Positions 1-64,000 of a stretch of 64,000 nt of DNA are shown here, in pieces; within the stretch, counting starts at the first letter, position 1; each line of letters opens with the position of its first letter. Below the pieces are notes generated by a model. That model saw nothing but the letters and a program-made list of their open reading frames with translations, did not search any database and was not told the DNA's origin. The translations under genes and the position numbers were made by a program. Source of the DNA: Sphingomonas hengshuiensis (GTDB taxonomy: Bacteria > Pseudomonadota > Alphaproteobacteria > Sphingomonadales > Sphingomonadaceae); assembly GCF_000935025.1 (NCBI RefSeq), contig NZ_CP010836.1, forward strand, positions 2,790,001 to 2,854,000, in the 5' to 3' direction.

Positions 1-521
1 TCTACCCCGAGATCGGCGACGAGGTGGTCGTCGCCTTCATGAACGCCGACCCGCGCTTCCCGGTGATCCTGGGCAGCCTGTACAGCAAGAAGAACCCGCC
101 CCCGGTGCCGCCCGATTCCAAGAACAGCCAGAAGACGATCGTCACTCGCTCGAAGCTGCGGATCGATTTCTACGAAGACCTGCCCGCCGTCGAGATCACG
201 ACCCCCGCCAAGCAGAGCGTGCGAATGGACGACAAGGCGAAGCAGGTCACGATCAAGGACGCCAACGGCAACAGCATCACGATGGCGGCGGGCGGCATCA
301 CGATCGACAGCGCGGCGAAGCTTACGCTCAACGCCAAGACCGACATCGCCATGACCGCGCAGGGCAAGGTTTCGCTCAAGGGCACCGCCGGCGTGGACAT
401 CGCCGGGCTGACGATCAACGCCAAGGCCGATACCAGCTTCGCCGCACAGGGCGCCGCAGAGGCAAAGCTGACCGCCAGCGGGATGGTGACGATCCAGGGC
501 GGCATGGTGAAGATCAATTGA
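1..521 (+). CDS. eCIS spike protein, VgrG/gp5-like, C-terminal part (5' end outside window)
   Basis: The reading frame is open from the window edge, so this is the C-terminal part only. The first residues (YPEIGDEVVVAFMNADPRFP) match the end of the gp5/VgrG OB-fold, whose hallmark is an EIGDEV...F..GDP...PVILGS pattern. The remainder is a long run of short beta repeats (TLNAKTDIAMTAQGKVSLKG), as in the trimeric beta-helix of spike proteins. In Afp/PVC-type contractile injection systems this protein (Afp8) forms the central spike carrying a PAAR tip, and the next gene here encodes PAAR. A T6SS or phage origin is possible from this piece alone. The downstream gp25, J-like and Afp12-like set argues for an extracellular contractile injection system. 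Confidence 0.85.
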   Translation, partial: YPEIGDEVVVAFMNADPRFPVILGSLYSKKNPPPVPPDSKNSQKTIVTRSKLRIDFYEDLPAVEITTPAKQSVRMDDKAKQVTIKDANGNSITMAAGGITIDSAAKLTLNAKTDIAMTAQGKVSLKGTAGVDIAGLTINAKADTSFAAQGAAEAKLTASGMVTIQGGMVKIN

Positions 522-555
522 GCGCGCTCCGCCCCCGGATCGAAGGAGCGGCGCC

Positions 556-855
556 ATGCCCCCCGCCGCGCGCGTGACCGACATGCACGCCTGCCCGATG
601 GTGACGCCCGGCGTGCCGCCCATCCCGCATGTCGGCGGGCCGATCACCGGGCCGGGGATGCCCAATGTGCTGATCGGCGGGATGCCCGCGGCGTGCCTGG
701 GCGACCTGTGCGTCTGCGTCGGCCCGCCCGATTCGATCGTGAAGGGATCGGCGACGGTCCAGATCGGCGGGCGCCCCGCCGCGCGGATGGGCGACAGCAC
801 CGCGCATGGCGGCAGCATCGTGCTGGGGATGCCTACCGTGATGATCGGGGGATAA
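556..855 (+). CDS. PAAR-domain spike-tip protein
   Basis: This 99-residue protein consists almost entirely of one PAAR domain: an N-terminal PPAARVTDMHACP, glycine-proline-rich turns, and a second PAARMGDSTAHGG repeat near residue 75. PAAR proteins fold as a small cone, often with a metal bound by His/Cys, that sharpens the VgrG spike; H12, C14, C28-type and H86-type residues are plausible ligands here. The gene lies 34 bp after the spike gene and its stop is followed immediately by the GTG of the gp25 gene, so it belongs to the same operon. No C-terminal toxin extension is present, so it is a structural tip and not a specialised effector. Confidence 0.92.
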   Translation: MPPAARVTDMHACPMVTPGVPPIPHVGGPITGPGMPNVLIGGMPAACLGDLCVCVGPPDSIVKGSATVQIGGRPAARMGDSTAHGGSIVLGMPTVMIGG

Positions 856-856
856 A

Positions 857-1291
857 GTGGCCGAGCGGGCGGACCCATCGCGCAGCTTCCTCGGCATCGG
901 CTGGACCTTCCCGCCGACCTTCGATCGCACGATCGCCGCCGTCCTGATGTCGCGCGGCGACGATAATATCCGCGAATGCCTGTGGGTGCTGTTCTCGACC
1001 AGCCTGGGCGAGCGGATCATGGCCGCGACCTATGGCACCGGGTTGCGGCTGAAGGTGTTCGACGCGCTGACCGAGACGCTGGCGAATGACATCGGCTCGC
1101 TGGTGCGCAAGGCCGTGCTCGACTGGGAGCCGCGGATCGACGTAACGCGCGTCTCGGTGACGTCGACCGACCCGACCGGAGGCGTGATCGCGATCTCGGT
1201 CGATTACGTCGTCCGCCAGACCAATGCGCGCAGCAACCTCGTCTATCCCTTTTACCTGACCGAAGCGACGCTCGCCGCGCCGCAGATGTGA
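857..1291 (+). CDS. GPW/gp25-family baseplate wedge protein
   Basis: A 144-residue protein starting at GTG one base after the PAAR stop codon. It has the gp25/TssE/Afp9 look: an N-terminal GIGWTFPPTF, a central SLGERIMAATYGTGLRLKVFD that matches the family's E-R-x-M.P.FG....L.F element, and a C-terminal beta hairpin (VDYVVRQTNARSNLVYPFYL). Gp25 proteins form the inner wedge of contractile baseplates and recruit the sheath. Here the order is spike-PAAR-gp25, whereas in the Afp reference the order is spike-gp25-PAAR. The gene overlaps or abuts the following large wedge gene, indicating translational coupling. Confidence 0.9.
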   Translation: MAERADPSRSFLGIGWTFPPTFDRTIAAVLMSRGDDNIRECLWVLFSTSLGERIMAATYGTGLRLKVFDALTETLANDIGSLVRKAVLDWEPRIDVTRVSVTSTDPTGGVIAISVDYVVRQTNARSNLVYPFYLTEATLAAPQM

Positions 1292-1302
1292 AGGGGGATG
1301 GC

Positions 1303-4300
1303 GTGGCGGCACCGGACGATATCCTCGCGCTCAACCCGGCGATCAGCCAGGCCGATCGCGCGCTCGCTGCGCCGTCGCCCGCCCGCGTGCAGGTCGATGG
1401 CCGCAGCCTTGCGGCGCTGCTGGCGTTCGCGGTCGATTATGGCACGCTGATCACCTTCTACGACCTGTACGATCGCCCGAACGGCGACTGGTCGATATTC
1501 TTCCGCAAGGACCCGAGCATCGCGCTGGCGGTGCAACTGGGGCTCGACCTTGACGACATCCAGGCGGGATTCGATCGCACGCTCGCCGATCTGGATGCCG
1601 CGACCTCCGGCGAAGGCGCCACCCGCCACGCCACGCGCGCGCTCGCGGCGATCGAGCGGCTTGCCGAGGTGGCGACGGGGGGAGAGAGCCGGGGCCACGG
1701 AATCGACCACGCGCTGTCGGCGCTGGTGCGATCCGACCGGCGCGACCTGCTCGCTGTCCCGGCGCGCGCGCTTCAGCTTCATCTGGGCGGCAACGACCTG
1801 GCCCATGCGATCGCGCGCGACCGGGGCGACTGGCTCCCGCGCTTCGCCGACCATGCGGGCACGCTTGCGGCGATGCTCGTCACCGCGCTGGGCCAGGGCC
1901 GCGCCGCGACACTGGCGGCGTTCGAGGACTCGCTCGCCGATGCGCGGCATCCCCCGCAATCGGGGCTGTACGACGCCTTCGCCACGCTGTTCGGCCACGC
2001 CCAGGCGACGATCAACCGCTTCCCCGCGCGGCTCGCCGAATTCTATCGCAAGGACGTGCTGCGTCAGGTCCGCCGCACCGGCGAGCCCGACCGCGTCTGC
2101 CTGTGCTTCACGCCGGGAAAGGGCATCGCGCGTGTCGAATTGCCGCGCGGCACCCGGTTCGATGCGGGCAAGGACGCCGATGGCGAAAGCATCGCCTATT
2201 CGCTCGAAACCGCGCTGTCGGTCGATGCCGCGTCGGTCGCGGCGCTGCGCACGCTGCGCGTGACCGAAACCGCGGCGGCGGGCGCGCTCCCGGCACTCCC
2301 CGCGCAGGTGCTCAGCGGCATCGTGACCCTGGCCGACACCGCACCGCGCATCGCCACGCCCTTCCCGCTGTTCGGCGCCGACTCGCCTGGCAGCGACGGC
2401 ACGCTCACCACCACCCCCGCCTCGCTCGGCTTCGCGATTGCCAGCCCGACCCTGTTGCTGGCGGGCGGCACGCGGACGATCACGTTCGGGCTGACGCTCA
2501 CCCCGGCGAGCCACGCGGCGGCATGGGAGCGCTGCGTCGCGATCGGCGACACCGTCGACATGGACCCGGAGGCGGTTTTCACGGCGCTGACCCAGGCCGC
2601 GTTCGGCTTGCGCTATTCGAGCGCGGGCGACTGGGCGTCGGTCGAGAGCGGCTATCAGGTCACGCCGATCACCGCCGGGGATACGCGGTTCGCGCTCGCC
2701 TTCACGCTCAGCCCGGATGCGGCACCGCTCACGGCATCGGCGCCGGAGGATATGCCGGGCGAAATGCCTGTGCTGGTCGCCCGCCTGCTCCAGGACGCCG
2801 TGGCGCTGGGCACGGCGCCCGATGCGGCGATCGTCTATCCCTATGCGATCGTCACCGCGATGGTGCTGGAGGCGCTTTCAGTCGACGTCGTTGTCACCGG
2901 GCTTGCCGACGTGACCGCCGCCAGCCCGAACGGGGCAGTGGACCCCAGCCAGCCCTTCGCGCCGTTCGGCTCACCCCCGGTCCAGGGCGCCACGTTCAGC
3001 ATCGCCGCACCCGAATTGTTCGTGAAGCCGGTGAGCGCCTTCACCCTGTCGTTCGACTGGGTCGGGCTGCCCGTCACCACCACCGGCTTTCGCGGCTATT
3101 ACCAGGCCTATGTCGTCGACGCCGATGGACGCACCGTGCCCCCCGGCAGCCAATATGACGATGCCAGCTTCCGCGCCGGACTGACGCTCGCCAACCCCGG
3201 CTGGTGGAGCATCGCCCCGTCCTCCGATCCCTATAAGCTGTTCACCAGCACGCGCCAAGGCACGCTGCAACCCGCGATACAGTTCACCGCGACCGTGGCG
3301 CCGCAGGTGCCCCCGACCTATTATGATCCCGCGCTCAGCACGATCGACCTGGTGCTGTCGGAGCCCGATACCGCGTTCGGCGACGTGCTCTACGCGCCCA
3401 ATGTCATGGCGGCATCGCTACGTCTCACCGCCACCGCGTCGGCCTGTGCCCAGCAATGCGGCACGGAAGATTCGGGCGCGTCCGACCCGCCCCTGGCGGA
3501 GGTGAACGCCGCCGCGCGCCGCCCGCTCGGCCATGGCTGGCGCCGCCGGGTCGCGCGCGCTGCACGGCGTAGCGGCGCCACGCTCGACGATGCCGCTGCG
3601 GCGGCGATCGAACAGGCGCTGGCGGCGCATGGCGGCAGCACCGCTGACCTGCGCGCCAGCCTGACCGCAGCGCAGGAAGCGGCAGCATATGCGCCGCCGC
3701 GGCTGCTCGGGCTGATCCAGGGCACGCCCGATCCCGCCGCGCGCAATGCCGCCTTGCGCGGCTGGCTGGCCGAGCATGGCGGCGCGATCTCGGCAGAAGG
3801 CGCCGCCGCTGTTACCCGCGCCCACGCCTTCGCCGACGCAGGCGCCGCAATCCGCAGCGCTGCCGACGCCGCCACCGCCGAGGGCAGCGCCGCCGCGCGC
3901 GACGCGATGATCGGCACGGTCGATCGCGCCGCCGCCACGATCGCCGCCGCGACCGGATCGGATACCAGCGCCTGCGTGCGCAAATGCCTGGAGAAGGCGA
4001 ACATCCTCGGCTTCCCCAACCAGCCCTGGCAACCCCAGGCGACCCGGCTGGCGATCGACTATACCGCCCGCGCCGCCGCGCCGGTGGCGGACGGGGCGCC
4101 GGTCGAGGCGGTACTGTTCCACCTCCTGCCGTTCGACGCGGTCGAGGCTGCGCGCTGGACCGCCGGCGCCTGCCCGCTGCTCGCGCCGATCCCATTGGCG
4201 GGATCGCTGTTCATCCAGCTCTCCGATCCTGCGGAGGACCTGACCCTGCTCTTCCGCCTCGCCCCGCCGGTGCAGGGCTGGCCCGAGGACACGCCGCGCG

Positions 4301-5316
4301 TGGGCTGGGCGCAGGCGCGGGGCGCCGGGGGCTGGGCACCGCTCACGCCGCTGCGCGATACAACCAACGACCTGCGCAATTCGGGGATCGTCACGCTGCA
4401 CATCGATCCCGGCAGCGACGAGGACGGCGACGCCCCCTGGCTACGCGCCGATGTGGCGGGCGCCGTCGCCGCGTTCCCCGATCTCGCCACGCTCGTCACC
4501 AATGCCGCGATGGCGGAGTGGGTCGGGCCGGGGGGCGGCGCCGAGCTGGGTACGCCGCTGACGCCCGGCAGGATCACCCGGCCAGTGTCGCCGATCGCCG
4601 GTCTCGGCTCGGTCGACCAGCCCTTGCCCTCGACGGGCGGCGCGCCGTTGCTCGCGGGCAAGGCCTTTGCCGGGTGGCTTGCCGAACGGCTGCGGCACAA
4701 GGATCGCGGTATCCAGGATTGGGACTATGCCACGCTGACGCTCGCGGCGTTCCCATCGCTGTGGCAGGTCGCGGTCGTTCCCGCGAGCCGTGGCGGGGTG
4801 GCACCCGCCCCCGGCCATGTCTGGATCGTCCCGGTCCCCGGCCCGGAGACGCCCGCAATCGTCGATCCGACGATCCCGTCGAGCGACGCGCAGATGCTCG
4901 ACGCGATCCATGCCTATCTGGTGGCGCGGATCAGCCCCTTCATCCGCCTCCACGTCACCAACCCGCCCTATTTGCGGCTGCGCGTCGCCGCCGAGCTGAT
5001 CTTCGCCGATGCCGATTCCGCCGAGGCCTATGCCGCGCGGCTGGAGGACGAGTTGATCCGGTTTCTCTCGCCCTGGCCGACGCCCACGCTGGGGCCGCGC
5101 CCGCCGGATTATTACACGACGCGCGAAATCGCGCATTTCATCCGCAACCGCCCCTATGTCCGCGCGATCCTGAAGCTCCAGGTGACGCCTGCGGAGGGAA
5201 TCGTGCCGCAGGGCTGGCATTATTGCACCTCGGCGACCGCGCATGACATCCGCGGCAAGACACAACAGGCCGCCCGCGCTCGCCCGCTCACGCCCGCCAT
5301 CGGCCACGCACCGTGA
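1303..5316 (+). CDS. Large baseplate J-like wedge protein (Afp11-like) with Ala-rich insertion
   Basis: A protein of 1337 residues in the position of Afp11/gpJ. I chose the GTG at 1303 because AAGGGGG sits about 6 bp upstream; an earlier in-frame GTG at 1288 overlaps the gp25 stop and lacks such a site. The C-terminal 150 residues (HVTNPPYLRLRVAAELIF, then EDELIRFLSPW and TTREIAHFIRNRPYV) match the baseplate-J C-terminal pattern of a beta strand pair plus a helix. It is long for the family. Residues about 715-895 form an alanine-rich, helical-looking insertion that begins with CAQQC and ends with CVRKC. It would form the outer baseplate wedge with the gp25 protein. It overlaps the next gene by 4 bp (GTGA). 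Confidence 0.85.
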   Translation: MAAPDDILALNPAISQADRALAAPSPARVQVDGRSLAALLAFAVDYGTLITFYDLYDRPNGDWSIFFRKDPSIALAVQLGLDLDDIQAGFDRTLADLDAATSGEGATRHATRALAAIERLAEVATGGESRGHGIDHALSALVRSDRRDLLAVPARALQLHLGGNDLAHAIARDRGDWLPRFADHAGTLAAMLVTALGQGRAATLAAFEDSLADARHPPQSGLYDAFATLFGHAQATINRFPARLAEFYRKDVLRQVRRTGEPDRVCLCFTPGKGIARVELPRGTRFDAGKDADGESIAYSLETALSVDAASVAALRTLRVTETAAAGALPALPAQVLSGIVTLADTAPRIATPFPLFGADSPGSDGTLTTTPASLGFAIASPTLLLAGGTRTITFGLTLTPASHAAAWERCVAIGDTVDMDPEAVFTALTQAAFGLRYSSAGDWASVESGYQVTPITAGDTRFALAFTLSPDAAPLTASAPEDMPGEMPVLVARLLQDAVALGTAPDAAIVYPYAIVTAMVLEALSVDVVVTGLADVTAASPNGAVDPSQPFAPFGSPPVQGATFSIAAPELFVKPVSAFTLSFDWVGLPVTTTGFRGYYQAYVVDADGRTVPPGSQYDDASFRAGLTLANPGWWSIAPSSDPYKLFTSTRQGTLQPAIQFTATVAPQVPPTYYDPALSTIDLVLSEPDTAFGDVLYAPNVMAASLRLTATASACAQQCGTEDSGASDPPLAEVNAAARRPLGHGWRRRVARAARRSGATLDDAAAAAIEQALAAHGGSTADLRASLTAAQEAAAYAPPRLLGLIQGTPDPAARNAALRGWLAEHGGAISAEGAAAVTRAHAFADAGAAIRSAADAATAEGSAAARDAMIGTVDRAAATIAAATGSDTSACVRKCLEKANILGFPNQPWQPQATRLAIDYTARAAAPVADGAPVEAVLFHLLPFDAVEAARWTAGACPLLAPIPLAGSLFIQLSDPAEDLTLLFRLAPPVQGWPEDTPRVGWAQARGAGGWAPLTPLRDTTNDLRNSGIVTLHIDPGSDEDGDAPWLRADVAGAVAAFPDLATLVTNAAMAEWVGPGGGAELGTPLTPGRITRPVSPIAGLGSVDQPLPSTGGAPLLAGKAFAGWLAERLRHKDRGIQDWDYATLTLAAFPSLWQVAVVPASRGGVAPAPGHVWIVPVPGPETPAIVDPTIPSSDAQMLDAIHAYLVARISPFIRLHVTNPPYLRLRVAAELIFADADSAEAYAARLEDELIRFLSPWPTPTLGPRPPDYYTTREIAHFIRNRPYVRAILKLQVTPAEGIVPQGWHYCTSATAHDIRGKTQQAARARPLTPAIGHAP

Positions 5317-7715
5317 TCGCCGACGCAGCGGCGCTGCCCGCGACCGATCCGATCGCCGACGATTATGCCGCGCTGCTCGCGCAGGGAACGGCGCTCGTCC
5401 AGCGGCTGTCGGGGCTGGTCTGGACCAACTATAACTGGTCCGATCCGGGCGTCACCATCCTTCAGCAGCTTTGCTATGCGCTGACCGAGCTGTCTTATCG
5501 CGCCGGATTTCCGGTCGCCGACATCTTGGGCGATCCCACAACCGGGCGGGTCCAGTTGCGCCGGCAGGGGCTGTACCCGGCGCGCGCGATCCTGCCGGTG
5601 AACCCGGTGACGATCGGCGATATACGGCGGCTTATCGTCGATCGCGTGCCGGAAATCGGCAATGCCTGGGTCGACACCCTTGCTCCCGAGGAAGCGGACG
5701 GCGTCGCCGGGCTGTACCGCATCGCCGTGCTCGTCCCCGGCTTCGATCCGGGATGCGAGGATCACGGCCCCGATCCGGACCATGTCCGGTGCGCCGTCGA
5801 GCGATGCTATGCCGCGCATCGGGCATATTGCGAGGATCTGCGCCACGTCACGGTACTGCGCCCGATCCGCACGCGCATTTTTGCCGAGGTCCAGCTCGAC
5901 GACCATGCCGACCCCGACGTGGTGCTCGCCGACATCCTGTTCCGGATCGGCCTCGCGCTCGCTCCCGAACCGCGGCGGACGTCGCTGGATGCGTTGCGCG
6001 CGCGCGGGCAGACCACTGCCGAGATATTCGAGGGCCCGTTTATGCTCCGCGGGTTCATCGCTGACGATCAGCTCACGCGCTTCCCCGCCGCGATCCCGGT
6101 CGAATATCTGCTGGTAGTGATGGCGGAAGTTCCCGGCGTGCTGGCGGTGACGCGGCTGGAGGTCGCGGCGGGCGCGCAGTGCTATGGCCCCGGCGACACG
6201 ATCCACGTTCCCGCCGGGCATGTACTGTGGCTCGACGCCGAGGCTGCGAGCGCAGGCGACACCGTCCAGCTGCGCCACGGCGCCGCGCGCTGCCCCGAAC
6301 GCCCGGCGCAAGTCCGGCGGCTGCTGGCGCGCGCCTGGGCGGAGCAGCGCCGGACCTACGACCTGTGGAAGGACTATGCCCGCGACTATCCCCCGCCGGT
6401 CGGGCGGCGCATCGACCTGGCCGCCTATCAGTCGGTCCAGCAGCAATTTCCGGCGGTGTACGGCATTGGCAGCTATGGCCTGCCCGGCGGCGCCTCCGTC
6501 GAGCGGGTGGCGCAGGCGCGCCAGCTCAAGGGCTATCTGATGGTGTTCGACCAGCTCATGGCCGATTTCTTCGCGCAACTCGCCTTCGTCCGCGACCTGT
6601 TTTCGCAAGGGGTGGGCGGCGACAAGACCTATGCGGTCCAGTCGCTGCGCGGGATCGTGCCCGACGTCGCGCCCCTGATCGATCCGGACTATGAGCAGCG
6701 GCTCGAGGCATTGGTCGCCGCGCACGATCCCGTGATCGCGCGGCAGAACGCCGTGCTCGACCTGCTGCTGTCGCTCTATGCCGAGCGCATCCTGCCGCCC
6801 GCCGACGCCGCATGCGGCGAGAGCATCGCCCCGCCCGGCGCGGCGCTGGTCGCAGCCAAGCGCGCGCTGCTCGCGAAGATGGTGCCCGCGACGCGCGATC
6901 GCGGACGCGGGTTCGACACGCACCGCCGCTACGACGAGCACCGGCTCGCCATACGCTGCCGCATCGAACTGGCATTGCTCACCGCCAACCGCCGTCGCGA
7001 CGGCGCACAGGCAGTCGCCGACCCGGCTGAGGCGAGCTTCGGGCGGCTGCTGCCCCCCGAACTGAGTGCCGCCGCCGCGCAGACTTTCCTGCCCGTCCAC
7101 ACTGAGGCACCGGGTGCGTCACCCGACGAACACCCCTCCCCGCTGGCCGGGCACCGAGTCGCGGCGGCGCTGCTGCCTGCGCTGGCCGATCGCACGCGCT
7201 ATCGCATGGGGGCGCTCGCGGGCGGCGGGCCGGTCATCCTGCTATGCCAGGATCTGGAGGAGCGCTGCTGGGTGATCGGCGAACTGGCCGATGCGGCACA
7301 GGCGGTGGCGCTGACCCGGCGGCTGCTCCACGCCGCCGGGGGCATTTCGCGGCTAACGCTCGTCGAATGGGTCTTGCTCCGCTATGCCGATGCGCATCCG
7401 CCGCGCGACGGTGAGGCCACGCCCGCCGGGCATCGCTTCAGCTTCCGGATCAGCGCGGTCCTGCCCGCAGGCGAGAAGGACGGCGACACGGGCTGGCGCC
7501 AGCAGACGCGCGCGATCGTCCGCGCCAATATGCCCGCGCATGTCATGGTCGACATGGTGTTCCTGCATCCGCGCGCGATGCGGCACTTCGACGTGCTGCA
7601 CGGGGCATGGGTCGAGGCATTGCGCGACGCCGCCCCGGCCCGGCGCGCCAAGACCAGCGCGCTGCTCGCCGCGTTTCTGGACCGGCATTGCCCGACCGAA
7701 GGGGCGCCTCATTGA
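5313..7715 (+). CDS. eCIS baseplate protein, Afp12-like
   Basis: An 800-residue protein starting at GTG in a 4-bp overlap with the J-like gene. The N-terminus (LVWTNYNWSDPGVTILQQLC followed by LTELSYRAGF) is typical of the Afp12/wedge family that follows gpJ in contractile injection loci; the D-P-G-x-T-x-L-x-x-L-x-Y-x-x-x-x-L pattern resembles baseplate J-type N-termini. The middle has FDQLMADFFAQLAFVRDLFS, a helical motif typical of these proteins, and the C-terminus contains a small alpha/beta region ending in HVMVDMVFLHPRAMRHF. No signal peptide is present. The stop overlaps the convergent pectate lyase stop by 7 bp, so the operon ends here in this direction. Confidence 0.8.
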   Translation: MIADAAALPATDPIADDYAALLAQGTALVQRLSGLVWTNYNWSDPGVTILQQLCYALTELSYRAGFPVADILGDPTTGRVQLRRQGLYPARAILPVNPVTIGDIRRLIVDRVPEIGNAWVDTLAPEEADGVAGLYRIAVLVPGFDPGCEDHGPDPDHVRCAVERCYAAHRAYCEDLRHVTVLRPIRTRIFAEVQLDDHADPDVVLADILFRIGLALAPEPRRTSLDALRARGQTTAEIFEGPFMLRGFIADDQLTRFPAAIPVEYLLVVMAEVPGVLAVTRLEVAAGAQCYGPGDTIHVPAGHVLWLDAEAASAGDTVQLRHGAARCPERPAQVRRLLARAWAEQRRTYDLWKDYARDYPPPVGRRIDLAAYQSVQQQFPAVYGIGSYGLPGGASVERVAQARQLKGYLMVFDQLMADFFAQLAFVRDLFSQGVGGDKTYAVQSLRGIVPDVAPLIDPDYEQRLEALVAAHDPVIARQNAVLDLLLSLYAERILPPADAACGESIAPPGAALVAAKRALLAKMVPATRDRGRGFDTHRRYDEHRLAIRCRIELALLTANRRRDGAQAVADPAEASFGRLLPPELSAAAAQTFLPVHTEAPGASPDEHPSPLAGHRVAAALLPALADRTRYRMGALAGGGPVILLCQDLEERCWVIGELADAAQAVALTRRLLHAAGGISRLTLVEWVLLRYADAHPPRDGEATPAGHRFSFRISAVLPAGEKDGDTGWRQQTRAIVRANMPAHVMVDMVFLHPRAMRHFDVLHGAWVEALRDAAPARRAKTSALLAAFLDRHCPTEGAPH

Positions 7716-9007
7716 GGCGATGCGTGCTTCGCGCTCCATTTGGCATAGGCCTCGATCGCCTTGCGCGGCTCGGTCACGAACCAGGCATAGCCGTTGCGGC
7801 GCTCTTCGCTGATCTCGTCGACGCTATCATGGATGCTGCGGTCGCGATCGCCGAAGATCGCCCGCGCCGTCGGTATCTCGTAATAGCGCGGCCATAGCGG
7901 CGCGGCGCCCGGCTGCGCCACCAGCCGCCGCCCGCCGCGTGCCGGATCGACCACCCATGCCACATCGTGCAGCGCATGCGCGTCGAGCCATGCGACGCCA
8001 TCGCGCACGGCCGCCACAACACCGGGCGACGGGTCCTTCAGCCGCATCAGGAAGAGCAACAGCCCGGCGCTCTCCCCGCTCGACACCGCGATCGGCTCGA
8101 AATTGCGCGCGCCCGCCGGGGCGAGCGTCAGCGCATCATGCTGCTGCCCCCAGATCGTCGGCTTGCCGCCGATACGCACCTGCGTCTGCACGATCACTGC
8201 GCAGGCACGCTCGGCGGAGACGCGCGCCGCCTCGGCCAGCGCGGCCGCGACGAAGCCATAATCGCCCGCGCGCGCCGCCACCGACAGCATCAGCGTCGCG
8301 ACATCGGCGACCGCGCCGTCGTTGAAGGTCAACGCGTCGTGATAGCCGCCCTGCAACGGATAGACTTGCGGCCAGCCGCCATTGGGGAATTGCGCGGCGA
8401 GCAGATAGCGCACGCCTTTCTCGAACGCCGCGCGATAGCCGTCGCCCGCCGCGCCCGGAAACTGCGCCTGCACCCGCGCGAGGAAGCGCAATTCGGTGGT
8501 GGTCGCGTCATTGTCGATCGTCCCGACATAGCTCCACCCGTCATCGTCGATCGCGCGCGGCCCGCCCGCCTTGCCCGATGGGTCCAGCCCGGCGACATAG
8601 CCTTCGCCGGGCGCGCGCGGGGGCGCGTCGCGGTTGACATTCTTGCCCCAACCGCCTGCGGGCGTCTGGAAACTGACGATGTTGCGCGCCACGCGCAGCG
8701 CGGCTTCGCTGGCATACCATTCGGGTGCGCGGTCCAGCGGCATCCCCGCAGTCTTCCCGTCATGGGCGCGCTCCGGCACAGGCCCGGTCAGCGCAGCGCG
8801 TTCCGCACGCAACGCGGCCTTGTCGGCGCGCATCGCCGCCTGGGATCGCTCCAGATAAGCGCGCCACGCCGCGCGCTGGCCCTCGGGCAGGCGGGCGATC
8901 CGCGCCTCGGTGATCGGTTCGGCGGGGGTCATGTGGCCAATGACTTCGCCCGCATCCGGCGCGGCAGGCGCGGCGAGCATCAGCCCCAACGCAGCAATGA
9001 AATACAT
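7709..9007 (-). CDS. pelA: Secreted pectate lyase, polysaccharide lyase family 10
   Basis: A 432-residue protein with a signal peptide (MYFIAALGLMLAAPAAPDA). The PL10 signature is clear: TPAGGWGKN, then a TIDNDATTTELRFLARV block, then NGGWPQVYPLQGGYHDALTF, the WPQ.YPL.G.YH..ITFND element of the family. The C-terminal region has LWPRYYEIPTARAIFGDRDR and ISEERRNGYAWF, also characteristic. PL10 enzymes cleave polygalacturonate by beta-elimination using Ca2+ in the periplasm or outside the cell. TAGG and GGAGAG precede the ATG. The gene diverges from the GH43 enzyme across a 287-bp region that contains a LacI-type operator candidate, suggesting co-regulated pectin and arabinan degradation. Confidence 0.9.
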   Translation of the reverse strand: MYFIAALGLMLAAPAAPDAGEVIGHMTPAEPITEARIARLPEGQRAAWRAYLERSQAAMRADKAALRAERAALTGPVPERAHDGKTAGMPLDRAPEWYASEAALRVARNIVSFQTPAGGWGKNVNRDAPPRAPGEGYVAGLDPSGKAGGPRAIDDDGWSYVGTIDNDATTTELRFLARVQAQFPGAAGDGYRAAFEKGVRYLLAAQFPNGGWPQVYPLQGGYHDALTFNDGAVADVATLMLSVAARAGDYGFVAAALAEAARVSAERACAVIVQTQVRIGGKPTIWGQQHDALTLAPAGARNFEPIAVSSGESAGLLLFLMRLKDPSPGVVAAVRDGVAWLDAHALHDVAWVVDPARGGRRLVAQPGAAPLWPRYYEIPTARAIFGDRDRSIHDSVDEISEERRNGYAWFVTEPRKAIEAYAKWSAKHASPQ

Positions 9008-9143
9008 CCTACACTCTCCTCACCCCCGGCTGTCCCGCCGGTTCATCAGCCCGAATCGAAAGCAAACACGCAGATGAAGTTTCGAATTGCTTCGATTCTT
9101 CAGCGCACCCGCTTGCGAGCCTCCAGACGATACGATAGGCTTA

Positions 9144-9157
9144 TGCAACCGGTGTCA
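9144..9157. promoter_or_regulatory. LacI-family operator candidate between PL10 and GH43 genes
   Basis: The 14-mer TGCAACCGGTGTCA is an imperfect palindrome (10 of 14 positions symmetric) with a central ACCGGT. That centre and the outer TG...CA are typical of LacI-family operators in carbohydrate loci of xanthomonads and sphingomonads (established for the family, not for this site). It lies 137 bp upstream of the pectate lyase start and 138 bp upstream of the GH43 start, almost exactly mid-way in the divergent region. No LacI-family gene is present in the window, so the regulator would be encoded elsewhere. The rest of the 9008-9294 spacer shows no ORF worth calling. Confidence 0.45.
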
Positions 9158-9294
9158 ATGGCTCCGGCGACGCCGCAAACCGGCGCGGTACAACGTGCAG
9201 AAGGGAGGGAAGGATGACTGGTTGTTGCGCGTCCACTGCCCGCCTTTGTCCCGCGCGGCCCTGACCCGCCCCCCCAATGACAGGCAGCAAGCAT

Positions 9295-10893
9295 ATGGAC
9301 ATAACCCGTCGCGACGCATTCGGAGCCGCGCTTGCAGGCACGGCGGCGGCGATGCTCCGCCCCGGCGACGCCGCCGCGGCTCCCGCGCAGGCGAAGCCCG
9401 TGCCGCAGTGGAAGCGCGGGCTCGACAACCAGCGCATCGCCGATCTGGGCGATGGCCGCTTCCTCAACCCGCTGCTCGCCGGCGACCGCCCCGATCCCGC
9501 CATCCTGAAGGACGGCAACGATTATTACATGACCTTCTCCAGCTTCGAATCCTATCCCGGCCTGACCATCTGGCATTCGAAGGATCTGGTGAACTGGCAA
9601 CCGCGCAAGGCTGCGCTGACGAAGAATATCGGCTCGGTCTGGGCCGTCAGCCTGGAGAAGCACAAGGGCCGCTATTTCCTCTACATCCCCGTCAAGGCGA
9701 GCCCCAATTCGATCTTCGTCATCTGGTCCGATCACATCGATGGGCCGTGGAGCGAGCCGATCGACCTCAAGCTGCCCAACCATATCGATCCGTGCCATGC
9801 GGTGGGCGAGGACGGTTCACGCTGCCTGTTCCTTTCGGGGGGCAATCGCGTCCGGCTGTCCGACGACGGACTGTCGCTGGCGGGGACGGTCGAGCATGTC
9901 TATGATCCCTGGCATTATCCCGAGGATTGGGACGTGGAGGGCTTCGCCCCCGAAGGCCCCAAGATCCATCGCCATGGCGGCTGGTTCTACATGATCACGG
10001 CAGTAGGCGGCACCGCCGGCCCGCCCACCGGCCATATGGTGATCGCCGCCCGATCGCGATCGATCCATGGACCCTGGGAGAATTGCCCCGCCAATCCGCT
10101 GGTCCGCACCGTCAGCAACGACGAGAAATGGTGGTCGCGCGGCCATGCCTCGCTGGTCGAGGCCCCCGACGGCAGCTGGTGGGCGATCTATCACGGCTAT
10201 GAGAACGGGTTCTGGACGCTGGGCCGCCAGGCGCTGATGGACCCGATCGAATGGACCGCCGACGGGTGGCTGCGGATGAAGGGCGGCGACCTGTCACAGC
10301 CGATCGCCAAGCCCCGCGGCGGCGTCGCGCTGCCGCATGGACAGGCGCTGTCGGACGATTTCCGCACGCTGGAACTGGGCAGCAAGTGGAATTTCTTCCG
10401 CCCCGCCCCCGACGAGACCAGCCGCGCCGCCGTCCGCGACGGCGCATTGGTGCTCCAGGCGCGGGGCACCGCGCCCAGCAGTTCGTCGCCGCTGCTGCTG
10501 ATCGCGGGCGACCCTGCCTATCAGTTCGAATGCGATATCGAGATCGACGCGGGCGGCACCGCCGGGCTGCTGCTGTTCTACGACGACAAGCTCTATTGCG
10601 GGCTGGGCTTCGACAAGGACCGCTTCGTCACACACCAATATGGCATCGAACGCGGTCGCCCTGCGAACCCGCATGGCACGCGGATGAAGATGCGCGTGAC
10701 CAACAACCGCCACATCGTCTCCTATCACACCAGCGGTGACGGCGGCGCGACGTGGAAGCGGTTCGATCGTGGGATGGAGGTGTCGGGCTACCACCATAAT
10801 GTCCGCGGCGGCTTCCTGATGCTCCGTCCCGGCCTGTATTCGGCGGGAAGCGGCGCCGCGCGCTTCCGCAACTTCCGGTTCCGGGCGCTTTAG
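9295..10893 (+). CDS. Tat-exported glycoside hydrolase family 43 (beta-xylosidase/arabinosidase type)
   Basis: A 532-residue enzyme beginning MDITRRDAFGAALAGTAAAM, a twin-arginine signal (RRDAFG). An upstream ATG at 9277 would add six residues and lacks a better ribosome site. The catalytic five-bladed propeller starts at LLAGDRPDPAILKDGNDYYM, containing the GH43 base Asp (DRPDP). The motif DWDVEGFAPEGPKIHR carries the probable general acid Glu. From about residue 340 a second beta-rich domain (LSDDFRTLELGSKWNFFRP onward) is the concanavalin-like C-terminal domain common in GH43 xylosidases. It probably trims arabinose or xylose side chains from pectin or hemicellulose, matching the divergent pectate lyase. 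The exact specificity cannot be read from the sequence. Confidence 0.88.
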   Translation: MDITRRDAFGAALAGTAAAMLRPGDAAAAPAQAKPVPQWKRGLDNQRIADLGDGRFLNPLLAGDRPDPAILKDGNDYYMTFSSFESYPGLTIWHSKDLVNWQPRKAALTKNIGSVWAVSLEKHKGRYFLYIPVKASPNSIFVIWSDHIDGPWSEPIDLKLPNHIDPCHAVGEDGSRCLFLSGGNRVRLSDDGLSLAGTVEHVYDPWHYPEDWDVEGFAPEGPKIHRHGGWFYMITAVGGTAGPPTGHMVIAARSRSIHGPWENCPANPLVRTVSNDEKWWSRGHASLVEAPDGSWWAIYHGYENGFWTLGRQALMDPIEWTADGWLRMKGGDLSQPIAKPRGGVALPHGQALSDDFRTLELGSKWNFFRPAPDETSRAAVRDGALVLQARGTAPSSSSPLLLIAGDPAYQFECDIEIDAGGTAGLLLFYDDKLYCGLGFDKDRFVTHQYGIERGRPANPHGTRMKMRVTNNRHIVSYHTSGDGGATWKRFDRGMEVSGYHHNVRGGFLMLRPGLYSAGSGAARFRNFRFRAL

Positions 10894-10906
10894 CCCGAGC
10901 GACAAG

Positions 10907-10931
10907 CTCCGTGCCATTCCGTGGCACGGAG
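10907..10931. terminator. Bidirectional terminator hairpin
   Basis: A perfect 10-bp stem (CTCCGTGCCA / TGGCACGGAG) with a 5-nt loop lies between the convergent GH43 and phenylalanine hydroxylase stop codons. No long T-run follows on either strand, as is common in high-GC genomes. Confidence 0.7.
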
Positions 10932-10935
10932 TGTG

Positions 10936-11805
10936 TCAGATCGCCTGCGCCTCCTTGGCCCGCGCGTACGCCTGGGTGCCGCTTGTATAGACGGTGTCGC
11001 TGGGCAGGATCGTCTCGATCTCGATCTCGGGCAGCGCCTGGATTTTGTCGTAGAGCGGTCCGAAATCGGTATCGAGCGTCTGGCGGAGCAGTTGGTCGAA
11101 GCTGTCGATCACGAAGTAGTTCTGCTGGTAATCGTCGATCCGGTATTTGGTGCGCATCAGCCGCTGTAGGTCGAAGCCCAGCCGGTTGGGCGAGGGGTCG
11201 TCGAGCGCGAACACCGACTCGCCATAGGAGGACACGATCCCCGCGCCATAGATGCGCAGGCCCGCATCGCTGCGGATCAGCCCGAATTCGACGGTGTACC
11301 AATAGAGCCGCGCCAGATTGTCGATCGCGCCCAGCCCCGCCGCGCGCTGTCCGCCCTGGCCATAGGCCTGCATATAGTCGGCGAATACCGGGTTCGCGAG
11401 CAGCGGAACATGGCCGAACACGTCGTGGAAGATATCGGGCTCCTCCAGATAATCGAGCTGGTCGGGCGTGCGGATGAAGCGCCCCGCGACGAAGCGGCGA
11501 TTGGCGAGGTGATCGAAGAACACCGCCTCAGGCACCAACCCAGGCACCGCCACGACTTGCCAGCCGGTCGCCTGCATCAGCCGTTCGGACAGTTCGTCGA
11601 AATTGGGGATGCCCGGGCGCGACATGCGCAGCATCTCGAGCCCCTCGAGATATTCGGGCGCGGCGCGACCGGGGAGCATCTTGGCCTGACGCGCGAACAG
11701 CCGGTCCCACATCGCGTGTTCGTCCGGGGTGTAGCGCGCCCAGTCCTGCGGAATCGTCCAGTCTGGTGCGGCCCCGGCAGGGGGAAGGATATCGGGGTTT
11801 TCCAT
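10936..11805 (-). CDS. phhA: Phenylalanine 4-monooxygenase
   Basis: A 289-residue aromatic amino acid hydroxylase of the short bacterial type. It converts phenylalanine to tyrosine using O2 and a pterin cofactor, in the cytoplasm. The iron site is intact: HDVFGH supplies H127 and H132, and E173 lies in YWYTVEFGLI. The pterin/substrate region (PGLVPEAVFFDHLANRRF) matches bacterial PhhA, and no regulatory ACT domain is present. It diverges from an Lrp/AsnC regulator with 103 bp between starts, the usual arrangement when the regulator senses phenylalanine or tyrosine. No pterin carbinolamine dehydratase gene (phhB) is adjacent. Confidence 0.96.
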   Translation of the reverse strand: MENPDILPPAGAAPDWTIPQDWARYTPDEHAMWDRLFARQAKMLPGRAAPEYLEGLEMLRMSRPGIPNFDELSERLMQATGWQVVAVPGLVPEAVFFDHLANRRFVAGRFIRTPDQLDYLEEPDIFHDVFGHVPLLANPVFADYMQAYGQGGQRAAGLGAIDNLARLYWYTVEFGLIRSDAGLRIYGAGIVSSYGESVFALDDPSPNRLGFDLQRLMRTKYRIDDYQQNYFVIDSFDQLLRQTLDTDFGPLYDKIQALPEIEIETILPSDTVYTSGTQAYARAKEAQAI

Positions 11806-11908
11806 GGGACGTTTATCGCACGAACGCCGCGCGATTGCTTTTCAGAGCTCGCGCGTATAGGCGTTTCTGTGAAACGTTTGCTTCGTCATATTGCAAAGGA
11901 AGAAGCAT

Positions 11909-12373
11909 TTGCACCGGATCGATGCCATCGACCGCCGTATCCTCGCCGAGCTTCAGATCGATGGCGGACTCAGCCATGCCGACCTGGCCGAGCGCGTCGG
12001 CGCTTCGGCCGCTTCCTGCTGGCGCCGGGTCAAGGCACTGGAGGCGGCGGGGGTGCTGCAAGCCACGGTGCGGCTGGTCGATCCGGCGGCGGTCGGACGC
12101 GGCGTCAATGTGTTGTGCAACCTGCGCGTGCGCAGCCACACCCGCGAGGTCCGCGCCAGCTTCGAGGCATTTGTGCGCTCGCGCCCCGAAATCCTCGATT
12201 GCTATTCGATGTCGGGGGACTGGGACTATCTGCTCCGCGTCGTCGCCGCCGACGTCGCCGATTATGAGCGCTTCCTGATGGGGACGCTGCTCGAACACCC
12301 CTCGGTCGGGGCGGCATCGTCGCATTTCGCGCTCGCGCAGGTGAAGCACACCACGGCGATCCCGATCGGCTGA
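11909..12373 (+). CDS. Lrp/AsnC-family transcriptional regulator, probably of phhA
   Basis: A protein of 154 residues. I start it at TTG 11909 because AAGGAAG lies about 8 bp upstream; the frame is open six codons further back. Residues 1-60 are the winged helix-turn-helix (HRIDAIDRRILAELQIDGGL, then HADLAERVGASAASCWRRV), and the rest is the RAM/AsnC ligand-binding domain with the family's SGDWDYLLRVVAADVADYE element. Such regulators bind amino acids and assemble as octamers. Its divergent neighbour is phenylalanine hydroxylase, so phenylalanine or tyrosine is the likely effector by context. The stop is followed by a palindromic repeat. Confidence 0.9.
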   Translation: MHRIDAIDRRILAELQIDGGLSHADLAERVGASAASCWRRVKALEAAGVLQATVRLVDPAAVGRGVNVLCNLRVRSHTREVRASFEAFVRSRPEILDCYSMSGDWDYLLRVVAADVADYERFLMGTLLEHPSVGAASSHFALAQVKHTTAIPIG

Positions 12374-12416
12374 GGCGGCTCCCCCTTAGGGGCAGGGCAA
12401 TCGCTTTTGAAATCGC

Positions 12417-12514
12417 GTCACCCTCACCCTTCCGCGCCTTTGGCGCTCCCTCCCTCTCCCGTTGGGAGAGGGAAGGGGCCCGCCGCCGAAGGCGGTGGGA
12501 AGGGTGAGGGTGAC
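12417..12514. repeat. Nested palindromic intergenic repeat
   Basis: A 98-bp element framed by perfect 17-bp inverted arms (GTCACCCTCACCCTTCC and its complement). Inside are three further hairpins: GCGCCTTTGGCGC, CCCTCTCCC-GTT-GGGAGAGGG, and CCGCCGAAGGCGG. It sits between the Lrp gene and the convergent hydrolase and could serve as a terminator for both. Elements of this type are dispersed, non-coding repeats in proteobacterial genomes; copy number here cannot be judged from one window. Confidence 0.8.
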
Positions 12515-12572
12515 GACAGTGTATTCGCGATAGCCCTCCCCCCCGAGAGGGAACCGCCCGAAAAGGCCGCGA

Positions 12573-13553
12573 TCAGGCGCGGATGAACGCCAGCAGATCG
12601 GGGTTCAGCACATCGGCATGCGTGGTCAGCATCCCATGCGGATAGCCCTTGTAGATCTTGAGCTCGGCGCCCTTGACCAGCTTGGCCGACAGGACACCGG
12701 CATCCTGATAGGGCACGATCTGGTCGTCGTCGCCGTGCATCACCAGCGTCGGCACCTTGATCTGCTTGAGGTCCTCGGTGAAGTCGGTCTGCGCGAACGC
12801 GGCGACGCAATCATAATGCGCCTTCGCGCCGCCCATCATCCCCTGGCGCCACCAATTCTGGATCACGCCGGGCAGCACCTTCGCGCCGTCGCGGTTGAAG
12901 CCGTAAAACGGGCCGGTCGGCAGGTCGAGGAAGAATTGCGCGCGGTTGGTCGCGACCTGGGTGCGGATGCCGTCGAACACCTCCATCGGCAGTCCGCCGG
13001 GGTTGCTGGCGGTCTTGACCATGATCGGCGGCACCGCAGCGACGAGGACAGCCTTGGCGACGCGACCCGGCTTGGCGCGGGCGACATAGCGTGCGACTTC
13101 ACCGCCGCCGGTCGAATGGCCGATATGCACGGCGCCCTTGAGGTCGAGATGGTCGGTCAGCGCCGCGACGTCGGCGGCATAGGTATCCATCTCGTTGCCG
13201 GTGTCGGTCTGGGTCGAGCGGCCATGCCCGCGGCGGTCATGCGCGATCACGCGAAAGCCGTTGGCGAGGAAGAACATCATCTGCGTGTCCCAATCGTCGG
13301 CGGTCAGCGGCCAGCCATGGTGGAACACGATCGGCTGGGCGGTCTTGGGGCCCCAGTCCTTGTAGAAAATCTCGGTGCCGTCGCTCGTCTTGATGGTCGC
13401 CATGCGCTTGTCTCCGTGCGGGGGGTTCTGGAAGCCGGCGGCGCGCGCCGTTCCGGCCAGGGGGATCAACGCGCCAGCGGCGGCAAAGCCCGCCATCAGC
13501 TCGCGTCGATTGAGGTCGGGGAATGCAGCACCCGTTCGGGCGATATCGGTCAT
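12573..13553 (-). CDS. Tat-exported alpha/beta hydrolase (non-haem chloroperoxidase-like)
   Basis: A 326-residue protein with GGGAGG 10 bp before the ATG. Residues 12-40 form a twin-arginine signal ([20 protein letters not shown]). The hydrolase core starts at [20 protein letters not shown], which is the usual N-terminus of cytosolic cofactor-free haloperoxidases/esterases. The triad is visible: Ser147 in GHSTGGG, an Asp in HGDDDQIVP (about 276-277) and His306 in YPHG. The oxyanion stretch [12 protein letters not shown] and RRGHGRS are also conserved. It is probably a periplasmic esterase; the peroxidase activity of this family is a side reaction. Internal Met51 could in principle yield a cytosolic form. 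Confidence 0.85.
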
Positions 13554-13715
13554 GTTCGCGTGCCTCCCAGTCGTCTGGCTGGCCGGCACGCCCCAACCGG
13601 GCGCCGCCAATCCTGACGCGGGGATTGCACCGCCGCCGACGCCGCGACCATCAGCCGCTAGGATGGGCAACCTATCGCATGGTATTAGAGGGCCTAGCCC
13701 TCAGCGACGCTCGCG

Positions 13716-15410
13716 CTAATTGTCCATCCGCCGCTCCAGCGCGCGCGCCGGCTTTTCGAGCGTCTGGCCATGCGCGAGCAGATCCTTGCGCAGCGCCGCA
13801 TAGTCGACGTCCTGCACCGCCACGCGCGCGTCGATCGCGAGCGCGGCGGCAGTCGCGGCGGACTGGCCGAGGATCATGAACACCGGCTCCATCCGGATCG
13901 AGCCATAGGCGATGTGCGACGCCGACAATGCCACCGGCACGAGCAGGTTGGATGCCTCCGCCCGCTTCGGCACGATCGCGCGATAGCTGATCGGATAGGC
14001 GTCGCCCGGGTTCACTTCGATATTGCCTTCGTTGCGGGCAAAGCCGCGCGCATCGACGATGCGCTGCACATTGTGCGAGTCCATGTTGTACGATCCCATC
14101 CCGACCGGCTCCGGCGTCGGGCTCTTGCCGCGCAGATGGGGCTCGGCCATCACGAAATCGGACGCCATCCGGCGCCCTTCGCGAACATAGATTTCGCGCG
14201 GCCAGTTGCCGTTGCGGACGAATTCGTCCTTGCACAGCCCCCAGCGCGACATTTCGGTGCGCACCGCTGCGGGCACCTGTGGATCATGGCCCAGGAACCA
14301 CAACAGACCCTGCTGATAGCGGACATGCTTCGCCAATATCGCATCGCGTTCGGCATAGCTCGCCTCGGGATAGGCATGGTTCAGCCCGATCCCGTCGAAC
14401 GAGAACGCCCCCCAGTTATTGACGTCGGTCTTGCCGTTGGGGACGCGGTCGAACTTGCGGAACACTTCGTTGAAGCCCTTGGCGAGATAGCGCGCCAGCA
14501 GCTGATAGTCGCCCGCGTCATAATCGGCAGGGCGCGGGAGCGGCGCGCGGTTCGCGGCGACGTCGGTCAGGCACAGGCGATAGGTATAGGCCTGGATCTT
14601 GTCATCGCCGGTGCCGTCGGGCTGGGGTCGCTCGCCCGAGACATAGGGCAGCAGCCCGCTCTCGGGCCGTCCGGGAATCCGATAGGGATCGACATCCGCC
14701 TCGAACTGGTGGCTCGTGGTCTTGGCGAGCTGGACCCCGTTCAGCGTCTCGCCATAGGTCTGGTTGGACTCGCGGCCCGTGGTGTAGCCCACCCCCGCCG
14801 CCGCCATCAGGTCGCCCTCATAGGTCGCGTCGATGAACATGCGTCCGGCATAGCGCTTGCCGCCCATGGTGCGGATCGAGACGATCCGGTCGCCCGCCTT
14901 TTCGACGCCGCCGGGGCCGCGATCGATCAGGCTGTCGAAGACCGGCGTCACGCCCGCGCTGGCGAGCCATGAATCATACACCGCCTCGGCGGCGCTGGGC
15001 TCGAAGATCCACTGCGCCCCATCGGCGACGAAGCCGGGCTGCTGCGCGGCGCGATCGGCGCCGTGCTTCCACGCCGCGGGCTGGTCATAATGCTGCTTGA
15101 GCCGCTTGTAGAATTCCAGCGAGAGCCCGCCGATGACGCCGTGATTGCCGGTATCGGAATAGCCGAGCCCGTTGGTCGTCATCCCGCCGACATAGTCGCG
15201 CTGGCACAGCAAAGTGACCGACTTGCCATGCTCGCGCGCGGTGATCGCGGCGATCACCCCCGCCGAGGTGCAGCCATAGATTACGAGGTCGCTTCCCGCC
15301 GCGGCCACGCGCTGCGGCGGGGTGCTGCCTGCGGTGCAGGACGCGGCCGCAAGCGCGACGATCGCGGCGATGGGGAGGAGGCGGTTCCGGCGACGGGCTG
15401 GAGTCTTCAT
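13716..15410 (-). CDS. Exported FAD-dependent oxidoreductase
   Basis: A protein of 564 residues with a signal sequence ending in a lipobox-like LAAASC, so probably an outer-membrane or periplasmic lipoprotein. The Rossmann dinucleotide site is DLVIYGCTSAGVIAAITARE, followed by GKSVTLLCQRDYVGGMTTNG, the pattern of the FAD_oxidored family often annotated as xanthan lyase-like. A second FAD-contact region lies near the C-terminus (GSIRMEPVFMILGQSAATAA). Members of this family occur in carbohydrate-use loci, but the substrate is mostly unknown. It lies 37 bp beyond the cstA stop on the same strand, so it could be co-transcribed with cstA. Confidence 0.82.
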   Translation of the reverse strand: MKTPARRRNRLLPIAAIVALAAASCTAGSTPPQRVAAAGSDLVIYGCTSAGVIAAITAREHGKSVTLLCQRDYVGGMTTNGLGYSDTGNHGVIGGLSLEFYKRLKQHYDQPAAWKHGADRAAQQPGFVADGAQWIFEPSAAEAVYDSWLASAGVTPVFDSLIDRGPGGVEKAGDRIVSIRTMGGKRYAGRMFIDATYEGDLMAAAGVGYTTGRESNQTYGETLNGVQLAKTTSHQFEADVDPYRIPGRPESGLLPYVSGERPQPDGTGDDKIQAYTYRLCLTDVAANRAPLPRPADYDAGDYQLLARYLAKGFNEVFRKFDRVPNGKTDVNNWGAFSFDGIGLNHAYPEASYAERDAILAKHVRYQQGLLWFLGHDPQVPAAVRTEMSRWGLCKDEFVRNGNWPREIYVREGRRMASDFVMAEPHLRGKSPTPEPVGMGSYNMDSHNVQRIVDARGFARNEGNIEVNPGDAYPISYRAIVPKRAEASNLLVPVALSASHIAYGSIRMEPVFMILGQSAATAAALAIDARVAVQDVDYAALRKDLLAHGQTLEKPARALERRMDN

Positions 15411-15447
15411 GAAATACTATCCTCCACGCAGGGAAAGCCAGGACGCC

Positions 15448-17475
15448 TCAAGCGGTCGCCGGCCCGAATTCGAGAGTGGACGCGCGTCCGATCGCGCGCC
15501 AGACCGCAAGCGCCGACGCGCCCGCCGCGACCAGCACGACTGCGATCAGCACCGCCGTCAGCGTCGCATTGGTATAGTCGCTGCGGATCAGCTGCCGGGT
15601 CGCCGCGGTCGCGGGGGCGCCTGCCAGCGAATGCGCATGCGCCAGGAAGCCGACGCGGGGATCGCTCGCGAACAGCTTCGTCGCACCAGCGACCAACGTG
15701 ATGACGGTCAGCGCCAGCGCGGGGACGCCCGTCACCCACCAATAAGCGCGGCGGGCGGAACGCACGAGCGCGACGGTGCAGGTCAGCAGCGCGATCGCCG
15801 CCAGCATCTGGTTGGCAATGCCGAACAACGGCCACAGCGAATTGATCCCGCCGAGCGGGTCGATCGATCCCTGATACAGCAAATAGCCCCAGGCCCCCGC
15901 CGCGATCCCCGTCGCCAGCGCGCTGGGGGCGAAGCGGTTGGTCTCGCCGAACCACGGCGCAATCGTGCCCCCGAAATCCTGGATCATGAAGCGCGCGACG
16001 CGGGTGCCGGCATCGACCGTCGTCAGGATGAACAGCGCCTCGAACAGGATCGCGAAATGATACCAGAACGCCTTCATCGATTCGGGGCCGCCCATCGACG
16101 ACAGGATTTCGGACATGCCGACCGCCAGCGTCGGCGCGCCGCCGGTGCGCGACAGCAGAGTATGCTCGCCCACCGCCTTTGCCGCCTGGACCAGCGCATC
16201 GGCATCGATCGCATAGCCCCATTGCGTGATCGTCGCGGCGGCGGTCGCCGCGTCGCTGCCGATCAGCGCGGCGGGGCTGTTGATCGCGAAATACAGTCCC
16301 GGCTGGAGGATCGTCGCGGCGATCAGCGCCATCATCGCGACGAAGGATTCAGCCAGCATCCCGCCAAAGCCGACCAGCGGGATATCGGCCTCGCTCGCGA
16401 TGATCTTGGGCGTCGTGCCCGACGCGATCAGCGCGTGGAAGCCCGACACCGCGCCGCACGCGATGGTGATGAACAGGAAGGGGAAGACATTGCCCGCGAA
16501 CACCGGCCCGGTGCCGTCGATGAAGCGGCTGACCGGCGGCATCTGGAGCAGCGGCGCGGTGACGATCAGCCCGATCGCCAGCAGCCCGATCGTGCCGAGC
16601 TTCAGGAAGCTCGACAGATAATCGCGCGGCGCGAGCAGCAGCCACACCGGCAGCAGCGAGGCGATGATGCCATAGCCGATCAGCAGCAGCGCCAGCGTCG
16701 GCGCGTCGAAGGTGAACCACGCCGCCAGCGCGGCGTCCTGCGCGATATGGCCCCCGCCAATCACCGAGAGGATCAGCAGCGCCGCGCCCAGCAGCGCGAT
16801 CTCCAGCGGGCGCCCGGGGCGGAAATAGCGGCCATATAGCCCCATCAGCACCGCGATCGGCATCGTCGCGAACACGGTGAACGTGCCCCAGGGGCTCTCC
16901 GCCAGCGCCTTGACCACGACCAGCGCCAGCACCGCCAGCAGGATGATCATGATCAGCAGCAGGCCGAGCGAGATGACGGTTCCCGCGGTCGCGCCCAATT
17001 CGTCGCGCGCGATCCGCCCGAGCGACAATCCGTCGCGGCGCGTCGACAGGAACAGCACGACCATGTCCTGCACCGCCCCCGCGACGACGACGCCGACGAG
17101 AATCCACAACGCGCCGGGCAGATAGCCGAGCTGCGCCGCCAGCACTGGCCCGACCAGCGGCCCGGCACCCGCAATCGCCGCGAAATGATGGCCGAAGGTC
17201 ATGAAGCGGTCGGTGGGCACGTAATCCAGCCCATCGGCATGGCGCACCGCCGGGGTGGGCCGCGACGCATCGATCCGGAGCACGCGGCGTGCGATGAACC
17301 GGCCATAGAAGCGATAGGCGAGGATGTAGACGCAACTCGCCGCGGTCAGCAGCCACAGCGCATTGACGCGCTCGCCGCCGGCAGTCGCGACGACGCCGAA
17401 TGCCAGCGCAACCGCGCCCGCGAGGACGACGATCATCGCGGCACTATACCCTTTTCGCGCAGCTACGCCCCGCAT
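15448..17475 (-). CDS. cstA: CstA-family carbon starvation transporter (pyruvate/peptide)
   Basis: A 675-residue membrane protein. I start at ATG 17475, which has GGGAGAG just upstream; TTG at 17493 would overlap that site. It shows the CstA hallmarks: NALWLL near the N-terminus, VYILAYRFYGRFIARRVL, then TDRFMTFGHHFAAIAGAGPL, and about 16-18 hydrophobic segments. CstA of E. coli imports pyruvate and has been linked to peptide uptake under starvation. The gene diverges from a transporter-fused histidine kinase and LuxR-type regulator, and its small partner YbdD is encoded beyond them. The intergenic region contains the motif AAGTAGGGG on the cstA strand and a GGGGT-GGA-ACCCC hairpin. Confidence 0.95.
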   Translation of the reverse strand: MRGVAARKGYSAAMIVVLAGAVALAFGVVATAGGERVNALWLLTAASCVYILAYRFYGRFIARRVLRIDASRPTPAVRHADGLDYVPTDRFMTFGHHFAAIAGAGPLVGPVLAAQLGYLPGALWILVGVVVAGAVQDMVVLFLSTRRDGLSLGRIARDELGATAGTVISLGLLLIMIILLAVLALVVVKALAESPWGTFTVFATMPIAVLMGLYGRYFRPGRPLEIALLGAALLILSVIGGGHIAQDAALAAWFTFDAPTLALLLIGYGIIASLLPVWLLLAPRDYLSSFLKLGTIGLLAIGLIVTAPLLQMPPVSRFIDGTGPVFAGNVFPFLFITIACGAVSGFHALIASGTTPKIIASEADIPLVGFGGMLAESFVAMMALIAATILQPGLYFAINSPAALIGSDAATAAATITQWGYAIDADALVQAAKAVGEHTLLSRTGGAPTLAVGMSEILSSMGGPESMKAFWYHFAILFEALFILTTVDAGTRVARFMIQDFGGTIAPWFGETNRFAPSALATGIAAGAWGYLLYQGSIDPLGGINSLWPLFGIANQMLAAIALLTCTVALVRSARRAYWWVTGVPALALTVITLVAGATKLFASDPRVGFLAHAHSLAGAPATAATRQLIRSDYTNATLTAVLIAVVLVAAGASALAVWRAIGRASTLEFGPATA

Positions 17476-17536
17476 CTTCTCTCCCGGCTTCAATCTCGAT
17501 CGGCTGCCCGTCGCGCCTCATGGCAAAGCGCGTGCA

Positions 17537-17560
17537 GGGGTGGAACCCCCTACTTAAGGT
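17537..17560 (-). promoter_or_regulatory. Putative regulator site upstream of cstA (AAGTAGGGG motif with inverted repeat)
   Basis: The minus strand reads ACCTTAAGTAGGGG over 17547-17560, and an inverted repeat GGGGT-GGA-ACCCC occupies 17537-17549. The 9-mer AAGTAGGGG recurs at 21938-21946 and 26896-26904, both intergenic. It lies about 70 bp from the cstA start and about 80 bp from the kinase start. I infer that a local regulator, possibly the LuxR-type response regulator encoded here, binds it; no footprint is known to me. Confidence 0.4.
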
Positions 17561-17640
17561 CCGTCGACGTTGCTTCTGCAACCGCCTATCCTATTGACGA
17601 CAGAGCGGTAAAGCCGCCGATTGGGGGGAGCGAAACCAGG

Positions 17641-20600
17641 TTGACTGCGATCACCGTCATCAGCGTCACGTTGCTGTACGTCACGCTGTTGTTCGTCATT
17701 GCGTGGCTTGGGGACGTGCGTTCGGGCACGATCGACCGGCTATGGCGTTCGCGCTGGTTTGCGACTCCGGTCTATTGCCTGACGCTCACCGTCTATAACA
17801 CCAGCTGGAGCTTCTACGGATCGGTCGGCCGCGCCACGTCGGCGGGGTGGACCTTCCTGCCGATCTATATCGGCCCGGTGCTCGTGCTGGTATTCTGCCA
17901 GCCCCTGCTGCGCCGGCTGGTCGCGATCGCCAAGGCGCAGAACGCGACGTCGCTCTCCGACCTTCTCGCCGCCCGCTATGGCAAGAGCCAGTTGCTCGCC
18001 GCGGTCGTTACGCTGTGCAGCCTCGCCGCGGTGCTGCCCTATATCGCGCTCCAGCTAAAGGCGCTGGCGGTCACGTTCGACATCGTGACCGGGCTGAAAA
18101 CGCCTGCCGATGCGCCGATCTGGCGCGATACGTCGTTCGCCTCGGCGATATTGATGGCGATCTTCGTGGTGACGTTCGGGGTGCGCTACAGCCATTCCAG
18201 CGAACGCCATCGCGGGCTGATGCTCGCCGTCGCGATGGAAGGCGTGATCAAGCTGCTCGCGTTCGTCATCGTCGGCATGTTCATCGTCTTCGGCTTTTTC
18301 GATGGGCCGGGCGACATATTGGGCCAGGCGATCGCGCGCATCCCCGACGACGCGACGCGCATCCTCGCCCCCAATTTTGCGCTTCCCGGATGGTATGGCC
18401 AGACGCTGATTGCCGGGCTGGCGCTGATCTGCATGCCCCATCTTTTCCAGGTGGTGGTGGTCGAGAGCGAGCGATCGAGCGACCTCAATGCCGCGCGTAT
18501 CTTCTTTCCCGCCTATCTCGGCATCCTCAGCCTGTTCATGGTGCCGATCGCGCTGGCCGGGCTGCTGACGTTCGGCGACGGGGTGGCGCCGGACAGCTTC
18601 GTCATTGCGCTGCCCATCGCGTTCGACTCGCCGACGATCGCCGCGCTGGCCTTTTTCGGCGGGCTGTCGGCCGCGACGGGGATGACGATCGTGGCGACGC
18701 TGTCGCTCGCAACGATGCTGTGCAACGACGTCATCATGCCCGTCATCCTGCGCCGCAGGAAAGACGATCTGGGCGGCGAGGACGTGTCCGCCACCTTGTT
18801 GCGGGTGCGGCGCGTCGCCGTGGCGATCATCATGCTGCTCGCCTTCGCGATGCACCGGCTGGTGGTCAGCGGCTATCCGCTTACCGAGATCGGGCTGGTG
18901 TCGTTCGTGGCGACCGCGCAGTTCGGGCCCGCGGTGATCGTGGGCATCTATTCCTCGCGCCCGCACATGCCCGCCGCGGTCGCCGGGATCGTCGGCGGGC
19001 TGACGATCTGGGCCTGGATGCTCCTGCTTCCGCGCACGATCAGCACCAGTTTGCTGCCGCCGCTGCTCCCGGGGCTCGGCGAAAGCGACCCGATCACTGC
19101 GGCGACAGTGCTCAGCCTCGCCGCCAACCTCGCGCTGCTCTACGCCTTTTCGCGGCACCGGAGCGCAAGGCAGGCCGACGGCTTTGCCAGCCCGGCGCCG
19201 GCAGTCGAGACGCTCGCCGACCTAAAGGCGCTTGCGGTACGGTTCATCGGCGCGGACGCAACGGAGCGCGGCTTCCGCCAGCTTGCCGCACAGAATGGCA
19301 ATCGCGCGCTCGACCATCCGGTGGACAGCCGGGCGATCGACTTCACGGAAAATCTGCTCGCCGGCGCGATCGGCACGCCCTCGGCACGCGTGGTCATGAC
19401 GGCGGCGCTGCGCCGCGACCAGCCGTTCGACGAGGGCGCCCGCCGCGCGCTGGAGACCGCCTCGGAGGTGCTCCGGCTGAACTACCAGCTGTTGCAAGGT
19501 ACGCTCGACGGGGTGCGCCAGGGGATTTGTGCGTTCGACAATGAGTTGCGGATCACCGCGTGGAACCGCCGCTTCTGCGAAGTGCTGGCATTTCCGTCCG
19601 ACCTCCTGCGGGTAGGGATGCCACTGGCCGAGGTTATTTCGTTCAACCTGTCGCGCGAGGAATATTCCGGACACGATATTCCTGCATTGGTGATCAACCG
19701 CGACCTCGCGCGGCAGCGTTGGCCCTATATCTACGAGCGCAAGCGTCCGGACGGAACCGTGCTGGAAATCACCTATGACCGCATCGGCGACCAGGGCTAT
19801 GTCTCCACCTACACCGACGTGACCGAGCGGCACCGCGCGGCGGAGCGGCTGCGTGCGGCGAACGAGGGGCTCGAGGAGCGCGTCGCGCAGCGCACGCGGC
19901 AGCTGCAGGCGGCAAAGAGCGAGGCCGAGCGCGCCAATGCCGGCAAGAGCCAGTTCATCGCCGCGGCGAGCCACGACCTGTTGCAACCGCTCAACGCCGC
20001 CCGGCTGTTCGTGTCGGCGATCGCGGAAGAGCTTCGCCCGGCGCGCAGCGGCACTGCGCGCGAGACCGCCGAACTCGCCGCCAATGCCGGCGACGCGCTG
20101 AGCGCCGCCGAGGCGCTGATCGAGGCGCTGATGGACATTTCGGCATTCGACGGCGGCGCGATCCATCCCAAGGTGCGCCCGTTCCGCCTGTCCGACATCC
20201 TCGAACCGCTGGAGAATGAATTCCGGATGCTGGCGAGCGACAAGGGCCTCGCCTTCCGCGCGCGCGCATGCCCGCTGGTCGTCGAAAGCGATCCGCAATT
20301 GCTGCGCCGGCTGTTGCAGAACCTGCTGTCCAATGCGGTGCGCCATACCGAGCGCGGCGGCGTGCTGCTCGGCTGGCGGCGGCGGGGGGACAGCGTCCGG
20401 ATCGAGATATGGGATACCGGCACGGGCATCCCCGCCGACCAGCATGACGCGATCTTTCGCGAATTCTACCGGATACGTCCCCCCGGCGGCGGCGCCACGC
20501 CGGGGCTGGGCCTGGGGCTCGCGATCGTCGAGCGCACCGCGCGCCTGCTCGGGCACCCGATCGGCCTGCGGTCGCAGCCCGGACGCGGATCGCTGTTCCA

Positions 20601-21027
20601 CATCACTGTCGCGCTGGCGCGGGAGCAGCGCGTCCCGTCCCCAGAGCGCGCCTCACGCCCCGGCGAGACGACGCGGACGCTCGACATCCTCGTAGTCGAC
20701 GACGACGCACGGATTCGCAGCGGCATGGTCGCGCTGATCGAGCGATGGGGCCACCGCGTGACCGTTTCGGACGGCACCACTCTCCCCGATGCGCCGCCCG
20801 ACCTGCTGCTGGTCGACTATCATCTCGACGACGACCGGACCGGGTTTGATTTCGTGGCGCAGGCGAATGCGCGCTGGGGACGCACGCTGCGCATCGCGTT
20901 CCTGACTGCCGACCGCAGCGCCGCGATTGCCGAGCGGGTCCGCGCGGCCCACGCGCTGCTGTTGTACAAGCCGGTCAAGCCCGCGGCGTTGCGGCGCGTG
21001 ATCCTCGATGCGGAGCGTGCCGAATGA
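17641..21027 (+). CDS. Hybrid sensor histidine kinase with solute:sodium symporter-type sensor domain (CrbS/MxtR-like)
   Basis: A protein of 1128 residues starting at TTG; the frame is open far upstream, but the symporter domain begins here. Residues 1 to about 515 resemble a PutP-type solute:sodium symporter (YNTSWSFYGSVGRATSAGW, then NATSLSDLLAARYGKSQLLA), with about 13 membrane spans. A PAS domain (LDGVRQGICAFDNELRITAW) and a coiled coil follow. The HisKA box is FIAAASHDLLQPLNAARLFV with His778, followed by an HATPase (NLLSNAVRHTERGG, DTGTGIP, GLGLGLAIV). A C-terminal receiver has Asp1059 in LLLVDYHLDD. This layout matches CrbS/MxtR kinases, which with CrbR/ErdR regulate acetate and related carbon use. 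The next gene overlaps by 4 bp and encodes the partner. Confidence 0.93.
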   Translation: MTAITVISVTLLYVTLLFVIAWLGDVRSGTIDRLWRSRWFATPVYCLTLTVYNTSWSFYGSVGRATSAGWTFLPIYIGPVLVLVFCQPLLRRLVAIAKAQNATSLSDLLAARYGKSQLLAAVVTLCSLAAVLPYIALQLKALAVTFDIVTGLKTPADAPIWRDTSFASAILMAIFVVTFGVRYSHSSERHRGLMLAVAMEGVIKLLAFVIVGMFIVFGFFDGPGDILGQAIARIPDDATRILAPNFALPGWYGQTLIAGLALICMPHLFQVVVVESERSSDLNAARIFFPAYLGILSLFMVPIALAGLLTFGDGVAPDSFVIALPIAFDSPTIAALAFFGGLSAATGMTIVATLSLATMLCNDVIMPVILRRRKDDLGGEDVSATLLRVRRVAVAIIMLLAFAMHRLVVSGYPLTEIGLVSFVATAQFGPAVIVGIYSSRPHMPAAVAGIVGGLTIWAWMLLLPRTISTSLLPPLLPGLGESDPITAATVLSLAANLALLYAFSRHRSARQADGFASPAPAVETLADLKALAVRFIGADATERGFRQLAAQNGNRALDHPVDSRAIDFTENLLAGAIGTPSARVVMTAALRRDQPFDEGARRALETASEVLRLNYQLLQGTLDGVRQGICAFDNELRITAWNRRFCEVLAFPSDLLRVGMPLAEVISFNLSREEYSGHDIPALVINRDLARQRWPYIYERKRPDGTVLEITYDRIGDQGYVSTYTDVTERHRAAERLRAANEGLEERVAQRTRQLQAAKSEAERANAGKSQFIAAASHDLLQPLNAARLFVSAIAEELRPARSGTARETAELAANAGDALSAAEALIEALMDISAFDGGAIHPKVRPFRLSDILEPLENEFRMLASDKGLAFRARACPLVVESDPQLLRRLLQNLLSNAVRHTERGGVLLGWRRRGDSVRIEIWDTGTGIPADQHDAIFREFYRIRPPGGGATPGLGLGLAIVERTARLLGHPIGLRSQPGRGSLFHITVALAREQRVPSPERASRPGETTRTLDILVVDDDARIRSGMVALIERWGHRVTVSDGTTLPDAPPDLLLVDYHLDDDRTGFDFVAQANARWGRTLRIAFLTADRSAAIAERVRAAHALLLYKPVKPAALRRVILDAERAE

Positions 21028-21665
21028 CTCGCATCCTCATCGCAGACGATCACCCGATGGTCCGCAGCGCGGTCAAGCACGCGCTGGAGGCGTCGATCGG
21101 CGGGCTCCATTTGACCGAATGCGAAACCATCGCCGGGGCGGCCGCCGCGCTGGCCGGCGACCCCGAAATCGACCTGGTCCTGCTCGACCTCGATCTGCCC
21201 GACTCCTCCGGGCTGTCGGGCGCGATCCGGCTGCTGAGCGACTATCCGACGACGCCGTTCGTGATCCTGAGCGCGGAGACCGATCCCGGCGTGATCCGCC
21301 GCGCGATTGCCGTCGGCGTCGCGGGCTATATCCCCAAAATGTCGAGCATGGCCGAACTGGTGCGGATCATCGGGCTGGTGCTCGACGGCGAGCGCTGGTG
21401 GCCCGAGCTTGGCGAGACCGATGCCGAGGAGGAGCGGCTGCTCGCCGGGCTCGCCCAGCTGACCGGCCAGCAGTTGCGCATCCTCGCGCTGGTGATGGCG
21501 GGCAAGCTCAACAAGCAGATCGCCAATGACCTGGCGATTTCAGAGCAGACCGTGAAGGTCCATGTCTCCACCATATTGCGCAAGCTCAACGTCGTGTCGC
21601 GGACACAGGCGGCGATGCTGGCGGGACAGGCGATCGCGCGCGGCCATTGGTCCCCGCCCGAATGA
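21024..21665 (+). CDS. NarL/LuxR-type response regulator (CrbR/ErdR-like)
   Basis: A protein of 213 residues coupled to the kinase by ATGA. The receiver has D8-D9 (IADDHP), phospho-acceptor Asp55 in LVLLDLDLPDSSG, a Ser/Thr in FVILSAETD, and Lys in YIPKMSS. The C-terminal HTH (LTGQQLRILALVMAGKLNKQ, then IANDLAISEQTVKVHVSTIL) is of the LuxR class. Regulators of this group act with symporter-fused kinases to control acetate, pyruvate or amino-acid carbon genes. Here the likely targets are cstA and perhaps the neighbouring sugar genes that share AAGTAGGGG. This target assignment is inference from position. Confidence 0.93.
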   Translation: MTRILIADDHPMVRSAVKHALEASIGGLHLTECETIAGAAAALAGDPEIDLVLLDLDLPDSSGLSGAIRLLSDYPTTPFVILSAETDPGVIRRAIAVGVAGYIPKMSSMAELVRIIGLVLDGERWWPELGETDAEEERLLAGLAQLTGQQLRILALVMAGKLNKQIANDLAISEQTVKVHVSTILRKLNVVSRTQAAMLAGQAIARGHWSPPE

Positions 21666-21675
21666 CCGGGTGCGC

Positions 21676-21888
21676 TCAGCAGCAGCGATGCGCGGAGCGG
21701 GCATAGCGGCGCTCGAACCGCCGCGCCTGAAATGCCTGCCGGCTCAAGGGCGTACATCCATGAGCCGCGGCGTGGCGCAGATGCGCGTCATAATCCCCCG
21801 CGCCGAGGATGATCGCGAACCCCCGCGCGATCCGCGCGACGCCGCCCCGCAAACGACTGCGAGGCTTGGTGGGGTGGTTCTCCGACAT
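21676..21888 (-). CDS. ybdD: YbdD/YjiX-family small protein, CstA partner
   Basis: A 70-residue protein matching the DUF466/YbdD family: GAGDYDAHLRHAAAHGCTPL corresponds to the family's G.PDYD.Y..H....HP...M, and the C-terminus ends RYARSAHRCC, like the conserved RY...G..RCC end. YbdD is normally encoded directly after cstA (or YjiX after yjiY/btsT) and is needed for transporter function. Here it is on the cstA strand, but the kinase and regulator genes lie between them on the opposite strand. The ribosome site is weak. Conserved family features outweigh the short length. Confidence 0.85.
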   Translation of the reverse strand: MSENHPTKPRSRLRGGVARIARGFAIILGAGDYDAHLRHAAAHGCTPLSRQAFQARRFERRYARSAHRCC

Positions 21889-21932
21889 GCCGGGGATATT
21901 GCCCCGGTTTCAGCGGCCTGCGCAACCCGCGA

Positions 21933-21946
21933 TACAAAAGTAGGGG
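21933..21946 (+). promoter_or_regulatory. Putative regulator site upstream of GH3 gene
   Basis: The 14-mer TACAAAAGTAGGGG matches 13 of 14 bases of the site before the TonB receptor and shares AAGTAGGGG with the cstA promoter. It is about 88 bp upstream of the GH3 start, on the same strand. Confidence 0.4.
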
Positions 21947-21956
21947 TGGGCAGCGC

Positions 21957-22007
21957 CCCCCGATTTGCCATCGGGGGCGCCACAAGGCCGCGCGTCGCCC
22001 GACGCGC
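21957..22007 (+). promoter_or_regulatory. Two consecutive hairpins in the GH3 leader
   Basis: The first is CCCCCGAT-TTGCC-ATCGGGGG (21957-21977). The second is GCGCGTCG-CC-CGACGCGC (21990-22007; the 2-nt loop implies the inner pair opens). They lie between the AAGTAGGGG motif and the GH3 start, so they would be in the 5' leader if transcription begins near the motif. They could be an attenuator or simply GC-rich structure; no known riboswitch class is recognisable. Confidence 0.35.
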
Positions 22008-22033
22008 AGGCTAGATACGAGGATGTCGCCACG

Positions 22034-24301
22034 ATGAAGTTTACCCGCCCTTCTGCCGTGCGCGCCAGCCTCGTAGCAATCGCGGGTCTTGCGGCCCTCA
22101 CCACCGGCTGCACCGCGCCCGCCGCCCGCTCCGTCAGCACGACCGCGCAGCCGCAGCGCTGGCCCTGGAGCGACCCTGCCCTGCCCGCCGCCGAGCGTGC
22201 CGAGCGCGCGCTGTCCGCGATGACGCGCGACGAGAAGCTCACGCTGATCTTCGGCTATTTCCCCTCGCGCGGTAACGAGGCGCCCGACGATCCCGTCGCG
22301 GCGGGCGGGCGGCCTGGATCGGCGGGCTATGTCCCCGGCATCGCGCGGCTGGGCATCCCGGCGCAGTGGCAGACCAATGCCGGGCTCGGCGTCGGCTCGG
22401 TCGGCGGCGCTACCCAATTGATGGAGCGCACCGCCCTCCCCTCCGGGCTGGCCCAGGCGGCGAGCTGGGACCTCGGGCTTTCCTATGCCGGCGGCGCGAT
22501 GATCGCCGACGAGGCGCGCCGGTCGGGGTTCAACATCCTCCTCGCCGGGGGCATCAACCTGGTCCGCGATCCGCGCGGCGGGCGCAATTTCGAATATGCG
22601 AGCGAGGACCCGCTGCTCTCCGGCGTGCTGGTCGGCGAACAGATTCGCGGCGTCCAGTCGCAATCGGTGCTCTCGACGATCAAGCATTACGCCATCAACG
22701 CGCAGGAAAGCGGGCGCGAAATCGTCAGCTCGAACATCGCCAAGGGCGCCGCCCGCATGTCCGACCTGCTCGCGTTCCAGATCGCGATCGAGCGCGGCCA
22801 GCCGGGCGCCGTGATGTGCGCCTATAATCGCTTCAACGGCACCCCGTCGTGCGAGAACGCATGGCTGCTGACCGACGTGCTGCGCCGCGACTGGGGGTAT
22901 CGCGGCTTTGTACTGTCCGACTGGGGAGCGGTGCATTCCACGGTGCAGTCGATCGCGGCGGGGCTCGACCAGCAATCCGCGCACAGCTTCGATCGCGCGC
23001 CGTTCTTCGGGGCACCACTCCGGGCGGCGCTAGCAAGCGGGCAGCTTCCTGAAGCGGCGCTCGACACGATGGTACGCCGCATCCTGACCGCGATGTTCGC
23101 CACCGGGCTGTTCGACCGCCCCGTTGCGGTGGAACCCGCGACCATCGACTTCGCGGCGCATGCCGAGGTCAGCCGCGTGGCGGCGGAGCGCGGCGCGGTG
23201 CTGCTGACCAATGACGGACTGCTGCCGATCGCACCGGCGACGAAGCGCATCCTGATGATCGGCGGCCATGCCGACAGGGCGGTGCTGTCGGGCGGGGGAT
23301 CGTCGCGCGTCTTTCCGATCGGCGGCAACGCGGTGCCGAACCTCGAGCCCAGGGGCTGGCCTGGGCCGGTGATCTATTTCCCCTCCTCGCCGCTTGCCGA
23401 GCTGCGCCGCGCGATGCCGTCCGCGACGATCCGCTATCTCGACGGAAGCGACCCGGCCGCAGCCGTAGCCGCCGCGCGCGAAAGCGACATCGTCATCGTC
23501 GTCGCGACCCAATGGGCCACCGAATCGCGCGACGTTCCGCTCGCGCTCGACGGCGATCAGGATGCGCTGATCGCGGCGGTCGCGTCCGCCAATCCGCGGA
23601 CCGCCGTGGTCCTCCAGACCGGCGGGCCGATCCTGATGCCGTGGCAGGGCAAGGTCGCGGCGATCCTGGAGGCCTGGTATCCCGGCACCTCGGGCGGGCA
23701 GGCGATCGCGCGGCTGCTGACCGGCGCGGCCAATCCCTCGGGCCGCCTCCCGATCAGCTTCCCCGCCAGCGTCGCGCAACTGCCGCGACCGGCGCTGGAC
23801 GTGCCCCCCGAGCGCGACGGCAAGCAGCTGCCCTTCGACGTCGACTATCGCGAAGGCGCGGCGGTGGGCTATCGCTGGTTCGAAGCGACGGGGGCCAAGC
23901 CGCTCTTCGCCTTCGGCCATGGCCTCAGCTACACGCGCTTCGCGTTCGACCGCCTCGACCTGCGCGTGGCGCAGGGCACCGTCACCGCGCGCGTCACCGT
24001 GCGCAATACCGGCGCCCGCGCCGGCGTGGCGGTGCCGCAGCTCTATGCCGGCCCCGTTTCGGGCGGCTGGGAGGCACCGCGGCGTCTGGCGGGATGGACA
24101 ACTGTCGCGCTGGCGCCGGGACAGTCGCGGACGGTCACGATCACCGTCGATCCGCGCCTCCTCGCCATGGCGGACGATGACGGCAAGTGGCGCATCGCGG
24201 CGGGCGGTTATCGCTTCCAGCTTGCCGCTTCGGCGGGCGCGGCGCCCGCGCAGGAGCGGATCGTGACGCTCGCCGCGCGGGAACTGCCCGCCCGCCGCTG
24301 A
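22034..24301 (+). CDS. bglX: Exported glycoside hydrolase family 3 beta-glucosidase/xylosidase
   Basis: A 755-residue lipoprotein-like enzyme: the signal ends in LAALTTGC. The GH3 N-terminal barrel begins at ERALSAMTRDEKLTLIFG; IKHYAINAQESGRE is the substrate Lys-His motif, and the nucleophile is Asp296 in GFVLSDWGAVHS. The C-terminal sandwich (AVLLTNDGLLPIAPATKRIL onward) and a fibronectin-like domain (FAFGHGLSYTRFAFDRLDL) complete the usual three-domain layout. It hydrolyses terminal beta-glucosides or xylosides from the non-reducing end, probably in the periplasm. The symbol is used in a family sense. An upstream in-frame ATG at 21965 is ignored because GAGGA precedes 22034. Convergent with the GH2 gene. 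Confidence 0.9.
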   Translation: MKFTRPSAVRASLVAIAGLAALTTGCTAPAARSVSTTAQPQRWPWSDPALPAAERAERALSAMTRDEKLTLIFGYFPSRGNEAPDDPVAAGGRPGSAGYVPGIARLGIPAQWQTNAGLGVGSVGGATQLMERTALPSGLAQAASWDLGLSYAGGAMIADEARRSGFNILLAGGINLVRDPRGGRNFEYASEDPLLSGVLVGEQIRGVQSQSVLSTIKHYAINAQESGREIVSSNIAKGAARMSDLLAFQIAIERGQPGAVMCAYNRFNGTPSCENAWLLTDVLRRDWGYRGFVLSDWGAVHSTVQSIAAGLDQQSAHSFDRAPFFGAPLRAALASGQLPEAALDTMVRRILTAMFATGLFDRPVAVEPATIDFAAHAEVSRVAAERGAVLLTNDGLLPIAPATKRILMIGGHADRAVLSGGGSSRVFPIGGNAVPNLEPRGWPGPVIYFPSSPLAELRRAMPSATIRYLDGSDPAAAVAAARESDIVIVVATQWATESRDVPLALDGDQDALIAAVASANPRTAVVLQTGGPILMPWQGKVAAILEAWYPGTSGGQAIARLLTGAANPSGRLPISFPASVAQLPRPALDVPPERDGKQLPFDVDYREGAAVGYRWFEATGAKPLFAFGHGLSYTRFAFDRLDLRVAQGTVTARVTVRNTGARAGVAVPQLYAGPVSGGWEAPRRLAGWTTVALAPGQSRTVTITVDPRLLAMADDDGKWRIAAGGYRFQLAASAGAAPAQERIVTLAARELPARR

Positions 24302-24307
24302 GGCGGC

Positions 24308-26770
24308 TCAGACCAGCCGGATCGCGGTGTTGCCATCGGCGAGCCCGGAGGCGCTGGCAGTCAGGACAAGCCGCTTGCCCCCAGGACCGGCCCGCACCAG
24401 CGCCTGGGCAAGCCCGTTGAACAACGAGCGCCGGTCGCCCTGCGCCGGCTCGTGGCTGTTGGGGTCGCCATTGCCCAAGCCGGCGATCGCGCCCCCCGCG
24501 ATCCGCAGCGTCACGGCATGCTGCGCAATCGGCACATGCCGCCCGGCGGCGTCGACGGCGTGGATCGTGACGGGGATCAGGTCCTCGCCGTCCGCCCGCA
24601 TCACCATGCGCGCGGGCAACAGCCGCAGCGCCACCGGCGGCCCGGCGGTGCGATGCGCGGTGCGGACCACTTCGCTGCCGCCGCGCAGCCCGATCGCGGT
24701 AATCTCGCCGGGCGCATAGGCAAGCTTGAACGCACAGCCGCGCACCCGATCACACGCCTGCTCGCCCACCAGCGTCCCGTTGAGCATCAGCCGCACCCGT
24801 TCGACGTTCGACGTCACGAGGATGTCGAGCATTTCCCCGTTGCGTCCCGGCCAGGTCCAGTGCGGCGCGATACCGATCACCGGACGGTGATCGATCCATT
24901 GCGCGCGGCGGATGTCATAGGCGGTCTTGGCGAAGCCGCAGAGATCGAGGATTCCGAAAAAGCTCGAGATCGTCGGCCATTCGAACGGCGTCGGCTCGCC
25001 ATGATAATCGAACCCGGTCCACACGAACCCGCCCGCCAGATAGGGCCGCTCGGCAATCATCGCCCATGCGTTGCGGTGCGTCGCGCCCCAGTCGGCGGCC
25101 TCGTCGTCCATCGAACTCATCACATGCGCCGCGCGATCGGTGCGATAGGCGCCGCGGGTCATGAAGGCGCTGGTATCTTCCGAACTCGTGCTGGGCAGCC
25201 GCGGATTGCTGGCGTGGAACTTGTCATATTCGCCGGTCTGGTAATTGAACCCCATCACGTCGATCGCCTGCGACACATTTTCCGGCGCGTAGAGCCCGCC
25301 GTTCATCGCAGCGGTAATCGGACGGCTGTCGTCGAGCATCCGGACAGCCGCAGCCATCCGCCGCACCATCTCCCGCCCCGCCCGCGTCCCCTGCATCGGT
25401 TCTTCGTTGAACACCGACCACAGGATGATGCTCGGATGGTTGCGATGCGCGCGCACCAGCCATTCCAGCTCGGCAAGGTGGTCGGGCGCCGGATTGAACT
25501 GCCGGTTCTCGTCCATCACGAGAAAGCCCATCCGGTCGCAGAGCGCGTAGAAGGCGTCGGCCTGCGCATTATGCGTACAGCGGATCGCGTTGACCCCGAC
25601 ATCCTTCATCCGGCGCAACCGCCATTCGAGCAGCGAATCCGGCACCGCCGTCCCGACCCCGGCATGATCCTGGTGCAGGCACACGCCCTTCAGCTTGACC
25701 GGCTGCTCGTTGAGGAAGAACCCTCGTTCCGCGTCGAACCGGATCGTGCGGAATCCGATTGCGATCCGCCGCGTATCGACCCCGGCGCTGCTCGTGGCGG
25801 TCACCTCCAGCCGGTACAGCGTCGGGTGCTCGGGCGACCAGCGGGCGGGCGCGCGCAGTGAGAGCGTCAGTGCCAGTTCGGCGCGCGCCAGCGGCCCGAT
25901 CGCGCCCGATCGCTCGCCGCGGGCGACTTCGCGCCCCTCCGGATCGCGCAGCACCGCCGCCACGGTTACGCGCTGCGAAGCGTCGCCGATATTCTCCAGC
26001 GTCGCGGTGACGGGCACGCGCCAGCGGTCATCGCCGTCGTGGCGCGGGTCGCAATGCACGCCGTCGGTGAGGATCGACACCGCCGGGCGCTTCGCCAGCG
26101 TGACGTGGCGATAGAGGCCGGCGCCTTCGTACCACCACCCCTCCATCGCCTCGGCATCGACGCGCACCGCGACGATATTGGGCTCATCGGGGCCGAACCG
26201 CGCGAACGGCGTGATATCGACGGCGATCGCATTATAGCCCGACCAGTTCCGCGCCACGACGCTGCCGTTGACCCAGATCGTGGCGTGCGTCGCGATCCCA
26301 CCGAAGCGCAGTTCCAGCTTCCTGCCCCGGTCGCCGTCGTCGAGCGTGAAGCTCCGCCGATACCAGCCGATCCCGCGGGGCTTATACCCCTGATCGACAT
26401 TAGCGTTGCGGTCGAACGGCTGGCGGATCGCCCAGTCGTGGGGCAGGTCGACGACCGGCCATGCGCTGTCGTCATAGTCGATTGCCGCCGCGCCCCGCGC
26501 CGCGCCCGCCTTTGCCGCGAGATAGGTCTCGTCGTGCGTGCGCAGCGACGCCATCGCACTGTCGCCCTCGTGAAAGCGCCAGCCCGTGCCGACGCGGATG
26601 CAACCGGGCTCTTCCACCTCGAGCGGATCGGGAAGCGCGTCCAGCGGCATCAATCCGTCGAGCAGCGGCTCTTCGCTGCGCGCGGCGCTTGCGCCTTGCC
26701 ACGATGCCATTGCCGGCGACGCGACAGCGCCTGCGGCACCGGCCATCAACGTGCGTCGCGTCACATCCAT
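24308..26770 (-). CDS. Tat-exported glycoside hydrolase family 2 (beta-galactosidase-like)
   Basis: An 820-residue enzyme beginning MDVTRRTLMAGAAGAVASPA, a twin-arginine signal. A jelly-roll sugar-binding domain (DLPHDWAIRQPFDRNANVDQ, then GIGWYRRSFTLDD) is followed by an immunoglobulin-like domain and the TIM barrel. The acid/base Glu lies in IILWSVFNEEP, and the region AERPYLAGGFVWTGFDYHGE contains the usual Trp/Asp barrel elements before the C-terminal domains. GH2 enzymes of this size hydrolyse beta-galactosides, mannosides or glucuronides; the specificity is not decidable by eye. It diverges from the TonB receptor, suggesting that the receptor imports the oligosaccharide this enzyme cuts. 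Confidence 0.88.
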   Translation of the reverse strand: MDVTRRTLMAGAAGAVASPAMASWQGASAARSEEPLLDGLMPLDALPDPLEVEEPGCIRVGTGWRFHEGDSAMASLRTHDETYLAAKAGAARGAAAIDYDDSAWPVVDLPHDWAIRQPFDRNANVDQGYKPRGIGWYRRSFTLDDGDRGRKLELRFGGIATHATIWVNGSVVARNWSGYNAIAVDITPFARFGPDEPNIVAVRVDAEAMEGWWYEGAGLYRHVTLAKRPAVSILTDGVHCDPRHDGDDRWRVPVTATLENIGDASQRVTVAAVLRDPEGREVARGERSGAIGPLARAELALTLSLRAPARWSPEHPTLYRLEVTATSSAGVDTRRIAIGFRTIRFDAERGFFLNEQPVKLKGVCLHQDHAGVGTAVPDSLLEWRLRRMKDVGVNAIRCTHNAQADAFYALCDRMGFLVMDENRQFNPAPDHLAELEWLVRAHRNHPSIILWSVFNEEPMQGTRAGREMVRRMAAAVRMLDDSRPITAAMNGGLYAPENVSQAIDVMGFNYQTGEYDKFHASNPRLPSTSSEDTSAFMTRGAYRTDRAAHVMSSMDDEAADWGATHRNAWAMIAERPYLAGGFVWTGFDYHGEPTPFEWPTISSFFGILDLCGFAKTAYDIRRAQWIDHRPVIGIAPHWTWPGRNGEMLDILVTSNVERVRLMLNGTLVGEQACDRVRGCAFKLAYAPGEITAIGLRGGSEVVRTAHRTAGPPVALRLLPARMVMRADGEDLIPVTIHAVDAAGRHVPIAQHAVTLRIAGGAIAGLGNGDPNSHEPAQGDRRSLFNGLAQALVRAGPGGKRLVLTASASGLADGNTAIRLV

Positions 26771-27133
26771 TCGCCTCTCCTGTTCTTGTCCCCTGCGCCG
26801 ATCGTCGCGCGGATGTTCGATCCGCGCGCGATCGAAGGCGGCGTTGGTACACGAGATTCGGGTTCCGCCGCAGATAGTTGTCGGTCGTAGTACGAAAGTA
26901 GGGGCTCTTCAGCGGGGGTGCATCTGGCATTGCCGCACCCGACCCGCCGAAAGAGCAGGGAGACATTGGGGATGGAGGTAAGGGCCACTTCACGCTTGGA
27001 CAGTCGACTTCGCCGCGAGAGCGTTCGCGCCGCTTGGCTCCCTGTCCGCATGCAGTCCCGCCACACACGATCCCGGATACCGTCCCTTGCGGGACCCTAT
27101 GGCGATCAAAGAATAATGGGGAGGTTACAACAC
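26771..27133. promoter_or_regulatory. Divergent regulatory region GH2 / TonB receptor, with AAGTAGGGG site
   Basis: A 363-bp spacer with no convincing gene. It contains TACGAAAGTAGGGG at 26891-26904 on the receptor strand, the third occurrence of the AAGTAGGGG motif. An inverted pair GGGTGC...GCACCC follows at about 26914-26939. A long open frame runs through it into the receptor but lacks a signal peptide and ribosome site until GGGGAGG before 27134. It presumably contains the promoters of both genes. Confidence 0.45.
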
Positions 27134-29806
27134 ATGAATATTCGTTTTCGCGCGCACCTGTCGAGCACGGCGGCACTTGCCGCGCTGACCATTTTGCTCG
27201 CTCCCGCCGCCTTCGCGCAGACCGCGGAACCCGATCCGGCTGCAACGCCCGGCGAAGCTTCGGCCCAGGATGACAGCGCTGACGCAATCGTCGTCACCGG
27301 CATCCGCCGCTCGCTCCAGGACGCGATCAACGCGAAGCGCGCCGCGGGCAACATCGTCGACGTCATCTCGGCGCAGGACATCGGCAAGCTGCCCGACCAG
27401 AATGTCGCCGAATCGATGAGCCGCATCACCGGCGTCCAGATCACGCGCAGCGAAGGCGACGGCTCGAACTTCACCGTGCGCGGCATTTCGCAGAACCGGC
27501 TCGAGATCAACGGCCGCTCGTTCCTCGGCCCGAGCAGCGGCGGCGGCGCCTCGCTGGAATCGCTGAGCCCCGAGATCATCTCGACCATCGTCGTGAGCAA
27601 GACTCCGACCGCCGACATGCCCGAAGGCGCGCTCGGCGCCACCGTCAACCTCAAGACGAAGCGCCCGCTGGAACTCGGCGATTTCGTCGCGAGCGGTCGC
27701 CTCCAGGGCGTCTATACCGATCAGGCCGACAAAATGGGCTATCGCGGATCGGCGCTGATCTCGAAGACCTTCAGCGACAGTTTCGGCATCCTCGGCACCG
27801 TCGCCTATTCCGACATCAAGACCCAGGCCTATGCATTCGATACCGGCGGCTGGACGCGGACGAACGGGATCGACGGCAATGGCGATGGGACCGCCGACAC
27901 CGGACTCTACCGGCCTAACCGCCTGATGCAGAAGGTCGACAAGCGCGAGCAGCGTCGCCTGACCGCACAGGGGTCGGCACAGTTCCGCCCCGACGATCGC
28001 TGGGAAATTATCCTCGACGGCACCTATTCGCGCCTCGACATCGAACGCGTCGGGATCAACAACCAGATCCTGCTCAACGACAACGATGTCGGCGCGGTCA
28101 TCGACAGCAGCGGCAGCATGGTCAAGGGGACGCTGAACAACGTCACCGTGCGCCCGCTCATCTACGACGCGCCGACGCTGCTCGAATCCACCAACCTCGG
28201 CTTCTCGACGTCGTACAAGAGCGAGATCGTCGAAGTCGCGGTCGATGCGTCGTACAGCAAGGCCAGTTCGGAGCCCGCCAATGGCAGCTCGATGACCTAT
28301 GTCGTGGTGCAGAAGAATGGCAATGTCGCGGACGCCAGCTTCGACTTCCTGACCGGCAACGCGGTGCCGGACATCTCGCTGGCGACCAACTTCAACACGC
28401 TGGACCCGTCGCAATATCGGCTGACCTCGATCTTCGACGGCGCGATCATGACCGACAATGACGGCTATGACGCGCGCATGGATTTCAAGATCCACACCAA
28501 TTTCGGCCCGCTGTCGTCGGTCGAAGTCGGGTCGCGCTTCGAGCATCTGAGCCTGTATTCGGAAGCGCCCCAGAACATTCCCGGCGTCGCCGGGCTGCTG
28601 GCGCTGGGCGACAAGAATGGCGATGGCATCATCACCATCAACGAGCTTCCGGGAGTGAACTACTCGGGCACCATCTCCTATTTTCCCGGCCAGGACGGCA
28701 ATTTCCAGCGCGAGTTGCTGGACGGCTCGCTCAATTCGGGGGTCGCACGCGACGCCTTCAACCTGCCGACGCCCGCCGCCGACACCATCCCGCTGGGGCG
28801 AGTGTCGATCAAGGACGTGACGCAGGACACGCTGGCCTTCTACATCAAGGGCAATATCGACACGACGATCGGGTCGATGCCGCTGACCGGCAATGCCGGC
28901 GTGCGCTATGTCAGCCAGGAGCGGCTGTCGGCGGGCTATCTCTCGGATACCCAGCCGACCGCGACCAAGCCGACCTTCGACTATTGGCTGCCCAGCGCCA
29001 ACCTGTCGCTCGCGATCCGCGACGACCTGACCTTCCGCGCCGCCGCCGCCAAGGTCGTGGCGCGACCCAGCCTCGCCGATGTCGCGGTCAGCTTCGTCCC
29101 GCTGCTCGTCTCGCGCACCGGCAACCGCGGCAACCCCAACCTGCGTCCCTATGAGGCGACGCAGTTCGACGCGACGCTCGAATGGTATTTCGCCCCCGCC
29201 AGCGCGCTGACCGGTGCGGTGTTCTACAAGAACGTCGATTCGTTCACGATCAACCTGACGCAGGAGGAGTTCATCCCCGGCGTCTCCGAAACCTATGGCA
29301 CCTTCCAGATCACCCAGCCGGTCAATGGCCGTGCCGGCAAGATCAAGGGGTTCGAAGTCGCCTTCCAGCAATCGCTGCGCTTCCTGCCGGCGCCGTTCGA
29401 CAATCTCGGGGTCCAGGCGAACTACACCTATGTCGACAGCGAAACCCCGCTGATCGACGAGGAGACCCAGAAGAGGCTGCCGCTGCCGGGGCTGTCGAAG
29501 CACAGCTACAACCTGATCGGCTATTACGAGGACAAGCTGATGTCGCTGCGCCTCGCCTATATCCACCGCAATTCCTACCTCCAGGGCCAGGGCAGCGCTG
29601 CGGCGGGCGGCAGTTCGTACATGGCGGGACGCGGCCAGCTCGACTTCTCGGCACAGGTCAACCTGTCCAAGAACCTGCGGATGACGCTCGAGGCGATCAA
29701 CCTGACCAAGGAGGGCGAGCTGCAATATCTCCAGAACCGCAACCGCCTGCTGTACAGCGCGCGCGAGGACCGCAGGATCTTCGCCGGCGTCGCGGTCACC
29801 TTCTGA
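27134..29806 (+). CDS. TonB-dependent receptor, probably for oligosaccharides
   Basis: An 890-residue outer-membrane receptor with GGGGAGG before the ATG and a signal peptide ending AAFAQ. The TonB box and plug are DAIVVTGIRRSLQDAINAKR, then DIGKLPDQNVAESMSRITGV and DGSNFTVRGIS, the signature of the TonB receptor class that is expanded in Caulobacter, xanthomonads and sphingomonads. The remainder alternates beta strands and ends in FAGVAVTF with the terminal Phe needed for outer-membrane insertion. These receptors take up plant-derived oligosaccharides using TonB energy. Its divergent GH2 and nearby GH3 partners make a beta-linked sugar the likely ligand. Confidence 0.93.
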   Translation: MNIRFRAHLSSTAALAALTILLAPAAFAQTAEPDPAATPGEASAQDDSADAIVVTGIRRSLQDAINAKRAAGNIVDVISAQDIGKLPDQNVAESMSRITGVQITRSEGDGSNFTVRGISQNRLEINGRSFLGPSSGGGASLESLSPEIISTIVVSKTPTADMPEGALGATVNLKTKRPLELGDFVASGRLQGVYTDQADKMGYRGSALISKTFSDSFGILGTVAYSDIKTQAYAFDTGGWTRTNGIDGNGDGTADTGLYRPNRLMQKVDKREQRRLTAQGSAQFRPDDRWEIILDGTYSRLDIERVGINNQILLNDNDVGAVIDSSGSMVKGTLNNVTVRPLIYDAPTLLESTNLGFSTSYKSEIVEVAVDASYSKASSEPANGSSMTYVVVQKNGNVADASFDFLTGNAVPDISLATNFNTLDPSQYRLTSIFDGAIMTDNDGYDARMDFKIHTNFGPLSSVEVGSRFEHLSLYSEAPQNIPGVAGLLALGDKNGDGIITINELPGVNYSGTISYFPGQDGNFQRELLDGSLNSGVARDAFNLPTPAADTIPLGRVSIKDVTQDTLAFYIKGNIDTTIGSMPLTGNAGVRYVSQERLSAGYLSDTQPTATKPTFDYWLPSANLSLAIRDDLTFRAAAAKVVARPSLADVAVSFVPLLVSRTGNRGNPNLRPYEATQFDATLEWYFAPASALTGAVFYKNVDSFTINLTQEEFIPGVSETYGTFQITQPVNGRAGKIKGFEVAFQQSLRFLPAPFDNLGVQANYTYVDSETPLIDEETQKRLPLPGLSKHSYNLIGYYEDKLMSLRLAYIHRNSYLQGQGSAAAGGSSYMAGRGQLDFSAQVNLSKNLRMTLEAINLTKEGELQYLQNRNRLLYSAREDRRIFAGVAVTF

Positions 29807-29839
29807 ACGACGGGGCTCCGGCCCCGGCTACCAACGCAA

Positions 29840-29873
29840 AACGCCGGTCGGTCCCACGGGATCGGCCGGCGTT
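29840..29873 (+). terminator. Terminator of the TonB receptor gene
   Basis: A long hairpin, AACGCCGGTCGGTCCC against GGGATCGGCCGGCGTT, pairs over 16 positions with two G-U wobbles around a minimal AC loop whose closing pairs probably open. It starts 34 bp after the receptor stop. It also marks the end of the GC-rich block before the AT-richer cassette. Confidence 0.75.
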
Positions 29874-29924
29874 GTGGTATTCGGCGAATTGCGGTCGGGC
29901 GAGTTGATATTTTGCTTCTCGAAG

Positions 29925-29946
29925 ACAACGCTACTTCATCCGTTGT
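29925..29946. promoter_or_regulatory. Inverted repeat upstream of parA-like gene
   Basis: ACAACG and CGTTGT are separated by 10 bp, a spacing of about one helical turn between half-site centres, in the AT-richer stretch 85-106 bp before the ParA start. It could be an operator for autoregulation by the cassette. The evidence is only the symmetry and the position. Confidence 0.25.
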
Positions 29947-30030
29947 GATCCAAGGCCGCACTAGACAGCACGGTCGCCACTGCAATAGTCAGGAGCCAGC
30001 GCCAGCTCAGGCGCAAATGGGGAGGGCACC

Positions 30031-30873
30031 TTGGCTACCAAGATAGCGATTATCAACATGAAGGGTGGCGTCGGCAAAAGTACCCTATGCGCCAATCTCG
30101 CCTGGCATTTCGCTGGCATGCGAAATTGGACTCGCCGTGTCCTTGTTATTGATCTCGACCCACAGTTCAACGCGAGCCAGTACATTTTGGGTGTTAGCCG
30201 TTATCAGACCGACGTTATGGCGGCGTGCGCCCCTACGGTATGGGACATTTTCGAGCAGCAGTCGCGTGCACCCGGCTTGCGTGCAGCAAATCGTAGCCTC
30301 ACGGATTCAGTCCAGCGCATCATTAATTTTAACGGTGGCGGATATGTCGACATGATTCCGTCTCAACTCGAATTGAGCTTCACGCTTAAAAATCCCAGCC
30401 AGAAGGAGCATCTGCTTTCAAACTTTGTGGCTGACATCGAGGACAGCTACGATCTAATCCTCGTCGATTGTGCGCCTACGGAATCGGTTCTCACCACGGC
30501 AGCTTATCTGACGGCCGACAATATACTAATCCCGGTCAAGCCGGAGTTCCTATCAACCATCGGCTTGCCCCTGATCCGCCAATCCCTCACCGATTTCGAG
30601 CGGTCCTATCGAAAGGCGGTCGGGGTTTCGGGCATTTGCTTCAACATGTGTGCCGACTATGCACCTGAGGAGAATCAGTCGAAGACCGAGGTTCGTGCTT
30701 TGTCAGCCGCGTTTGGTTGGCACGTTTTTGACGAGGAGATGCCTTTCTCCCGGTCGTTCCCCAAGGGCGCGCGTGAGGGCAAGCCAATTTTCTGGACATC
30801 ATACGCGCGATCGAATGTGTCTGCTAAGGTCAGCGCCTTCTGTAATGCCTTCGGAGGGCAAATTGGATTATGA
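30031..30873 (+). CDS. ParA/MinD-family ATPase of a two-gene cassette
   Basis: A protein of 280 residues starting at TTG with GGGAGGG 5 bp upstream. The deviant Walker A is MKGGVGKST (residues 10-18, with the signature Lys11), Walker A' is VLVIDLDPQFN (Asp41/Asp43), and Walker B is DLILVDCAPT (Asp146). This family forms ATP-dependent dimers on DNA or membrane to position plasmids, chromosomes or protein cargo. No ParB gene or centromere-like repeats are adjacent; instead a 187-residue protein follows in a 4-bp overlap. Codon and base use are clearly more AT-rich than in all neighbours, a sign of transfer. It is not the chromosomal parA, which normally lies by gidB and parB. Confidence 0.9.
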   Translation: MATKIAIINMKGGVGKSTLCANLAWHFAGMRNWTRRVLVIDLDPQFNASQYILGVSRYQTDVMAACAPTVWDIFEQQSRAPGLRAANRSLTDSVQRIINFNGGGYVDMIPSQLELSFTLKNPSQKEHLLSNFVADIEDSYDLILVDCAPTESVLTTAAYLTADNILIPVKPEFLSTIGLPLIRQSLTDFERSYRKAVGVSGICFNMCADYAPEENQSKTEVRALSAAFGWHVFDEEMPFSRSFPKGAREGKPIFWTSYARSNVSAKVSAFCNAFGGQIGL

Positions 30874-31433
30874 CCTCTAAAGCCGAGAAATTGGCCCGCG
30901 AACTCATTGCGCTGAGCGAGCGATACAGCGATCGAGAATTTGATCGAGCAAGCGAATTGCTGATGTCAGGCGAGCTGTTTGCCAACGCTATGGGTGCGGC
31001 CCGAACGGCGCGCATCTTGGCAGGAAAAGGCGCAGCGCAAAAAGCCGGGCCACGGCGTCTTCCCCCGCCTCCCGCCTCGAACCAACCTCCCAAGGCTAGA
31101 AACGCTTCTGAGCCGCTTCCGCACCTCGAAATTGACGATCTACTCGGCGACCTTGAAGGAGAAGAGAGGGAAGCGTTAAGTTCGTTTGCTATGCGTTTTC
31201 AAAGCCGGGAGATACTTGAAAGCGGATCATCCGCTCGCATGTTCGCGCAGCAGATGGGAGTTCAGCTTTCGAAATCGATTCCCGCGCGTCAAACGCTGTT
31301 GAGGACGCTCCTGAGGCACCTGCTCGATGTACCACGCGATTCGCGAGCAAATCTGCTCAGGGAGGCCGATCGAAGCGGCAATGGCGAATCGTCCTTGCAG
31401 CGCTGGAGCGATCTGATCGTTAAACCGGACTGA
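30870..31433 (+). CDS. Unknown protein, partner of the ParA-like ATPase
   Basis: A 187-residue protein I do not recognise. Residues 1-55 are predicted helical and charged (KAEKLARELIALSERYSDRE). Residues about 62-85 form a proline-rich linker (RRLPPPPASNQPPKARN). The C-terminal half is helical with repeated Leu/Arg (PARQTLLRTLLRHLLDVPRD) and ends LQRWSDLIVKPD, with its only Trp near the C-terminus. There is no signal peptide or membrane span. The ATGA overlap with the ATPase gene indicates a functional pair. An N-terminal helix, disordered linker and C-terminal oligomerisation region would suit an adaptor stimulating a ParA ATPase, as ParB or McdB do, but no sequence match is claimed. Confidence 0.8.
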   Translation: MTSKAEKLARELIALSERYSDREFDRASELLMSGELFANAMGAARTARILAGKGAAQKAGPRRLPPPPASNQPPKARNASEPLPHLEIDDLLGDLEGEEREALSSFAMRFQSREILESGSSARMFAQQMGVQLSKSIPARQTLLRTLLRHLLDVPRDSRANLLREADRSGNGESSLQRWSDLIVKPD

Positions 31434-31470
31434 TGGGCAACGCGCGTTCGCTGAAATAGGCCCATGTCCC

Positions 31471-31545
31471 TGGCTGGGGCGGCAGGATTCGAACCTGCGA
31501 ATGGCGGCATCAAAAGCCGCTGCCTTACCACTTGGCGACGCCCCA
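31471..31545 (-). tRNA. tRNA-Gln (anticodon TTG)
   Basis: A 75-nt cloverleaf on the minus strand, with 5' TGGGGCG pairing with 3' CGCCCCA, D-arm GCCAAGTGGT..., anticodon loop CTTTTGA (anticodon TTG, Gln), T-arm GCAGGTTCGAATCCTGC, and an encoded CCA end at 31471-31473. Its 3' end faces the AT-rich ParA cassette, the usual orientation when a tRNA end is an integration site. I found no second copy of the tRNA 3' end on the far side of the cassette. Confidence 0.96.
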
Positions 31546-31568
31546 ACGGGAAGCGGGCTTATACGGCC

Positions 31569-32666
31569 TTAGAAGAGCCGTTCAACCCACCCGTGCGGAT
31601 CGGGTGCAACACCGCGCTGTATCTCGGTTAGCTGCTGGCGGAGGCGTTCGGTCAGCATCCCCGGCCCGCCATTCCCGATCGAAAAATCGAAGCCGCGCCC
31701 GCGCACCCGGCCGATCGGCGTGACCACCGCCGCGGTGCCGCACGCGAACGCCTCGCGCAGCCGGCCGCTGGCGGCGTCGGCCTGCCACTGGTCGATGCCG
31801 TAGGGCTCCTCGCGCACCGTCACCCCTGCGTCGCGCGCCAGCCGGATCAGCGATTCGCGGGTGATGCCGGGCAGGATCGTGCCGCCCAGCGGCGGGGTCT
31901 GGAGGCTGCCGTCTTCGAATGCGAAGAAGACGTTCATGCCGCCCAGTTCCTCGACATAGCGATTCTCGACCGCGTCGAGGAACACCACCTGGTCGCATCC
32001 TTCGCGGATCGCCTCGGCCTGCGCGATCAGGCTGGCGGCATAGTTGCCGCCGCACTTCGCCGCGCCCGTCCCGCCGCGCGCGGCGCGAGTGTAATGTTCC
32101 GACGTCCACAACGTCACCGACGGTGCGCCGCCCTTGAAATAGGCGCCGGCGGGCGATGCGATCACCATGTACAGATATTCCTGCGCGGGCCGCACCCCCA
32201 GGAACGTCTCGCTCGCGAACATGAACGGGCGCAGGTACAGCGACGAACCCTCGCCGTCGGGAATCCAGTCGCGATCGGCGCGCACCAGCGCGCGGATCGA
32301 TTCGAGGAACAGCGCGTCCGGGATCGGCGGCATCGCCATGCGTTCAGCCGACTCGGCGAAGCGGCGGGCATTGGCCTCAGCGCGGAACAGCGCGGCGCCG
32401 CCATCGGGCAGGCGATAGGCCTTCAGCCCCTCGAAAATCTCCTGCGCATAGTGCAGCACCGCACAGGCCGGATCGAGCTGGATCGGGCCGCGCGGCTGGA
32501 CGCGCGCATCGTGCCAGCCGCGATCGGCGGTATAGCGTATCACCACCATATGATCGGTAAACACCTTGCCGAAGCCAAGATCGGCGAGGAGCGCGGTGCG
32601 ATCGGCGGCGCCGACCGGGTTGGGATGCGCTTCGAACTCGAAATCCAGGATCGTGGTGTCTTCCAT
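31569..32666 (-). CDS. ilvE: Branched-chain amino acid aminotransferase
   Basis: A 365-residue class IV aminotransferase. I start it at MEDTTILDFEFEAHPNPV, which has a GGAAGGCGAGAG ribosome site; an upstream in-frame start at 32747 lacks support. The PLP lysine is Lys204 in GTGAAKCGGNYAAS. The family motif is split over LDAVENRYVEELGGMNVFF and ILPGITRESLIRLARDAGV. It makes or degrades leucine, isoleucine and valine by transamination with 2-oxoglutarate in the cytoplasm. It belongs to the longer subgroup (LHYAQEIFEGLKAYR) typical of many bacteria. It is divergent from a MarR regulator with 61 bp between starts. Confidence 0.95.
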   Translation of the reverse strand: MEDTTILDFEFEAHPNPVGAADRTALLADLGFGKVFTDHMVVIRYTADRGWHDARVQPRGPIQLDPACAVLHYAQEIFEGLKAYRLPDGGAALFRAEANARRFAESAERMAMPPIPDALFLESIRALVRADRDWIPDGEGSSLYLRPFMFASETFLGVRPAQEYLYMVIASPAGAYFKGGAPSVTLWTSEHYTRAARGGTGAAKCGGNYAASLIAQAEAIREGCDQVVFLDAVENRYVEELGGMNVFFAFEDGSLQTPPLGGTILPGITRESLIRLARDAGVTVREEPYGIDQWQADAASGRLREAFACGTAAVVTPIGRVRGRGFDFSIGNGGPGMLTERLRQQLTEIQRGVAPDPHGWVERLF

Positions 32667-32727
32667 CTCTCGCCTTCCGCCTTCCCCGGCGGATGCGTAC
32701 CGACCGGGTTGCGACGGACTAGGGCGC

Positions 32728-33231
32728 ATGGCAAAGATGGTCAACATGGCTGCCCCAATTCCTGCTTCTCCGCTCTTCCTTCGCGAGCCAGAGATTCGCC
32801 GCGGCGTCGAATTGCTGTATTTCGGCTATTCGAACCTGACACGCTCGATCGATGCGGGGTTGGCGGCGCAGGGGCTGGGGCGCGCGCACCACCGCGCGCT
32901 GTATTTCGTCGCGCGCAAGCCGGACCTCACCGTCAGCGACTTGCTCGCGCTGCTGGCGATCACCAAACAATCGCTGGGCCGGGTGCTGGGCGACCTGACC
33001 GAGCGCGAACTGGTCGAGACCCGGACCGGCGACCGTGATCGCCGCCAGCGCCTGCTCCGCCTGACCCCCGCCGGGGCAGCGCTCGAGGCCAAGCTGTTCG
33101 AGGCACTGCGCGAGAAGATGTCGGCGGCCTATTCGAGCGCCGATCCGGGCGCGGTCGGGGGCTTCTGGGCGGTGCTGGAGGGACTGGTGCCCGAGGAAGA
33201 GCGCGCGCGGATCGCCGCACTCGGGCGCTGA
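32728..33231 (+). CDS. MarR-family transcriptional regulator
   Basis: A protein of 167 residues starting at ATG with AGGG upstream; further open frame exists 5' but overlaps the divergent ilvE start. The winged helix is visible as TVSDLLALLAITKQSLGRVL followed by LTERELVETRTGDRDRRQRL, the DxRxxR wing of MarR proteins. MarR dimers usually repress a neighbouring gene and are released by small aromatic ligands or oxidants. Its divergent neighbour is ilvE; a regulatory link is possible but unproven. A strong hairpin follows the stop immediately. Confidence 0.9.
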   Translation: MAKMVNMAAPIPASPLFLREPEIRRGVELLYFGYSNLTRSIDAGLAAQGLGRAHHRALYFVARKPDLTVSDLLALLAITKQSLGRVLGDLTERELVETRTGDRDRRQRLLRLTPAGAALEAKLFEALREKMSAAYSSADPGAVGGFWAVLEGLVPEEERARIAALGR

Positions 33232-33251
33232 CCGGCCCCACCCGGGGCCGG
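33232..33251 (+). terminator. Hairpin terminator of the MarR gene
   Basis: A perfect 8-bp stem, CCGGCCCC-ACCC-GGGGCCGG, begins directly after the TGA. No T-run follows. Confidence 0.6.
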
Positions 33252-33375
33252 CCGGCGCGCCGAGGATCAGGCGGTAGAACCGCGTTTAGGAAACCGCGTC
33301 ATCCTGACGAAAGTCAGGATCCATTCGGTGCTCGGTGGCGGCTTTTGGGTCGAGCGGAGTGGCTGAATGGATCCC

Positions 33376-34428
33376 CCGGACTCACGGAACAAGTGCACCA
33401 CCTGCTAAGGTGATTGCGCGATGGGACGACATTACAGGCAACTCAGCCTCGACGAGCGGATCGAGATATACCGCCTTCATGAAGGCGGTATATCTTGCCG
33501 ACAGATTGCCACCGCGATCGGGCGTGATCACACGACGGTCGGTCGGGAACTCAGGCGCAATAGCAAGCCGACCAAGGTCTGGCCCGGCGGCTATGCGCCC
33601 GGGCGTGCCCATAGGCTCGCGATCAGACGACGACGATGGGACTGCCGTTTCAAGCTGGCGCGCCAGCCGGACCTGCGAGATATCGTGAAGAACGGCCTTG
33701 CGATGGGATGCTCTCCCGAACAGATCGCCGGCCGACTGGCGCTTGAGCACGGTCGCACCATGGTCAGCCACGAGTCAATCTATCGATACGTCTATCATCG
33801 CTCGGCCCAGAAGGACTACTGGCACCGCCTTCTGCCCCGCTGCAAGGCAAGGCGCGGCCGCTATGGCCGCCAGGGCGGAAGCCCGGCCAGCTTCATCAAA
33901 CAGCGCAGGCCGATCGGCGAACGCCCCCTCGAAGCCCGGGATCGCGCACAGCCGGGCCATTGGGAAGCCGACTATATGCTGTTCGCCCGATATGGGCACA
34001 ATGTCCTCGTCCTGCACGAGCGCCACACACGCTACACCATCCTCGACAAGCCACCCCACCGCAGAGCCGAGCTGACCGCACGCCGGATCACCCGCAGACT
34101 GCGCCATATCCCCCAGGATCTGCGCAGGACCATCAGCTTCGACAACGGCACCGAGTTCGCCGAACATCACCGCCTTCACGACAGCCTCGGCATCCAGACC
34201 TTCTTCTGCGATGTCCGAGCCCCATGGCAAAAGGGCGGTGTCGAAAACACCATCGGCCGACTGCGCCGAAGCCTGCCTCGCAAAACCGACCTCGACACCG
34301 TCAGCCACAGACAACTCCGTGCCTGTGCCGACCGGCTCAACAACATCCCCAGAAAATGCCTTGGCTTCCTCACACCCGCCGAGGCATTCTCCAAAATCTC
34401 AACCGGTGCACTTCAACCGTGAGTCCAC
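33376..34428 (+). mobile_element. IS30-family insertion sequence, apparently complete
   Basis: The element is about 1.05 kb and carries one transposase gene. Inverted ends lie at 33378-33399 and 34405-34426: both start GGACTCACGG and end AAGTGCACC, with 3 mismatches between (19 of 22 identical). ATCCC flanks it on both sides (33371-33375 and 34429-34433), and removal of one copy restores the interrupted palindromic repeat, supporting it as the target duplication. The usual IS30 duplication is 2-4 bp, so part of this match may be chance. The transposase stop falls inside the right end. Confidence 0.9.
33421..34422 (+). CDS. IS30-family transposase
   Basis: A 333-residue DDE transposase. An N-terminal HTH (LSLDERIEIYRLHEGGISCR, then IATAIGRDHTTVGRELRRNS) is the IS30 resolvase-like domain. 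The catalytic triad is Asp184 (GHWEADYM), Asp241 (SFDNGTEFAEH) and Glu275 (GGVENTIGRLR), with the 33-residue D-E spacing of IS30. The reading frame is intact with no frameshift, so the element may be active. Confidence 0.96.
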   Translation: MGRHYRQLSLDERIEIYRLHEGGISCRQIATAIGRDHTTVGRELRRNSKPTKVWPGGYAPGRAHRLAIRRRRWDCRFKLARQPDLRDIVKNGLAMGCSPEQIAGRLALEHGRTMVSHESIYRYVYHRSAQKDYWHRLLPRCKARRGRYGRQGGSPASFIKQRRPIGERPLEARDRAQPGHWEADYMLFARYGHNVLVLHERHTRYTILDKPPHRRAELTARRITRRLRHIPQDLRRTISFDNGTEFAEHHRLHDSLGIQTFFCDVRAPWQKGGVENTIGRLRRSLPRKTDLDTVSHRQLRACADRLNNIPRKCLGFLTPAEAFSKISTGALQP

Positions 34429-34475
34429 ATCCCAGCCTTCGCTGGGATGACCCCGTTTTGTGGTTGTCCGCCGCT

Positions 34476-35090
34476 TCACGCGACCTTGAAGCCTTCCTTG
34501 TTCATGGTCATCGTCAGCGCCTTGTTCTTCTCGTCGCTCAGCTGCGAGCGGAGCATCGGGAAGAGCGTCAGCTCTTCCTCCTGCATATGCGCCTCGATGT
34601 CGGTGCGGAATTTGCGCACCTTGGCGATCCATTCGGGCGATGCGGTGGGCATGTTCTCCAACTCGTAGAGATACTGCTTCACATAGCCATGGTCCTTGTT
34701 GAGCGAATCGGCTGCGTCCTGCTGGCCGATTTCGCGGAGCGCGGGGTAGATGACATTCTCTTCCTCGACCGCGTGCTTCATCAGCGCGTGCTTGAGGTGG
34801 GAGAGCAGGAGGTTGCGGCGGATCGTGGCGGACTCGTCGGTCGCCTCGATCGCGTCGAATACCTTCAGCGTCGCCTGATGCTCGACGACCAGCGCCTCGT
34901 CCCAATTGCCCGCAAAGGCAGTGGGCGCCTGCACGGCAGCCTTGCGCCCCAGCAGCGCGAGCAGCCCGAGCGCCGCGCCGCCTGCCGCCGCGCCGGCGAT
35001 TACACCGAAGCCGCCGCCGCTCTTGCCGGACTCGCCGGTGGTTGCCTTGAACCGTCCCTTATTGTCGCGCGTCGCCGTGCTGCTTGCCAT
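34476..35090 (-). CDS. Hemerythrin HHE-domain protein
   Basis: A 204-residue protein; the ATG at 35090 follows GGAGG closely. An N-terminal Gly/Ala hydrophobic stretch (GVIAGAAAGGAALGLLALLG) could be a membrane anchor. The HHE cation-binding domain occupies about residues 60-195, with His/Glu ligands in VVEHQATLKVFDAIE, HLKHALMKHAVEEENVIYP, NKDHGYVKQYLYELE and AHMQEEELTLFPML. Such proteins bind di-iron and sense or buffer O2, NO or peroxide. It lies downstream of the IS30-split repeat and is transcribed toward it; no partner gene is evident. Confidence 0.9.
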   Translation of the reverse strand: MASSTATRDNKGRFKATTGESGKSGGGFGVIAGAAAGGAALGLLALLGRKAAVQAPTAFAGNWDEALVVEHQATLKVFDAIEATDESATIRRNLLLSHLKHALMKHAVEEENVIYPALREIGQQDAADSLNKDHGYVKQYLYELENMPTASPEWIAKVRKFRTDIEAHMQEEELTLFPMLRSQLSDEKNKALTMTMNKEGFKVA

Positions 35091-35159
35091 GTCCGCCTCC
35101 GATGGTTGCGAGTGTTTCCTGCACAACCCATTGGAAACGGTGGCGTTCCGAGCGCCGGA

Positions 35160-35969
35160 TTATTTGCGGGCTTCGGCTGCCATCTCGGCGTTGCGCCGTG
35201 CCGATGCCGCCAGCGTATCGCGCATCAGCCGCACCAGCGCGTCGTCACGATCGAGGACGTTGAGCCCCTCGCGCGTAGACCCTCCCGGACTTGCGACACG
35301 GTCCGCCAGCACTGCGGGGGGCGCATCGGCCTGTGCCGCGAGCAGCCCCGATCCCTCGACCGTCGCCAGCGCCAGCCGCCGCGCCTGGTCGATCGGCAGT
35401 CCGAGCGCCGCGCCCGCCTCTGCCATCGCGTCGATGAAGCGATAGACGAAGCCGGGGCCACAGCCGGACAGCGCCGTCACTGCGTCGAACAGCGGCTCGT
35501 CGGCGATCCATTCGACCAGCCCCAGCGGCGCCATCAGCCGCTCGGCGGCGTCGCGCAATGCTGCGTCGGGCGTGTCGCTGTGGAGCGCAACCACGCCCTT
35601 GCCGATCGCCACCGAAAGATTGGGCATCGCGCGGACCACTGCCCGCGGCGCGAAGCGCTCGGCCAACACTGCTTCCTCGACTCCGGCCAGGATCGACACG
35701 AGCAGCGGCACGCCCGCCAATCGGTCGCCGACCGCATCGGCGAATGCGCCAAGCTGCTGCGGCTTGATCGCCAGCACCACGATCCCGGGCAGTTCGCCCG
35801 GCGGCGGCGATGCCATCACGCGGACGCCCGCAGGTACGCTGGGCGTCCCCGGATCGAGCACCACGACCCGCGCGGGGTCGACGCCGCTTTCGGTCCAGCG
35901 GCGCAGCATCGCCCCGCCCATATTGCCGCATCCGACCAGCCAGATGCCGGCCGCTATCGCTTCGCTCAT
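35160..35969 (-). CDS. proC: Pyrroline-5-carboxylate reductase
   Basis: A 269-residue enzyme of the last step of proline synthesis, reducing pyrroline-5-carboxylate with NAD(P)H. The Rossmann fold begins at IWLVGCGNMGGAMLRRW. The C-terminal ProC signature (ALSGCGPGFVYRFIDAMAEA, then GLPIDQARRLALATVEGSG and SPGGSTREGLNVL) is intact. The start overlaps the upstream YbjN gene by 4 bp (ATGA), so the pair is translationally coupled, an arrangement commonly seen in alphaproteobacteria. Confidence 0.95.
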   Translation of the reverse strand: MSEAIAAGIWLVGCGNMGGAMLRRWTESGVDPARVVVLDPGTPSVPAGVRVMASPPPGELPGIVVLAIKPQQLGAFADAVGDRLAGVPLLVSILAGVEEAVLAERFAPRAVVRAMPNLSVAIGKGVVALHSDTPDAALRDAAERLMAPLGLVEWIADEPLFDAVTALSGCGPGFVYRFIDAMAEAGAALGLPIDQARRLALATVEGSGLLAAQADAPPAVLADRVASPGGSTREGLNVLDRDDALVRLMRDTLAASARRNAEMAAEARK

Positions 35970-36466
35970 GCCTCGCCCTGCGTTTCGATCAGCGAGGACG
36001 CAATCGCGTCCGCGGGCGTCTTGCCGCCCCACAGCACGAACTGAAACACCGGGTAGAAGCGCTCGCACTCGTCGATCGCGCTTTCGACCAGCAGTTCGGC
36101 TTGCGCCAGCGTCAGCGTGCCCTCGCCGCCGTCGATCATCGCGGCGTGGCGGAACAACAGAATGCCGCTGGCCGACCACAGTTCGAAATGGCCGATCCAC
36201 AGCTGTTCGTTGACCAGCCCGATCGTCTCGTACAGCGCCGCGCGGCGCTCGTCGGGGACGCGGATGTCGGGGAAGCCCAGGAACTGGAGCACCCCGTCAT
36301 CCTCGCGCCAGATCGCGCGCAGCTCATATTCGGTCCAGCTGCCCTTCACCTTTGCGACAATTTCGTCATCTTCGCGCTCATGGGTCCAGCCATGCGCCGC
36401 GAAATAGGTTTCGAGCATGTCGATGGGGGCGGCGTCGTCGCGGTCGAATTCCGCTTCGTCGAGCAT
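35966..36466 (-). CDS. YbjN-domain protein
   Basis: A 166-residue acidic protein with a strong GGAGGTGACG site before the ATG. The YbjN fold (similar to type III secretion chaperones) is seen in MLETYFAAHGWTHEREDDEI, TEYELRAIWREDDGVLQFLG and LVNEQLWIGHFELWSASGIL, with the tail LLVESAIDECERFYPVFQF. Its function is unknown; family members are linked to stress or motility regulation. It is coupled to proC downstream. Confidence 0.88.
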   Translation of the reverse strand: MLDEAEFDRDDAAPIDMLETYFAAHGWTHEREDDEIVAKVKGSWTEYELRAIWREDDGVLQFLGFPDIRVPDERRAALYETIGLVNEQLWIGHFELWSASGILLFRHAAMIDGGEGTLTLAQAELLVESAIDECERFYPVFQFVLWGGKTPADAIASSLIETQGEA

Positions 36467-36584
36467 CGTCACCTCCGAAGGTTGCCGGGATTGGCTGGCC
36501 CGAATCCTGCCAATCGGGTCCGCGGGGCACAAGCCACCGGCTCGCAACCCTGTCGAAAACCTGTGGACAAGCCGTTTACGGTGC

Positions 36585-36860
36585 TCAAGCGTCGCCCTGC
36601 TGCGTCGTCGCCGTCGCTGCAAGCTGCGCCTCGATCGCGGCGAGCCGCGCCTTGAGCGCGTCCGCTTCATCCCGCGCGGCGGCGGCCATGGCCTTGACGG
36701 CCTCGAACTCATCGCGCGCCACGAAATCGAGCCCGCCGATCCATTCGCGCGCCCGCTCGCGCGCCGAAGCCTCGGTCTCACGCGCCATGCCGGCGACGGT
36801 GCCTGCGGCGCCGTTCACGAACTTCACGAAATCGTCGAACAGGCGGTTATCGGTCTGCAT
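36585..36860 (-). CDS. BMFP/UbiK-type accessory factor
   Basis: A 91-residue protein starting MQTDNRLFDDFVKFVNGAAG. The C-terminal half is one long coiled coil (VARDEFEAVKAMAAAARDEA), ending ATTQQGDA. This corresponds to the BMFP family (UbiK/YqiC), which includes membrane-fusogenic proteins and an accessory factor for ubiquinone biosynthesis. It probably trimerises at the membrane. It lies between YbjN-proC and tspO on the same strand. Confidence 0.85.
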   Translation of the reverse strand: MQTDNRLFDDFVKFVNGAAGTVAGMARETEASARERAREWIGGLDFVARDEFEAVKAMAAAARDEADALKARLAAIEAQLAATATTQQGDA

Positions 36861-36879
36861 TTTGAAATTCCCAATCGAA

Positions 36880-37443
36880 TCAACGGATCTGAATTTGGTC
36901 AACCGAGCGCGCCGGTACAAGGCTTCCAGCATCGGGATTTAGGACGTCGACCTGATACAACAAATAGCCGGCAAAGCCGATCCAGGCCAGATAGGGAAGC
37001 AACAGCACCGCCGCGCCGGTGCGCACGCGCGCGAACATCGCGATCGTCGCGATCGTCAGCACGGCCATCGCGGCGATGATGGCCAGCGCCGGCCGCACCT
37101 GATGCAGCCCGAAGAACACCGGCGACCAGGCGAGGTTCGCTACCATCTGCAACGCGAACACGATCAGCGCCGGCGCGCGCAGCCGCGATCCGCGTGCGTT
37201 GATGACCATCGCCAGCGCCAGCCCCATCAGCACATAGAGCACGCTCCAAGCGACCGGGAACGCCCAGTTGGGTGGCATGATCGCCGGTTTGGCGAGTGCC
37301 ATGTACCAGGCATTTTCGGACCCGCTCGGCGCCAGCCGCGCGGATGTGAACCCCAGCAGCAGGATGAACGGGACGGTAACCACGGCCCAGCGCAGATAGG
37401 CGAGCCGCAACTGGCCCCTGGATGCGATTTCCCTCAACCCCAT
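36880..37443 (-). CDS. tspO: TspO/MBR-family tryptophan-rich sensory protein
   Basis: A 187-residue membrane protein with five predicted spans. The family motif is clear: WYMALAKPAIMPPNWAFPVA, then WSVLYVLMGLALAMV, LQMVANLAWSPVFFGLHQV and LLLPYLAWIGFAGYLLY. TspO proteins bind porphyrins and affect tetrapyrrole export and stress responses. An N-terminal extension of about 20 residues precedes the first span. The C-terminal tail after the last span is also longer than usual. Confidence 0.93.
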   Translation of the reverse strand: MGLREIASRGQLRLAYLRWAVVTVPFILLLGFTSARLAPSGSENAWYMALAKPAIMPPNWAFPVAWSVLYVLMGLALAMVINARGSRLRAPALIVFALQMVANLAWSPVFFGLHQVRPALAIIAAMAVLTIATIAMFARVRTGAAVLLLPYLAWIGFAGYLLYQVDVLNPDAGSLVPARSVDQIQIR

Positions 37444-37532
37444 TCCTCCTTGTTCGGCCTGCTACGCTAGCCTGCTACCCCGAATGTTACGCTACTCTAA
37501 TATAAACAATTCGCAGACGGAAACAGCGACGC

Positions 37533-38285
37533 TCACGCCGATTCCGATCCACCCCCGCGCACAGCCGCCAACAGGAACTCGATATTGCCCTCGGGCCCGG
37601 TGATCGGGCTCGGGGTAATGCCGAGCACGGGCCAGCCGCGCCCCTCGGCCCAATTCGCGACTTCGGCGCACACCCGCGCATGGACTTCGGGGTCGCGCAC
37701 CACCCCGCCCTTGCCGACTTCGTCGCGCCCCGCCTCGAACTGCGGCTTGATCAGCGCCGCCAGCCGCGCGCCGGGCCGCGCAAAGCCCAGCGGCACGTCG
37801 AGCACCTTGGCCAGCCCGATGAAGCTGGCGTCGCATACGATCAGGTCGATGGGCTCGGGGATATGCGCGTCGGTCAGGATGCGCGCGCTGGTCTGTTCGT
37901 GGACGATGACGCGCGGGTCCTGGCGCAGCTTCCACGCGAGCTGGTTGGTGCCGCTGTCCACCGCATAGACGCGCGCCGCGCCCCGGCTGAGCAGCACGTC
38001 GGTAAAGCCCCCCGTCGACGACCCCACGTCGATCGCGACCGCGCCGCCCACGTCCCAGCCGAAATGGTCGAGCGCATGCGCCAGCTTGATACCCCCGCGC
38101 GATACCCAGGGATGGTCGCGCCCGCGCACGTCGAGTGGGGTCGCATCGGCAAGCAATTGCCCCGCCTTGTCGATCTTGCGGTCCCCGGCGAACACCAGCC
38201 CCGCCATGATCAGCGCCTGCGCGCGCGTCCGGCTCTCGGCGAGCCCGCGTTCGACGAGCATCTGATCGGCGCGCTGCTTGGCCAT
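37533..38285 (-). CDS. tlyA: TlyA-family rRNA (cytidine-2'-O)-methyltransferase/haemolysin-like
   Basis: A 250-residue protein with an N-terminal S4 RNA-binding domain (RADQMLVERGLAESRTRAQA) and a Rossmann methyltransferase domain with SAM motif AIDVGSSTGGFTDVLLSRGA. IVCDASFIGLAKVLDVPL and ALIKPQFEAGRDEVGKGG contain the Asp and Lys of the catalytic K-D-K-E set. TlyA methylates 16S and 23S rRNA; the haemolysin label is historical. The gene often lies close to dxs, which is 2 kb away here. Confidence 0.93.
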   Translation of the reverse strand: MAKQRADQMLVERGLAESRTRAQALIMAGLVFAGDRKIDKAGQLLADATPLDVRGRDHPWVSRGGIKLAHALDHFGWDVGGAVAIDVGSSTGGFTDVLLSRGAARVYAVDSGTNQLAWKLRQDPRVIVHEQTSARILTDAHIPEPIDLIVCDASFIGLAKVLDVPLGFARPGARLAALIKPQFEAGRDEVGKGGVVRDPEVHARVCAEVANWAEGRGWPVLGITPSPITGPEGNIEFLLAAVRGGGSESA

Positions 38286-38427
38286 GGCGCCCCTTACGGT
38301 GCCTTGCCCGCCGAGTGCAACCGCCCCGCCGCACCCGGCTCACGCTCCGTCGCAGGCCTATTGCATACTAGATCAGTGGGAATTACTTCAGGGGTCCGGC
38401 CACCCCTCCGCAAAAGGAGCGGAAGAC

Positions 38428-39105
38428 ATGACGATCTTTTCGCCACTCGACGATACTTCGCCTCTCATCCTGACGGTTCCCGGCCTGGGCGGCTCCGGCC
38501 CGTCGCACTGGCAGACGCTGTGGGAACAGGGACGCCCCGACACCCATCGCGTCGAACTGGGCATGTGGAACACCCCGCATCGCAACAGCTGGGTGACCAA
38601 GCTCGACCAGGCGATCCGCGCCGCGCAGGCGCCGGTGGTGTTGGTCGCGCACAGCCTGGGCTGCCTCGCGGTCGCGTGGTGGGCCGAACTTGCCGGCCAG
38701 CCCTTTGGCGCGCCGGTCGCGGGCGCGCTGCTCGTCGCCCCCGCCGATGTCGATCGCCCCGGCGTTCGCGCGGAGCTGAACGGGTTCAGCCCGACGCCGT
38801 CCAAGCCCCTGCCCTTCCCCTCGATCGTCGTCGCCAGCAGCGACGATCCGTGGATCGCGACCGAGAAGGCGCAGGCAATGGCCGCGTCCTGGGGCAGCGT
38901 CTTCGTCGATGCCGGCGCGCAGGGGCATCTGAACGCCGCCAGCGGGATCGGCTGGTGGGAGGACGGCCAGGCGCTGCTCGATCGCGTGCTCGACACGGCA
39001 TCGGACCGCAACGGGCGCACGCGGACCGTAGCGGAAACCCGCTCGCTGCTGGCGATCAACGCCACCGATGCGGCACAGGCCCATTATCTCGGCGCGCGGG
39101 CATGA
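38428..39105 (+). CDS. RBBP9/YdeN-type serine hydrolase
   Basis: A 225-residue protein with AAGGAGCGG before the ATG. The core begins LILTVPGLGGSGPSHWQTLW; the nucleophile is in VLVAHSLGCLAVAWW (GxSxG variant AHSLG), the Asp in VVASSDDPW, and the His in GAQGHLNAASGIG. This is the RBBP9/YdeN family of small serine hydrolases of unknown substrate. A C-terminal extension of about 30 residues follows the fold. The gene is isolated, and its stop is followed by a bulged hairpin terminator. Confidence 0.88.
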   Translation: MTIFSPLDDTSPLILTVPGLGGSGPSHWQTLWEQGRPDTHRVELGMWNTPHRNSWVTKLDQAIRAAQAPVVLVAHSLGCLAVAWWAELAGQPFGAPVAGALLVAPADVDRPGVRAELNGFSPTPSKPLPFPSIVVASSDDPWIATEKAQAMAASWGSVFVDAGAQGHLNAASGIGWWEDGQALLDRVLDTASDRNGRTRTVAETRSLLAINATDAAQAHYLGARA

Positions 39106-39196
39106 TTCGCGCTCCAATTGCCGCAGCGCGCGTCCGCACTGGCGCAACCCGGATGCATAATCCGGCGATTGCGCCTATATAGGGCGTAGCGGGCAT

Positions 39197-39230
39197 GGCC
39201 GGGCGGCGTCCCCTAGAGCGACGCCCGGCC
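39197..39230 (+). terminator. Terminator hairpin after the RBBP9-like gene
   Basis: GGCCGGGCGGCGTC pairs with GACGCCCGGCC over 11 bp with a 3-nt bulge. A palindrome CCTATATAGG lies just upstream. The rest of the 39106-39346 spacer shows no gene. Confidence 0.55.
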
Positions 39231-39346
39231 TACCCGCGCCCAGCAAATGGCCAACGCACGCTCGAAATCGCCTCCACCGCAGCCAAGCCGAACCCTGCTT
39301 GCGATTTTGCCGATGATATGTTGTACCTTCACTTACACACGCCTAT

Positions 39347-39757
39347 ATGGCGGCCATGTCAGTGAGTCTCTCGTTCAGCCGCGTTTGGGCCAGTCGCTTC
39401 TGGGCGAGCGTCGACGCAAGCTTTGATCGGATCGCGATCGCCGTCAGCGGACTGTGCCTCGTCCATTGCATCGCGACGACGGTTCTCCTGACCGTGATCT
39501 CCTCGGCCGGCGGGCTGCTCAACCCTGCGATCCACGAAGTCGGGCTGGCACTGGCGATCGGCTTCGGCATTTTCGCGCTGGGTCGCGGCATCCTGTTGCA
39601 CGGGTCGATGGCGCCCGCCATCGTCGGATCGTTCGGACTGGGGATCATGGCGGGCGCGCTGTCGCTGCCGCATGGCGAGTTCGAGATTTTCTGGACGCTG
39701 GTCGGCGTGAGCCTCGTCGCGCTCGGCCACGAACTCAACCGCCGCGCCGCGCTCTGA
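39347..39757 (+). CDS. MerC-domain membrane protein
   Basis: A 136-residue protein with four predicted membrane helices: ASFDRIAIAVSGLCLVHCIA, a second after VGLALAIGFGIFALG, a third (PAIVGSFGLGIMAGAL) and a fourth (FWTLVGVSLVALGHEL). The Cys-x3-His-Cys in GLCLVHC is the membrane-embedded metal site of the MerC family. No mercury-resistance genes are near. A Fur/Zur-type regulator follows 44 bp downstream, and such pairs suggest a role in zinc or other metal handling. ATG 39347 or 39356 could both be the start; neither has a clear ribosome site. Confidence 0.85.
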   Translation: MAAMSVSLSFSRVWASRFWASVDASFDRIAIAVSGLCLVHCIATTVLLTVISSAGGLLNPAIHEVGLALAIGFGIFALGRGILLHGSMAPAIVGSFGLGIMAGALSLPHGEFEIFWTLVGVSLVALGHELNRRAAL

Positions 39758-39801
39758 GTGCCCGACTTGCCGTGGGCGCCCCGGCACCCTAGATTCGTTT
39801 C

Positions 39802-40278
39802 ATGCATGCGCACGACCATCATGAGCATCACGGCTCCGAACTGACCCGCGTCGCGCAGGCCACGCTGGAGAAATCGGGCGAGCAATGGACCGCGATGCGC
39901 GAACATGTGTTCGAAGCGTTGTCGGGCTTTGCCAAGCCGGCCTCAGCCTATGATATCGCCGACGCGGTGTCGAAGGCGCAGGGGCGCCGAGTCGCCGCGA
40001 ACAGCGTGTACCGCATTCTCGACCTGTTCGTCGGTGCTAATCTGGCGCGCCGGGTGGAAAGCGCCAACGCCTATGTCGCCAACGCGCATCCCGATTGCCT
40101 CCACGACTGCATCTTCCTGGTGTGCGACCGCTGCGGGCAGACCACGCATATCGACGACGACTCGATCACCCGCTCCGTGCGCACCGCCGCGCGCGATGCG
40201 GGCTTCGTGCCGGTGCGTCCGGTGATCGAGGTTCGCGGCACCTGCAGCACCTGCGCGCAAGACACTGCCGTAGCGTAA
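39802..40278 (+). CDS. zur: Fur-family regulator, Zur-like
   Basis: A 158-residue regulator with a His-rich N-terminus (MHAHDHHEHHGSE). The winged helix is ASAYDIADAVSKAQGRRVAA followed by NSVYRILDLFVGANLARRVE. Structural zinc Cys pairs are CDRCG and CSTCA, and regulatory ligands are likely in HPDCLHDC and GQTTHIDDDS. The Cys/His spacing and the long N-terminal arm favour Zur over Fur. It probably represses zinc uptake genes, and possibly the upstream MerC gene. The N-terminal His cluster may bind zinc as well. Confidence 0.85.
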   Translation: MHAHDHHEHHGSELTRVAQATLEKSGEQWTAMREHVFEALSGFAKPASAYDIADAVSKAQGRRVAANSVYRILDLFVGANLARRVESANAYVANAHPDCLHDCIFLVCDRCGQTTHIDDDSITRSVRTAARDAGFVPVRPVIEVRGTCSTCAQDTAVA

Positions 40279-40335
40279 AATCCCGCCGCAATCGAAGGGT
40301 TCGACTTGCGCGTCCGGCTGAGGTAACACGCAGCG

Positions 40336-42261
40336 ATGGCTGAACTACCTCAGACGCCGCTGCTCGACACCGTCGACACGCCCGCCGCGCTTCGCACGCT
40401 GAAACCCACCCAGCTCCGACAGCTCGCCGATGAGCTGCGCGCCGAGACGATCTCCGCGGTCGGCACGACCGGCGGGCATCTCGGCTCGGGGCTCGGCGTG
40501 GTCGAGCTGACCGTGGCGATCCATTATGTGTTCGACACCCCCGCCGACCGGCTGATCTGGGACGTCGGGCATCAATGCTATCCGCACAAGATCCTGACCG
40601 GGCGACGGAATCGCATCCGCACGCTGCGCAGCGGCGGCGGGCTTTCGGGTTTCACCAAGCGCAGCGAGAGCGAGTACGACCCGTTCGGCGCGGCGCATTC
40701 GTCGACGTCGATCTCCGCCGCTTTGGGCTTCGCCATCGCCAACAAGCTGTCGGACAATGCCGGCAAGGCGATCGCCGTGATCGGCGACGGCGCGATGAGC
40801 GCGGGCATGGCCTATGAGGCGATGAACAATGCCGAGGCGGCGGGCAACCGGCTCGTCGTGATCCTCAACGACAACGACATGTCGATCGCGCCGCCGGTGG
40901 GCGGGCTGTCGGCCTATCTGGCGCGCGTCGTGTCCTCGTCCGAATATCTCGGGCTGCGCAGCCTCGCCAAGCGGGCGATCCGCAAGCTGTCGAAGCGCGC
41001 GCACAACGCCGCCGAGCGCGCCGAGGAATTCGCGCGCGGCATGGCGACCGGCGGGACATTGTTCGAGGAGCTGGGCTTTTATTATGTCGGCCCGATCGAC
41101 GGGCATAATCTCGAGCATCTGATCCCGGTGCTCGAGAATGTCCGCGACAGCGAACATGGCCCGATCCTGGTCCATGTCGTGACCAAGAAGGGCAAGGGCT
41201 ATGCCCCTGCCGAGGCCGCGTCCGACAAATATCACGGCGTCCAGAAATTCGACGTCATCACCGGCACGCAGGACAAGGCGCCGCCGGGACCGCCCGCCTA
41301 TCAGAACGTGTTCGGCGACCAGCTTGTCGAGGAGGCCCGGCGCGACCCGACGATCGTCGCGATCACCGCCGCCATGCCCTCCGGCACTGGCATCGATCGC
41401 TTTGCCAAGGCATTCCCCGATCGCGCGTTCGACGTCGGGATCGCCGAACAGCATGCCGTGACCTTCGCCGCGGGCCTCGCGGCACAGGGGATGCGCCCGT
41501 TCTGCGCGATCTACTCCACCTTCCTCCAGCGTGCCTATGACCAGGTCGTCCACGACGTCGCGATCCAGAACCTGCCGGTGCGCTTCGCGATCGACCGTGC
41601 GGGGCTCGTCGGGGCGGACGGCGCGACGCATGCGGGCAGCTTCGACGTCACCTATCTGGCGACGCTCCCCAATTTCGTCGTGATGGCGGCGGCGGATGAG
41701 GCCGAGCTGGTCCATATGACCCACACCGCCGCGATGCACGACAGCGGCCCGATCGCGCTGCGCTATCCGCGCGGCAACGGCACCGGCGTCGCGCTGCCCA
41801 AGGTCCCGCAGCGGCTGGAGATCGGCAAGGGCCGCATCGTGCGCGAGGGCAAGTCGGTCGCGATCCTGTCGCTCGGCACGCGGCTGGGCGAGGCGCTCAA
41901 GGCCGCCGATGTGCTGGAGGCCAAGGGGCTGTCGACCACCGTCGCCGATCTGCGCTTCGCCAAGCCGCTCGACGAGGATCTGATCCGCCGCCTGCTCACC
42001 AGCCACGAAGTCGCCGTGACGATCGAGGAGAATGCGGTCGGCGGGCTCGGCGCGCATGTGCTGACCATGGCGAGCGACCAGGGGCTGATCGACGGCGGGC
42101 TCAAGCTGCGCACGCTGCGGCTGCCCGACATCTTCCAGGACCAGGACAAGCCCGAGAAGCAATATGCCGATGCCGGGCTCGACGCCGACGCGATCGTCGC
42201 GACGGTGCTGAAGGCGCTGCGCTATAACGAGAGCGCGGTCGTGGACGGGGCGCGGGCTTGA
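40336..42261 (+). CDS. dxs: 1-deoxy-D-xylulose-5-phosphate synthase
   Basis: A 641-residue thiamine-diphosphate enzyme for the first step of the MEP isoprenoid pathway, condensing pyruvate and glyceraldehyde-3-phosphate. The TPP motif is [20 protein letters not shown], the N-terminal [20 protein letters not shown] and [19 protein letters not shown] are typical, and the transketolase pyrimidine domain has [18 protein letters not shown] and [18 protein letters not shown]. Length and motifs are complete. In a carotenoid-rich sphingomonad this supplies pigment and hopanoid precursors. GAGG precedes the ATG. Confidence 0.97.
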
Positions 42262-42308
42262 ATTAAGCCGCGCATTAGCAGAGGCTCCCGCTTGGGGGAG
42301 TTCTGTTC

Positions 42309-43091
42309 ATGCCGGCATTGGTTCCGTTGATCGTCATATGGACGTTCGTCTTGAGCTTCGTGCTGTGCGCGATCGGCGGGCTGCTCGTCATCTTCGAACG
42401 CTGGACGCCGCGAAACCCCGCGGTCGGCAAATGGCTGGTGCGCGGCGTGATCGTGTCGATGGTCGGCGCGGTCGTCGGGTTCGGAGTGAAACAATTTCCG
42501 GGGGATAGCGGCAATGTGACGGGGCCCATCGGTGCCGAGGCAGCCCCGGCCACACCCGCTTCGCCCCGCGTTGCCGAACCGCCGGAACCCGCGCCAACGG
42601 ACACAGCGGCAACCCCCACGCCCGCGCCGGCTCTCCCCGTCACGCCCCCCGTCACGCCCGATGTGCCCCCCGACTCGGGGCCCCCGGCGGAGGTCGCCGA
42701 TTGGGCCACGGCAACGCTCGGGCCGCGCCCGACGCTGGCCGAGATCGACGCCCATCCCTACCCGACCTGTGTCGAGGATATGCAGGCGGCCGCCGACACT
42801 GCGCTTCCGGAGGACAGCGCCGCCTGCGTCCGCGCGCTCGACCGCTATCACCTCAAATATGTGCTCGGCTATTACACCCGCAAACAGCCCTATGCCGTCC
42901 AGCTCGACCTCCAGGAACAACGGATGCGCGCGGCGGGCGCCGGCGGGGATGCCGCGCCGCGTTATGCCTATGTCGTCGCGGAGATCGCGCGGCTGAACGG
43001 CGCCGAATGGGATCGCGTCCAGGCGCTCGACCAGCGCCTGCGCGGCGACAGGACCGCCTGTGCGCGGCGCGGGTGTCGGCCGGCGGCTTGA
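42309..43091 (+). CDS. Membrane-anchored protein of unknown function, probably frameshifted at the 3' end
   Basis: A 260-residue protein with two N-terminal spans (LVPLIVIWTFVLSFVLCAIG and WLVRGVIVSMVGAVVGFGV), a proline/alanine/threonine-rich linker (about 75-130), and a helical C-terminal domain with four Cys (PYPTCVEDMQAAADTA, EDSAACVRALDRYHLKYVLG). I do not recognise the family. The last 15 residues (ARRGCRPAA) look non-coding, while the +1 frame from about 43060 continues with normal coding character to a stop at 43227. A one-base deletion, real or a sequencing error, near 43040-43070 would join them to about 305 residues. GGGGGAG precedes the ATG. Confidence 0.7.
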   Translation: MPALVPLIVIWTFVLSFVLCAIGGLLVIFERWTPRNPAVGKWLVRGVIVSMVGAVVGFGVKQFPGDSGNVTGPIGAEAAPATPASPRVAEPPEPAPTDTAATPTPAPALPVTPPVTPDVPPDSGPPAEVADWATATLGPRPTLAEIDAHPYPTCVEDMQAAADTALPEDSAACVRALDRYHLKYVLGYYTRKQPYAVQLDLQEQRMRAAGAGGDAAPRYAYVVAEIARLNGAEWDRVQALDQRLRGDRTACARRGCRPAA

Positions 43092-43227
43092 GGCGGCGCG
43101 GGCAGTCGCCAGCGACTTCGACGAGGACCGGTATCGCGCGCAGGTGCGCGAGGCGTTGCTCGTTGACGACGCGATCGACTGGGACGCGCTGGCGTCGGCG
43201 CTGCCGGGCGCGAGCAGCGGCAACTGA
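43060..43227 (+). pseudogene. Probable displaced C-terminus of the preceding gene (+1 frame)
   Basis: Read one frame forward of the 42309 gene, this stretch encodes EAARAVASDFDEDRYRAQVR followed by EALLVDDAIDWDALASALPG and ends at TGA. The acidic, helical composition and the third-position GC pattern look coding. The frame could also be a separate small ORF from GTG 43060, but no ribosome site precedes that codon. Confidence 0.55.
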
Positions 43228-43277
43228 GGGTCAGGACAAGACTCGCCATCGCCCCGGCCCGCGCCTAAAAGACGCGC

Positions 43278-44309
43278 GTGCTCCAGATAACCCCCCTCCC
43301 CGCCTCTGCCCGCCCGCGCCAGATCGCGTGGTGGCTGTTCGCAGTCGCCGCGCTGATCGTGCTGATGGTCGTCGTCGGGGGCGTGACCCGGCTCACCGAA
43401 TCGGGGCTGTCGATTACCGAGTGGAAGCCGATCAGCGGCACCCTGCCCCCGCTCAGCGACGCGGCGTGGCAGGCCGAGTTCGACGCCTATAAGCGCATCC
43501 CCGAATATCAGCAGCTCAACCAGGGCATGACGCTGGCGGGGTTCAAGGCGATCTTCTTCTGGGAGTATTTCCACCGGCTGCTCGGGCGGCTGATCGGCCT
43601 CGCCTTTGCCGTGCCGCTGGTCTGGTTCGCAGTGCGTCGGGCGATCCCGCGCGGCTATGGCTGGCGGCTGGTCGCGCTGCTTGCGCTGGGCGGGATGCAG
43701 GGCGCGGTCGGCTGGTGGATGGTCAAGTCGGGGCTCAGCGTGCGCACCGATGTCAGCCATGTCCGACTCGCCGCGCACCTGCTCGTCGCGCTGTTCACGC
43801 TGGGCGGGATCGTGTGGACCGCGCTCGACCTGCTCGCGCTGTCGCGCAATCCGATGGCGCGCCCCGCGCGGCTGCGCGGGCTCGCGGTGGCGGTGCTGGC
43901 GGCGCTGGGCGTCCAATTGCTGTACGGCGCGCTCGTTGCCGGGCTCAATGCCGGGCTGGTCACCGACCAGTGGCCGCTGATGAACGGCAGCGTCTTCCCC
44001 GGCGCGACGGTCCCCGGTCGCCCGCTGCTCGATGCGCTGGTCAACGATCCGGCGATCGTCCACTTCGTCCATCGCTGGTGGGCCTGGGTCGCGGTCGCTG
44101 CGCTGGTGGTGCTGGCGCGCGCCGTGCGGGGCATCGATCGCCGCGCCTCGATCGCGATCCACAGCACGTTCGGAGTACAAATCCTGCTCGGCATCGCCAC
44201 GGTGATGAGCGGCGTGTGGCTCCCCCTCGCCGCGCTCCACCAGCTTACCGGCGCGCTGCTGGTGATCGCAACCGTGTGGGGCGCGCACGCGATCGGGCGC
44301 GCGCGATGA
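43278..44309 (+). CDS. ctaA: Haem A synthase (COX15/CtaA)
   Basis: A 343-residue protein with eight predicted membrane helices, starting at GTG. It oxidises haem O to haem A for the aa3-type cytochrome oxidase. Four conserved haem-ligand histidines are visible in [39 protein letters not shown] and [10 protein letters not shown]. The motif [20 protein letters not shown] is diagnostic of the alphaproteobacterial COX15 type. A strong hairpin terminator follows. Confidence 0.96.
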
Positions 44310-44330
44310 GGGCCGAAATCGCGCCCGAAC

Positions 44331-44358
44331 GCTGACGGGTATCATTTTACCCGTCAGC
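44331..44358 (+). terminator. Terminator after ctaA
   Basis: A perfect 11-bp stem, GCTGACGGGTA / TACCCGTCAGC, with a 6-nt loop, 21 bp after the ctaA stop. CTTGACT at 44374-44380 follows and may be the -35 of the ribosomal operon; the -10 is not obvious. Confidence 0.75.
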
Positions 44359-44466
44359 AAACCCGCCGATTTGCTTGACTTTCGCACCCCCCTGCGTCAG
44401 ATGGCCGCCAACCGCGCCGCCCCCTGGGGTGGCGCGTTCGCGTTCAATCTCGAAAGGTCACAGGCC

Positions 44467-44946
44467 ATGAAGGCTCTGATGAAGACCACCAAGTCGGTAA
44501 AGCCGCACGAAGTGGAAAAGAAATGGCATATCGTCGATGCCGAAGGCCTGGTGGTCGGTCGCGCTGCGTCGATCATCGCCAACGTCCTGCGCGGCAAGCA
44601 CAAGACGAGCTTCACGCCCCATGTCGATTGCGGCGATAACGTCGTCGTGATCAATGCGGACAAGATCCGCTTCACGGGCAAGAAGCTGGCGAACAAGGTC
44701 TATTACAAGCACACCGGCTATGCCGGCGGCATCAAGGAAATCACCGCAGCCAAGGTGCTGGAGGGTCGTTTCCCGGAGCGCGTGCTTGAAAAGGCCGTCG
44801 AGCGCATGATCCCGCGCGGCCCGCTGGGTCGCCAGCAGATGCGCAACCTGCGCATCTTCGCCGGCACGGAGCATCCGCACGCTGCGCAGAACCCCGAAGT
44901 CCTCGACATCGCGTCGATGAACCGCAAGAACAAGGTGGGCGCATAA
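44467..44946 (+). CDS. rplM: 50S ribosomal protein L13
   Basis: A 159-residue L13 with the family core [40 protein letters not shown] and [21 protein letters not shown] start it at [19 protein letters not shown], which is the usual sphingomonad N-terminus; the frame is open upstream. It is followed by rpsI in a TAATG overlap, the conserved rplM-rpsI operon. Confidence 0.97.
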
Positions 44947-45485
44947 TGTCCGACAACCGCCAGTCCCTTTCCGATCTCGGCGCGATTGCCGCCGGTGAAG
45001 CGCCTGCGGGCGTCCCTGCCAGCGCCGACGATTACGTCGCCGCCCCCGCCGCGCCGGTCGTGTCGACCATGCCGCTGCGCCAGCAGGAGCTGGACCAATA
45101 TGGCCGCGCCTATGCGACCGGCCGCCGCAAGGACGCCGTCGCACGCGTCTGGATCAAGCCCGGCTCGGGCAAGATCACGATCAACGGTCGCGACCAGGAA
45201 GTCTATTTCGCGCGTCCGACGCTGCGTCTCGTCATCAACCAGCCGTTCGGCGTCGCCGAGCGTACCGGCCAGTATGACGTGATCTGCACCGTCAAGGGCG
45301 GCGGGCTTTCGGGCCAGGCCGGCGCCGTCAAGCACGGCATCAGCCAGGCGCTGACCAAGTTCGAACCGATCCTGCGCGCGCCCGTCAAGGCAGCCGGGTT
45401 CCTGACCCGCGACAGCCGCACGGTCGAGCGTAAGAAGTACGGCAAGGCGAAGGCCCGTCGTAGCTTCCAGTTCTCGAAGCGCTAA
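44946..45485 (+). CDS. rpsI: 30S ribosomal protein S9
   Basis: A 179-residue S9. The ribosomal core starts at about residue 54 ([20 protein letters not shown]) and ends with the tRNA-contacting [11 protein letters not shown]. The first 50 residues are an Ala-rich extension ([20 protein letters not shown]) found in S9 of some alphaproteobacteria. It overlaps rplM by one base and is followed by a strong intrinsic terminator. Confidence 0.97.
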
Positions 45486-45509
45486 ACGGCTTCACGGCAA
45501 CACGATTTT

Positions 45510-45539
45510 GGGGCGGTCCGGCAACGGGCCGCCCCTTTT
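45510..45539 (+). terminator. Intrinsic terminator of rplM-rpsI
   Basis: A 10-bp stem with one G-U pair (GGGGCGGTCC / GGGCCGCCCC) and a 6-nt loop is followed by TTTT, 25 bp after the rpsI stop. The following 45540-45697 spacer presumably holds the promoter of the DUF1800 gene. Confidence 0.88.
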
Positions 45540-45697
45540 CGTTGGCTTGCAGGATTCGCCCCCGACCGTTATCCTAGCCGAGGCAGATTATTTACCAATT
45601 TCCTTAAGCATTTCCATGACTTGTGCGCAAAACACCGCCCAAGTACCCCCGTCATATGGCGCGTCCGGGGGGATGCGCGGTGCGGGGAAATTGGACG

Positions 45698-47392
45698 ATG
45701 CGCACTTCGGTGCGAGCAACGCTGTGCGCAGCGTTGCTCCTGGCTATCACGGCATGTGGCGGCGGCGGCAGCAGCGGCGGCGCATCAGGCACCGCGTCGG
45801 GCGGCGGCGTGGTATCGCCCGCGCCGACCACGCCCGTCGTGGTCGGGCTCACCGATGCCGAAGCCGCGCGGCTCGCCAAACAGGCCAGCTTCGGCCCCAC
45901 CCCGGCGCTGGTCGCCCGGATCAAGGAACTGGGGGTCGAAGGCTGGCTGAACGAGCAATTCGCCGCGACCGGCAGCACCTATGCCGACATCGCCGCCGGC
46001 GAGGTCCGCCGCGACATATGCCCCACCGGCGACACGATCTGCGCCCGCCTGCATTTCTCGCGCGCGCCGCCGGCGATGCGTTTCTACGCCGATGCGATCG
46101 GCGCACCCGACCAGCTTCGCCAGCGCGTCGCCTTCGCGCTGGGCCAGATGATCGTGGCGTCCGAGCAGGAACTGAACACTGCCGCCGGCATCGCGGCATT
46201 CAACCAGATTTTCCTCGACAACGCCTTCGGCAATTTCCGCGATGTCCTCCAGCGCGCGACGATGAGCGGCTATATGGGCAATTATCTCGACATGGCGGAC
46301 AGCAACAAGTCCGCGCCGTCGGAGAATTTCGCGCGCGAATTGCTCCAGCTCTTCTCGATGGGGCCGGACCAGCTCAACATGGACGGCACGCCGCGGCTCG
46401 ACACGACCGGCGCGCGCATTCCGAACTACACCCCCGACGACGTCCGCGGCGTGGCACGCGCGCTCACCGGCTGGACCTATGCCCGGCTGGGCGGGGCGCC
46501 GATCACCGATAGCAATGCCCGCGACTATTCGCAGCCGATGATCGTGGTGTCCGCGCGTTACGACAGCAGCGCCAAGAGCTTCCTGGGCACCAGCGTCGCC
46601 GCCGGCGCCACCCCCGAAGCCAGCGTCGCGGCGGTGATCGACGCGGCGTTCAACAATGCCTCGACCGCGCCGCGCGTCGCCCGGTTCCTGATCGCGCATC
46701 TCGTGACGCCCAACCCCAGCCCCGCCTATGTCGGGCGCGTCGCGGCGGTGTTCGCGAACAATGGCAGCGGCGTGCGCGGCGACCTGAAGGCGGTGGTCCG
46801 CACCATCCTGACCGATAGCGAGGCGCGCACCGCGCCATCGGGCGACGCGGGCAAGGTCAAGGAACCGATCCTGCTCATGACCGCACTCGCCCGCGCGATC
46901 GGCTTTTCGACCGACGGCTTTGTGTTCGTGACGCGCGACACCAGCCTGGGCCAGCCGGTGATGCGGGCGCCGTCGGTGTTCAACTTCTACCCGCCCGATT
47001 ACCCGCTGCCCGGGTCGGTGACGCTGAAGAGCCCCGCGTCGAAGCTGCTCAGCACCGCGAACCTGCTGCGCTGGCACAACCTGATCTATGACTGGACGAT
47101 CGCCGGCGATGCCACGCGGTCCGAATTCGCGCTCGATTCGGGGCTGCCGCTGTCCTCGCTCACCCAGCCCTTATGGTCGGGATGGGAGGCGTTCGGCACC
47201 GATCTGGACGCGATGGTCGCGCGAATCGACCTGTTGCTGTTCGCCAACGCGCTGAGCCCTGCGCAGCGGGCCGCACTGAAGGCCGCGGCGACGCCGATCA
47301 CCAACGCCGATCCGGTGATCCAGGCGCGCAAGCGGGCACAGATGATGCTGTATGTCGCGGCATCGAGCCCGCTGTTTCTCGTCGACCGGTAA
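45698..47392 (+). CDS. DUF1800 exported lipoprotein
   Basis: A 564-residue protein starting MRTSVRATLCAALLLAITAC, a lipoprotein signal, then a glycine-rich linker. The DUF1800 pattern is clear: AARLAKQASFGPTPALVARI, DQLRQRVAFALGQMIVAS, NFARELLQLFSMGPDQLN and the C-terminal MRAPSVFNFYPPDY. Proteins of this family are found next to DUF1501 proteins, as here 12 bp downstream. Their function is unknown; export and pairing suggest a cell-surface or periplasmic complex. GGGGA precedes the ATG. Confidence 0.9.
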   Translation: MRTSVRATLCAALLLAITACGGGGSSGGASGTASGGGVVSPAPTTPVVVGLTDAEAARLAKQASFGPTPALVARIKELGVEGWLNEQFAATGSTYADIAAGEVRRDICPTGDTICARLHFSRAPPAMRFYADAIGAPDQLRQRVAFALGQMIVASEQELNTAAGIAAFNQIFLDNAFGNFRDVLQRATMSGYMGNYLDMADSNKSAPSENFARELLQLFSMGPDQLNMDGTPRLDTTGARIPNYTPDDVRGVARALTGWTYARLGGAPITDSNARDYSQPMIVVSARYDSSAKSFLGTSVAAGATPEASVAAVIDAAFNNASTAPRVARFLIAHLVTPNPSPAYVGRVAAVFANNGSGVRGDLKAVVRTILTDSEARTAPSGDAGKVKEPILLMTALARAIGFSTDGFVFVTRDTSLGQPVMRAPSVFNFYPPDYPLPGSVTLKSPASKLLSTANLLRWHNLIYDWTIAGDATRSEFALDSGLPLSSLTQPLWSGWEAFGTDLDAMVARIDLLLFANALSPAQRAALKAAATPITNADPVIQARKRAQMMLYVAASSPLFLVDR

Positions 47393-47403
47393 GGAACCGC
47401 ACG

Positions 47404-48783
47404 ATGCCGATCTCCCGCCGCGATCTCCTCCGCCTGACCGCCGGCAGCGGGGCGATGGCCGCGCTTGGCCAGCTTGGCCGCACCACCGCGATGGCGGCGC
47501 CCAGTGGCAGCTACCGGGCGATGGTCGGAATCTTCCTGTACGGCGGCAATGACGGCTGGAACATGGTGATCCCCACCGACGCCCGGCACGCAGCCTATCT
47601 CGCCGCGCGGGGCAGCGTGGGGATAAAGGCATCGCAGCTCACGACGCTCACCGGGGCGAGCTACGCGTTGCATCCCGCAATGGCGGCGCTGCGCCCGCTT
47701 TGGGACGAGGGCAGCCTCGCGCTGGTGCTCAATGCCGGCACGCTGTTCGCGCCGCTGACCAAGGCGACCTATCAGTCGCGCCCCGATCTTCAGCCGAGCA
47801 ACCTGATGAGCCATGCCGACGAGCAGGCGCATTGGCAGGGGCTGCGCGCGCGCGACATCAGTGTCGACGGGTTCATGGGACGGATCGCCGATCGCCTGCC
47901 GAGCGGGTCGACCCCGCCGCTGATCTCGCTGGCGGGATCGACGCTGGCGACGATCGGGCGCACGAGTTCGGCGCTGGTCCTGCCCTCCACGGGGACGCTG
48001 ACGCGCACAGGCTACACCTCCGGAAGCAGCGCCGCGAACCAGGCCAAGAACGCCGCGATCGATGTGTTTGCGAATGGCGCCGGCTATGGCGCGATCGTCG
48101 AGGCGACTGCGCGCGACTCAACCGCCGCCTATGGCCAGGCAAACACGGCGAACGCCATCGTCACCGCCACCAGCGCGGTCGACAATTATTTCACCCATCC
48201 GACCACCGGCGCGCTGCTCACCAGCGACGTCGCGCGCCAGTTGATGCGCGTCGCCCGGATGATCGAGGCGCGCGGAACGCTCGGCCATGCGCGCCAGACC
48301 TTTTTCGCCAGCCAGGGCGGCTACGACACCCATTCCGGGCAGACGGGGGGCGGCAACAACGATACCGGCACCCACGCCAATCTGCTCGGCGAGCTCGCAA
48401 TGGCGATGGCGGGTTTCCATCGCGCGATGCAGTCGATCGGGATGGCGGAGAATGTCACTGCCTTCACGATGAGCGATTTCGGGCGCACCTATCGCGGCAA
48501 TGCCCAGAGCGGCACCGATCACGCCTGGGGCAGCAACCATCTGGTGGTCGGCGGCAATGTCGCGCCGGGCGGGATTTTCGGCGCCTATCCCGATCCGGTG
48601 CTGGGCGGCGCCAGCGATATTGCGAGCGATGGCCGCTTCGTCCCGGCGCTGGCGCAAGAGGAGTATATCGGCGCGATCGCGCGGTGGCATGGCGTCGCCG
48701 ACGCGGACATGCCCTATGTCCTGCCGAACTGGTCGACGTGGAGCAATGGCGGGCGCGGGCCGATAGGGTTATTCAGAGGGTAA
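47404..48783 (+). CDS. DUF1501 Tat-exported protein
   Basis: A 459-residue protein with a twin-arginine signal (MPISRRDLLRLTAGSGAMAA) and AAGGAA before the ATG. The DUF1501 fold is related to alkaline phosphatase/sulfatase: IFLYGGNDGWNMVIPTD near the N-terminus, FASQGGYDTHSGQTGG, and TMSDFGRTYRGNAQSGTDHA then WGSNHLVVGG, which carry Asp/His residues suitable for metal binding. It is encoded directly behind the DUF1800 protein, the conserved pairing of these two families. Activity is unproven; a hydrolase role is inferred from the fold. Confidence 0.9.
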   Translation: MPISRRDLLRLTAGSGAMAALGQLGRTTAMAAPSGSYRAMVGIFLYGGNDGWNMVIPTDARHAAYLAARGSVGIKASQLTTLTGASYALHPAMAALRPLWDEGSLALVLNAGTLFAPLTKATYQSRPDLQPSNLMSHADEQAHWQGLRARDISVDGFMGRIADRLPSGSTPPLISLAGSTLATIGRTSSALVLPSTGTLTRTGYTSGSSAANQAKNAAIDVFANGAGYGAIVEATARDSTAAYGQANTANAIVTATSAVDNYFTHPTTGALLTSDVARQLMRVARMIEARGTLGHARQTFFASQGGYDTHSGQTGGGNNDTGTHANLLGELAMAMAGFHRAMQSIGMAENVTAFTMSDFGRTYRGNAQSGTDHAWGSNHLVVGGNVAPGGIFGAYPDPVLGGASDIASDGRFVPALAQEEYIGAIARWHGVADADMPYVLPNWSTWSNGGRGPIGLFRG

Positions 48784-48846
48784 GCGTGCCCCTTGTCTTG
48801 GTCTTCATCCGCGCGCACTATCCGCGCGGGCCAAGAGGGGAACTCC

Positions 48847-49233
48847 ATGGCTAATATCTACCGCGTGACGCCGTTCATGCATGTTCCGGACTTCGAATCC
48901 GCGTTGCAATTCTTCACGGATATTCTGGGCTTTACCTGTCATTTCCGAACGGCGGACTATGCCTATATCAGGCGCGAGGCCGCCGTTTTCCGCCTCCGCC
49001 AGAATTTCGGCGACGACGGGGCGCCGCCGGGCAACCGTCGGTTCTGCTATTATATCGACGTCAACGATGTCGACGCGATCGCGCGGGAACTGGAACCGCA
49101 CATCCCCCATCTCAACGACGGCGACGTCCACGGCCCGGTCGACCAGATTTATGGCCAGCGCGAATTGATGGTGGTGGCGCCCGACGGCAATCTGATCGTG
49201 TTCGGGCAGGACATCGCCGTCGCGCGGGATTGA
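48847..49233 (+). CDS. VOC-family (glyoxalase/bleomycin-resistance fold) protein
   Basis: A 128-residue protein with GAGGGG before the ATG. The paired beta-alpha-beta modules are VTPFMHVPDFESALQFFTDI and FCYYIDVNDVDAIARELEPH, ending QRELMVVAPDGNLIVFGQDI. Metal ligands may include H10 and E106-type residues. VOC proteins include dioxygenases, isomerases and antibiotic-binding proteins; the substrate cannot be read here. It stands between the DUF1501 gene and the LysR regulator, with no obvious tie to either. Confidence 0.85.
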   Translation: MANIYRVTPFMHVPDFESALQFFTDILGFTCHFRTADYAYIRREAAVFRLRQNFGDDGAPPGNRRFCYYIDVNDVDAIARELEPHIPHLNDGDVHGPVDQIYGQRELMVVAPDGNLIVFGQDIAVARD

Positions 49234-49299
49234 CCTGCCCATGCGCGCGCGGAATACGAGCGTCCCGATCACACCCCGGCCGGGCAGGAAACGGGCAGG

Positions 49300-50193
49300 A
49301 TGCAACCCACGCTTCGCCAGCTCCGCTACCTGATCGCACTGGGCGACCATGCGAGCTTCACGCGCGGCGCTGCTGCGGTGGGCGTGTCGCAGCCTTCGTT
49401 TTCGCAACAGATCCAGCTTGTCGAGCGGCTGCTCGGCGGGCGCGTCGTCGAACGCGGCGGGGGCAAGGCGGTGCTCACCCCGCTGGGGCGCGACGCCGTC
49501 GCGGGGGCGCGGCGCGTCCTCGCCGAAGTCGCGGCGTTCGAGGCGCTCGCCGAGCGGCGCGACGACGCGCTGTCGGGGACGATCCGGCTTGGCGTCTCCC
49601 CCACGCTGGGGCCCTATATCCTGCCGCAGCTCGTCGCGCGGCTGCATTCGACCAGCCCGGACCTGCGCGTCCATGTCCGCGAGGGGCTGCCCAACATGCT
49701 CGTCGAACTGCTTGCGGACGGCACGCACGACGTGATCCTCGTCCAGCTGCCGATCGAGGACCGCGGACTGCATGTCGAGCGGCTGTTCCGTGAGCCGCTC
49801 TACGTCGCGATGGCAGCCGACGATCCGCTCGGCGCGCGCGCGATGATCGTCGAGGGCGATCTGGCGGGGCGCGGGCTGCTGACGCTCCAGCCGCAATACC
49901 GGATGAGCGATCAGGTCGCGGTGCTCGCCGAACAGGCGGGCGCACATGTCCTGCGCGACTATGAGGGCACCAGCCTCGACGCGATCCGCCAGATGGCGGG
50001 AATGGGCATGGGCCTCGCGCTGCTCCCGCACCTCTATGTCCGGCAGGAGGTGCGCGGCGGCGCCGACGTGATGGTCCGCCCCTTTGCCGGGGGACGCCAT
50101 TATCGCGAGATCGGGCTGGTGTGGCGCGCGGGCGCCGGCCGTGCCCCGGCATTCGGGACGCTCGCGGCGTTGCTGCGCGAGGTCGCGGAATAG
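49300..50193 (+). CDS. LysR-family regulator, OxyR-like but without cysteine
   Basis: A 297-residue LysR protein. The N-terminal HTH is MQPTLRQLRYLIALGDHASF, then TRGAAAVGVSQPSFSQQIQL. The effector domain resembles OxyR (SGTIRLGVSPTLGPYILPQL, LVQLPIEDRGLHVERLFREP, and MAGMGMGLALLPHLYV). At the position of OxyR's peroxidatic Cys199 (LLxLxxxHCxxDQ) it has LLTLQPQYRMSDQ, with Arg201. The protein has no Cys at all, so it cannot sense peroxide by disulfide formation. It is encoded 85 bp upstream of the degenerate ABC operon on the same strand and may regulate it. Confidence 0.85.
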   Translation: MQPTLRQLRYLIALGDHASFTRGAAAVGVSQPSFSQQIQLVERLLGGRVVERGGGKAVLTPLGRDAVAGARRVLAEVAAFEALAERRDDALSGTIRLGVSPTLGPYILPQLVARLHSTSPDLRVHVREGLPNMLVELLADGTHDVILVQLPIEDRGLHVERLFREPLYVAMAADDPLGARAMIVEGDLAGRGLLTLQPQYRMSDQVAVLAEQAGAHVLRDYEGTSLDAIRQMAGMGMGLALLPHLYVRQEVRGGADVMVRPFAGGRHYREIGLVWRAGAGRAPAFGTLAALLREVAE

Positions 50194-50278
50194 GAAAAAC
50201 CTATCGAAACTATAGCAGACGCCCGGTTGTGCCGATGAAGCGGGACACGCAGATTGTCCCCGTTCAAGGAGACGCGTG

Positions 50279-51961
50279 ATGGCTGAAACCCGCCCGGGCA
50301 TCCGGGCCTTTGCAGGTTGGATCGGATTGGTGCTGGCGCCCGACGCCGCCTTTGTGCGGCTGGCGGTGATTTATGGCGTTGCGATCTCGCTCCTGTCGCT
50401 GGCGACGCCGATCTCGGTCCAGCTGCTCATCAATTCGGTCGCGAACACCGCATTGCCGACGCCGCTGTTCACGCTGGCGGGGCTGCTGTTCCTGCTGCTG
50501 CTCCTCGCGGGGGTGCTGGCGGCGTTCCGCGTCCACCTGCTCGCGCTGTTCGAGCAGCGGCTGTTCGCGCGGATCGTCGCGGAGATCACGCTGCGCGCGG
50601 TCCATGCGCAGAACCCCTTCTTCGCCGATGCCCGCCGCGGCGACCTGTTCAATCGCTATTTCGACCTGATGACGGTGCAAAAGGCGATGCCGAGCCTGTT
50701 GCTCGGCGGTTTCACGATCGTGCTTCAGGGCGCAGTGGGGCTGGTCGTCACCAGCTTTTACCACCCGTTCTTCCTCGCGTTCAACGTGGTGCTCGTCCTC
50801 GCGCTGTTCGTCATCTGGCAGCTCTGGGCCTCGGGCGCGATCCGCACCGCCGTCGCCAAGAGCCATGCCAAGCACGCCGCCGCCCACTGGCTGGAGAGCG
50901 TCGGTGGATCGAACGGCTTCTACAAGTCGAGCCGCCATCTCGACTATGCGATGGACCGGTCGGAGGCGATCACCGCCAATTATGTCGGCGCGTACCGGCG
51001 GCATTTCCGCTACACCTTCGCGCAGACGCTGGCGCTGCTGCTCGTCTATGCGACCGCCAGCGCGGCGCTGCTCGCGCTCGGCGGCTGGCTCATCATCCAG
51101 GGGCAGCTCTCAATCGGCCAGCTCGTCGCCGCCGAACTGATCCTGTCGGGCGTCTTCTACGGCATCGCCCAGTTCGGCCCCTATCTCGAGGCGCTCTACG
51201 ATCTCGCCGCAGGGCTGGAGGAGCTGTCGCTGTTCTGGGACGTGCCGCAGGAATCGGGCAGCGCGGAGGGCGAAGGCCCCGTCGACGGCGCGATCCGCCT
51301 CCGCCGCGTCGAGCATCAGGGCCATGGTTTCGACTTCGAGGTCGCGGCGGGCGAACAGCTTGCCGTCGTCGCGGCGCCGGGCGTCGAGCGCGCGCTGACG
51401 ATGCTGCTCAAGCGGCACCAGTCGCCCGCGCGCGGCCTCGCGCTGATCGGCGGGCGCGACATTGCCGGGCTCGACATGTACCGCCTGCGCGCCGAGGTGA
51501 TGGTGCTCGACCGCCCCAGCTTCGTCGAAATGTCGATCCGCGACTATCTGTCGCTCGCCGCCTCGGGCGACGCGGCGCGGATGGTCGATGTCCTCGAAAC
51601 CGTTGGGCTGGCCGAGCGGCTGGGCGGCCTTCCCGACGGGCTCGACACGATCGTCTCGACCTCGGGATGGCCGCTGTCGGTCGGCGAGCTGATGGCGCTG
51701 AAGCTCGCCGCGGCGCTGCTCGCCCGGCCCAGGCTGCTCGTGCTCTCGCCGCTGTACGACCTGCTGCCCCCCGAGCGCGTCGATGCGGTGCTCGCGGCGC
51801 TGCGCGGCGCGACGACCGTGCTCCAGTTCACTCGCCGGCCCCAGGGGCTGGCACGCGACGGCGCGCTGTGGCTCGGCGCACGCGAACAGCGGCGCTGCGC
51901 CGACCTCGACGAACTCGTCGCCTGCGCGCGCGAAGGAGGCTCCGATGCCCTTTCAGCCTGA
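50279..51961 (+). CDS. ABC exporter-like membrane protein with a degenerate, catalytically dead nucleotide-binding domain
   Basis: A 560-residue protein; AAGGAG lies 8 bp before ATG 50279. Residues 1-305 form an ABC type I exporter membrane domain with about six spans (FVRLAVIYGVAISLLSLATP, LFTLAGLLFLLLLLAGVLAA, LLVYATASAALLALGGWLII). Residues 335-560 follow the nucleotide-binding-domain fold, but the P-loop is AAPGVERALT (no GxxGKS/T), the signature is LSVGE (LSGGQ expected), Walker B reads LLVLSPLYD (Ser490-Pro491 where Asp-Glu is expected), and the H-loop is QFTRRP (no His). It cannot hydrolyse ATP in the usual way. HlyD and TolC partners follow in overlapping frames. The frame is intact over 1.6 kb, so it is maintained, not decaying. 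Confidence 0.85.
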   Translation: MAETRPGIRAFAGWIGLVLAPDAAFVRLAVIYGVAISLLSLATPISVQLLINSVANTALPTPLFTLAGLLFLLLLLAGVLAAFRVHLLALFEQRLFARIVAEITLRAVHAQNPFFADARRGDLFNRYFDLMTVQKAMPSLLLGGFTIVLQGAVGLVVTSFYHPFFLAFNVVLVLALFVIWQLWASGAIRTAVAKSHAKHAAAHWLESVGGSNGFYKSSRHLDYAMDRSEAITANYVGAYRRHFRYTFAQTLALLLVYATASAALLALGGWLIIQGQLSIGQLVAAELILSGVFYGIAQFGPYLEALYDLAAGLEELSLFWDVPQESGSAEGEGPVDGAIRLRRVEHQGHGFDFEVAAGEQLAVVAAPGVERALTMLLKRHQSPARGLALIGGRDIAGLDMYRLRAEVMVLDRPSFVEMSIRDYLSLAASGDAARMVDVLETVGLAERLGGLPDGLDTIVSTSGWPLSVGELMALKLAAALLARPRLLVLSPLYDLLPPERVDAVLAALRGATTVLQFTRRPQGLARDGALWLGAREQRRCADLDELVACAREGGSDALSA

Positions 51962-53006
51962 ACATATCGCCCATTTCCCGACGCTCGCCAGCATCCGCCC
52001 GCCGCGTGCCACCCGCGTGCTCGCCTGGCTGATCGCCATCGGCATCGGCGTCGTTGCGGCGATCCTGTTCCTCGTCCCCTGGGTCCAGACCTCGTCCGGC
52101 GCGGGGCAGGTCACCGCGCTCGACCCCGAGGATCGCGTCCAGGACGTGACGGCGCTGGTGCCCGGCTTGGTCGAGCAATGGTATGTCCGCGACGGCGACC
52201 GGGTGCGCCGCGGCGACCCGATCGCGCGCATCGTCGACAACGACCCCAACCTGCTCGCCCGCCTCGCCGCCGAGCGTGCGCAGGTCGTGGCCGAGATCGC
52301 GGCGGCGCAACAGGCGATGGCAGTGGCCCAGATCGATGTCGGCAGATCGGGCCAGTTGCTCACCGAGGGGCTGATCGCCCGGCGCGACTATGAAGCGTCG
52401 CAGATCAAGGTCGCCGATCACCGCGCCAAGCTGGCCGAGGCGCGCGCCAAGCTCAGCCGCGTCGACGTGGCGCTCAACCGCCAGTCGGCGCAGACGGTGC
52501 GCGCGCCGCGCGACGGGCGCATCCAGTCGATCAACGCCGCTGCCGGCGCAACGCTCGTCTCGGCGGGCGATCGGCTCGCGGCGCTGGCGCCCGAGACGCC
52601 GGTGCGCGTCGTCGAGTTGATGGTCGATGGCCGCGACATCGCCATGATCCGCCCCGGGCGCCCCGTCCGGCTCGCCTTCGAAGGCTGGCCCGCGATCCAG
52701 TTCAGCGGCTGGCCTTCGATTGCACAGGGCATGTTCGACGGTCGGGTGCGCTCGGTCGATCCTTCGGCACAGCCGACGGGGCTGTTCCGCGTGCTCGTCG
52801 AGCCGATGCCGGGCAAGCCCGTCTGGCCGAACGCCGATTATGTGCGGCTGGGCGCCAAGGTGCGCGGCTGGATCCAGATGGAGACCGTCAGCGTCGGCTA
52901 TGAGCTGTGGCGCACGCTCAACGATTTCCCGCTCGAATTCCGCCGCCCGTCGATCGAGGCCGCGCCCAAGGCGTCCGCGCCTGCCCCGGCGGAGAAGGGC
53001 AAATGA
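51945..53006 (+). CDS. HlyD-family membrane-fusion (periplasmic adaptor) protein
   Basis: A 353-residue protein with GGAGG before the ATG; it overlaps the ABC gene by 17 bp. One N-terminal span (VLAWLIAIGIGVVAAILFLV) is followed by the barrel-sandwich half-motif (ALVPGLVEQWYVRDGDRVRR), an alpha-hairpin (RLAAERAQVVAEIAAAQQAM to EARAKLSRVDVALNRQS), and the second half-motif (TVRAPRDGRIQSINAAAGAT). It is short for HlyD of type I secretion and has a compact hairpin. It would bridge the inner-membrane ABC-like protein and the TolC protein encoded next. Confidence 0.92.
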   Translation: MPFQPEHIAHFPTLASIRPPRATRVLAWLIAIGIGVVAAILFLVPWVQTSSGAGQVTALDPEDRVQDVTALVPGLVEQWYVRDGDRVRRGDPIARIVDNDPNLLARLAAERAQVVAEIAAAQQAMAVAQIDVGRSGQLLTEGLIARRDYEASQIKVADHRAKLAEARAKLSRVDVALNRQSAQTVRAPRDGRIQSINAAAGATLVSAGDRLAALAPETPVRVVELMVDGRDIAMIRPGRPVRLAFEGWPAIQFSGWPSIAQGMFDGRVRSVDPSAQPTGLFRVLVEPMPGKPVWPNADYVRLGAKVRGWIQMETVSVGYELWRTLNDFPLEFRRPSIEAAPKASAPAPAEKGK

Positions 53007-54394
53007 TCCGCCTTCTCGCGCTGCTCGTCGCGCTGGTCGCGGCGGCGCCGGTCGCGGCGCAACCGCTGGCGCTCGACGAGGTCCTGCGCTCCTCGGCGAC
53101 GCACGCGCCCGCGATCCTGGAGGCGATCACCCGCGAGCGACAGGCCGATGGCCGCCGCCTGTCCGCCGAGGGGGCGTTCGACCTGTTGTTCGAAGGCGAG
53201 GCGCAGTCGCGGGCCCTCGGCTATTATGACGGCACCGTGGTCGAGGGCCGCGCGACGCGCCCGCTCGCGACCAATGGCGGCGCGCTCTATGGCGGCTACC
53301 GCGTCTCGCGCGGCGACTTCCCGACCTATGAGGACAAGGCGTTCACCAACCGGCTGGGCGAAGTGAAGGTCGGCGGGGTCTTCTCGCTGATGCGCGACCG
53401 GCTGATCGACGAGCGGCGCGGGCGGATCGGGCTGGCGGGGGGCGATACCGTGCTCGCCCGGCTCGACCGCGAAATGGTCGCGATCGGCGTCCAGCGGCGC
53501 GCGATCGACGCGTATCAGGCATGGGTAGCCGCCGGGGTGCGGACCAGCGTCTATCGCGACCTCCTCTCGCTCGCCACGGCGCGCCAGGCGTCGATCGAGC
53601 GCCAGATCGCGCTCGGTGCCCGCCCGCAGATCCTGGGCATCGAGAACCGCCAGAACATCCTCCGTCGCCAGACCTTGCTGGTGCGCGCCGAGCAGGAGCT
53701 GGCGGCGGCGGCCAACGCACTCTCCTTCTACCTTCGCGATGCCGAGGGCGAGCGCGTCGTCCCGTCTGCGGACCGCCTGCCCCCTGCCTTTCCAACGCTG
53801 CGCCTGCCCGCGCTCGGCCCCGACCTCGCGCGCCGGATCGAACGCCCCGATCTGGCGGCGATCCTCGTCCGGCTCGATCAGGTCGAAGTGAAGCGCCTGC
53901 TCGCCGAGAACGAGATGCGCCCGCGGCTCGACGTCCGCGCCGAGCTTGCCAAGGACGTCGGCGATGTCGGGCTGGGCGGCGCATCGCGGACGCCGGCAGA
54001 GGGGATAGTCGGCCTGCGCTTCTCGCTGCCGCTCGAACGCCGCCAGGCGCGCGGCAAGATTGCCGAAGCGGCGGCGGAGGCGGATGGGCTAAGGCTGCGG
54101 CGCAGGCTGATCGAGGACCAGATCCTCGTCGAGGTGAACGGCCTCGCGATCCAGGCGACGGCGGCCGACCAGCTGGTGGCGCTCGCCGCGGACGAGACGG
54201 CGCTGGCGGATCGCATGGCCGAGGCCGAACGCCGCCGGTTCCAGCTGGGCGCGAGCGACTTCATCGTCGTCAACCTGCGCGAGGAAAGCGCCGCCGATGC
54301 GCGCCTGCGCCAGATCGACGCCGAGTATCGCCGCGCGTCTGCCCGCGCCGAATTGGTGGCGGCGACCGTCGACCGCGGGCAACTCGGCCTGTAA
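53003..54394 (+). CDS. TolC-family outer-membrane efflux protein
   Basis: A 463-residue protein coupled to the HlyD gene by ATGA. The signal peptide is MIRLLALLVALVAAAPVAAQ. The mature protein has the long helical repeats of TolC (DTVLARLDREMVAIGVQRRA, EQELAAAANALSFYLRDAEG, VNGLAIQATAADQLVALAAD) and two short beta regions. The central segment (FSLMRDRLIDERRGRIG) is typical of TolC proteins paired with HlyD-type adaptors. It completes an inner-membrane, periplasmic and outer-membrane chain whose energy source is unclear, because the ABC partner lacks ATPase motifs. Confidence 0.9.
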   Translation: MIRLLALLVALVAAAPVAAQPLALDEVLRSSATHAPAILEAITRERQADGRRLSAEGAFDLLFEGEAQSRALGYYDGTVVEGRATRPLATNGGALYGGYRVSRGDFPTYEDKAFTNRLGEVKVGGVFSLMRDRLIDERRGRIGLAGGDTVLARLDREMVAIGVQRRAIDAYQAWVAAGVRTSVYRDLLSLATARQASIERQIALGARPQILGIENRQNILRRQTLLVRAEQELAAAANALSFYLRDAEGERVVPSADRLPPAFPTLRLPALGPDLARRIERPDLAAILVRLDQVEVKRLLAENEMRPRLDVRAELAKDVGDVGLGGASRTPAEGIVGLRFSLPLERRQARGKIAEAAAEADGLRLRRRLIEDQILVEVNGLAIQATAADQLVALAADETALADRMAEAERRRFQLGASDFIVVNLREESAADARLRQIDAEYRRASARAELVAATVDRGQLGL

Positions 54395-54401
54395 GCGCGC
54401 G

Positions 54402-55148
54402 CTAAAGCGCCACGTCAGGCTCGCCCATGAAGCGCGCGATGGTTTGGAACGTCGCGCCGTCGATCCGGATTTCGTTGAACGAAGGCGGCTGGCTGCGGAC
54501 GCGTTCGGACAGCGTGCCCGCGCCGATCAGCCGCACCGTCCTGCCGCCCACGTCGTGCGCGATGTCGAACGGATCGTGGACATGGCCCGTCAGCACCGCA
54601 TGCGCCCCCGCCGTCGCCAGCGCCGCCAGCGCCTCGCGCCCGCGCCGCGTCCGCGAACTGGCCTGCGTTCCCGCCTCGATCAGCGGATGGTGCGCGGCGA
54701 CGAACACCAGGTCGCCTTTCGGCACCGCCTCGACCAGCGCCAGCGACTTGCGCAGCGCGCGGATGCTGACATTGCCCTTCGACCAGTTGAGCCGGAACTG
54801 GGCGCGCGCCGTGGTCTTCAGCGGCACCACGCCGACACCCTTGAGGTCGAGCGGCTTCTCGATCATCCGCTCGATCGTCTTGTACCGGCGGTAGGGCGCC
54901 ACCAGCCGCGCCAGCGGATTGAAATAGGGCAGGTCGTGGTTGCCGACCTCGACCGTCACCGGGCGCCCGAGGCTTTCCAGCCACTTGCCCGCCGCCGCGA
55001 ACTCGCTGGCGCGCGCGCGCATCGTCAGGTCGCCGGTCATCACGATCGCATCGGGCTGTTCCTCCGCGACCCGGCGCCCGAACCATTCGATCGCGGCAAC
55101 ATCCTCGCGCCCGAAATGCACGTCGCTGACATGGAACAGCCGAGTCAC
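54402..55148 (-). CDS. Calcineurin-like metallophosphoesterase
   Basis: A 248-residue enzyme with all metal motifs of the family: DVHFGR near the N-terminus, MTGDLTMRARASEF, GNHDLPYFNP, AAHHPLIEAG and LTGHVHDPFD. It is convergent with the TolC gene and shares a 4-bp overlap (ATGA) with the upstream lipid-kinase gene, so both are co-translated. Such phosphoesterases act on nucleotides, cyclic nucleotides or lipid A intermediates. The pairing with a diacylglycerol kinase-like enzyme suggests a phospholipid-related substrate. Confidence 0.92.
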   Translation of the reverse strand: MTRLFHVSDVHFGREDVAAIEWFGRRVAEEQPDAIVMTGDLTMRARASEFAAAGKWLESLGRPVTVEVGNHDLPYFNPLARLVAPYRRYKTIERMIEKPLDLKGVGVVPLKTTARAQFRLNWSKGNVSIRALRKSLALVEAVPKGDLVFVAAHHPLIEAGTQASSRTRRGREALAALATAGAHAVLTGHVHDPFDIAHDVGGRTVRLIGAGTLSERVRSQPPSFNEIRIDGATFQTIARFMGEPDVAL

Positions 55149-55984
55149 GTCGCCGCCTCCTCACGGGTCTTGATGAAGGTCTCCAGGCTCTTGCCCGCCC
55201 GGATCGCGACGCGCGGCGGCAACGTCACCGGCTCGCCGTCGAACAGCGCCGTCGAGGGACGCTTGCCGCGCACCCGCAGCGTCTCGGTGCGCGTCTCGCT
55301 AACGGCGCGCGCGGCGATCCAGTCGCCGGTCACCCATTCCCAGCCAAGCTGGACGATCGATCCCCAATCGCGCGCATCGACCGCGGCGACGTGCAGGCTG
55401 TCCAGATCGGGGGTGACGAACACCGCCTGATACTGGTCGCGTAAGCCAGGCGCGCCGTCCAGCCGGATGCCGCTCCGGCCAAAGGTCTTGCGCCATGCCG
55501 CCCGCGCCGCGCCGATCAGCCGGCTCACCCGCCCCTTGCGTGCGGCCTCGCGCGCCCGCGCCCAGGCGGCAGCGGGTCCAAGGATCAGCCCGACGAACGC
55601 GCGGTGCTCCCCCGCCTCGACGAAGGGCAGCGCGACGCGGCGGTCGCATGCGCGCGCGGCATGGACGATCCTGTGCGGGTCGGTCTCGCTGTGGAGCCCC
55701 TTGGCCAGCAGGTTCATCGTGCCCCCGGGCAGGATCAGGAACGCCCCGTCCCACTCGGCCAGCGCCGACAGCGCGGCGTTGATCGTCCCGTCGCCGCCGA
55801 ACAGCACGACGGTGTCGACCTTCGCTGCGTCCAGCTCGGCGCCGGTCGGCAGGTCATGCGCGGGAAATTCGGTTCGCCCGGCAAGCTCGAGCCCGCTCTC
55901 GGAAAACACCGCCTCCAAAGCCTCGCATTTGGGGCGGGAGGTCGTTCCCGAATTGGGGTTGGTGATGAACCACAGGTTTTGCAT
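55145..55984 (-). CDS. Diacylglycerol kinase-family lipid kinase
   Basis: A 279-residue protein. The start is MQNLWFITNPNSGTTSRPKC; a TTG eight codons upstream is possible. The ATP-binding motif is VVLFGGDGTINAALSALAEW, followed by LPGGTMNLLAKGLHSETDPH, both typical of DgkB/YegS lipid kinases. The C-terminal beta-sandwich (FDGEPVTLPPRVAIRAGKSL) is also present. It would phosphorylate diacylglycerol, sphingosine or a related lipid in the inner leaflet; in a sphingolipid-bearing sphingomonad a sphingoid base is a reasonable candidate. Coupled to the phosphoesterase. Confidence 0.92.
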   Translation of the reverse strand: MQNLWFITNPNSGTTSRPKCEALEAVFSESGLELAGRTEFPAHDLPTGAELDAAKVDTVVLFGGDGTINAALSALAEWDGAFLILPGGTMNLLAKGLHSETDPHRIVHAARACDRRVALPFVEAGEHRAFVGLILGPAAAWARAREAARKGRVSRLIGAARAAWRKTFGRSGIRLDGAPGLRDQYQAVFVTPDLDSLHVAAVDARDWGSIVQLGWEWVTGDWIAARAVSETRTETLRVRGKRPSTALFDGEPVTLPPRVAIRAGKSLETFIKTREEAAT

Positions 55985-56030
55985 GGAGCGGCAACGCGCC
56001 AGTCGCAAATTGGTGGCCGGGGCGTAACGA

Positions 56031-56906
56031 TTATCCCGCTATCGCCGCGCGCAGACTGCCGCCACTCGCCGCCAGCAGCGCGCGCGCCGCCGCCACGTCC
56101 ATCCCGCGCGCGACCAGCACTGCCGCCTTGATGTCGCGCCCCGCCGCCTCCAGCGCCGCGAGCGCCGCCGCATCATCGACTCCCGCCAGGTCGCGCACCA
56201 TCGCCGCGCCGCGCCGCACCAGCTTGGCGTTGGAGATGCGCATATCGACCATCAGCCCGCCATGGACGCGCCCCATCCGCAGCATCGTCGCGGTCGAAAA
56301 CAGGTTGAGCACTGCCTTTTGCGCAGTCCCCGCCTTCATCCGCGTCGATCCAGCCACTGCCTCGCTGCCGGTATCGGCGAGCAGCGCATGCTCCGCCGCT
56401 GCGAGCAGCGGGGTGCCCGGATTGTTCGCGACCGCAACGCTCAGCGCCCCCGCCGCACGCCCGGCCTCCACCGCCGCGATCGTGTACGGCGTCCGCCCGC
56501 TCGCCGCGACGCCGATCACGACATCGTCCGGCCCGACGCCGGCGGCGGCGATCTCCGCCCGTGCCGCATCGCCATCATCCTCGGCGCCCTCGACCGCATG
56601 GAGAAACGCCCCCGGCCCGCCCGCCATCAGATACACCAGCCGGTCCTCGCCCCAGCCAAAGGTCGGCCCCAGCTCGACGCCGTCCTGCACCGCGATCCGC
56701 CCCGACGTCCCCGCCCCGGCATAGACCAGCCGCCCGCCCCGCCCGAGCCGAATAGCGGCGGCATCGGCGGCGGCGGCGATCGCGCCCTCCTGCCCCGTCA
56801 GCGCGGCGACCGCGGCAATCTGCCCCTCCAGCATTGCCGCAACGGCGGTTTCGGTGGGCCAGCGATCGATATCGACATAGCGCGGATCGACGGTTTCGGT
56901 GGACAT
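56031..56906 (-). CDS. murQ: N-acetylmuramic acid 6-phosphate etherase
   Basis: A 291-residue SIS-domain lyase removing lactate from MurNAc-6P to give GlcNAc-6P during cell-wall recycling. The N-terminal SIS motif is GGRLVYAGAGTSGRIAVQDG, followed by DDVVIGVAASGRTPYTIAAV and SVAVANNPGTPLL. GSTRMKAGTAQKAVLNLFST contains the catalytic loop. A C-terminal UBA-like helix domain follows (LAGVDDAAALAALEAAGRDI). It diverges from the SIS-type deaminase and nagA genes by 90 bp. AAGAGG precedes the ATG. Confidence 0.95.
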   Translation of the reverse strand: MSTETVDPRYVDIDRWPTETAVAAMLEGQIAAVAALTGQEGAIAAAADAAAIRLGRGGRLVYAGAGTSGRIAVQDGVELGPTFGWGEDRLVYLMAGGPGAFLHAVEGAEDDGDAARAEIAAAGVGPDDVVIGVAASGRTPYTIAAVEAGRAAGALSVAVANNPGTPLLAAAEHALLADTGSEAVAGSTRMKAGTAQKAVLNLFSTATMLRMGRVHGGLMVDMRISNAKLVRRGAAMVRDLAGVDDAAALAALEAAGRDIKAAVLVARGMDVAAARALLAASGGSLRAAIAG

Positions 56907-56996
56907 CCATTCCTCTTGTGCAAACCCCACCCCCATTAATCGCTTTGGCCGCGCGCGCGCTATCGCTTAGGCGCAACCGGGCAATAACAAGGAGCT

Positions 56997-58040
56997 ATGG
57001 TGGCCAGCGAAAGCCTGATGATCCGCGAGGCTGCCGAAGCCGCTGCGGTATGCGAGCGCCAGATCGCCGCGAACCGGGACGCCGTCCGCGACGCCGCCCA
57101 GCGGCTCCGCGCGCTCGATCCCCCCTTCGCCGCCACGCTGGCGCGGGGGAGTTCGGATCAGGCAGCGGGCTTCGCCAAGGTGCTGTTCGAGACCCGCCTC
57201 CGCCTGCCGGTGCTCAGCCACGCCCCCTCGATCGGCGCGCTGTACGACGCGACATCGCCCAAGTTCCGCGGCATCCCCCTGTTCGCGATCTCGCAATCGG
57301 GCCGCAGCCCCGATCTGCTCGCCGCCGCCGAGCGCGCCAAGGCACAGGGCGCGGTGCTGGTCGTGCTCGTCAACGACGCCGCCTCGCCGCTCGCCGCGAT
57401 GGCCGACATTCTGATCCCGCTCCACGCCGGGCCGGAAACCAGCGTCGCCGCGACCAAGAGCTTCATCGCCACGCTCGCCGCGCTCGCGCACCTGACCGCC
57501 GAATGGAGCGGCGATGCGGCAGTGCTGGGCGCGCTCGACGGCATCGGCGACGTGCTGCGCAGCGGCTGGCCGCTCGACTGGAGCGAAGCACTGCCCCCGT
57601 TGGTCGGCGCATCGAGCCTGCTCGTGCTCGGGCGCGGGCTGACCTTCCCGATTGCGGGCGAGGCGGCGCTCAAGTTCAAGGAAACCTGCGCCATCCATGC
57701 CGAGGCGTTCAGCAGCGCCGAAGTCGCGCACGGCCCGATGACTTTGGTCGAGGCCGCCGACCCGGTCTTCGTGTTCGGCCCCGCCGACGCCGCGCGCACT
57801 GGCCTGCGCGACCGCATCGCCAGCTTTGCCGAGCGCGGCGCCACCGTCATCGCGGCGGGCGATCCCGACGACATCGCCCCCGCCGCGATCCGCCTGCCCA
57901 GCGTCACCGGCGCGCACCCGATCATCGGCGCCATTGCGATGATCCAGAGCTTCTATCGCTTCGCCAACGCGCTCTCGCTCGCGCGCGGCCGCGACCCTGA
58001 TCGCCCGCCCTATCTGGCCAAGGTCACGCGGACGCTATGA
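56997..58040 (+). CDS. SIS-domain glucosamine-6-phosphate deaminase (NagB-II type)
   Basis: A 347-residue double-SIS protein related to GlmS without the glutaminase domain. The first SIS has ATLARGSSDQAAGFAKVLFE and AISQSGRSPDLLAAAERAKA. The second has LLVLGRGLTFPIAGEAALKF, KETCAIHAEAFSSAEVAHGP and the C-terminal PPYLAKVTRTL. It isomerises and deaminates glucosamine-6-phosphate to fructose-6-phosphate, replacing classical NagB. AAGGAG precedes the ATG, and the stop overlaps nagA by 4 bp. Confidence 0.9.
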   Translation: MVASESLMIREAAEAAAVCERQIAANRDAVRDAAQRLRALDPPFAATLARGSSDQAAGFAKVLFETRLRLPVLSHAPSIGALYDATSPKFRGIPLFAISQSGRSPDLLAAAERAKAQGAVLVVLVNDAASPLAAMADILIPLHAGPETSVAATKSFIATLAALAHLTAEWSGDAAVLGALDGIGDVLRSGWPLDWSEALPPLVGASSLLVLGRGLTFPIAGEAALKFKETCAIHAEAFSSAEVAHGPMTLVEAADPVFVFGPADAARTGLRDRIASFAERGATVIAAGDPDDIAPAAIRLPSVTGAHPIIGAIAMIQSFYRFANALSLARGRDPDRPPYLAKVTRTL

Positions 58041-59188
58041 CCCGGACCGCGCTCACTGGCGCCGCGATCGTCGCGGAGGGGCGGGAACTCCACGGCCACG
58101 CGCTGCTGCTCGACGGCGCGTGGATCGCCGCGATCGTGCCCGAAGCCGCGATCCCCGCCGATGCCGGGCGGGTGGCACTGGGCGGCGGCTGGCTGCTGCC
58201 GGGCTTCATCGATACCCAGGTCAATGGCGGCGGCGACGTTCTGTTCAACGACGCGCCGACCGTCGAGGGCATCCGCGCCATCGCCGCCGCGCATCGCCGC
58301 TTCGGCACGACCGGCATCCTCCCCACGCTGATCAGCGACGATTTGTCGGTGGTCGAGGCCGCGATCGACGCGGTGGACGCCGCGATCCAGGGCGGCGTGC
58401 CCGGCGTGCTGGGCATCCATGTCGAGGGGCCGTTCCTCAACCAGGCCAAGCGCGGCATCCACGATGCCACCAAGTTCCGCACGATCGATGACAGCGTGAT
58501 CGCGCTGCTCACCCGCCCCGGCCCCGGCGTGCGGCTGGTCACGCTCGCCCCCGAACTCGCCCCACCCGGCGCGATCCGCGCGCTGGTGGCGGGCGGCGTG
58601 ATCGTCGCAGCCGGCCACAGCATGGCCGACTATGCCCAGACCCGCGCCGCGTTCGACGAAGGGCTGCACGGCTTCACCCATTTGTTCAACGCGATGACCC
58701 AGCTCGGCAGCCGCGAGCCCGGCATGGTCGGCGCCGCGATCGAGGATCGCGCGAGCCATTTCGGGCTGATCGTCGACGGCCACCACGTCCACCCCGCCGC
58801 GCTCAAGATCGCCATCGCCGCGCGCGGGATCGACGGCGCCATGCTCGTCACCGACGCCATGCCCCCGGTCGGCGGCACGCGCGGCGCCTTCACGCTGATG
58901 GGCACCGAGGTAAAGCTGGAGGACGGCACGTTGCGCGGCCCCGACGGCACGCTGGCGGGATCGGCACTGACGATGGCGGCGGCGGTGCGCAACGCAATGG
59001 ACCTGCTCGGGCACACGCTGGCCGAGGCATCGGCAATGGCGAGCGCGAACCCGGCGGCGTTCCTGCGGCTGGGCGAGCGGACCGGCGCGATCGCGCCGGG
59101 GCTGGCGGCGGACCTGGTGCATGTGGATGCGGCGCGGCGCGTCACGCGGACTTGGATCGGTGGCGTGGTGTCAGTGGTGGGGGAGTGA
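58037..59188 (+). CDS. nagA: N-acetylglucosamine-6-phosphate deacetylase
   Basis: A 383-residue metallo-dependent hydrolase. Motifs are LLPGFIDTQVNGGGDVLFND, GIHVEGPFLNQAKRGIHD (metal Glu), GHSMADYAQTRAAFDEG, HLFNAMTQLGSREPGMVG, IVDGHHVHPAALKI and LVTDAMPPVGG (catalytic Asp). It deacetylates GlcNAc-6P made by MurQ or a GlcNAc kinase and feeds the SIS-type deaminase encoded just upstream. Its last ~100 bp are partly repeated about 1 kb downstream, at 60108-60205. Confidence 0.96.
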   Translation: MTRTALTGAAIVAEGRELHGHALLLDGAWIAAIVPEAAIPADAGRVALGGGWLLPGFIDTQVNGGGDVLFNDAPTVEGIRAIAAAHRRFGTTGILPTLISDDLSVVEAAIDAVDAAIQGGVPGVLGIHVEGPFLNQAKRGIHDATKFRTIDDSVIALLTRPGPGVRLVTLAPELAPPGAIRALVAGGVIVAAGHSMADYAQTRAAFDEGLHGFTHLFNAMTQLGSREPGMVGAAIEDRASHFGLIVDGHHVHPAALKIAIAARGIDGAMLVTDAMPPVGGTRGAFTLMGTEVKLEDGTLRGPDGTLAGSALTMAAAVRNAMDLLGHTLAEASAMASANPAAFLRLGERTGAIAPGLAADLVHVDAARRVTRTWIGGVVSVVGE

Positions 59189-59276
59189 GGATCGGATGAT
59201 AGCTTCGGCGCGCAACCGGATCGCTCCATCGCATCTATAATTGCGCATATGAATCAATGCACTAGGATCAAATCCT

Positions 59277-59672
59277 ATGAAAGCGATTATGCTTTTGGCG
59301 GCGATCCTCGCGCCAGCATCGGTGTCGGCGACACCGACCGATCAGTTCATCGCGCGTTGGGAGGCGGCGTCCCGCGCTCCAAAGCAACCGGGTGTCACCG
59401 CGGAGCAAGCGTTGGCGACACCGGAGCTAAAGGCGTTGGTGGAGGAATTTTTCGCGGTAGCCAATGAGTATCGCCGCCAGATACTGGAGGCCCGCGCGGC
59501 GGGGACGCCACCGCGCGCATGCCCGCCGAAAAGTCTGGACCTGTCGATCGACACGGTGCTGGCCGATATTCGCTCGCTACCAACTACATGGCAATCGCGG
59601 GATTTTGCTGACAGTTTCGGTGCGGCGCTGGACAAGCGCTATCCCTGCTCTGCCAACGCGCAAAACACCTGA
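59277..59672 (+). CDS. Small exported protein, possibly Rap1a/Tai-like
   Basis: A 131-residue protein with a signal peptide (MKAIMLLAAILAPASVSA). The mature part is helical with two Cys near the C-terminus (RACPPKSLDLSIDTVLADIR ... KRYPC). The pattern CPP.....D.V..... F..AL...YPC resembles the Rap1a family, which includes periplasmic immunity proteins against T6SS amidases; I recognise this only as similarity in layout. It lies in the accessory patch behind nagA and is directly followed by another small exported protein. Composition is somewhat less GC-rich than in neighbouring genes. Confidence 0.7.
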   Translation: MKAIMLLAAILAPASVSATPTDQFIARWEAASRAPKQPGVTAEQALATPELKALVEEFFAVANEYRRQILEARAAGTPPRACPPKSLDLSIDTVLADIRSLPTTWQSRDFADSFGAALDKRYPCSANAQNT

Positions 59673-60107
59673 ATGCGGTTCGCCGTCCCAATCGCGGCGG
59701 CGGTGTTGCTTTCCGGGTGCAATCAGGGGCCGGAGACCGTCGAGCAATGCTATTCGCGACTTTCGCGACTTGCCGATACGCTGCCGAGCGCAGCCAGCCC
59801 AGTCCATGCGGTATACACGTTCGATCTGTCCAAGATCGATAGCGATCGCCGTAACCAGATAGCGGCCAGCGGCATCGATGGCCGTGGACCGCCGACAATC
59901 ATCGCGGCGAACCAGCCGGCAGGCGTAGCGGGTGCCGCGTTCGAGAACACGCAGCCCGGACCGAATGGCGTGCTCCTCTCCGCGCAAGCCCCGGCCCTCC
60001 TGCGGGTCGCTGGCGGGGCGCACGCATCGGCGGGGGACGCAATTCGGGACGGTTGCCGGATGCTGCCCGGCGCCCGGCTCAAGGCCGTTGCGTTGACTGC
60101 CGGTTAG
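59673..60107 (+). CDS. Small lipoprotein of unknown function
   Basis: A 144-residue protein that starts on the ATG directly after the stop of the previous gene. The N-terminus MRFAVPIAAAVLLSGCNQGP has a lipobox (LSGC). I do not recognise the remainder (VEQCYSRLSRLADTLPSAAS, IDGRGPPTIIAANQPAGVAG, AIRDGCRMLPGARLKAVALT); three further Cys could form disulfides. Adjacent placement with the Rap1a-like protein suggests a pair. Its stop codon touches the start of the nagA-like fragment. Confidence 0.65.
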   Translation: MRFAVPIAAAVLLSGCNQGPETVEQCYSRLSRLADTLPSAASPVHAVYTFDLSKIDSDRRNQIAASGIDGRGPPTIIAANQPAGVAGAAFENTQPGPNGVLLSAQAPALLRVAGGAHASAGDAIRDGCRMLPGARLKAVALTAG

Positions 60108-60205
60108 CCGGCGCGATCACACCGGGGCTGGCCGTGGATCTGGTACTTCTGGAAGCGGCGCGGGGGGTGACGCGGACTTGGATTGGGGGCGTGGTGTCGG
60201 GGTTG
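60108..60205 (+). pseudogene. Degenerate copy of the nagA 3' end
   Basis: This stretch matches the last ~100 bp of the intact nagA gene (59082 onward) without gaps, with about 19 differences by my count (roughly 80% identity). It translates to AGAITPGLAVDLVLLEAARG followed by VTRTWIGGVV, against TGAIAPGLAADLVHVDAARR and VTRTWIGGVV in NagA. No start or upstream nagA sequence is present. It is a remnant of a second nagA end, separated from the first by two small genes. Confidence 0.8.
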
Positions 60206-60601
60206 GAAAGGTGGGCTGAGGGGGGATGCGGTAGCGAGATGGCGTAGTCTGGTGGAGAACCACCGCGCCGGGGTGGTGGCCACCGAGCGAAGTTTAGGAA
60301 GTTTAGGCGTATGCGCGTTTTTCGGCAGGCCTCGCCACGAGCCGGCGGGGGGATGCGAAGTTTAGGAAGTTTAGGCTCGTGGACAGTTGGCGGGAACCGC
60401 CAGCCGGAACATGGGTCGAGCCCGCGAAGCGCGCCGCTTCGTGCACGTGAGGGGGGTATCTTACGGAATCAAAGAGCGGTCGCCGGAAGGCAAGTTCGGT
60501 ACATATGGGGAACATCGCCGCGATTGCAAGGGGGCGGCTGCTGCGCCGGACGGCACGGGCGAAGCTCGCTGCGAGTGCCCGGAATTGGCGGCTAGCTGCC
60601 G
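60206..60601. repeat. Non-coding patch with two identical 22-bp direct repeats
   Basis: The repeats lie at 60287-60308 and 60355-60376 and are identical; each contains two tandem copies of the 9-mer GAAGTTTAG. A local inverted pair (CCACCGC...GGGTGG) lies at about 60260-60278. Short open frames occur here but none has a ribosome site or coding character. The patch lies between the nagA remnant and the convergent small gene at 60602. Confidence 0.6.
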
Positions 60602-60868
60602 TTAGAGGATCACACCTTGGCGATATGCCAATTTCGCCGATCCGCGCACTTTCTCCCCGCGCCTTGTCACTTCCAGGCTAATCTGCGCGCGATCGATACG
60701 GGTGAGCAGTACTCCAAGACAGTCATACTTCCGCATGTCAGTTTCCGCGTCAGTCTCGACGTGGATCTCTAAACGATTCGGGTCAGGGCCGAAATTACGA
60801 ATGACGGCATCTGCGCCATAGAAGCGCTGCACCGTATCCTTGATGAACTCGATTTCGCCTTGTGACAT
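60602..60868 (-). CDS. Small hypothetical protein
   Basis: An 88-residue protein from ATG 60868 (a start at 60928 would add 20 Pro/Ser-rich residues). It reads MSQGEIEFIKDTVQRFYGAD, then VIRNFGPDPNRLEIHVETDA and LLTRIDRAQISLEVTRRGEK: one helix then strands, a likely alpha+beta fold. No signal peptide. I do not recognise it. The ribosome site is weak, and it is isolated on the minus strand in the accessory patch, so the call rests on amino-acid pattern. Confidence 0.55.
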   Translation of the reverse strand: MSQGEIEFIKDTVQRFYGADAVIRNFGPDPNRLEIHVETDAETDMRKYDCLGVLLTRIDRAQISLEVTRRGEKVRGSAKLAYRQGVIL

Positions 60869-60988
60869 AGGCGCTGGAGTTCTTGGAGGGACTGGGGGTG
60901 ATGCGACCGGCATATTGCTTGGTAGCATACAAGCGAATGTCCGCTAGTGGGGGCGGAACCCGCCCTTCCCATCACGCAGCACCCCAAC

Positions 60989-61852
60989 CTACTCCCGCAC
61001 AAACCCCGCCAGCAACAACGCCCCATCCAGCGGGTCCCCCATCGGCTCGCTCAGCCGCGCCACCGTCCGCGCGCGCAGCCATGGCCGCATCCGCAGCGAC
61101 AGCCCGCCGGCCAGCGCACACGCCGGCGCCCCCTTTGCGAACACCGTCTCGATGAAGCGCTCGACGTGCAGCGCGGCGTCCTCGACGATCGATCGCGCGA
61201 TCGAATCATCGGCCTCGGCATGGTCCATCACGATCGGGGCGAGCTGGGCGTAATCCTTGGGCGTCGCTTCATCCATCCAGGCGATGGCACGCGCCGTGTC
61301 ATGCCCGAAGCGCTCGCTCACCGCAGTGCTGAGCGGCGTCCGCGTCGTCCGTCCGTCGAGCGCGCGCAGCGCGTGGCGCATCGCGCTGAGCCCCAGCGCG
61401 GCGCCGCTGCCTTCGTCGGAGATCGGGAAGCCATAGCCGCCGATCGCGAAATCGCGCCCGTTCACGCGCACCTGCGCGATGCTGCCGGTGCCGATCACCA
61501 ATGTCGCGCCGTCCCTGCCGCCATGCGCGCCGATATTGGCGATCGCCGCATCGGTTTCATAGGCGACCGACGCGAAGGGAAAGGCCAGGCTTTCCAGCCG
61601 CTCGCGCACGCCGGGGCGCGAGATGCCGGCGATCCCCATCCCCGCGCGGATCGTCGCGACCGAAGCCGGGTCGAGCCCGGCCTCGGCAATCGCCTGTCCG
61701 ATCGCGTCGAGCAAGGTCGCGTGGAGGATCTCCAGCCCGACCCGCGCATTGGCCGGGCCGGTCTTGCCGCTGCCGATCACGGTGCCGCTCGCGTCGATCA
61801 ACCGGCTGCGGCAATGGCTGCCCCCGGCATCGATCCCGAGATAATAGACCAT
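60989..61852 (-). CDS. nagK: BadF/BadG/BcrA-type ATPase, probable N-acetylglucosamine kinase
   Basis: A 287-residue actin-fold kinase; AAGGAG precedes the ATG at 61852. The phosphate loop is YYLGIDAGGSHCRSRLID, phosphate 2 is ATLVIGTGSIAQVRVNGRDF, and the adenosine motif is CALAGGLSLRMRPWL. GGYGFPISDEGSGAALGLSA is the BadF-family signature shared with GlcNAc kinases. With murQ, the SIS deaminase and nagA nearby, it probably phosphorylates GlcNAc or glucosamine. The assignment depends on context. An accessory patch separates it from nagA. Confidence 0.85.
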   Translation of the reverse strand: MVYYLGIDAGGSHCRSRLIDASGTVIGSGKTGPANARVGLEILHATLLDAIGQAIAEAGLDPASVATIRAGMGIAGISRPGVRERLESLAFPFASVAYETDAAIANIGAHGGRDGATLVIGTGSIAQVRVNGRDFAIGGYGFPISDEGSGAALGLSAMRHALRALDGRTTRTPLSTAVSERFGHDTARAIAWMDEATPKDYAQLAPIVMDHAEADDSIARSIVEDAALHVERFIETVFAKGAPACALAGGLSLRMRPWLRARTVARLSEPMGDPLDGALLLAGFVRE

Positions 61853-62006
61853 GCCGCACTCCTTGACGCTTGACCCTTTGCGCCACCCTCTAGGACCCCC
61901 GCCGGGCCGCCGCAACGCCGGGATTGCCCTGCCCGGATGACGCGCGCGCGTGGCTCTGCTAGGGGCTCGATCCTCCCCCGCCACGCCATCAGGAACCCGT
62001 CGCACA

Positions 62007-62960
62007 GTGCAGAATCCCGCCGATCCCATCCGCGTCGTCGCGCTATACCGGTTCACGCCGTTCGCAGAGTGCGCCGCGATCCGCGCGCCGCTCGCCGCCG
62101 CCTGCGATGCCGTCGGGGTCAAGGGCACGCTGCTGCTGGCGCGCGAAGGGATCAACGGCACGATCGCGGGCGCCGATGCCGCGATCGACCATGTCCTGGC
62201 GCACATCCGCGCGCTGCCGGGCTGCGCCGATCTCGACGTCAAGGAATCGCGCGCGCCGACAATGCCTTTCCTGCGCATGAAGGTGCGGATCAAGCGCGAG
62301 ATCGTGACGATGGGCGAACCCGATATCGATCCGCTCGACGCCGGCCATTATGTCGCACCGCACGAGTGGAACGCGCTGATCGAGCGGCCCGACACGATCC
62401 TGATCGACACCCGCAACGACTATGAAGTCGCGATCGGCAGCTTCGACGGCGCGATCGATCCCCGGACCCACAGCTTCCGCGATTTCCCCGCCTGGTTCCG
62501 CGCGCACCGGGCGGAATTCGAGGCCGAGGGCCGGATGCCGCAGGTCGCGATGTTCTGCACCGGCGGCATCCGCTGCGAAAAGGCGACCGCGTTCGTGAAG
62601 GCCGAGGGCATCGATTCGGTCTTCCACCTGAAGGGCGGCATCCTCGCCTATCTCGAGGCCGTCCCGCCCGAGGCGAGCCGCTGGCACGGCGAGTGTTTCG
62701 TGTTCGACGAGCGCGTCAGCGTCGGCCATGGGCTGGTCCCCGGCGACTATGGCCTGTGCCGCGCGTGCCGGATGCCGGTGGGCGCCGAGGACCGCGCGTC
62801 GCCGCTCTATGTCGAGGGGGTGAGCTGCCCCGCCTGCCACGCGACCCGCACCGACGAACAGCGCACCCGCTACGCCGAGCGCCACCGCCAGGCGATGCTG
62901 GCCGAGGCGCGCGGCGAGCGCCATGTCGGCGCGGTGTTCCCGGCGCCCGACCAAGGCTAG
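62007..62960 (+). CDS. trhO: tRNA uridine(34) hydroxylase, rhodanese type
   Basis: A 317-residue protein starting at GTG ([20 protein letters not shown]); the open frame extends upstream but family members begin here. The N-terminal ferredoxin-like domain includes [20 protein letters not shown], the middle is the rhodanese fold ([20 protein letters not shown]), and the active Cys lies in [20 protein letters not shown]-terminal Cys pairs ([11 protein letters not shown] and [10 protein letters not shown]) bind zinc. TrhO hydroxylates U34 of tRNA, giving ho5U. It was formerly annotated as a rhodanese sulfurtransferase. Confidence 0.93.
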
Positions 62961-62968
62961 CCCGCCCC

Positions 62969-63934
62969 TTAGGCCGCGAGCCACTCGCGCGCCAGCCGCT
63001 CCGCCGTCGCCGCATCGCGCCCGCCGCCCAGCGCGACTGCGAACAGCAGCCGCAGCTTGCGCGCGCTCAGGTCCTCGGCGCCGACCGCCCCCAAAGCCGC
63101 GAGCCGCGCGCCCGACTGATAGGTTGGGGCGGTGCCGCCGCCGATGCAACTGGTGGCTATCCCCACCAGCACGCCCGCCGCGCGCGCGCGCTCGATCGCT
63201 GGCACGACGTCCATCGGCACATTGCCGCGCCCGAACCCCTCGACCACCAGCCCGCGCACGCCCCCGGCGACCAGCGCGTCGACCAGCGCAGGCCCGCTCC
63301 CCAGACCCAGCGCCGCGATTTCGACGCGCGGCTCGGGATCGACGATCGCAAAGGGCGCGGGGCGGCGCGGCGTCGCGGTGAAGCGCACTCCGTGATCGTC
63401 GACGCGCCCGATCGCGCTGCCATGCGGGCCGAACGCCTCGGGGCCGCTGCTGTCGAGCTTGCGCGCGCTGCGGGCGGGCAGGATACGCCCGCCAAAGACG
63501 ATCGCGCAGCCGATGCCCCGCGCGCCAGGATCGCGCGCCACCGTGACGGCGTCGTGCAGATTGGCGGGGCCATCGCACCCCGGCGCCGAGGCCGCACGCT
63601 GGGCGCCGGTGAACAGCACCGGCCCCTGCCCGGCGTGAAACAGGTCGACCAGGAAGGCGACGTCCTCCATCGTATCGGTGCCATGCGCGACTAACACACC
63701 CCCGACGCCCTCAGCCTCTGCCTGGGCAACGATCGTCACGATCCGCATCGCATCGGCAAGGCCCATATCCTCGCTGAGCCCGGCATAGGCCTGGCGCTCG
63801 ACCACGCCTTCGCGCGCATCCGCCGACAGCACGTCGCGCAATCGCGCGGAGCCGGCGCGCCCGACCAGCACCCCTTGCGCATCGGGCAGCGATGCAATCG
63901 TGCCCCCCGCATCGATCAACACCAGGCTGGACAT
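62969..63934 (-). CDS. L-asparaginase, type I/II family
   Basis: A 321-residue asparaginase/glutaminase; GGAGG precedes ATG 63934. Catalytic motifs are intact: LIDAGGTIASLPDAQG carries the nucleophile Thr, and VLVAHGTDTMEDVAFLVD the second Thr/Asp pair. The C-terminal domain has VEGFGRGNVPMDVVPAIERA and ATSCIGGGTAPTYQSGARL. No signal peptide is visible, so it is probably cytoplasmic. It converts asparagine to aspartate and ammonia. It is convergent with trhO by 8 bp. Confidence 0.93.
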   Translation of the reverse strand: MSSLVLIDAGGTIASLPDAQGVLVGRAGSARLRDVLSADAREGVVERQAYAGLSEDMGLADAMRIVTIVAQAEAEGVGGVLVAHGTDTMEDVAFLVDLFHAGQGPVLFTGAQRAASAPGCDGPANLHDAVTVARDPGARGIGCAIVFGGRILPARSARKLDSSGPEAFGPHGSAIGRVDDHGVRFTATPRRPAPFAIVDPEPRVEIAALGLGSGPALVDALVAGGVRGLVVEGFGRGNVPMDVVPAIERARAAGVLVGIATSCIGGGTAPTYQSGARLAALGAVGAEDLSARKLRLLFAVALGGGRDAATAERLAREWLAA

Positions 63935-64000
63935 CGCACCTCCGATCGCACGCACTTCGTTCCGTGGCGGCGCCGATAGCGCAAAGCCCGCCGCCGCGAC

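Follow-up and report, generated by a model that had tools for sequence, protein, structure and literature searches.

Heterodimeric ABC exporters in which one site is degenerate are a familiar type, and this site still binds ATP according to the excerpted text of a review (PMC7756269). In LmrA of Lactococcus lactis, the helix-6 residue Glu314 (E314)—located 74 residues before K388—is described as required for proton-coupled transport; a form devoid of the NBD still transports, and nucleotide binding still matters (excerpts of PMC6155054 and PMC2704374). SbmA, as described, is driven by protons and has a membrane domain of the ABC type as well as a glutamate ladder, with neither NBDs nor coupling helices (excerpts of PMC13316013). 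An operon of Blastomonas fulva, 'HlyBD2-OMP2', has been filed as an ABC-type efflux pump, in a text whose sole 'Walker' is the name of an author (PMC9505733). Among the open-licence papers retrieved, no title or abstract opening describes a three-part exporter whose ABC subunit is fully degenerate, which does not prove that no such description exists.

The operon described here lies in a window of 64,000 nucleotides from Sphingomonas hengshuiensis, the whole stretch of DNA that was analyzed (Table 1). An earlier note on this DNA had reported three intact, overlapping frames, and coordinates, frames, and overlaps were all confirmed: the ABC gene overlaps the adaptor gene by 17 bp, the adaptor gene overlaps the channel gene by 4 bp, and the frames between 50279 and 54394 contain no internal stops. 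At the gene level, the locus has the make-up of a candidate tripartite exporter, with an inner-membrane protein, an adaptor, and an outer-membrane channel in conserved order. The 560-aa ABC protein matches the Pfam model ABC_membrane at 40.2 bits (cut-off 28), and its match to ABC_tran reaches 22.3 bits, below the cut-off of 25. Since precomputed ABC_tran matches are present in some of its relatives, the pseudo-NBD is still recognizable as an NBD. Its structural model (pLDDT 90.6) predicts an ordinary exporter fold, in which an NBD fold follows a membrane domain of six helices, as in type IV ABC exporters. HlyB (8dck) is the best Foldseek match of the model (TM 0.86 on query), and VIA-align places TmrAB and HlyB level. 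HlyB is also the best NCBIfam match, at 111.5 bits against a cut-off of 725.55, so that the protein does not count as a HlyB-type T1SS ABC protein.

Table 1. Features of the operon and its upstream neighbor (positions within the window)
Feature	Position	Strand	Basis or remark
LysR-type regulator	49300..50193	+	nearest NCBIfam model OxyR, 171 bits vs cut-off 329; just upstream of the operon
Pseudo-ABC exporter subunit, 560 aa	50279..51961	+	membrane domain residues 1-322, pseudo-NBD 323-560; predicted fold and Pfam
Glu286, first part of transmembrane helix 6	51134..51136	+	Glu in 412/412 family sequences; position by predicted secondary structure
Asp308	51200..51202	+	acidic in 389/412 family sequences; Gln in 20/24 ordinary proteins
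Degenerate Walker A region VAAPGVERALT, E370 in the Lys column	51368..51403	+	alignment
Degenerate signature LSVGE for LSGGQ	51674..51688	+	alignment
Degenerate Walker B and D-loop: S490-P491 for Asp-Glu, D494 for D-loop Ser	51746..51760	+	alignment
Arg519 in the switch-His column	51833..51835	+	alignment
HlyD-type periplasmic adaptor, 353 aa	51945..53006	+	HlyD_3 and HlyD_D23 (Pfam); C-terminal GYExWRxLNxFP
TolC-type outer-membrane channel, 463 aa	53003..54394	+	OEP (Pfam)

Of the residues that mark an active ABC exporter—Walker A Lys, Walker B Asp-Glu, Q-loop Gln, and H-loop His—the protein encoded in the window has none. Alignment to ordinary ABC proteins bears out every alteration that the earlier note had listed, in the P-loop, the Q-loop region, the signature, Walker B, and the H-loop; the column of the Q-loop Gln holds an Asp. 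Absent from that list was the A-loop hairpin, which is shortened to 17 residues compared with a median of 25 in ordinary ABC proteins. Judged by sequence, the loss of the catalytic motifs is solid, and the description of the protein as a pseudo-ATPase stands.

A protein search returned 1667 relatives of the ABC protein at E <= 1e-10. The best 120 of these are 64–100% identical to it, those with names belong mostly to Sphingomonas and Novosphingobium, and the alignment of the 120 revealed a P-loop in none. Family tallies comprise the fetched loci and the 360 proteins listed by three such searches (best 120 of 1667, best 120 of 748, and best 120 of 772 matches), with the exclusion of the two parts of one broken copy (L032 and L033), a partial sequence (L041), and the window itself under another number (L001). 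In all, 412 family sequences—167 alpha-type, 124 gamma-type, and 121 beta-type—were aligned with 24 ordinary ABC proteins, which include L006, a MacB-like ATPase without a family-type membrane domain; three gamma rows (P0288, P0289, and P0298) are incomplete, hence some denominators are 409 rather than 412.

Samples of the class (289 genomes), the taxonomic family (249), and the phylum (398) were also searched with the ABC protein. Matches occurred in 27 of the 249 genomes of the taxonomic family, the genome of the window counted, and the phylum sample added matches from a second family of the order (48% identity), from four genomes of one distant family (40%), and from one more genome (32%). 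Two further protein searches, by the best 120 matches of each, link the four genomes at 40% to Paraglaciecola, Alteromonas, and Microbulbifer, and the genome at 32% to Methylobacillus, with Methylotenera and Nitrosomonas more distant; class names given for these genomes are taken from the names of the nearest protein matches. Among the matches listed, those with a name come chiefly from Sphingomonadales, Alteromonas-type Gammaproteobacteria, and Methylobacillus/Nitrosomonas-type Betaproteobacteria. Many are named ABC transporter ATP-binding proteins in public records.

The gene order is a stable trait of the family. At 49 loci with an ABC match above 45% identity—a count that includes the window itself and one broken copy counted as two—the adaptor is always present and the channel is present in 47; the other two loci break off within about 0.5 kb past the adaptor. 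Six distant loci (L081–L086) preserve the ABC-HlyD-TolC order as well, the third gene of L085 being an OEP match. The C-terminal adaptor motif GYExWRxLNxFP occurs in 49 of 56 family adaptors versus none of 13 adaptors adjoining ordinary exporters. The betaproteobacterial adaptor of L085 (7057–8364) is about 80 residues longer than that of the window, with insertions between the lipoyl halves. In a tree with 23 ordinary rows, L006 being left out, the family falls on one side of a branch with support 98/98; four outgroup rows form very long branches, and the branching order of the alpha, gamma, and beta types is not resolved.

Not one of the 412 family sequences combines the Walker A Lys, the Walker B Asp and Glu, the Q-loop Gln, and the H-loop His, whereas all 24 ordinary proteins do, which sets chance aside as an explanation. 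Orthologues without catalytic motifs, for which the earlier note had proposed a genome search, were found, and their degeneracy is graded. The P-loop Lys is missing from the alpha and gamma branches, where a single Lys stands in the Walker A column (L024), outside any P-loop. The beta branch retains the Walker A Lys in 121 of 121 sequences. The Walker B Asp-Glu pair survives in 1 of the 412, the beta member P0238, which has lost the Q-loop Gln and the switch His. Elsewhere the gamma branch nearly always has Asn-Gln at these two positions, and the alpha branch mostly has Ser-Pro. The Q-loop Gln is missing from all 412 sequences, and the beta branch has neither this Gln nor the switch His in any of its 121 members. 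A His in the switch-His column was seen in seven gamma sequences, each without the Walker A Lys. The A-loop hairpin, measured as median number of residues between the first two strands, shortens from 25 in ordinary proteins to 24 in beta, 21 in gamma, and 17 in alpha, the branch of the window, where it is lost in addition to Walker A; an aromatic A-loop residue (Tyr or Phe) is found in 113 of 121 beta sequences. This distribution suggests that the family ancestor had probably already lost its catalytic activity or retained it in weakened form, and that the nucleotide site was taken apart afterwards in the alpha and gamma lines.

Five beta sequences (P0147–P0150 and P0186) carry the Walker B Glu with Asn in place of Asp and are devoid of the Q-loop Gln and the switch His. 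Together with P0238, they make up the 6 of 121 beta members in which the catalytic Glu is kept, and they may represent either separate routes of loss or leftover activity.

Across 28 pairs drawn from 8 sequences, mean pN/pS is 0.15 in the membrane domain, the part of the ABC protein that varies least, and 0.22 in the pseudo-NBD. Both values indicate purifying selection, and the earlier proposal that the operon is under selection holds in this respect. Glu286 is invariant in the family, whereas the same column contains Glu in 0 of 24 ordinary proteins and Asn in 19 of them; one ordinary Asp in this column is a chance alignment of L006. Asp308 is placed lower in helix 6. Lys198 (412 of 412) and Lys135 (410 of 412) are likewise typical of the family, and in the pseudo-NBD Pro465 and Asp494 are invariant (409 of 409 each) and absent from the 24 ordinary proteins. 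In seven ordinary proteins the Asp308 column precedes the Walker A Lys by 71–78 residues. By residue spacing only, Asp308 therefore corresponds to Glu314 of LmrA, while Glu286 occupies another position. The conservation of Glu286 can also be accounted for by a structural role.

The earlier note had left the choice between an unknown energy source and an unlinked active half. Of the two, an energy source other than ATP remains the likelier, and it can be specified further as an ion gradient. As a tentative reading, the likeliest of those considered although at less than even odds, and drawn from sequence and from analogy with SbmA, the subunit may be a homodimeric ABC-fold exporter that operates without ATP hydrolysis and is driven by such a gradient. 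The operon would then constitute a trans-envelope exporter whose inner-membrane subunit, presumably a homodimer, combines a type IV ABC-exporter fold with non-catalytic NBDs. In the family ancestor, an ion gradient acting on the helix-6 carboxylates—Glu286 first and Asp308 second—would have replaced ATP hydrolysis. The pseudo-NBDs would have been retained for a structural role, clamping the two halves together, and adaptor and channel would carry the substrate outward.

The neighborhood offers few hints as to the substrate. Clustering of the flanking frames of 34 loci recovered the operon, shadow frames, the LysR gene, and otherwise only frames common to at most seven loci; no conserved cargo or partner gene was recognized among them. 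Homologues of the LysR gene lie close to the ABC gene at 21 of the 34 loci. The LysR-type protein of the window is a possible regulator of the operon. Given the lack of a conserved nearby cargo gene and the LysR neighbor, a small stress-related cargo is likelier than a dedicated protein. Another LysR-type gene lies divergently upstream in three of four gamma loci (L081, 6526–7452; L083, 9915–10808; L084, 7159–8061; not L082), so that two different LysR-type regulators flank the operon by class, an OxyR-like one in Alphaproteobacteria and another in Gammaproteobacteria; by eye, we take the latter to resemble NhaR. Upstream of the operon in the window, two frames in succession (589 and 536 aa; 45623–48783) presumably form a DUF1800/DUF1501 pair. 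On the minus strand, a calcineurin-like phosphoesterase gene (54402–56008) has a 4-bp overlap with its upstream gene, presumably a lipid kinase gene, and both are convergent to the operon.

The ion-gradient reading competes with several others. One that is somewhat unlikely, yet fares best among them, posits a subunit that performs no active transport and serves as gated channel, scaffold, or regulator of the adaptor–channel pair, the substrate moving down its own gradient. The alpha and gamma branches, which have no intact nucleotide site, agree with such a role, and the energy source is itself only a proposal. However, the membrane domain with its pN/pS of 0.15 is the best conserved part of the protein, and a scaffold would hardly need the family-specific charges E286, K135, and K198.

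Pairing of the pseudo-ABC protein with an unlinked, catalytically active ABC half, in a heterodimer that hydrolyzes ATP, appears unlikely, well known as heterodimers with one degenerate site are (PMC7756269). The degenerate sites in the excerpted part of that review bind ATP, whereas Walker A is gone from the alpha and gamma branches, and the A-loop from the alpha branch as well. Four other ABC_membrane proteins (L002–L005) are encoded in the genome of the window; at E <= 1e-80, among 34 family-bearing genomes with the own genome counted, L002 and L003 were matched in 34 each, L004 in 1, and L005 in 8. L004 and L005 are thereby excluded as obligate partners. L002 and L003 are widely kept, but both are MsbA-like (best models MsbA-type, scores under cut-off), likely housekeeping, and reach only 30–47% identity in the gamma and beta genomes. 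A second exporter-type ABC gene conserved next to the operon was found neither in the 34 flanked loci nor in the distant loci. The unlinked half, the earlier note's alternative, is weakened accordingly.

It is distinctly improbable that the pseudo-NBD still binds or slowly hydrolyzes nucleotide at a non-canonical site. The beta branch, with Walker A throughout, a Tyr or Phe in the A-loop of most members, and a Walker B Glu in six (one with Asp), speaks for such an activity, but the branch of the window is devoid of the Walker A Lys, the Walker B Asp/Glu, the Q-loop Gln, the switch His, and the A-loop hairpin. ATP binding could have a role in the beta branch, where Walker A is kept.

An orthologue with intact Walker A and B in the same gene order, which by the earlier note would have marked this copy as a decayed exception, was not found in the class (289), family (249), and phylum (398) samples, nor in searches with a beta member (398 genomes) or an adaptor profile (374 genomes). 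The adaptor profile gave 10 matches at E <= 1e-30, all of which adjoin an already-found degenerate ABC gene. Besides family members, the beta member retrieved three longer exporters (open frames of 722–735 aa, 23–26% identity). Their Walker A, Walker B, and switch His look intact, and they have no helix-6 Glu. As the genome samples overlap and come from larger groups, there may be rare relatives with intact motifs. Loss does happen: among the 27 genomes of the family sample that gave a match, one (G323) has its ABC gene broken into two frames. That the window gene is an active exporter gene in decay can nonetheless be dismissed, because orthologues from three classes are degenerate alike, pN/pS lies far below 1 in both domains, and the other matches in the class, family, and phylum samples have no stops. 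In G323 the adaptor frame adjoining the two pieces (L032, L033) is open.

Returning to the ion-gradient reading, a bolder form of it is slightly less probable: widespread proteobacterial tripartite exporters might each contain an ABC protein turned secondary-active pump, in which dead NBDs act as clamps, ion-motive force on the invariant helix-6 Glu drives export through HlyD and TolC, and the beta branch represents an intermediate. If the family members do not use ATP, the wrong energy source has been assumed for a class of envelope exporters. The family constitutes a natural series, from full ATPases in ordinary relatives through a Walker A nearly without catalysis in Betaproteobacteria to no nucleotide site in the others, and it makes testable whether an ABC membrane domain with NBDs attached can run on an ion gradient.

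Several described systems share individual features with the operon. HlyB-HlyD-TolC type I secretion has the same three-part architecture and gene order, but the window operon features neither a C39-like domain nor functional NBD motifs, and no linked cargo gene was found. The genes of 'HlyBD2-OMP2' of the sphingomonad Blastomonas fulva (1659, 1053, and 1503 bp; PMC9505733) are of similar size and stand in the same order, and by gene sizes and order this operon probably belongs to the same family. TM287/288, TmrAB, and BmrCD have a similar fold and have lost catalytic NBD residues in one half. They pair with an active half, whereas the window operon has no linked partner and the alpha and gamma branches also lack Walker A. 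LmrA is, like the window protein, an ABC exporter with a helix-6 carboxylate, but it has active NBDs and works with neither adaptor nor channel. The SbmA-like peptide transporters (SLiPT) have, in their excerpted description, an ABC-type membrane domain without ATP hydrolysis and conserved membrane glutamates, features that the family appears to share. SbmA is an importer without an NBD, whereas the window operon retains a dead NBD, an adaptor, and an outer-membrane channel; transporters of the SbmA type have lost NBDs and coupling helices, while the family keeps the NBD fold and, by predicted secondary structure, the coupling-helix loops, which hints that the NBDs still do something. SbmA and LmrA serve as precedents for ion coupling in the family rather than as proof. 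With an NBD fold predicted, the window protein falls outside the SbmA-like group and may resemble SbmA in its working mode.
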